A DNA stretch of 23,482 nucleotides. Origin: a virus. Each line of letters starts with the position of its first letter. The first letter of the stretch is position 1. The notes beneath the pieces are model-generated. The model was not told the origin of the DNA. It was given only the letters and a program-made list of their open reading frames with translations, and did no database searches. Made by a program: the position numbers and the translations under genes. This document shows, in pieces, positions 1-23,482 of the stretch. Location of the stretch: positions 1-23,482 of the IMG/VR virus record IMGVR_UViG_3300010291_000005; one strand, 5' to 3'.

Positions 1-617
1 ACCGTATATTCGCCAGAAGTTCCCTGCCCTATAAGTCTAATTCTTATTTCTGCTATTTTACCTAATAACGGTTGACTTGTCACTATGTCTCCGGCAACAT
101 AACTACCAGATAACGATCCCGCCTCAAAGTATATTCGTTGTAAAAAATAATTACCACCACCCAAGACAACAACCTCATAAAAGTCAACGGAAGTTATTTT
201 CACGGTATCGTTTACAGTCGGATTTGATTTACTGACAAATTTAACCATATCCCCGGCACGAAAAACATCAAAACCAGCCACCCCGGAATGCCCAAGTAAT
301 ATCGCAGATGTAGCCGTAGGAGTCGTATAAAGCCCAGTCGTATATTGTTTAAATGGTTTATAACCGTCTCGACTTGTCAGAGGATGAAAGAATTCATCCA
401 GATCATAAAAATCTAAATATATATCATCGAATATCATTTCTGACTGATATGCCGGATCAAGCTCCCAGGAATATACGGGGATATTTAATGCTTGTCTCAA
501 GTTATGGAATCCGTCCAGCTTTATATTCTCTCCGTCTGGATCAATTATGATTTCGCAAACAACTTGTACTGGATAACGCCTTTGAAGCGGCGTTGTCCAG
601 CTTGCAGGAATGCTCAT
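1..617 (-). CDS. Putative tail-tip / distal tail protein (3' end outside window)
   Basis: An open frame runs from an ATG at 617 to the left edge without a stop, giving about 205 residues of a longer protein starting MSIPASWTTPLQRRYPVQVV. Its ATG overlaps the stop of the preceding gene (ATGA, 617-614), which supports both the start and translational coupling. The product is rich in Tyr, Asp and beta-branched residues, and has no signal peptide or membrane segment. I do not recognise a family. Two genes downstream of the tape measure in a siphovirus tail operon one expects distal tail or tail-hub proteins, so a tail-tip role is inferred from position only. Confidence 0.7.
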   Translation of the reverse strand, partial: MSIPASWTTPLQRRYPVQVVCEIIIDPDGENIKLDGFHNLRQALNIPVYSWELDPAYQSEMIFDDIYLDFYDLDEFFHPLTSRDGYKPFKQYTTGLYTTPTATSAILLGHSGVAGFDVFRAGDMVKFVSKSNPTVNDTVKITSVDFYEVVVLGGGNYFLQRIYFEAGSLSGSYVAGDIVTSQPLLGKIAEIRIRLIGQGTSGEYT

Positions 618-1036
618 GCTTGGCTCGAATTCTGATAAAATTTTAGTTCACTAATAATCGTCTCTTTGTCGCCCATGTAATAGTCTTCGATAAATCCGGG
701 AAGTAATAAGCATTGATAATATGCCGTTGGATCAATATAGTATTTATAATAAACCCGGCACATCCCTTCGCTTTGATATATCGCATGAACTTTTGCTTCT
801 GTTGTTGAATAATGATGTTTTATTTGCACTGATATTATTTTGGGGGTTATATCGTGATTGCTTGAAACGTTCACCTTAATCTTGTCTTGCACCGATGGAG
901 CCTGAACATCTGAAACAAAAACCTCAGAACTTACAGCCGGTCGCATTTCAACTGATTGAATTTCGTTGTCATCGAAATCATAATTCGTTGTCCACGTAAC
1001 CCCCATTGACGCAATTTGTATTCTCAAAACATCCAT
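614..1036 (-). CDS. Small tail protein downstream of tape measure
   Basis: This 140-residue protein lies directly after the tape measure gene, and its ATG shares a base with that gene's stop (TAATG at 1036). It has a mixed beta-rich sequence with a Tyr-rich middle (YYKYYIDPTAYYQ), and no signal peptide or membrane segment. I do not recognise the family. Siphoviruses usually place distal-tail (Dit-like) or tail-tip proteins here, so a tail-tip assembly role is likely but inferred only from order. It is shorter than typical Dit proteins (over 200 residues). Confidence 0.7.
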   Translation of the reverse strand: MDVLRIQIASMGVTWTTNYDFDDNEIQSVEMRPAVSSEVFVSDVQAPSVQDKIKVNVSSNHDITPKIISVQIKHHYSTTEAKVHAIYQSEGMCRVYYKYYIDPTAYYQCLLLPGFIEDYYMGDKETIISELKFYQNSSQA

Positions 1037-4000
1037 TATCTAAACCGTCTAAATTGATCCAATGTTTTCACTGAATAGGCCTTTTGTTCTTTTTGGCGTG
1101 GCGTTACATGATTATCGGTAAAAGATACCGACGTTAACGGCCCCGGCTCGTTTATAATAATAGCAGGAGTATTTCCTTGATCCCCGCCCAACGCTCCCGG
1201 ATCGCCAGTTTCCCTGAACGAATCCCATTGAGCCGGGGAGAACATTCCGGCCACATCCGGCTGAATCACCTGTTCACCTTCAAGCAGTTTTGCGGGTACT
1301 TCTTTCCGGCCCTTGTAATATCCTAAACCTTCATGAGCGACAATCATGTTCGCCGAATCCAACACCGCTCCGCCTTCGTGGAAAGCCTGAACTATTCCGC
1401 CTTCATGATACGATCCGCTTTGTACGTAATTCACGGTAACGGTCACTGTTTTGTTTGGTAGGTTCTTAATGTTATTTGCAAGTATCGCCACATAGTCAAG
1501 TGCCGTAAATACACTGTCAATATTAATTGATAGATTCTTTATCGGTATCGCACTCAGCTGTCCCGAAAGACTGCCCACCCGTGACATGGCTGTATCAACA
1601 GATGTAAGACCGATCGAAATATTCCTTGTTTTGGCTATATCATTTAAGATTGTCTTCATGTTTTGCATTGCTTCATAAGCTTTCTCGAATGCATTATAAT
1701 CTAAATTAATAAGCTTATTGTCAGGTACGTCATTAATGGCAAGTTCCAGATTTTCAGCGGATGTTTTTGCGGCAATCAAGCTTGATGCATTAGCCTTCAC
1801 AGTAACGTTTGGGCTTATTTGTTCGATTTCGTTTTCTATTTGCATAACCCTTGCTTGTGCTGCCGCAATGTCCGCATCTATTGCAATTTTATCCTCAGAT
1901 GCAGTTTGAAACAATCCTTCAACCTGAACGCCCAGTGCGTTTATTTGATTTTGTGCGTTTTGCGTTTCAAATTCAATGGCCTTTTCTCGGTCAACCTCAA
2001 GGCCAAGTTCTCCGTATAGTGTAATCAAATCGTCAAGAGATTTTTTGGCATCTTTATAAGCCTGAGATTCGGGATTAAGTTCCTTTAAATAATCCTGCAT
2101 CCTGACAATAGCTGCATTTATTTGTTCATCTGCGTCCGTTACGTCCAAGTCAATTTTAAAATACAACAACTGTTCAATGGCCGCCTGTGCGGTTTTCATA
2201 TCCTGTTCAAATTGGGTGTAATCCTGGAAAATGGCTTTCAGCATTTCACCCCATTCAATGGTCAACTCTTTAGCCTTTCCTGTTATTTCCGAAAGTGCGT
2301 TTGCGACATAATTGAAATCGACTTGAAATTCCGTTTGCGATAAATACGCCTGTAAGTCGCGGAGCTGATCCATTTGCCCCATAAGTTCAACCGCCCGCGT
2401 CATTGCCTCTGTATCTATATTTATTTTCTGGTCTTGCAGTTCTCCGATTACACCATTTAACAAAAACGCTTCATCGGTCAAAGACTTAATCCGTTCTTCA
2501 TATTCTTTTGCCGCTTGCTCGGCCTCTCTCTGTACTGCAATCTGTGTTTGATATGGTGATGTCTCACCCAATTCACCATATAGCTTGTCAACCTTATCGC
2601 GCACCTGTTCATATTCATAAGAGAGCGGATCAAGCGCACCCATCAGGGCTTCAAGCGACATGATTTGTGCACGTATAGAAGATTCAGATTTTATACCCAA
2701 ATCAATTAATTGGTTTGCAACATCAACCTGAGAATCCCAATCAAGCGCAAGTAACGCATGATCATACATTGCAACCGCATCAGCATTTCTCCGGAACTGT
2801 TCGGCGGCCAGCCTTGCGACGCGCTCCGCTTCTGCCTGTGCTTCCGTAAATGCCCTTGCCTGTTCTTCCGCCTCGGACTGTGCCCTTGCAAGTACTTCGG
2901 CTTCCGCCGCTGCCTCAGCCTGTGCCCCGGCAAGTATTTCGGCCTCTCTCGCCGCTAGCGCTTCCGCTTCTGCAAACGCTTTTAACTCTTCCCTGTTTTT
3001 ATACCACTGCTCTTGCGCGTCTCTTGCCGTTTCATAGACTTCCTGTTGTATGCGTCTCTGCTCTTCTTGTATGGCGGCATAATCAATAAGCAATCCCGCA
3101 TTAATAAGTATCTGTCTTGCAGTTTCATCAAGCCCAGCAATATATTGTTCCTGCGCTCCAACCAGCCCGGCCATTGTGTAACCCAAAATGACCTGTTGCG
3201 CGTTCAGGTCTGCATACGCCTGACTCATCGGATCAAGGCCGGAAAGAATATCTTTGTTTACTAAATACTGTTCATGAAGCATTTGAAGAAATGGAGACTT
3301 GTCCCATTCTGTCGAACCATAATAATCCAAAAGCCTTACGGTTTCGTCAATCAAGGTTTCCGTGAATTTCGCCGCGTCCTTAAATAGGGTATCAAACCCG
3401 ATTGAAGCCACGAACGCGTCAAGCTTTTCTTGGGTTATTTCAATAGCATCAGAAAGACTGGTAAATCCCTCTGACTGTGCAAGCAAGTTCGCAGCCATTT
3501 CAGCGCCGTACCTAAAAACCCCGCTTGTCTCAACCTGAAACCCCAGATCAACCCATATATCCCTGTTGTCTTGCAGTACCTCGGAAAGCGTCTTTATCCC
3601 ACCTTCCAGGTTTTTAATTTCAAGATCAACCGCACGAATCGCCGCTCCGGTTTCTCCGAGAGAATCAATGAAATCGTCAACCGTTTTTATGCCCTTGTCC
3701 GTCGTCCCGAACATATCACCAAGTGCAAACGTTAGAAATTGAACAGCACCTAAAACGGGATTAGCAACAAAGGTAAATAGAACACTGACCATTTTACCAA
3801 GTGCGCCCTCAGCGCCCAAAACCTGATCGGCAAGCTGGGCCATTGCTATGGCATTTTCTTTCGTAAATGTTGTGCTTTCTTTTTGCGATTCGATAAGATG
3901 CGCGTTTTCCATTACGTATTTTTCAACTTCCGGAACTGTCTCAATGAGCGTCCCTAAAAAGTCAAATGTGCTTACCCGCATCTCTGTTGTTACATCTTTT

Positions 4001-6060
4001 GCACCGCCCATGTTTTCAATGTATTTTTGCAAGGAAGTATCCGTACCTATCTGCAAGTAAAGCCTATTCAACTCATCCATAATTTGTGCAATCGCCCGAT
4101 CTTCGTTTATGGATTTTGCAACCCTATATAACCCCTCGAATTTATCAATTTGTTCCTGGATAGATCGGTTTGTCTGGACGCCCGCATCTGCAAGAGTTTG
4201 ATGTATTTCCGCAAGGCGTTCTTGTTCTTCTTTTAGTTTTCTTACAGCGGCCTCAGCCTTTAGGGCTGCTTTTTCGGCTTCGTTAAGTTCCCCAGAATTT
4301 GTCATTGCCGCAATAGTATTTTTCCCAAACACTTTTGTCGATTCTTCAATTTCCTCGGTAAGTGCTTTTTGTTTTTCAAGTAGTGCTGTAAGTGCATTAT
4401 CTCTAACAGTTTGCGCCGCATCACCCATACTGTTAAGCTGGAATGAAAGACCCTGTAAAACAAATCCCAAAATATTCGTGCCGCTTGCAAGCCCTACAAT
4501 CTTTTCATTTACTCTTTCAAGTTCTTCTCTTAATCCTATTTGACGCAACCGGATTGAAGTTGTTATGTAATCCTCATAATTATCTTTTAGGTTAATAACT
4601 TCAATACCTTGTTCTTTTAACTTACCCGTGATTATTTTTGTTATTTTGTCAAATTCTTCTTGTTCCTTTGTCGTTAGGGTTGTTTTTCCTGCAAGCTCTC
4701 CATATCTATCCTTTAATTTCAAAAGCTCCAGAGATTCCTCGTTTGTATTTCTGATTCTTTTTAGTTGTTCTTGTGTATGGGCTTCCGCTGCGGCATTAAG
4801 CGCCCCCAGCGCGACAACAATCGCCGTGATTGCAATGCCGACCGGCCCAAAGCTCGCCGCCCATAAAGCTTTCATTGCAATTATGGCTTTATATGCTCCG
4901 GCTAATCCACCAACCGCCATTATTAAAGTTGTAACAGATTTTGTAATCGCCATAAATGTTTCAGGATGGGTATTAATCCACGTCAACGCGTCGGTCAAAG
5001 TCGGAAGGATTTTACTGCCCAGTTCGATAAAGGCAACATTCAGTTGGTTTTTCATTAACTCGACTTGCGCCTTCATCGTAGCTTGCTGAATCTCAAACGC
5101 CTCATTTGCAAGGCCGGTAGCGTTATACATCGCCATCGTCTTGCTTGCGAAGTCTTCGGCCTGCGCGCCGGTCAATGCAAGAAAGCCAACCATTGCCTCC
5201 TTACGACCAAGAAGCGATCCAATTTCAAGCCCATAATCTTCGGTATAATTTTTTAGTGCGTTCATCGCACCCGAAAGCGACCTAAATTTTTCAACTAGCT
5301 CACGACCGCTTGATACACCCAGGGCTTCAAAGGCTGTTGCGAGGTTTGCAGTGGGTTCCTTTGCAAGCATTACCATAATACCTTCAAGCTGGGTCATCGC
5401 TTCGGCAGTGTTTCCAGTAGGCCCGGCTAACGTTGCGGCTGCGCCTGCAAGCTCCTCAAGGCTAATTCCAAGAGTTGACGCAATTGGAACAGCGCCGCCC
5501 ATCGTAGCTGCAAGTTCGGCCATCGTTGTTTGGCCAAGTTTAATAGTTTGAAAAACAATATCCGAAATCTTGTCTATCTCACTCCACTCATAACCGTAAC
5601 CCTTGATAATGGAACTAAACAAAGTAAAGGTGCTCGACACATCTGCAACGCCCCCGACCGCAGCTTTTGTAGAAACCTCAAGAACGTTCATTGCTTCGCT
5701 TGCCGGAACGGTTGCGGAAACAACCTGATATAAAGCACCAGCGAGTTCATCGGCAGATTTCGGCATTCTTGTAGAAAGTTCAAGAATAGACGCGTTCAGG
5801 GAATCAAATTCTTTTGATTCTTTTCCAAGAAGCGTGTGAACGTCCGCCATTTTTGATTCAAACTTGGTAGCCGCGATAACCGCACCAGTAAACGCCGCCG
5901 CGCCTGCAAGAACCGCCGCGTTTAACGCTGCGCTTTGTAGGGCTGCCGTTTTTTGTACCTGTGCGTCTACGCCTTGAAGCTTTCGCATAAAAGCCGCATC
6001 GCCTTCAAGTCCGATATGAACCAGAATGTCGCGTCCGCCGCCGCCCGTCAATCCTAACAT
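1036..6060 (-). CDS. Tail tape measure protein
   Basis: At 1674 residues this is the largest gene. Tape measure proteins fill the tail lumen, set tail length and enter the cell ahead of DNA. The first ~350 residues resemble the TP901-type tape-measure domain (KFESKMADVHTLL, then STRMPKSADELAGALYQVVS and ISLEELAGAAATLA). Hydrophobic segments occur near residues 42-62, 370-425 and 760-790. A long Ala/Glu-rich coiled coil spans about 1020-1090. The C-terminus has the repeated HEGG motif (HEGGIV, HEGGAV) and a LLEGEQVIQP stretch seen at the ends of many tape measures. I see no peptidase or lysozyme domain. The start overlaps the stop of the preceding T frame (TGATG). At about 0.15 nm per residue, the expected tail is roughly 250 nm. 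Confidence 0.95.
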   Translation of the reverse strand: MLGLTGGGGRDILVHIGLEGDAAFMRKLQGVDAQVQKTAALQSAALNAAVLAGAAAFTGAVIAATKFESKMADVHTLLGKESKEFDSLNASILELSTRMPKSADELAGALYQVVSATVPASEAMNVLEVSTKAAVGGVADVSSTFTLFSSIIKGYGYEWSEIDKISDIVFQTIKLGQTTMAELAATMGGAVPIASTLGISLEELAGAAATLAGPTGNTAEAMTQLEGIMVMLAKEPTANLATAFEALGVSSGRELVEKFRSLSGAMNALKNYTEDYGLEIGSLLGRKEAMVGFLALTGAQAEDFASKTMAMYNATGLANEAFEIQQATMKAQVELMKNQLNVAFIELGSKILPTLTDALTWINTHPETFMAITKSVTTLIMAVGGLAGAYKAIIAMKALWAASFGPVGIAITAIVVALGALNAAAEAHTQEQLKRIRNTNEESLELLKLKDRYGELAGKTTLTTKEQEEFDKITKIITGKLKEQGIEVINLKDNYEDYITTSIRLRQIGLREELERVNEKIVGLASGTNILGFVLQGLSFQLNSMGDAAQTVRDNALTALLEKQKALTEEIEESTKVFGKNTIAAMTNSGELNEAEKAALKAEAAVRKLKEEQERLAEIHQTLADAGVQTNRSIQEQIDKFEGLYRVAKSINEDRAIAQIMDELNRLYLQIGTDTSLQKYIENMGGAKDVTTEMRVSTFDFLGTLIETVPEVEKYVMENAHLIESQKESTTFTKENAIAMAQLADQVLGAEGALGKMVSVLFTFVANPVLGAVQFLTFALGDMFGTTDKGIKTVDDFIDSLGETGAAIRAVDLEIKNLEGGIKTLSEVLQDNRDIWVDLGFQVETSGVFRYGAEMAANLLAQSEGFTSLSDAIEITQEKLDAFVASIGFDTLFKDAAKFTETLIDETVRLLDYYGSTEWDKSPFLQMLHEQYLVNKDILSGLDPMSQAYADLNAQQVILGYTMAGLVGAQEQYIAGLDETARQILINAGLLIDYAAIQEEQRRIQQEVYETARDAQEQWYKNREELKAFAEAEALAAREAEILAGAQAEAAAEAEVLARAQSEAEEQARAFTEAQAEAERVARLAAEQFRRNADAVAMYDHALLALDWDSQVDVANQLIDLGIKSESSIRAQIMSLEALMGALDPLSYEYEQVRDKVDKLYGELGETSPYQTQIAVQREAEQAAKEYEERIKSLTDEAFLLNGVIGELQDQKINIDTEAMTRAVELMGQMDQLRDLQAYLSQTEFQVDFNYVANALSEITGKAKELTIEWGEMLKAIFQDYTQFEQDMKTAQAAIEQLLYFKIDLDVTDADEQINAAIVRMQDYLKELNPESQAYKDAKKSLDDLITLYGELGLEVDREKAIEFETQNAQNQINALGVQVEGLFQTASEDKIAIDADIAAAQARVMQIENEIEQISPNVTVKANASSLIAAKTSAENLELAINDVPDNKLINLDYNAFEKAYEAMQNMKTILNDIAKTRNISIGLTSVDTAMSRVGSLSGQLSAIPIKNLSINIDSVFTALDYVAILANNIKNLPNKTVTVTVNYVQSGSYHEGGIVQAFHEGGAVLDSANMIVAHEGLGYYKGRKEVPAKLLEGEQVIQPDVAGMFSPAQWDSFRETGDPGALGGDQGNTPAIIINEPGPLTSVSFTDNHVTPRQKEQKAYSVKTLDQFRRFR

Positions 6061-6440
6061 CAGTTCATCACCCTAATGGTTTTTGTTCCGCCCTTGCCGT
6101 CCGGGATGACCATTACTTTTCCTTCTTGCCTTTCTTTTGCTCTTATAAATATTTGTTTAATTGGCTTTATAAAGTTTTTTCTCTTCTTCAAATTTATAAG
6201 TCCATATAAAGCGTTTATAATTCTTATGGCCGGGGCTTCAAAGAGCGGTCTTAACAGTTCCGGTAGCCACTCCATAAAGTACTGCATTTCCCCCTTTTCC
6301 CTTAACGCCGCGAGCATCAAAGCTCTTCTGTACGGATTTTCAAGGCTTGATTTCAAGGCCGGATCAAATGGGAAAAGCCCGTATCTTTTAGCGATGGCAT
6401 CTGTTATGATCCATTCGTTTAGTTCTCCGGCCTCAATTAG
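6060..6440 (-). CDS. T extension of tail assembly chaperone, made by -1 frameshift (gpGT)
   Basis: This frame has no convincing start of its own: the first candidate is a TTG at 6356 with no ribosome site. It is open upstream to exactly the position where the G gene ends. It is best read as the 126-residue T part of a GT fusion, entered by a -1 shift on A AAA AAC (6446-6440), giving ...AVKN-LIEAGELNEW... and a total of about 296 residues. In lambda-like tails, G and GT bind the tape measure and recruit tail tube subunits. The T part here is helical and basic, ending in a Gly/Lys-rich tail. Its stop overlaps the tape measure start. Annotating it as an independent 98-residue gene would be misleading. 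Confidence 0.85.
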   Translation of the reverse strand, partial: LIEAGELNEWIITDAIAKRYGLFPFDPALKSSLENPYRRALMLAALREKGEMQYFMEWLPELLRPLFEAPAIRIINALYGLINLKKRKNFIKPIKQIFIRAKERQEGKVMVIPDGKGGTKTIRVMN

Positions 6441-6446
6441 TTTTTT
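6353..6446 (-). promoter_or_regulatory. -1 programmed frameshift site with downstream RNA stem
   Basis: The slippery heptamer A AAA AAC occupies 6446-6440 in the correct register (GTA AAA AAC), directly followed by the UAA stop of the G gene. After a 6-nt spacer, AGGCCGGA (6433-6426) pairs perfectly with UCCGGCCU (6363-6356). The helix extends to 11 bp (6436-6426 with 6363-6353) including two G-U pairs. The loop contains a further hairpin (AUGGAUC with GAUgCCAU, 6414-6394). Heptamer, spacer and stem fit the known pattern for -1 frameshifting. Confidence 0.85.
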
Positions 6447-6949
6447 ACTGCGGTTTCAATGTCTTTCGCTTTTATAAATAATTCCGTATACTTTCCCGCG
6501 AGCAGAATCCACAGGTCGTTATCCTCTTTTATAATTTCCTGCATTTCAAGCTTCTGTTCTTCGGTCTTCAGAAAAGGCGTCCCATCAGGGTTTTTCAGAA
6601 ACCCCGGAATCACTTCTTGAATCGTCCGGAGCCTGCTATACTTTTTCGCCATCTGATCCGCAAGGTTTTTCGGCTTCTGGTCTTTTAAAATCTTCAGAGT
6701 GTCCGCGTCATCCTTGAACCTGTCAAGTTCTGCCTCAAAATCAATTTCGTTTACAGGCTTTTTATCAAGCCCTTTTTCCTGATATTCTGAATAATAAATC
6801 TGATAAATCCTGTCCTGGGTTTCGGCGATAGCAAGCCGGTCGCCAACGGTCAAAATAACCGGAATTTTGTGGCCCTCGATAGGGATTTCAAACGTTACTT
6901 TAAGTTGCTTTTTCGCGTGAGCATTTTTAAGCAAGGTAAATCCGTCCAT
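6437..6949 (-). CDS. Tail assembly chaperone (gpG-like)
   Basis: This 170-residue, highly charged, mostly helical protein lies between the tail tube and tape measure genes, the standard place for the G chaperone. A Shine-Dalgarno (AAAGGAG) stands 6 nt before the ATG. The last codons, GTA AAA AAC TAA, form a slippery site, so a fraction of ribosomes should continue in the -1 frame to make the longer GT protein. The N-terminal half (VTFEIPIEGHKIPVILTV) reads like the small folded domain of gpG-type chaperones. Function rests on position plus the frameshift. These chaperones are needed for assembly but are absent from the finished virion in lambda. Confidence 0.85.
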   Translation of the reverse strand: MDGFTLLKNAHAKKQLKVTFEIPIEGHKIPVILTVGDRLAIAETQDRIYQIYYSEYQEKGLDKKPVNEIDFEAELDRFKDDADTLKILKDQKPKNLADQMAKKYSRLRTIQEVIPGFLKNPDGTPFLKTEEQKLEMQEIIKEDNDLWILLAGKYTELFIKAKDIETAVKN

Positions 6950-6952
6950 TAT

Positions 6953-7237
6953 TTACTCCTTTGCCATTTCAAGCATTTTGAATTTCTTTTTTTTATACTC
7001 CGTCGAAAAACAAGTTTTTGATTGATTCGACGGGATAACGTCAAACGTTTTCTGACTGCCGTCTTCAAATTCGCAGGTTAAAAAAAACCGGGCCGGAAGT
7101 CTCGACTTTTCTGGGTATACGGCGAGGATCACCCGCCGTCCGTTCTCCTGTATTTCGAGATACCGGCCAGGCTCACAACCACAAAGGGAGAAAACTCCCA
7201 TCTCGTGACAATCTCGTGTAATATATTCATATTTCAT
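6953..7237 (-). CDS. Hypothetical protein in tail operon
   Basis: This 94-residue protein starts MKYEYITRDCHEMG. The start chosen is the second ATG (7237): a perfect GGAGG stands 5 nt before it, and that GGAGG lies inside the frame of the longer alternative starting at 7249. The sequence has four cysteines in the N-terminal two thirds, including a CGC, and ends in a very Lys-rich stretch (EYKKKKFKMLEMAKE). I do not recognise a family. It sits between the tail tube and the G chaperone, and stops just before the next Shine-Dalgarno. A minor tail or chaperone role is possible but unsupported. Confidence 0.75.
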   Translation of the reverse strand: MKYEYITRDCHEMGVFSLCGCEPGRYLEIQENGRRVILAVYPEKSRLPARFFLTCEFEDGSQKTFDVIPSNQSKTCFSTEYKKKKFKMLEMAKE

Positions 7238-7251
7238 ATTTGCCTCCATTT

Positions 7252-8046
7252 TTAGGCGGTCGCCGCAGCGTATAGAACCTGAATAACCGTTCCGGCCGCC
7301 GGGGCTGTCGCAGCAGTCAGGGTCGTCGTGACGTTGGAATATCCCGTCCGCTGCAAGGTTCCGGTCGAATCACCGGAAGCTTTCTCCTTGATATAAACGA
7401 AATTGTCATAATCCCAATACCTTCGGTTCGATGCATCTACAAGGTCAATCGGAGTTTGAGACAGCGTAAAGTCTGTCGTCGATCCGTCGCCCGTGAACTG
7501 GTCGTAAACCATATACGCACCGCCGCAAAGCGGAAACGGCTCACGCCGAGAGTAGAACGGCAGCGCCCATTCAGAATCGTCCATCGGGTTGTCCCATGCA
7601 TACCCAAGAAGGATAGCGTCCGGGAAAACCTGGCTGAATAAATGCGTTACATTGTCCGCTGCCCTTGCGATACACTCAAAAGTACATACCGGCATATCAC
7701 TCTCATTGAAATACGGAAGAGATGCATACCCGCCGGAGTTTACCCAGGTGATCCCAAGAAGCTCGGCAAGCTCATCAAAGCCCGCGCCCCTTAAGAATGT
7801 AATCTGCCCGGAAACCTTCGGGTCGCGCCGGGTTTCAAGGGCTTCGTCGCCGCCGCCTTGCTGAAACACGGATCGCGTCGCGCCCCATTCAACAGGCCCC
7901 CAACTTACAGATTGTACACCGTCAAGATTGACCGGAATAGTCGGAGCGGCCACCGCCGCCTCGCACAAATGAGCACGGGTTAGCGTATAGCGACCTTGCT
8001 GAATGTCGTTCTCTGCTGGTTTGCCTAATTGATCAGTTAAAGCCAT
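7252..8046 (-). CDS. Major tail (tube) protein
   Basis: This 264-residue protein is the likely tail tube subunit: it follows the tail-terminator gene, precedes the G/GT pair and tape measure, and has an excellent ribosome site (GGAGG, 5 nt spacing). Residues 30-170 are beta-rich with a VSGQITFLRGAGFDELAELLG segment, in line with tube proteins. From about residue 180 there is an extra beta region opening with FTGDGSTTDFTLSQTP and closing on an Ala/Thr-rich strand. GDGSTTxFTL motifs recur in add-on domains of phage tail proteins, so this end may be displayed on the tube surface. Tube identity rests mainly on position; no contractile sheath gene accompanies it. Confidence 0.85.
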   Translation of the reverse strand: MALTDQLGKPAENDIQQGRYTLTRAHLCEAAVAAPTIPVNLDGVQSVSWGPVEWGATRSVFQQGGGDEALETRRDPKVSGQITFLRGAGFDELAELLGITWVNSGGYASLPYFNESDMPVCTFECIARAADNVTHLFSQVFPDAILLGYAWDNPMDDSEWALPFYSRREPFPLCGGAYMVYDQFTGDGSTTDFTLSQTPIDLVDASNRRYWDYDNFVYIKEKASGDSTGTLQRTGYSNVTTTLTAATAPAAGTVIQVLYAAATA

Positions 8047-8055
8047 TGTTACCTC

Positions 8056-8538
8056 CTAATATCTTATGGCTAACGTTACCTCGCACCGGAAATCCTTCGG
8101 CCCTTCCGAAAGATCGCGCGGCCCTATCGCCTCAATCACATAAGCCCCCCGTGCCGTGAGGGTTGTGTTTGAGTATGTATCATTTCCCAAAGTTATGTCG
8201 AACTTCTTCGATTGTAAAGACTTTGGGTTATTACACAAATCCAATATATGGCCTGTCATTATGTTCACTTCTTCGATTCCGCCGTGATCTCTATGATCCC
8301 AGCATCCAACGATAACTTCAAAGTTCCCGCGCCCGCGACCACCGGCCATATAAACCCTTGAAATCAGCGTCGGGGAATTGATATAAATAAACGGCTTGGT
8401 CGCAAGTTCAAAATATTCTACCTGCGGATAACCCCTAATCACGTCCCAGCTTGTCCACGGAGCGGTATCTGTCGCGTACTTTTTAAATACCGCATACAGA
8501 AGGCTTTGCAGATCGTCTATTTCGTAGCCGTCTCTCAT
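8056..8538 (-). CDS. Tail terminator / tail completion protein
   Basis: This 160-residue protein begins MRDGYEIDDLQSLLYAVFKK, with a start overlapping the previous stop (ATGA). The layout, an N-terminal helix followed by beta strands (VEYFELATKPFIYINSP, then FEVIVGCWDHRD) and a closing strand (CEVTLAIRY), suits the gpU/tail-terminator fold. Its place between the gp10-like gene and the tail tube is also standard. These proteins cap the growing tail and join it to the head. Family assignment is from order and overall pattern, not a diagnostic motif. Confidence 0.7.
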   Translation of the reverse strand: MRDGYEIDDLQSLLYAVFKKYATDTAPWTSWDVIRGYPQVEYFELATKPFIYINSPTLISRVYMAGGRGRGNFEVIVGCWDHRDHGGIEEVNIMTGHILDLCNNPKSLQSKKFDITLGNDTYSNTTLTARGAYVIEAIGPRDLSEGPKDFRCEVTLAIRY

Positions 8539-8936
8539 TGCCCTACCGCCCGGATCGCTTTTATAATATTATATCTCATTCGGTTTTCAATCGCCGTTCT
8601 GCGTTCGTTAACCGCGTCGGTTAAAAATCTTCTTGGCAATAGTTTCCGCGTTCCCCAGTGAACGTATTTATTATAGCTTGCTATATTTTCATCCGAAAAA
8701 AGCGATACAATGTACTTGCTAATTTTCTTTCTTTTCATAGATCGCCGCAAAGTGCTTGTGATCACTCGAACCGGCAATTTTCCGGGGATATAAATATTCC
8801 CTAAAAGATTATCGTTTACTTTTTTATGAAGTTCATCCGAAGACTTCTGAACGACCACTGGAATAGTTTTTGTCAATTCTCTTAGAATAGCGTTCCTTTT
8901 ACGCTGCCAGCCGAATGTGTCAACGCCTTGCATCAC
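8535..8936 (-). CDS. HK97 gp10-like head-tail joining / tail completion protein
   Basis: This 133-residue basic protein contains YNKYVHWGTRKLLPRRFLTD (about residues 90-109). It matches the family pattern YxxxVxxGTRKxxxRxFLxxA of HK97 gp10-like neck proteins, which help join tails to filled heads. The start is ambiguous: GTG at 8936 (4-base overlap with the upstream stop) or the next codon, ATG at 8933. No strong ribosome site distinguishes them, so translation is probably coupled. Downstream it overlaps the tail-terminator gene by ATGA. Confidence 0.8.
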   Translation of the reverse strand: MMQGVDTFGWQRKRNAILRELTKTIPVVVQKSSDELHKKVNDNLLGNIYIPGKLPVRVITSTLRRSMKRKKISKYIVSLFSDENIASYNKYVHWGTRKLLPRRFLTDAVNERRTAIENRMRYNIIKAIRAVGQ

Positions 8937-9400
8937 GCAGATCTTTTGAGTAATATCATCTGCCCAATATTATTAGTAATATCTAAATTGTAAACCTTCC
9001 TGATTCGATATTTATTTCCGTCGTAAGTCAGTGGATCTTCCCATTCAACAAAAGTTGTCATATCCAAAAACCCGCCCGCCGTTGTGTTAAGTGTTCCAAC
9101 CATAATTAGATCTGTGTTTGATGTTTCCCCGATTTCGTTTTTAATGACGTCCGGTAGGGTTGAATGCACCGCTGCCGGTGAATAAAAAAAAGCTTTTACT
9201 TCGATCTTTTCCGTTATCCTATTTATCTTCCCCGTTCCTAAACAAGTCGCAGCTGTAGGATTTAATCTATGCCACTCCGCCGAATACGCATTTTGCCCGC
9301 GATATGAGAAACACGGACACGCTGTTCCGGTTACGCTTGAAATACTTGCCGCCGTACCGTATCTTTTAATTTTCCCAAGAAATACATCCTGCCTGCTCAT
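8933..9400 (-). CDS. Putative head-tail adaptor / neck protein
   Basis: This 155-residue protein starts at an ATG overlapping the preceding stop (ATGA at 9400). It has an N-terminal Cys cluster (TGTACPCFSYRG) followed by a beta-rich body ending in KYRIRKVYNLDITNNIGQMILL. That terminal pattern, a strand with YRIxxV then a hydrophobic strand, resembles head-tail adaptor (stopper) proteins. Its place between the connector and the gp10-like gene agrees. I assign no named family. Confidence 0.65.
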   Translation of the reverse strand: MSRQDVFLGKIKRYGTAASISSVTGTACPCFSYRGQNAYSAEWHRLNPTAATCLGTGKINRITEKIEVKAFFYSPAAVHSTLPDVIKNEIGETSNTDLIMVGTLNTTAGGFLDMTTFVEWEDPLTYDGNKYRIRKVYNLDITNNIGQMILLKRSA

Positions 9401-9819
9401 ATCAATATATCCGTGTCCATTACATAATTATCTATATAATCCGATCCGCCTACAACGTGACTTGTGAGTTCGTGTTTGACAAAATCAAGCAGTTCAAAGA
9501 TTGCATTTATTTCATCTTCATAATCATCTTTCAATGCCTTTATATCGCCGGATTTTATCCTTATAGGACCAACCTGGAAATCATCAGTCTTTCTCGTAAC
9601 TACTTTCATCGCAACGAAAATCACCTTTGCGGCTTTTAGCATTGCAATCTGTTCGTCTGAAAGATCGGCCTCCGCCGTGCTGTTGATTTCTAAAATCTTT
9701 GTCATCCAAGCATCGGCGAAAGGAATAAACGTAACCGTATCCAAATCGTCATCTGTTAATTCAACCGAATCAAGCGCAAGCCGCGCCCGGACATCGTCAG
9801 CCTCGATTTCTAAGGACAT
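9397..9819 (-). CDS. Head-tail connector protein (gp6-like)
   Basis: This 140-residue acidic, helical protein begins MSLEIEADDVRARLAL. The start is either the ATG at 9819 or the GTG just before it at 9822; the AGGGG ribosome site is better spaced for the ATG. Early helices (DDLDTVTFIPFADAWMTKIL, then DEQIAMLKAAKVIFVAMKVV) match the DNA-packaging/connector group that docks under the portal and is normally the first neck gene after the capsid genes. Two unusual genes separate it from the capsid region here. The family call is inferred from helix pattern and order. Confidence 0.65.
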   Translation of the reverse strand: MSLEIEADDVRARLALDSVELTDDDLDTVTFIPFADAWMTKILEINSTAEADLSDEQIAMLKAAKVIFVAMKVVTRKTDDFQVGPIRIKSGDIKALKDDYEDEINAIFELLDFVKHELTSHVVGGSDYIDNYVMDTDILI

Positions 9820-10256
9820 CACAACCCCTGCAAGTAAGCCGTACCCCTGAACGTAGCGGTTTCAACGGAATCCGCACCCGTGACAATCGCACGCATCCTG
9901 AAATATCTGGCGGTCATATCGTATGGCATCGCCACAATTTTTGACCCGTCAGCTGTAAAAGAAAAATTGCTGATCGGCGAATCCGATCCCGTACTATCAT
10001 GTAAATAAATAGCAATCCATTCCGTCCCGTCATGAACCCAGAAAGTAACTACCGCCGAGACCGTTCCCGTAGTATCCGCTTCATCGTAAACGACCGAAAA
10101 AGAAGCCTTGTGAAAATTGCCGATATAAAGCGAATCGGAATAAACCGTGTCCGGGGTGGTCGTTGACGTTGTTACCCAGAAATCATTCTTCACAAATCTT
10201 CGTTGTGAAAACAAGGTCGCCGGGAAAACGAGAAACAGGATAATCCATTTTTTCAT
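9819..10256 (-). CDS. Signal-peptide-bearing protein 2 in capsid operon
   Basis: This 145-residue protein starts with a clear Sec signal: MKKW, a hydrophobic core IILFLVFPATLFS, and a probable cleavage before Gln18 (LFS/QRR). The rest is Ser/Thr/Asp-rich and beta-stranded with no membrane segment. An AAGGA site lies before the ATG. No Met occurs between the start and about residue 108, so a shorter cytoplasmic version is unlikely. It lies between capsid and connector genes and overlaps the connector start. It could be an exported or surface-displayed accessory protein or an unusual virion decoration. Function unknown. Confidence 0.75.
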   Translation of the reverse strand: MKKWIILFLVFPATLFSQRRFVKNDFWVTTSTTTPDTVYSDSLYIGNFHKASFSVVYDEADTTGTVSAVVTFWVHDGTEWIAIYLHDSTGSDSPISNFSFTADGSKIVAMPYDMTARYFRMRAIVTGADSVETATFRGTAYLQGL

Positions 10257-10298
10257 GGCAAGTCCTTTAAAATGGGGCGGGATCGCCCGCCCCTTTAG

Positions 10299-11129
10299 TT
10301 ACTGTGCGAGCCTGCTAATTATTTGGAATTGCGTTCCATCGTAAACAACCTTAATAATCTGGCCTGCAATCACGTCGCCGGTTGCCAGTGCCGTCGAAAC
10401 AGCCGCAGAAGCCGCTTTTGTTACGTTCTTTGCTCCAAGCGCATTGATTTGTAGCGTTGCACCATCGGTATTTTCGACTGCTATCTTCAGGGTTAACTCA
10501 AGCCCGGTTATATAGGCTGTAATTTCCTGGGCCTCGAAACCCCAGTTATCGTTAGATGTAGATGTATCGGCATAAAAATTGTGACTTGCGATAAATGCCT
10601 TGCGGATCGCCGCGCTATCAAGATCGGCCGCAAGAGTAATGTCTGCGGTTGCCGCCGTGATCTTCCCTGCAACGGTTGCATCACTCCCCGACAAATAAAG
10701 CGGGGTTGTTTGCGATCCAGCCGTTATGACTTTAAAATTGATCCGCCCGTCTTCGGTCGCGTCCGTTTCGTCCAGCACCACGGCTTCAATAGTTACATAA
10801 TTGATAGCCTCCGCCGAATCATTATAAGCCGTGAAATGAATTTTGAAATTATCATTCACCGCCACATCCGGCGTATCTTTTGCAGACACAATGAACAGCT
10901 CTCCGAGAATAGTACTGTCCGCGTTAAAGGTAAGCGAAAATTTACCCTCTCTTTCGTTTTCCAGAGCCGCGTCATTGTCGAACGTGATTGTTCCGATATA
11001 GGTGAAATCCTTCTCACCGTTCTCGATCCAATCCAGCCAGAGATACGCGTTCCCAAAACTTCGCGGTTTGGAAGCCTGACCAAAGATAAGCGCGGGGATC
11101 AATGCCAGAAATACTAAGAGTTTCTTCAT
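10299..11129 (-). CDS. Signal-peptide-bearing protein 1 in capsid operon, fibre-like C-terminus
   Basis: This 276-residue protein opens with MKKLLVFLALIPALIFGQAS, a textbook Sec signal with likely cleavage before Gln18. The body is beta-rich with long Ala/Thr/Asp stretches. The C-terminus (NTDGATLQINALGAKNV, later KVVYDGTQFQIIS) matches a motif common at the ends of phage fibre or head-decoration proteins. GGAGG stands 7 nt before the ATG, which overlaps the upstream stop (ATGA). The protein has no other Met, so the signal cannot be bypassed by an internal AUG. The combination of an export signal with a virion-like C-terminus is odd. Exported decoy, surface protein or virion fibre are all possible. 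Confidence 0.8.
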   Translation of the reverse strand: MKKLLVFLALIPALIFGQASKPRSFGNAYLWLDWIENGEKDFTYIGTITFDNDAALENEREGKFSLTFNADSTILGELFIVSAKDTPDVAVNDNFKIHFTAYNDSAEAINYVTIEAVVLDETDATEDGRINFKVITAGSQTTPLYLSGSDATVAGKITAATADITLAADLDSAAIRKAFIASHNFYADTSTSNDNWGFEAQEITAYITGLELTLKIAVENTDGATLQINALGAKNVTKAASAAVSTALATGDVIAGQIIKVVYDGTQFQIISRLAQ

Positions 11130-11398
11130 TGTTTAACCTCCGCTTTTTCTTCTTCTTCCTGTTCTTTCAAATCGACCTCGACAGGAGCGAATGATAAGAT
11201 TTTTTCCTGTACGATTTTATGCTGCCAAAAATGCGTATCCGGGACTTCAAAGACGGTCTTCCTTAAAACATCTTTTTCCGTCGCATAAAATACAAATACG
11301 TTTGCATCCTCATACAGGGTTACGGGTCGATTCGCAGTTACGGGTATAGACGGCCCCGAAAACGGAGCCGCCCTTTTCCGTGTTTTTTCCTTTGCCAT
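11126..11398 (-). CDS. Hypothetical small protein after major capsid gene
   Basis: This 90-residue protein (MAKEKTRKRAAPFSG...) has a basic N-terminus, a short beta core (PVTLYEDANVFVFYAT) and a very acidic C-terminal run of Glu. Its ATG shares a base with the capsid gene's stop (TAATG). The charge layout resembles small head-completion or capsid-associated proteins, but I cannot name a family. It precedes the first signal-peptide gene with an ATGA overlap. Confidence 0.7.
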   Translation of the reverse strand: MAKEKTRKRAAPFSGPSIPVTANRPVTLYEDANVFVFYATEKDVLRKTVFEVPDTHFWQHKIVQEKILSFAPVEVDLKEQEEEEKAEVKQ

Positions 11399-12489
11399 TA
11401 CGCGTTTGTCCAGAGACAGACAGCTTCTTTATCAAACACCGAATAACCGACCGCTTGAGAAATCACGGTCTGGTTGATCTGGCGGGAAATGATTTTGTCC
11501 GTCTCAACCATGATGTCACCCGTGTTAACTTCTTCAAGCGCATACCGGCTGTCGATACCCAGGATGCTCGTGGCGGACAGCGCCGTTGCGTCATCCCATT
11601 CGAACCATTTCGGGGGAACCAGCGGCATAAACGCAAATTGATTCTGCGGATTAGAAAACTGAGAGACGGTCACGAGATATTTGACCATATCCGCTTTCCG
11701 CATAATCAGCGTGTCGATCTTGTACGGCATATCCAGCTTGGTAAACATCTCGAACAATTTGTCAGTGTTCGTGATAACGCCATTCCCGGTCTTACCCGGC
11801 GTGTTGCTGTTTCCGTCGCCATTGACAAGAACGTACAGGGCTTCATTGGTCTTATCAATCTCGATCTGCATTCCGATTTTCTGGAGCGCAGCCGCGAAGA
11901 CGGGGAGCCGCTGTTGTGCAATCGTCTCGTAAGGTACTTCAAGCAGCCGTCCGAATTTCGGGATATTGATCGACTGTTTGGACATACTCATCCGGGTCTT
12001 CGGAAATTCTCCGCCCGGAGACGTTTTCCTGAGCTGTCTTTCGGTTTCAGTGGATTCAAGATACAGCTTGTGATAATTGCTGGACGTAATTGTATTAACC
12101 ATCATCACGAGATTCTGCGTCAGTCCCGCTTTAAGCTGTCCCATGCAGACCTGGGATTTCCAATACTCCGGGAAGATTACAGACGTGTCTGAAAAATCGA
12201 AGAATTTACTCACGGTGTCGTGACGCGGATTGATCCCGGCCGCCTTCATATACTCTTCAACAGCGGTCATCGGAGAATTGGGATCGCTCATTCTTTTTTT
12301 GACAATTTCGAGCAACGTCATCCCGGCATAAGGACTGGCCTGTCCGACCTGTTCGGTTTTAATGTCCTCGAAATAGGACGTAACAGACTTGCCTTTACTT
12401 TCGGCGATGCCGTGAACGTCTGCCGTGATTTCGCCTTGCGGATGCCATTTCAGATTGGCGGCCGCTCCAGATTTTACTTTAACCAGCAT
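11398..12489 (-). CDS. Major capsid protein
   Basis: This 363-residue protein follows the protease/scaffold and putative decoration genes and has one of the strongest ribosome sites in the window (AAAGGAGG, 5 nt spacing), as expected for the most abundant virion protein. The first ~90 residues are helical and charged. The middle has a spine-helix-like stretch (LPVFAAALQKIGMQIEIDKT), followed by TLIMRKADMVKYLVTV and a C-terminal strand region (GDIMVETDKIISRQINQTVI). This suits an HK97-type fold, though I see no family-specific signature. Position between scaffold and neck genes makes the call firm. The N-terminal arm may be trimmed by the protease; that is inference. Confidence 0.85.
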   Translation of the reverse strand: MLVKVKSGAAANLKWHPQGEITADVHGIAESKGKSVTSYFEDIKTEQVGQASPYAGMTLLEIVKKRMSDPNSPMTAVEEYMKAAGINPRHDTVSKFFDFSDTSVIFPEYWKSQVCMGQLKAGLTQNLVMMVNTITSSNYHKLYLESTETERQLRKTSPGGEFPKTRMSMSKQSINIPKFGRLLEVPYETIAQQRLPVFAAALQKIGMQIEIDKTNEALYVLVNGDGNSNTPGKTGNGVITNTDKLFEMFTKLDMPYKIDTLIMRKADMVKYLVTVSQFSNPQNQFAFMPLVPPKWFEWDDATALSATSILGIDSRYALEEVNTGDIMVETDKIISRQINQTVISQAVGYSVFDKEAVCLWTNA

Positions 12490-12500
12490 TGTGGCCTCCT

Positions 12501-12947
12501 TTAGATTAAGACATCCACGGTTGTGTCCGCAGTATTAACCGCAAGCACCCGACCAATACAAACCTTTGTCGTAGTAGATGCTTTTACGGCGGTTGCCGAA
12601 GTTTGAACAATCGAATTGCCGAGCGACGCGGTTCCGCTGAAAGTCTTTACCATGTGCGCCGGACGCGTCAAACCGTCAGCATCGGGATAGGCAATTGCCT
12701 CGATAGTAATACTATAAGTATCCGCCGTTTTCCTGTAATCGTAAATCACGGCCTGAATCGCGGCATTATCAGACGCGGTTGTCAGTTCATAGTTCGCGCC
12801 TGTGCTATACTGCACATTCATTCCCGTGACTTCCGTTCCTGCGGCAATCGCCGCATCAATCGCGGCTTTTAAAATAGAATCGGGTACGCACCCACCGATC
12901 ATTACGCCGGTTCCGATGTCGCCCGCACCTGCAGATCTTAAAGCCAT
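12501..12947 (-). CDS. Putative capsid decoration protein
   Basis: This 148-residue Ala/Thr-rich beta protein is encoded between the scaffold and the major capsid gene, the usual place of head decoration (cement) proteins such as lambda gpD. Its ribosome site is strong (AGGAGG, 5 nt spacing), suggesting high output. The sequence ends in KVCIGRVLAVNTADTTVDVLI, a strand pattern like that of small phage surface proteins. No family-specific motif is visible, so the function is inferred from order, size and predicted expression. Confidence 0.65.
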   Translation of the reverse strand: MALRSAGAGDIGTGVMIGGCVPDSILKAAIDAAIAAGTEVTGMNVQYSTGANYELTTASDNAAIQAVIYDYRKTADTYSITIEAIAYPDADGLTRPAHMVKTFSGTASLGNSIVQTSATAVKASTTTKVCIGRVLAVNTADTTVDVLI

Positions 12948-12956
12948 TTCGACCTC

Positions 12957-13463
12957 CTAGTTGAAAATATTAAAATCAGATTCTTGAACAGCCGTGCCGA
13001 ACGGAATCTTTTCCGTTTTCTCTTTAAGCTGTCCGGGCTGGACGTTTCGCGCATCGTAAATCTGTTCGTATTCTTTCGCCTTTTCCTCTAACGCCGGATA
13101 GGGCATTTCGCCGAGCTCTTTACGTTTTGCGTCAGCGTCCTCATTCTTAATCAGCCCCAGAAGCGCGCCGAATTTAATGGCCTTTTCGATCATCTCATCG
13201 TGTCTTGCTTCCGCCTGGGCTTTAATTATTTCGGCCTGACCGGCATCAAAACTATCACCAAAAACTGCCTTGATCGCATCGAGGGCTTCTTTATCTTTGG
13301 ACAGCTCCTCAACCTGTGCTTTCGCACTATTAAGTTCGGTTTCAAGTTCTGCTTTTTGTCCGATCAGCGCCTCTACTTTCGGCTCGACTTCTTTCTCAAT
13401 AATCGTTAGGTCATTCCCTTCGATTTCAAGATTAATGTCGAGAGACTTGGAAGTGTATTTCAT
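12957..13463 (-). CDS. Nested in-frame scaffold protein (Mu Z-like)
   Basis: Within the protease gene, ATG 13463 (codon 298, MKYTSKSLDINLEI) follows a purine-rich GAGAGGTAAAGG that can serve as a ribosome site. Initiation there would give a 168-residue protein made of the coiled-coil scaffold region without the protease. Mu (I/Z) and lambda (C/Nu3) are known to make scaffold this way. Two start signals in one frame plus the domain boundary just upstream support it; protein data would be needed to confirm it. Confidence 0.6.
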   Translation of the reverse strand: MKYTSKSLDINLEIEGNDLTIIEKEVEPKVEALIGQKAELETELNSAKAQVEELSKDKEALDAIKAVFGDSFDAGQAEIIKAQAEARHDEMIEKAIKFGALLGLIKNEDADAKRKELGEMPYPALEEKAKEYEQIYDARNVQPGQLKEKTEKIPFGTAVQESDFNIFN

Positions 13464-14354
13464 AGCCTTTACCTCTCGGTTTGTAAGTTCCTGTTTCCCG
13501 GATCTCTCCGGCTTTCCCTCCGGCACAAGGGAAAAACTTTTTCTTGCTTGAGCGCCATACTGAGCGCCAAGCCAAACAATGGAGCCTTCGAACGCTTCAC
13601 CGGCTCCACGATATACGTAATATTTTAAATCACCGTCCGCGTCCGTAACCGCTTCTCGGCGTTCTGCGCGAAACCGGATAGACATATCTTTAGCAATGCC
13701 CGCGTCAATATCTCTTGCAAGCGGGTTGTCCTTCAACATGTAAAAGGCAGTGTCAAGTACGTAAAACCCGCCATCATCCGTCTCGACTTCCGATAAAAGC
13801 CCATCGAAATCTTTGTAAGGATAAGACCCGACAAGCTGGGCCATTTCCTCGCGGGAAACCTTCCTAATTTTAGCGCTGAAGAACCTACCCTGTCCGGGGT
13901 TATTATACCCGCCCGATCCCTCATGGCCTAAAAGCATCGGCTTGTCAATAAGGGTATTCGCAAAGCCCTTCATCGTCACGGACGAAAATCTTTCAGTGTC
14001 ACGGTCGATGAAGTTATTCGCAAGTACCGGGTGATAGACTTTAATATCATCAACGGTAAATTCATCAGGATTGATCATTAAAGACTTGATCTTTTCCCAT
14101 TCGGCCTTAGTCGGATTCCCGGCACTAGCCTTGATTCCGTATAGTGTTTTAACGATAGATTTCGTTTGATCGAATTTCATGACACCGCCCTCGATATTTT
14201 TCTCAAACCACGCCCGGCACTCATCTTCATTCTTAAATTTTACCAATTTGAAATATGCAACGCCATCGTAAATCATTACATCGTCGGACGTAAAAATAAT
14301 GGCATCGTGAACGGTAAACTGGAAGTTCCTTTTGCTCTTGCGAATGAAATCCAT
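12957..14354 (-). CDS. Capsid maturation protease with C-terminal scaffold (Mu I-like)
   Basis: This 465-residue protein has three parts. Residues 1-60 form a small lead domain. Residues ~95-275 read as a prohead protease: FANTLIDKPMLLGHE contains His144, and DAGIAKDMSIRF contains Ser225, spaced and framed like the His/Ser pair of phage prohead serine proteases. Residues ~315-465 are a Glu/Lys-rich coiled coil typical of scaffold. The start has GGAGG 6 nt upstream. The protease digests scaffold and often capsid arms during maturation. The scaffold segment also appears to have its own internal start at residue 298. This mirrors phage Mu genes I and Z. Catalytic residues are assigned by pattern only. 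Confidence 0.85.
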   Translation of the reverse strand: MDFIRKSKRNFQFTVHDAIIFTSDDVMIYDGVAYFKLVKFKNEDECRAWFEKNIEGGVMKFDQTKSIVKTLYGIKASAGNPTKAEWEKIKSLMINPDEFTVDDIKVYHPVLANNFIDRDTERFSSVTMKGFANTLIDKPMLLGHEGSGGYNNPGQGRFFSAKIRKVSREEMAQLVGSYPYKDFDGLLSEVETDDGGFYVLDTAFYMLKDNPLARDIDAGIAKDMSIRFRAERREAVTDADGDLKYYVYRGAGEAFEGSIVWLGAQYGAQARKSFSLVPEGKPERSGKQELTNREVKAMKYTSKSLDINLEIEGNDLTIIEKEVEPKVEALIGQKAELETELNSAKAQVEELSKDKEALDAIKAVFGDSFDAGQAEIIKAQAEARHDEMIEKAIKFGALLGLIKNEDADAKRKELGEMPYPALEEKAKEYEQIYDARNVQPGQLKEKTEKIPFGTAVQESDFNIFN

Positions 14355-14370
14355 AGTCGCCTCCAGATAA

Positions 14371-14408
14371 TAAAAAAAGGCCGCCAGGTATTGCTACCTG
14401 CGGCCTTC
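14371..14408 (-). terminator. Intrinsic terminator before protease gene
   Basis: Read on the minus strand, AAGGCCGCAGGTA, a GCAA loop and TACCTggCGGCCTT form a 13-bp stem with one bulged base (14407-14377), followed by seven Ts (14378-14372). The T run is only on the minus-strand side, so it acts on this operon. It lies downstream of the promoter at 14501-14473 and 18 bases before the protease start codon, so capsid-gene transcription must pass it. Confidence 0.85.
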
Positions 14409-14466
14409 TCTAAGAGGCTCTATCCCCCTTTAAATTTCAGGGGATGCTTGCTAATCGCTTATATTC
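14371..14466 (-). ncRNA. Structured leader RNA or ~95-nt small RNA
   Basis: The span between the predicted start of transcription and the terminator has no start codon of any reading frame worth noting, but several hairpins: AUCCCC/GGGGAU around 14440-14418, a weaker GCCUCU/AGAaGGC that shares bases with the terminator's 5' arm, then the terminator itself. This could be a stand-alone small RNA or an attenuator leader. Identity to a named RNA family is not recognised. Confidence 0.5.
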
Positions 14467-14472
14467 TGCCTT

Positions 14473-14501
14473 AGTGTACTAAATCAATTTTTAAATGTCA
14501 A
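14473..14501 (-). promoter_or_regulatory. Sigma70-type promoter for capsid genes or leader RNA
   Basis: On the minus strand a perfect -35 TTGACA (14501-14496) is followed after exactly 17 bases by TACACT (14478-14473), a 4/6 match to the -10 box, in a strongly AT-rich stretch. Transcription would begin near 14466, leaving a ~110-nt leader before the protease gene. It lies just after the last cargo gene (Com-like), so it would separate capsid/tail expression from the upstream block. Confidence 0.7.
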
Positions 14502-14517
14502 GCACTTTTTTATAAAT

Positions 14518-14694
14518 TTAGTTTTCAGTACTTAATATATTCTTAATTTTCCCGATAATATCCCATCTTTGAATATCCTTAAAAAACTTAAACCGCGTTT
14601 TACTTGAACACCGGGGGCACTGTATTTCGATAATCACTCCCGATGCCTCCGCAAGGCGTTTATTACATCTATCGCAATGTAAACCGTCATTCAT
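14518..14694 (-). CDS. Com-like zinc-finger regulator
   Basis: This 58-residue protein contains CDRCNKRLAEASGVIIEIQCPRC, split as C7-x2-C10 and C26-x2-C29, with the CNK and IEIxCPRC signatures of the Mu Com family. In Mu, Com is an RNA-binding activator of translation of the mom DNA-modification gene. The start chosen is ATG 14694, with AAGGA 8 nt upstream; it overlaps the preceding gene by 8 bases. A longer frame from 14742 would run through the preceding gene. No mom-like gene follows here; instead the structured leader begins directly after. Its RNA target is unknown. Confidence 0.8.
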   Translation of the reverse strand: MNDGLHCDRCNKRLAEASGVIIEIQCPRCSSKTRFKFFKDIQRWDIIGKIKNILSTEN

Positions 14695-14947
14695 CCACTT
14701 CGTCCTTACCGAACCTGCGCCGTTTCTTAGGCTGGTCTTCATCTGTCTTTACTTCGACTAATTCCGCAAAAGTATTTTCAGGCTTGAACCTGTTCGTTTG
14801 AACTTCTCCCCGTGTAACCTTTTTACTGCACATAGGACACACGGGATAATCAGGAATATTCCCTGCCTTCGCGTCACGTACTGAATACTTTATGATCGCG
14901 CCGCACTGTTTGCATTTGCGTTCATTGCTTTTCAACTTCCGTTCCAT
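14687..14947 (-). CDS. Small zinc-ribbon protein
   Basis: This 86-residue protein has a treble of features: a Lys/Arg-rich N-terminus, a zinc ribbon (C12-x2-C15 and C37-x2-C40, with KCKQCG and VCPMCSKK), and a charged C-terminus (DQPKKRRRFGKDEVDE). GGAGG stands 5 nt before ATG 14947, making this start preferable to one 51 bases further upstream. It overlaps the preceding gene by 26 bases and the Com-like gene by 8. Nucleic-acid binding or protein contact is plausible; no family is recognised. Confidence 0.75.
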   Translation of the reverse strand: MERKLKSNERKCKQCGAIIKYSVRDAKAGNIPDYPVCPMCSKKVTRGEVQTNRFKPENTFAELVEVKTDEDQPKKRRRFGKDEVDE

Positions 14948-15164
14948 CTTTGCCTCCGGTTTCTTGTGATTTACGGTATTCGTTTGCATAGACAACACAT
15001 ATTAAACACGCTAATTTAATTGCATCTTCTTCACTTCTTGTTTTACGGATGCTTGAATATAGCGCAAATAATATTCCGCCGAACATTTTTCCGGCGTTTA
15101 TTGACTGGTCACTATCATTTGCCGCGAGAATTCGGTACATCTCAACCAGTGGGTCATTTTCCAT
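14922..15164 (-). CDS. Hypothetical protein in cargo island
   Basis: This 80-residue, mainly helical protein (MENDPLVEMYRILAAND...) has a mildly hydrophobic middle (KLACLICVVYANEY) that is too short and polar to be a confident membrane segment. GGGGAA lies ~5 nt before the ATG, and the start overlaps the preceding gene by 11 bases. I do not recognise a family. Its tight coupling to the glycosyltransferase-like gene upstream and the zinc-ribbon gene downstream shows only that it is co-expressed. Confidence 0.65.
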   Translation of the reverse strand: MENDPLVEMYRILAANDSDQSINAGKMFGGILFALYSSIRKTRSEEDAIKLACLICVVYANEYRKSQETGGKDGTEVEKQ

Positions 15165-15834
15165 AGTTTTCCCCTATTATATGTTCGATCTGTTCGTCGC
15201 TCATTTGATGTCCGTACCAGATAGGGTCATCAAAATTTATCGGCCTTTTCCGACCATATCCAAACGGCCACGGAACAAGCGAATCGGAAAATATTTGATG
15301 AAAAACCGTCTCGAATATCGGCATGCCCGAATTATCTTTTATGCCCGATTCGTTCATCCTTGTTATCGCCTCGACAAGATACGACTTTTTCACAAAGACG
15401 CACGACATCTCAGCCCATCCGGTCATGTACGAAAACTCGCCGTATCCGTACGATATTTTAGGCGAATTTGTCAGTGCCCAGTTTATAAGCCCTGGAATGC
15501 CGGTCACAAGACAATCCTGTTCAATGTATAGGAAATGATTCCCTTGCAAGAAAGCATATTGCATTCCCACAATAAACGAAGCCGCCCAATCGTGGCGGAA
15601 TGGCAAATCTTTAAAGTGGATTGCCGCATGAACAATATTGTCGAACCCTTTAGCGTCCGGCATGAAATCTGAAAAACTTTCATATAAAAAGAAATCTGCC
15701 CTCGTCTGTCGCTTGTGATAGGCAAGCCATTTCCGCATCCAGTCGTACTTATAAACCAGATGGCCCCTAACTATGCTTTGCGGCCTGTCCTTATTTACGC
15801 ACCAGCCGGTTGCGATGGTAAGATTAGAAGTCAC
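15154..15834 (-). CDS. Putative GT-A type glycosyltransferase
   Basis: This 226-residue protein starts at a GTG overlapping the upstream stop (GTGA), with GGGG about 9 nt before. Residues 100-110 (HFLYIEQDCLV) look like the metal-binding acidic motif at the end of a hydrophobic strand in GT-A enzymes (E105-x-D107). Before it, a helix with HDWAASFIVGMQYAFLQ matches the substrate-scanning region. The C-terminal part is aromatic-rich (PWPFGYGRKRPINFDD). No membrane segment is present. The role is inferred from this motif and the neighbouring GT9 and methyltransferase genes; the acceptor could be a cell-surface glycan or a phage component. Confidence 0.6.
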   Translation of the reverse strand: MTSNLTIATGWCVNKDRPQSIVRGHLVYKYDWMRKWLAYHKRQTRADFFLYESFSDFMPDAKGFDNIVHAAIHFKDLPFRHDWAASFIVGMQYAFLQGNHFLYIEQDCLVTGIPGLINWALTNSPKISYGYGEFSYMTGWAEMSCVFVKKSYLVEAITRMNESGIKDNSGMPIFETVFHQIFSDSLVPWPFGYGRKRPINFDDPIWYGHQMSDEQIEHIIGENYGK

Positions 15835-16046
15835 CGAACTTTTCCCCGGATTATCTTGTCTATGATCGCCGGATCACCGGTTGTTCTTACCCGGTTCTGC
15901 TGCTGGATCAAAATGTCAAGCCGCTGGCAAATCGCCGCAAGGTTGTGACATATTGCCCATGCCGGATCGCTTAACATGGCCCTTTTTTCTTCTTCCGGCA
16001 TGTCATCCGGCGGACGTATCACAACGGGCTGTAGCAATTCGTTCAT
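15831..16046 (-). CDS. Hypothetical small protein in cargo island
   Basis: This 71-residue protein begins MNELLQPVVIRPPDDMPEEE and has a helical second half (AICHNLAAICQRLDILIQQQ) likely to form a coiled coil. ATG 16046 overlaps the methyltransferase stop (ATGA) and has GGGAGG 6 nt upstream, clearly better than the longer start at 16064. It overlaps the next gene by GTGA. The family is not recognised; it may be a small structural or partner protein. Confidence 0.65.
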   Translation of the reverse strand: MNELLQPVVIRPPDDMPEEEKRAMLSDPAWAICHNLAAICQRLDILIQQQNRVRTTGDPAIIDKIIRGKVR

Positions 16047-16624
16047 TCTTTGACCTCCCACCATACACCTCCTAATCTTTCAATGTTTAACCCCATATCG
16101 TTTATCGCCCTTTCAACGCCGGGGAATTGCTTTGTAAGGTCATCACCGACAACCTGCGAATCTGGAAGGCATTTCTTAATTGCCCGTAAATCCGCAAGCA
16201 CGTCAAGATATTGATGCGAACCATCAATATAAACAACCTCCGGAGTAATCCCAAGCTCGGACACTAAATGAACGCCCAGGATACCCTCCATTTCAAGCAT
16301 AATAATTCTATCCCTATATTCCCAACACGAAGCCTGAAACCGTTCTTTTAAGCCATCAAGCCGATATTCATTTTTAAGTTCTTCCGACCCCTTCCATGTG
16401 TCGACACAAATAATCTCCGCGTTTGGGGCAATATCAAGCATCCACCTTGCGGACTTTCCAAGCCATGACCCAATTTCAAGGATAACCCGCGTTTTGTCAT
16501 TTAAAAACTTTCCGAGTACATGCGCGTTATAATCCCCAAACCAGCCGTGATCATCAAAATCATATCCCGGCTTTTCTTTAGGCCAATGTGAATATTCCCT
16601 TAGCTTGTCAAGGGTTACATCCAT
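16043..16624 (-). CDS. Class I SAM-dependent methyltransferase
   Basis: This 193-residue enzyme shows a Rossmann-type SAM site: RVILEIGSWLGKSAR (motif I, about 46-60), AEIICVDTWKGS with Asp75 (motif II), and VVYIDGSHQYLDV (about 129-141), the last typical of the sugar or small-molecule O-methyltransferase group (Methyltransf_24-like). It is not a DNA methyltransferase: no DPPY or NPPY is seen. GAGG stands 8 nt before the ATG, which overlaps the 35-residue membrane protein's stop. With two glycosyltransferase-like neighbours, methylation of a glycan is the likeliest job; that is inference. Confidence 0.75.
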   Translation of the reverse strand: MDVTLDKLREYSHWPKEKPGYDFDDHGWFGDYNAHVLGKFLNDKTRVILEIGSWLGKSARWMLDIAPNAEIICVDTWKGSEELKNEYRLDGLKERFQASCWEYRDRIIMLEMEGILGVHLVSELGITPEVVYIDGSHQYLDVLADLRAIKKCLPDSQVVGDDLTKQFPGVERAINDMGLNIERLGGVWWEVKE

Positions 16625-16722
16625 ACTGCATACCTCGCGTATAAAATCATCCTAAAAAGAAATCCAGCCAGAAACAGAACAAGCAAAAATACGCTCCAGA
16701 TAAACTTAAGAATTTCTTTCAT
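16615..16722 (-). CDS. 35-residue single-span membrane protein
   Basis: ATG 16722 with GGAGG 5 nt upstream opens a 35-codon frame, MKEILKFIWSVFLLVLFLAG..., with one hydrophobic helix (about residues 8-24) and a basic C-terminal side. It overlaps the GT9 gene's end by 17 bases and the methyltransferase start by 10 bases, filling the gap between them. The ribosome site lies within the GT9 frame. Size, hydrophobicity and start signals match the other tiny membrane-protein genes nearby. Function unknown. Confidence 0.7.
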   Translation of the reverse strand: MKEILKFIWSVFLLVLFLAGFLFRMILYARYAVWM

Positions 16723-17578
16723 AGATGCCTCCGATACAATCCTTTAATCTGTTTAATATTTCCGCGTGCCTTGATTCTGTTAATGCTGTATAAAGTTTCC
16801 CTGTCTTCGGAAACCACCGCGTCCCGTTGAAGTCCCATGCAAATATTTTCGCTCCCGCCGCGGCCGCAACATGGACAAGTCCCGAATCACGCCCTACGTA
16901 AAGTTCCGATCGCTGACAAAGATAGGCAATCTCAGAAAGTGTAAGTACGCCCCGCAAATCGCAAACCTGCGGAGAAGTAACCTGAACCGTTTTTTCATCA
17001 TTCCCGACAATCACGACATTCTTTCCCGCCCGGATTAAAGTCTCAATAACTTGCAAACCCAGCTCTGGCATTACGTTCTTCTGCGGGGCTTTCTCAATAT
17101 ATCTTAAGTTCAAAACAACAAACAGATCAAACGGCAGGTTAACAGACTTAAATTCAATGTCAAGCTTCGGGTATATCCCTGCCTTTGCGTATTCACAAAC
17201 TTCATTCATTAGTCTATAGTAAACGATGCAGGAGTTTATATATCCTTTCATTTCTTCTTTATAAAATTCGTTCTGGAAGAACTTGCCGGGATTATGCTTC
17301 TTTATCGCCTCGACGTGGTTATCCGATTCCTTTAAATATATCACTGTTTCTTCGGGATTGTCTTTTTCGTATTGCTCCCTAATTACGTTAAAAAGTATAT
17401 TGTCTCCAAGTCCCGGTCCACACGCTGCGAATATGGTTACCTTATTTTTAGGCTTTGGGTATGCCTTATCAAAGATAACCGTCCAACATAAAAGGCAATG
17501 CCCGTTTGTGATTTCAGCGATATTGTCATGTGTCGAATGACTGACAGTCCAGCCGCATTTCTTACAGGTAAATGTCAT
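16706..17578 (-). CDS. Zinc-ribbon / GT9-family glycosyltransferase
   Basis: This 290-residue fusion has an N-terminal zinc ribbon (C5-x2-C8, C28-x2-C31; CKKCGW and HCLLCW) and then a GT-B enzyme of family 9, the family of LPS heptosyltransferases. GPGLGD (54-59) is the N-domain glycine loop. LYVGRDSGLVHVAAAAGAK (226-244) is the classic DSGxxHxAAAxG nucleotide-sugar motif. The enzyme part is ~245 residues, shorter than the usual ~340. Its ATG overlaps the stop of the 46-residue membrane protein upstream. It probably transfers a sugar onto a surface glycan in the cytoplasm, but donor and acceptor are unknown. The ribbon is not a normal part of GT9. Confidence 0.8.
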   Translation of the reverse strand: MTFTCKKCGWTVSHSTHDNIAEITNGHCLLCWTVIFDKAYPKPKNKVTIFAACGPGLGDNILFNVIREQYEKDNPEETVIYLKESDNHVEAIKKHNPGKFFQNEFYKEEMKGYINSCIVYYRLMNEVCEYAKAGIYPKLDIEFKSVNLPFDLFVVLNLRYIEKAPQKNVMPELGLQVIETLIRAGKNVVIVGNDEKTVQVTSPQVCDLRGVLTLSEIAYLCQRSELYVGRDSGLVHVAAAAGAKIFAWDFNGTRWFPKTGKLYTALTESRHAEILNRLKDCIGGIYERNS

Positions 17579-17715
17579 TTTCCATTCTTAATTAAGACGA
17601 CGAAACAAACGCTTATTAAAAATAAAAAACCATCCGTTCTTAAGTTTGAATTTAGGCCCACAAAAGTATACATCAATAAAAATACCTCAAGGAATTTCTT
17701 AACTATTAGCTTCAT
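17575..17715 (-). CDS. 46-residue membrane protein
   Basis: A frame opens at ATG 17715 (MKLIVKKFLEVFLLMYTF...) with GGGG 6 nt upstream. It has two hydrophobic stretches (about residues 9-20 and 30-42) flanked by Lys, so it spans the membrane once or twice. Its stop overlaps the GT9 start (ATGA). The N-terminus resembles the 47-residue protein upstream (MKLKITTKFL), suggesting duplication. Function unknown. Confidence 0.7.
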   Translation of the reverse strand: MKLIVKKFLEVFLLMYTFVGLNSNLRTDGFLFLISVCFVVLIKNGK

Positions 17716-17738
17716 TGTAAGCCCCGATTTAGTGAAAA

Positions 17739-17882
17739 TCACTTAACAATGATGAACCTTAAAACGCCGTATAAAAATATAGAAAGGGGAACAGCAACAA
17801 TCAAAATGCCGAACAATAAAAACAGGGCTTTAGTCAAATCGGGGTCATCCCCTAAAAATTTCGTCGTTATTTTCAGCTTCAT
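17739..17882 (-). CDS. 47-residue membrane protein
   Basis: ATG 17882 opens a 47-codon frame (MKLKITTKFLGDDPDLTKAL...) with one long hydrophobic segment (about residues 19-45: ALFLLFGILIVAVPLSIFLY and onward). The ribosome site is weak, so translation may be coupled to the frame ending 8 bases upstream. It carries CCCCGATTT (17844-17836), complementary to the ribosome-site region of the next gene. N-terminal likeness to the two flanking small frames points to a paralogous family. Function unknown. Confidence 0.7.
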   Translation of the reverse strand: MKLKITTKFLGDDPDLTKALFLLFGILIVAVPLSIFLYGVLRFIIVK

Positions 17883-17889
17883 TATAATC

Positions 17890-18076
17890 TCACGAAAAAA
17901 GATTCCAAAATACAATTACAACCACACACCCAAAAATAAAACTCAAAATACTATACACAAAAGTGATCAATGGACAAGTAAAAAATATAACAACCAATAA
18001 AAATACAACGATGGCCAGCAAAACATAAACTGGATCAAAGACCACATTGAAAAATTTTTGTTATTTTCGATTTCAT
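17890..18076 (-). pseudogene. Frameshifted (or recoded) small membrane protein, third paralogue
   Basis: ATG 18076, with GGGGG 5 nt upstream, reads MKSKITK and stops after 13 codons. One base out of register, a 51-codon frame (18045-17890: VVFDPVYVLLAIVVFLLVVI...) encodes two strongly hydrophobic segments. The switch falls at AAAAATTTTT (about 18060-18051): with four As the frame would read MKSKITKFFNVVFDPVY, matching the neighbour MKLKITTKFLGDDPDL. Thus a single-base gain in a homopolymer, a sequencing error, or +1 recoding is likely. Independent initiation at the GTG at 18045 is possible but lacks a ribosome site. Confidence 0.55.
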
Positions 18077-18107
18077 AATAACCCCCGATTTATTAAATGT
18101 TATTTGC

Positions 18108-18230
18108 TCACCATTTCTTTAATTGTCTCAACCAAAAGGGAAGCGTTTTCATCGTCCGTTTTTTCCAGTCGGCATAGATAACAGGAATTTTATTCACCCT
18201 GCTGAAATTAATCTTCATAATTGTTTTCAT
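18108..18230 (-). CDS. 40-residue basic, Trp-rich peptide
   Basis: This frame begins at an ATG overlapping the stop of the MuF gene (ATGA at 18230) and ends in ...TLPFWLRQLKKW. It is not membrane-spanning but strongly basic, with an amphipathic, Trp-rich C-terminus able to lie on membranes. A second ATG four codons in could also serve. Coupled translation after a head gene is plausible. I do not recognise it; being so short, reality rests on the overlap and on its fit within the neighbouring set of tiny genes. Confidence 0.5.
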   Translation of the reverse strand: MKTIMKINFSRVNKIPVIYADWKKRTMKTLPFWLRQLKKW

Positions 18231-19234
18231 CCCGTTAAAGGATTCAATCTTGTCCCGCGCCACGTCGCAACTTCATCTTCGGTCGGCCTTACCTCGTACG
18301 GGCTTTCCCTATCCCATTTCCTATTTACTGGCCCGTCCGTAAAATATAATAGCATTCTAATGCACTGACAATTCGAATGCGTATCATATCCAGGACGCGG
18401 CCCTTCGTTTACTCGCCACGTCTGTCCGTCTAATGCGTCGCAAATATAGCAGGGTTCTTTCCCGGCTGACCATTCCTCGAAATTAAACTCTTCTTCGTGG
18501 GCTAGCGCCGTGAATGCCGATTCATAGGCAAAAACTGACTCTGTCCTTGCAAGCCGGAGCCAATACCATGCCTTCCCTTCACCCGTGATTTTATGCAGTC
18601 TCCGCGCAACCTCTCGCGGCCCCAAGCCCATACTTGCCATATGCTGTAATTCCGCCCGAACAATTCCCATATTCTCAATCGCTAACGCCGTTTTAATCCT
18701 CTGCCCGCCTTCAAGGATTACCTGTTTTAAATATACGTTCTCGGCTGTTACTTGAACGGCGCTTGTTCTTAACGGTTCAAAGCCTTCAGGGGCACGGGCT
18801 GAAAGGTTCATCAAAGTTCTGGTCAATCCAATTGCAAAGGCGTTCACTTGTGCGCGACCGTACAAAGAATTAGGATCGAAACCTACCCCGACAATATCAT
18901 CAAGCCATTGAGAAATGATCTGAACAAGCGCAAAATCTTTCGCCGTGTTGTAAGTAAACCCTTCAAGCGACTTTGCCTTTTCAAATCTTCGCGTTTCCTC
19001 AATTCCCGGCAAATCCAAAACTTCAAGCATCTTGATTTCGTACTTTGTGACCAGATCCATGAAATCATTAAACAGTGAAATTATGTGCTTCTGCATCTCC
19101 GGATAACGATGGGACTTTCTCGCCAGCCGCATTTCATTGATAATATTCTTTTGGCAGTCGCAAGATTTACAAAAGACTTCACTCTCAGGAATGATAAGCC
19201 CGCGCTTTATTGACATCATCCGGGAGATGGTCAT
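18227..19234 (-). CDS. MuF-like minor head / head morphogenesis protein
   Basis: This 335-residue protein follows the portal gene as in Mu and SPP1. The C-terminal third holds the family's hallmark: an Arg-Thr-Glu helix region (LRLARTESVFAYESA) then CYICDALDGQTW and GPRPGYDTHSNCQC, the Cys/His cluster of the Mu F/SPP1 gp7 domain. An extra CKSCDC lies at residues 22-27. AGGGAGA precedes the ATG. These proteins attach to the portal, help assembly and may enter the cell with DNA. Its C-terminus after the MuF cluster is short, with no fused toxin domain, unlike some polymorphic MuF proteins. Confidence 0.85.
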   Translation of the reverse strand: MTISRMMSIKRGLIIPESEVFCKSCDCQKNIINEMRLARKSHRYPEMQKHIISLFNDFMDLVTKYEIKMLEVLDLPGIEETRRFEKAKSLEGFTYNTAKDFALVQIISQWLDDIVGVGFDPNSLYGRAQVNAFAIGLTRTLMNLSARAPEGFEPLRTSAVQVTAENVYLKQVILEGGQRIKTALAIENMGIVRAELQHMASMGLGPREVARRLHKITGEGKAWYWLRLARTESVFAYESAFTALAHEEEFNFEEWSAGKEPCYICDALDGQTWRVNEGPRPGYDTHSNCQCIRMLLYFTDGPVNRKWDRESPYEVRPTEDEVATWRGTRLNPLTG

Positions 19235-19259
19235 CCTGTCTCCCTAAACGTTTTATTGC

Positions 19260-20600
19260 TCAATCGCTCAACCCCTTTCTGTAGCTCATCAACTTCATCG
19301 TCCGCTCTGCTTCTATGTCCTGTACCCTTCTTGCAAGCCATCCATTTGCGCCCTTGATATTCTTAACCCCGATCCTTTCAAGATAATCCTCAACCTCTTG
19401 TTCATTTGTATAGACTCCCCATTCGATCAGATTGGCAAGAGATTCAAGCTCTATTTTTAGCGCCTGTGCGTTATTCCGCCTTGATTCCGATTGAATCTTT
19501 TCGTCTCTCAGGCTTACCCCTTCCCATTCCCAATTCCACCTTGCACCAGCGTTGCCGGTTAGAATAAGCTGTGTTCCAAATATCTTTTCAATCGTCGGAT
19601 CGAACATATCCCGATACCATTCTATATCAGCTGTCACCATATCCGATTCTTGCTGTGATAACGTCGAACTCATCCCTTCAGGTTTTCTTATTGACAGCAT
19701 CCACGCCGGAAGGCTGACCGCCGCGCATATTTGATCAATGATTAAATCCATCGGATATTCAAACGACGGCAATTCACTTTCCGCGCCTAACATCTTTATC
19801 TCAAGCGTCTGGCCTTCACCTAAGGGCTGGACAATATCACCCGTCTCACCGTCCGCCCGCATCTTCATAACCGACTTTAAGTCCGCCGCAAAGTTCGCCG
19901 CGATCTTATTTGCAACGGCCTGTTCTCGCGGGTTCTTCGATTTAATGATAACCACGAACGACGGATCACCCACCCGCCAGACGGCGTTCCTGAATGAATA
20001 TTGCATTTTCATAAACATGTCACGAATAAACGGCAGGCTGTACATCGGGCTGAATCCCTCCGGCCTGCCTTCTCTTGTGTCTAACGCTAAGTAGTGTATC
20101 AAATCCGGGTTGTCAAACTCCCGGCCTTGCAAAGTCTCATCAGCATTCCCTAAAACGACCTCGCCGGTTTCACGCTTAACTAACGCCAGGTTCTCAGGTT
20201 TGCCAACAGCCAGCCTTTGAATTGTTTTCATGTTTGGATGAAGGATATGCTCTCCGATGCCGTAGCCTTTAGCCGCCGCTGAATCAAACATCTGAGATTG
20301 AAACACCCGCCAGCCGCGCTGAATCCAGTTTACCTGTACGTTTTCTTGAAAGTTCCTCAACTCCTCCTCGGCCCTCGGATGATCGGAAGTCAGCACAAAC
20401 TCGCCGATCAGCCTATTTATCTTTCTTGGGACCACATCTAGAAACGGAATTTCACGCCTCATGGTATCATATAACGCCATAAGCTGAAGCTTCTGATCTG
20501 CAATGTTAAATAATCCATAATATTTATCTGAAATACTTCTGATCTGAGAAACACCTAAAGGATCGGGCGCCGCCTTACGCTTAAAGGGATTGAATGCCAT
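19260..20600 (-). CDS. Portal protein (DUF935 / Mu gp29-like)
   Basis: This 446-residue protein is the dodecameric ring at the capsid vertex through which DNA passes. It contains portal-style blocks: MRREIPFLDVVPRKINRLIG (about 47-66), then PDLIHYLALDTREGRPEGFS with GFSPMYSLPFIRDMFM, the core region common in gp29-type portals, and the helical tail ending LARRVQDIEAERTMKLM. GAGGA is 7 nt before the ATG. Genes for large terminase upstream and MuF downstream give the canonical order terminase-portal-MuF. The C-terminal coiled region likely forms the crown or barrel. No truncation is evident. Confidence 0.9.
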   Translation of the reverse strand: MAFNPFKRKAAPDPLGVSQIRSISDKYYGLFNIADQKLQLMALYDTMRREIPFLDVVPRKINRLIGEFVLTSDHPRAEEELRNFQENVQVNWIQRGWRVFQSQMFDSAAAKGYGIGEHILHPNMKTIQRLAVGKPENLALVKRETGEVVLGNADETLQGREFDNPDLIHYLALDTREGRPEGFSPMYSLPFIRDMFMKMQYSFRNAVWRVGDPSFVVIIKSKNPREQAVANKIAANFAADLKSVMKMRADGETGDIVQPLGEGQTLEIKMLGAESELPSFEYPMDLIIDQICAAVSLPAWMLSIRKPEGMSSTLSQQESDMVTADIEWYRDMFDPTIEKIFGTQLILTGNAGARWNWEWEGVSLRDEKIQSESRRNNAQALKIELESLANLIEWGVYTNEQEVEDYLERIGVKNIKGANGWLARRVQDIEAERTMKLMSYRKGLSD

Positions 20601-20610
20601 TACTATTTCC

Positions 20611-21867
20611 TCACCGGCTAGTTATAACGGACAAAAACATATTGGCATCTGTATAATTTTGTAATATATCCGTTGCAGCCCAGACCAGCGCGTCCATCCT
20701 GTTTGGTGAAGTCATTCCGGGTTGCCACATACACATCTCATCTTCTAAATTTTCAAACACACCTACATGATGACCCCGGCCTTGCTCATAGATTGCCGAT
20801 ATAGGCTCCGCCCTGATCGCCTTGCCCCGTGAAGCGTGAACTAGATAAACGGGGACGTTCGGATCGACCGTTGCGATAGTCTCGGAAACCATCTCTCCGC
20901 CCTGGTTCGACTCTGCCACAATGCAATCTGCTTCATGTTTGTAATACGCCCAAACAGCCCGCGAAGCCCATTCCTTCGGAGATGCTCGAAAGCTTTCATC
21001 CGCTAGGGTATACGTATGCACTTTTGCATCTATCAGTTTTCCTCCGACGATAACAATACCACACTCATCACCGGCTTTTGTAGCAGACGGATCGACACCT
21101 ACTACCACGCGATCAAGATCAGAAACAGACAACACCCGGTTTTCCTCTATCCAGTCGCGTTTCCAAACAGCCGATGGATTATCATCTATATCCTCGGCCA
21201 TAATCTCCATCCGGTATGCAAGAGAGGTCATATCCTTTTTTAGGTCTTCGATTGCTACTTTTGAAATATAGGGATTATCAAAACTGGTAAAATGGAACGT
21301 TCCCCAATCTGGGTTTTCTTGTGCTTTTTTAAATAGCTTTGCGGCATGCATAGGATCGTCTGCCTTTGAAACGCTTCTTGTTTTCGGGGACGGCGGAGTA
21401 TAAATAAAAACAGCATCCCCGTTATTGTCAAGCAACATCGGCGCTCCGACCATTTCCCATGCGCTTTCGTTCATAAGCTGCCATTCATCAAATATAAGCC
21501 TATCCGCATAATCTCCACGTAAGGTGTCAGCACTCCATGCTGTCTTAGCTCTGATCCTTGTTTTTGTTCCGGGGCTTTCAATCACATGGTTCGTCTCATT
21601 TTTATAAAATACGCCCGCCTCTATCGGCTCCCAAAGTGCCGCTGTAACTTCAAACCAAAACGCCCCGACCTGATCTTGTGTAGGTGCTGCATACAAAACC
21701 CGATGACCCGCCAAGAATTCTTCAACAGCATAATATGCAATTCCACAGGTCTTCCCGCCTCTACGGCCCGCACGAATGATCTTCCGCTTCTTCTTGCTGT
21801 TGATAAATTCAAGCTGCTTCTCGTGCGGTTCAATTTGATGAACCTTATACTTTCTTACTTCGGTCAT
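20611..21867 (-). CDS. Terminase large subunit
   Basis: This 418-residue packaging motor has an N-terminal ATPase: Walker A AGRRGGKT (33-40), Walker B LIFDEW (124-129) and a coupling motif IYTPPS (about 155-160). The C-terminal RNase H-like nuclease has VVVGVDPSAT (first catalytic Asp), CIVAESNQGG (second acidic residue) and NRMDALVWAATDIL (third Asp). It cuts concatemeric DNA and pumps it through the portal. Length is normal for this type. It overlaps the small subunit by 23 bases, and its ribosome site is weak, suggesting coupled translation. Confidence 0.95.
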   Translation of the reverse strand: MTEVRKYKVHQIEPHEKQLEFINSKKKRKIIRAGRRGGKTCGIAYYAVEEFLAGHRVLYAAPTQDQVGAFWFEVTAALWEPIEAGVFYKNETNHVIESPGTKTRIRAKTAWSADTLRGDYADRLIFDEWQLMNESAWEMVGAPMLLDNNGDAVFIYTPPSPKTRSVSKADDPMHAAKLFKKAQENPDWGTFHFTSFDNPYISKVAIEDLKKDMTSLAYRMEIMAEDIDDNPSAVWKRDWIEENRVLSVSDLDRVVVGVDPSATKAGDECGIVIVGGKLIDAKVHTYTLADESFRASPKEWASRAVWAYYKHEADCIVAESNQGGEMVSETIATVDPNVPVYLVHASRGKAIRAEPISAIYEQGRGHHVGVFENLEDEMCMWQPGMTSPNRMDALVWAATDILQNYTDANMFLSVITSR

Positions 21868-22246
21868 GAATTACTTCAAGGATAATTCGGTTATTTTTAG
21901 GATCGACTGCAACTCCCTGTGTCGGCCTCCCATAGATCCGGTCGAGGATACTATCTACGGTCGAGATGCGACCCTTTTTCATGTCTTGTAAAATAGCGGT
22001 AGCAATACAAATTACAAATACCGGCTCGTCCCGCTTGCTGACTATATCCCTTAGTTTATCAAGGTTCATCTCAAGGCAATATTGGATCATCTGGATAACG
22101 TCCGACTTTGTTAACTTGACCCCATAGTCCCGCTGGGTTATTTCGGATATCCGGTTTATAACCTTTTTTGGCGCGCCCTTCCTATTTATGTTCTCAGGGT
22201 GCGCGTCGAATCCCTTGCCTTTTATTTTATGCGGATTTGGGGCCAT
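21845..22246 (-). CDS. Terminase small subunit (putative)
   Basis: This 133-residue protein lies directly before and overlaps the large terminase gene. Its start (MAPNPHKIKGKGFDAHPENI, then NRKGAPKKV) resembles the basic KG-rich N-terminus (DUF5681-like) common in small terminase subunits that bind packaging sites. The middle is helical, ending in DRIYGRPTQGVAVD. I see no clear Shine-Dalgarno before the ATG; the sequence there is CAACAACACA. The role is inferred from position, size and this N-terminus. Confidence 0.75.
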   Translation of the reverse strand: MAPNPHKIKGKGFDAHPENINRKGAPKKVINRISEITQRDYGVKLTKSDVIQMIQYCLEMNLDKLRDIVSKRDEPVFVICIATAILQDMKKGRISTVDSILDRIYGRPTQGVAVDPKNNRIILEVIHDRSKKV

Positions 22247-22264
22247 TGTGTTGTTGCCGTGTTG

Positions 22265-23395
22265 TTATTGTTTGCTTATATCTATTCCAGGAAAAGCATC
22301 TTTCATTCTTTGAAGTATTACGGCACAATAATTTTTTGATATTTCTATTCCCCTGCATTTGCGGTTTAGGTTCTGGCAGGCGACCATTGTGGTGCCGGAA
22401 CCCGCAAAGGGGTCGTAGACAAATTCGCCAATAGCAGTATTGTTTTCAATCGGCTTTGCCATACACTCAATCGGTTTTTGGGTGGAATGCCCCGTCTCTG
22501 ATTTCATAGGTTTATCTATTTCCCACACAGAGGATTCTTTTCTACTGCCCTGCCAATTATGGTTTTTACCCTTACGAACCGCATACCAACATGGTTCGTG
22601 CCTATAGTGATAATCACCGCGGCTGATAACAATATTACTTTTAACCCATATCAATAGCGAATATGCGTCTGTCCAATCAACCCGCTCATCGTTTGTCACC
22701 ACCCCTATGGCGCGAGCGCCATAGGGCTTTCCATTGGCACGATCAGCCCGATTTCTCCAATCTGCATCGTACTCAACTCCATAGGGCGGATCTGTGACCA
22801 TTAGAATTGCCTTCTCTCCCCCCATGACCCTTTCCACATCCTCGCGTTTCGTCGAATCCCCACACAAAAGCCGGTGATCCCCAATCCGCCAAAGATCGCC
22901 GGTTTTTACTTTCCAGATTTTATTCAGTTCTTCCGCTTGATCAATTTGGGGTTCTGCGTCTTGTGTTTCGCCCAACCCAAAATCAATTTTGTTTTGTTTG
23001 GCTATCTCATCCAACGTCGCCTGCAAATCCGCGCTAGTCGTATTTAATTCGTCGAGCAGTTCTTTATAAATCTCTTTATCCATCACCGCCATTTCGGCCA
23101 GCGGATCAATTAAAGACAAGGCCAGCTTCTCTTCGTTCTCACTTAGATCAACATAAACAACCGGAACTTCTGTTTCCTCGCCTTCCCTAAGCGCAAGCTT
23201 CACCAGCAAATGACCATCTATAATCCGGCCGGTTTGCTTATTTACGATGACTTGTTGAATCCACCCGATTTCATCAAGTGATCCTTTGACACCTTTTTGT
23301 TGAAGTTCTCCGTGGATTCTGAAATTATAGGAATTGACCAGAAGTTGCCCGGCCTTTTCAACACCTGATCCGATTATGCGGTTTTTGAAGTTCAT
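22265..23395 (-). CDS. ParB-like domain / DNA N4- or N6-methyltransferase fusion
   Basis: The N-terminal ~110 residues are ParB-like (IQQVIVNKQTGRIIDGHLL, then VPVVYVDLSENEEKLALSL). The C-terminal half is a beta-class DNA methyltransferase: TDPPYGVEYD (motif IV, about residue 200), RGDYHYRHEPCWYAV, and YDPFAGSGTTMVA (SAM-binding motif I). It would methylate A or C bases, protecting phage DNA or marking sites near packaging. Compared with the family as I know it, a block of about 30-35 residues expected between DAYSLL and IWVKSNIVIS is missing, so activity is doubtful. Start: ATG 23395 overlaps the upstream stop (ATGA); ATG 23407 and TTG 23443 are alternatives and ribosome sites are poor for all. 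Confidence 0.8.
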   Translation of the reverse strand: MNFKNRIIGSGVEKAGQLLVNSYNFRIHGELQQKGVKGSLDEIGWIQQVIVNKQTGRIIDGHLLVKLALREGEETEVPVVYVDLSENEEKLALSLIDPLAEMAVMDKEIYKELLDELNTTSADLQATLDEIAKQNKIDFGLGETQDAEPQIDQAEELNKIWKVKTGDLWRIGDHRLLCGDSTKREDVERVMGGEKAILMVTDPPYGVEYDADWRNRADRANGKPYGARAIGVVTNDERVDWTDAYSLLIWVKSNIVISRGDYHYRHEPCWYAVRKGKNHNWQGSRKESSVWEIDKPMKSETGHSTQKPIECMAKPIENNTAIGEFVYDPFAGSGTTMVACQNLNRKCRGIEISKNYCAVILQRMKDAFPGIDISKQ

Positions 23396-23482
23396 TTTAT
23401 GATCCATACCCCCCAAACAATCACCCCCGCCGCCTCTGTCCAATGCAGCCGGAAGCAGCGATTAAAAACACCTGTTTTCATA
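23392..23482 (-). CDS. C-terminal end of upstream gene (partial)
   Basis: A frame enters at the right edge and ends at a TGA overlapping the methyltransferase start (ATGA at 23395). It reads MKTGVFNRCFRLHWTEAAGV... and ends in a hydrophobic, Trp-rich tail. The visible ATG at 23481 may be internal. The overlap matches the style of the rest of the operon, which is the main support. Nothing can be said of its function beyond a possibly membrane-associated end. Confidence 0.35.
   Translation of the reverse strand, partial: MKTGVFNRCFRLHWTEAAGVIVWGVWIIK

Follow-up and report, generated by a model that had tools for sequence, protein, structure and literature searches.

Does a phage whose putative tail assembly chaperone gene has a run of six A close to its stop codon make a second, longer chaperone by shifting ribosomes into the -1 frame? 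The DNA that raises this question is a window of 23,482 bases, the whole stretch analysed here, from a virus record. It contains a head-and-tail gene block on the minus strand, with genes for terminase, portal, capsid, an HK97-gp10-like neck protein and the tape measure. Two frames, G and T, directly precede the tape measure gene, and T lies in the -1 frame relative to G:

6437..6949, minus strand: G, an open reading frame for a putative tail assembly chaperone; 170 codons, UAA stop at 6439-6437, Shine-Dalgarno sequence AAGGAG before the ATG
6440..6060, minus strand: T, the -1 frame extension; 126 codons, first codon CTA at 6440, TGA stop at 6062-6060
1036..6060, minus strand: tail tape measure protein of the TP901 type; 1674 aa (PHROG 28, E 4.7e-48; PF10145, E 4.9e-26; TIGR01760, E 1.2e-36)

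The initial annotation had described the -1 frame as open for 126 codons up to the tape measure start. This is what we find, the TGA of T (6062-6060) overlapping the tape measure ATG. Joined, G and T give a protein of 296 aa; its computed mass is 34.3 kDa, which replaces the ~33 kDa first put forward as the target for mass spectrometry of GT.

The remainder of the window holds several other features. A methyltransferase (PF13578) and a heptosyltransferase-like glycosyltransferase (PF01075) are encoded within the structural gene block (window 16043-17578). Two proteins of the head-tail block (window 9819-10256 and 10299-11129) have no Pfam match; by eye they begin with secreted-like starts, MKKWIILFLVFPATLFSQ and MKKLLVFLALIPALIFGQ, at an odd site for exported proteins. 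Identity of the terminase (window 20611-21867) is 61% to the Methanosarcina virus MetMV protein and reaches 66% with IMG/VR contigs. No tail match was found in the contigs with a related terminase, and the relatives of the terminase and capsid do not have the tail module in common with the window. A related terminase without a matching tail in those IMG/VR contigs may reflect module exchange. Neither Rfam families nor tRNA genes were found in the window.

The end of G reads GTA AAA AAC TAA. As had been proposed, the heptamer A_AAA_AAC stands there in the register required for a -1 slip, immediately before the stop codon; a second in-register heptamer lies further upstream:

6440..6446, minus strand: slip heptamer A_AAA_AAC, -1 register, abutting the G stop TAA (6439-6437)
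6491..6497, minus strand: second in-register heptamer, G_GGA_AAG, inside G; the -1 frame ends at TGA 6458-6456 after 11 codons

In-register motifs of the type X_XXY_YYZ (Y = A or T) occur at 28 of 6934 codons in the genes of the window, and of these the slip heptamer alone sits against a stop. Six codons upstream of the slip site, TGA 6458-6456 closes the T frame, so that a shift into T is confined to a short stretch. G_GGA_AAG (6497-6491) was considered as the GT slip site and rejected, being a dead end whose product stops after 11 codons. No Shine-Dalgarno-like stimulator was seen upstream of the slip site. In E. coli, A_AAA_AAC is a weak slip site compared with A_AAA_AAG (PMC5009743), which makes a stimulator plausible.

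Whether T is translated was assessed with codon use learned from the other genes of the window, comparing in-frame with out-of-frame stretches. T scores as coding-like from the slip site onward, ahead of any start codon in its frame. Its first 27 codons reach a score that only 0.4% of out-of-frame stretches match; among in-frame stretches, 42% lie at or below it. Over 125 codons, not one out-of-frame stretch reaches its score. Compared with most genes the score is weak, falling in the lowest 4% of stretches of equal length. By codon use the T frame counts as coding, if less clearly than the average gene. None of its start codons follows a Shine-Dalgarno sequence, and the earliest of the usual kinds are TTG at 6356 and TTG/ATG at 6320/6317. 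The pair combines two of the properties by which such pairs are recognised, an in-register slip heptamer inside the overlap and a T frame that lacks a good start codon.

T could alternatively be a separate protein, made by ribosomes that reinitiate after the G stop. An AUU codon in the T frame (6437) does overlap that stop, with UUG (6356) and AUG (6317) following, yet none of the three is preceded by a Shine-Dalgarno sequence. Starting at 6356 or 6317 would leave 27-40 coding-like codons unread, and AUU is a very rare start codon. We hold reinitiation to be very unlikely.

Downstream of the slip site, the transcript is predicted to fold into a long-range stem, both arms of which were assessed by folding, pair probabilities and three chance controls:

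6426..6436 (core 6433-6426), minus strand: 5' arm of the stem, UUGAGGCCGGA
6353..6363 (core 6363-6356), minus strand: 3' arm of the stem, UCCGGCCUUGA

The 8-bp core, AGGCCGGA paired with UCCGGCCU, begins after a 6-nt spacer. It can be extended to 11 bp as suggested in the initial annotation; the longer form encloses a 62-nt loop and leaves 3 nt after the heptamer, and two of the three pairs beyond the core are G-U. Folding of 6450-6340 on the minus strand, which that annotation had proposed as a check, predicted the core stem with a minimum free energy (MFE) of -26.2 kcal/mol (z of -1.8 to about -2). With 60 nt of upstream and 200 nt of downstream context, the core pairs have probabilities of at least 0.9. 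The smaller hairpin noted within the loop is likewise predicted, but the loop hairpins are small and add little. We also searched for an RNA pseudoknot between the loop and downstream sequence; the best candidate, a 9-bp helix in which just 3 of the pairs are G-C, was unconvincing.

The helix is non-random. With a stacking energy of -17.4 kcal/mol, the 11-bp form was equalled by 1 of 2000 dinucleotide shuffles, by none of 1000 synonymous recodings of T and by 0.26% of sense-strand segments of 100 nt taken from the window. By total folding energy the region is ordinary to mildly unusual, 14% of the recodings and 19% of the window segments being as stable. A published rule for bacterial stimulators describes a simple or branched hairpin of 17-140 nt whose first G-C pair lies 4-10 nt after the motif (PMC4066793); the stem in the window, which starts at +7 and is 76 nt long, conforms to it.

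Neither G nor T has a detectable relative, and both would be orphan proteins as judged by sequence comparison. There was no match in PHROGs, Pfam, NCBIfam or PDB, none among phage records including INPHARED (tblastn), and none by phmmer against 117 tape-measure loci. Patterns of back-translated peptides, which reach close relatives only, found none in IMG/VR or in GTDB representative genomes, and G alone found no homologue in about 500 whole genomes. Two weak matches to G (E 2e-4 and 0.006) were rejected, lying inside frames of 1247 and 440 aa. AlphaFold models were too poor for a fold search, with mean pLDDT of 41 (G) and 52 (T). Because tail chaperones diverge fast, the missing similarity says little.

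The tape measure protein does have relatives, in 80 viral loci, 33 genome loci and additional phage records, the best at 31-44% identity. Among these, 91 unique loci with a related tape measure and enough upstream sequence were surveyed, and 79 of them carry a G/T pair in the identical -1 arrangement. An in-register heptamer is present in 57 loci, the other two phases giving 9 and 5; A_AAA_AAC occurs most often (13 sites). The surveyed G and T proteins show no detectable similarity to those of the window: the layout is common and the proteins differ. That the layout is shared by tape-measure relatives is the main evidence that it is functional in the window, and also that it is ordinary.

The survey bears on two further explanations. 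The record is a metagenomic virus contig and the slip site is a homopolymer, and a sequencing or assembly error could have shortened a true run of seven A that fuses G and T with no frameshift at all. This we regard as extremely improbable, given that the split into G and T is the rule in independent tape-measure relatives, including isolated phages, and that a stem at the right distance would then be a coincidence. RNA polymerase rather than the ribosome might slip on the six-A run. Polymerase slippage, however, usually needs runs of about eight or nine, and it would leave unexplained the in-register X_XXY_YYZ motifs of the relatives, many of which have no such run; it too is extremely improbable.

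Position, frame, codon use, stem and the 79 tape-measure relatives together give good support to the frameshift signal that the initial annotation assigned to a G/GT pair. We conclude that the window very probably contains a programmed -1 ribosomal frameshift site in a phage tail assembly chaperone gene.

The contribution of the stem can be judged from the same survey. At p <= 0.05, a helix is found at 18 of 58 sites (the window included), compared with 1-7 of 58 at ten mock positions drawn from those loci; at p <= 0.01, the counts are 8-11 of 58 sites and 0-3 of 58 at the mock positions, with the reservation that related loci do not count as independent. The loops at the survey sites are between 3 and 77 nt long, and many of those in significant helices measure 26-77 nt, for example 49 nt (L060), 62 nt (L119), 38 nt (L059), 34 nt (L046) and 38 nt (L034). 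Downstream helices are thus enriched at tail-chaperone slip sites and are often long-looped. No covariation was seen for the stem examined in a family of gut phages with GGGTTTT sites, several of the stem's pairs being broken in about half of the members, and for this reason the enrichment is suggestive rather than proof. The strongest stimulator-like structure in the survey is at L120:3831-3880, where a 19-bp hairpin begins 3 nt beyond A_AAA_AAG and its stop. In a contig provisionally binned as a Pacearchaeota archaeon, the tail genes are laid out in the same way and A_AAA_AAA abuts a TAG stop (L124:926-932).

It is possible, in our view unlikely, that the frameshift is real and the stem incidental, A_AAA_AAC and the stop slipping enough on their own. 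In five loci where A_AAA_AAC adjoins the stop or lies close to it (L068, L074, L089, L129 and L131), no helix at this spacing is significant; the lack of covariation in the gut-phage stem and the ordinary total folding energy in the window point the same way. Against this, the helix of the window is rare by every control, its G-C pair at +7 fits the published rule (PMC4066793), and such sites are enriched in helices as a group. A stimulatory role for the stem remains our preferred reading.

The initial annotation had also considered a stop codon beside the slip site, coupled to a branched, long-loop stimulator, to be uncommon. The survey contradicts this: 10 of the 57 heptamers abut the stop and 7 more are one codon away, making 17 of 57 within one codon, and 18 of 58 sites have a significant helix. 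Nor does the rarity of the combination hold in view of precedents in Acinetobacter phage vB_AbaS_Loki, haloarchaeal virus HCTV-2 and IS911, and the published rule for bacterial sites already covers branched stimulators (PMC4066793).

The closest known case is the tail chaperone pair gp12/gp13 of Loki (LN890663), where CAAAAAACTAATCGAAGTGC is found at the annotated chaperone junction. As in the window, A_AAA_AAC directly precedes UAA, T starts Leu-Ile-Glu, and the chaperone pair sits between the major tail protein and the tape measure; unlike in the window, one extra gene intervenes between T and the tape measure. In Loki, a stem of 8 bp encloses a loop of 17 nt and starts 8 nt after the heptamer, compared with 11 bp and a 62-nt loop here, and the chaperones show no similarity to G and T. 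The authors of the Loki study reported the heptamer next to the stop (PMC5313236). HCTV-2 likewise has A_AAA_AAC at its tail-chaperone junction (PMC5009743). IS911 is a known bacterial three-way-junction stimulator (PMC5009743) and shares with the window a 3' structure that is branched and lies a few bases beyond an A-rich heptamer (PMC5009743, PMC4066793); it differs in belonging to a transposase gene and in having an upstream Shine-Dalgarno stimulator. Chaperone pairs of Bacillota prophages and viral contigs (L024-L144) resemble that of the window in their -1 overlap, often with A_AAA_AAC abutting the stop or a codon ahead of it and in some cases with long-loop stems, their G and T proteins being not detectably related to ours. 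The slip heptamer of lambda, G_GGA_AAG, differs from that of the window, and family libraries detect no sequence similarity between the two systems. Lambda G/GT nevertheless has the same two-ORF design before the tape measure, with a -1 frameshift near the end of G (PMC5009743). The site in the window is a further example of a device used by most long-tailed phages.

From this layout we infer slipping, its rate, stimulation by the stem and the roles of G and T as follows. Most ribosomes translating G would terminate at UAA, giving the G protein of 170 aa. A minority would be slowed by the stem that follows, slip back by one base on A_AAA_AAC and read CUA AUU GAG onward in the -1 frame, giving the 296-aa GT. 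The junction peptide NLIEAGELNEWIITDAIAK would indicate a slip after AAC has been read, and a KK-LIEAG junction a slip before AAC. By analogy with lambda, G would bind the tape measure and the T part would bring in the tail-tube subunit (PMC5009743), and the frequency of slipping would set the G:GT ratio.

The stop codon may itself take part. In 8 of 10 G/T families (the window and Loki included; for example, L052, L068, L120, L124 and L026), heptamers of the A6N type are no more than one codon from the stop; for other heptamers this holds in 2 of 11 families (Fisher p 0.009, post hoc). This adjacency hints at a role for the stop codon. A passage in PMC4373837, citing earlier work, states that release factor competes with slipping at a stop after the HIV-1 slip sequence in bacteria; a literature search found no test of such competition for phage tails. 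In a speculative model, to which we give rather little credence, A_AAA_AAN would act with the stop in the ribosomal A site and release factor would compete with slipping, so that the G:GT ratio would depend on the supply of release factor as well as on the stem.

Tail-chaperone frameshift sites already form a long list, and the window contributes another clean one, whose proteins are orphans. The more general result comes from the survey: downstream helices are enriched at these sites and often long-looped, and A6N heptamers tend to adjoin the stop. Together, the adjacency and the enrichment make it testable whether release factor helps to tune the ratio of G to GT.
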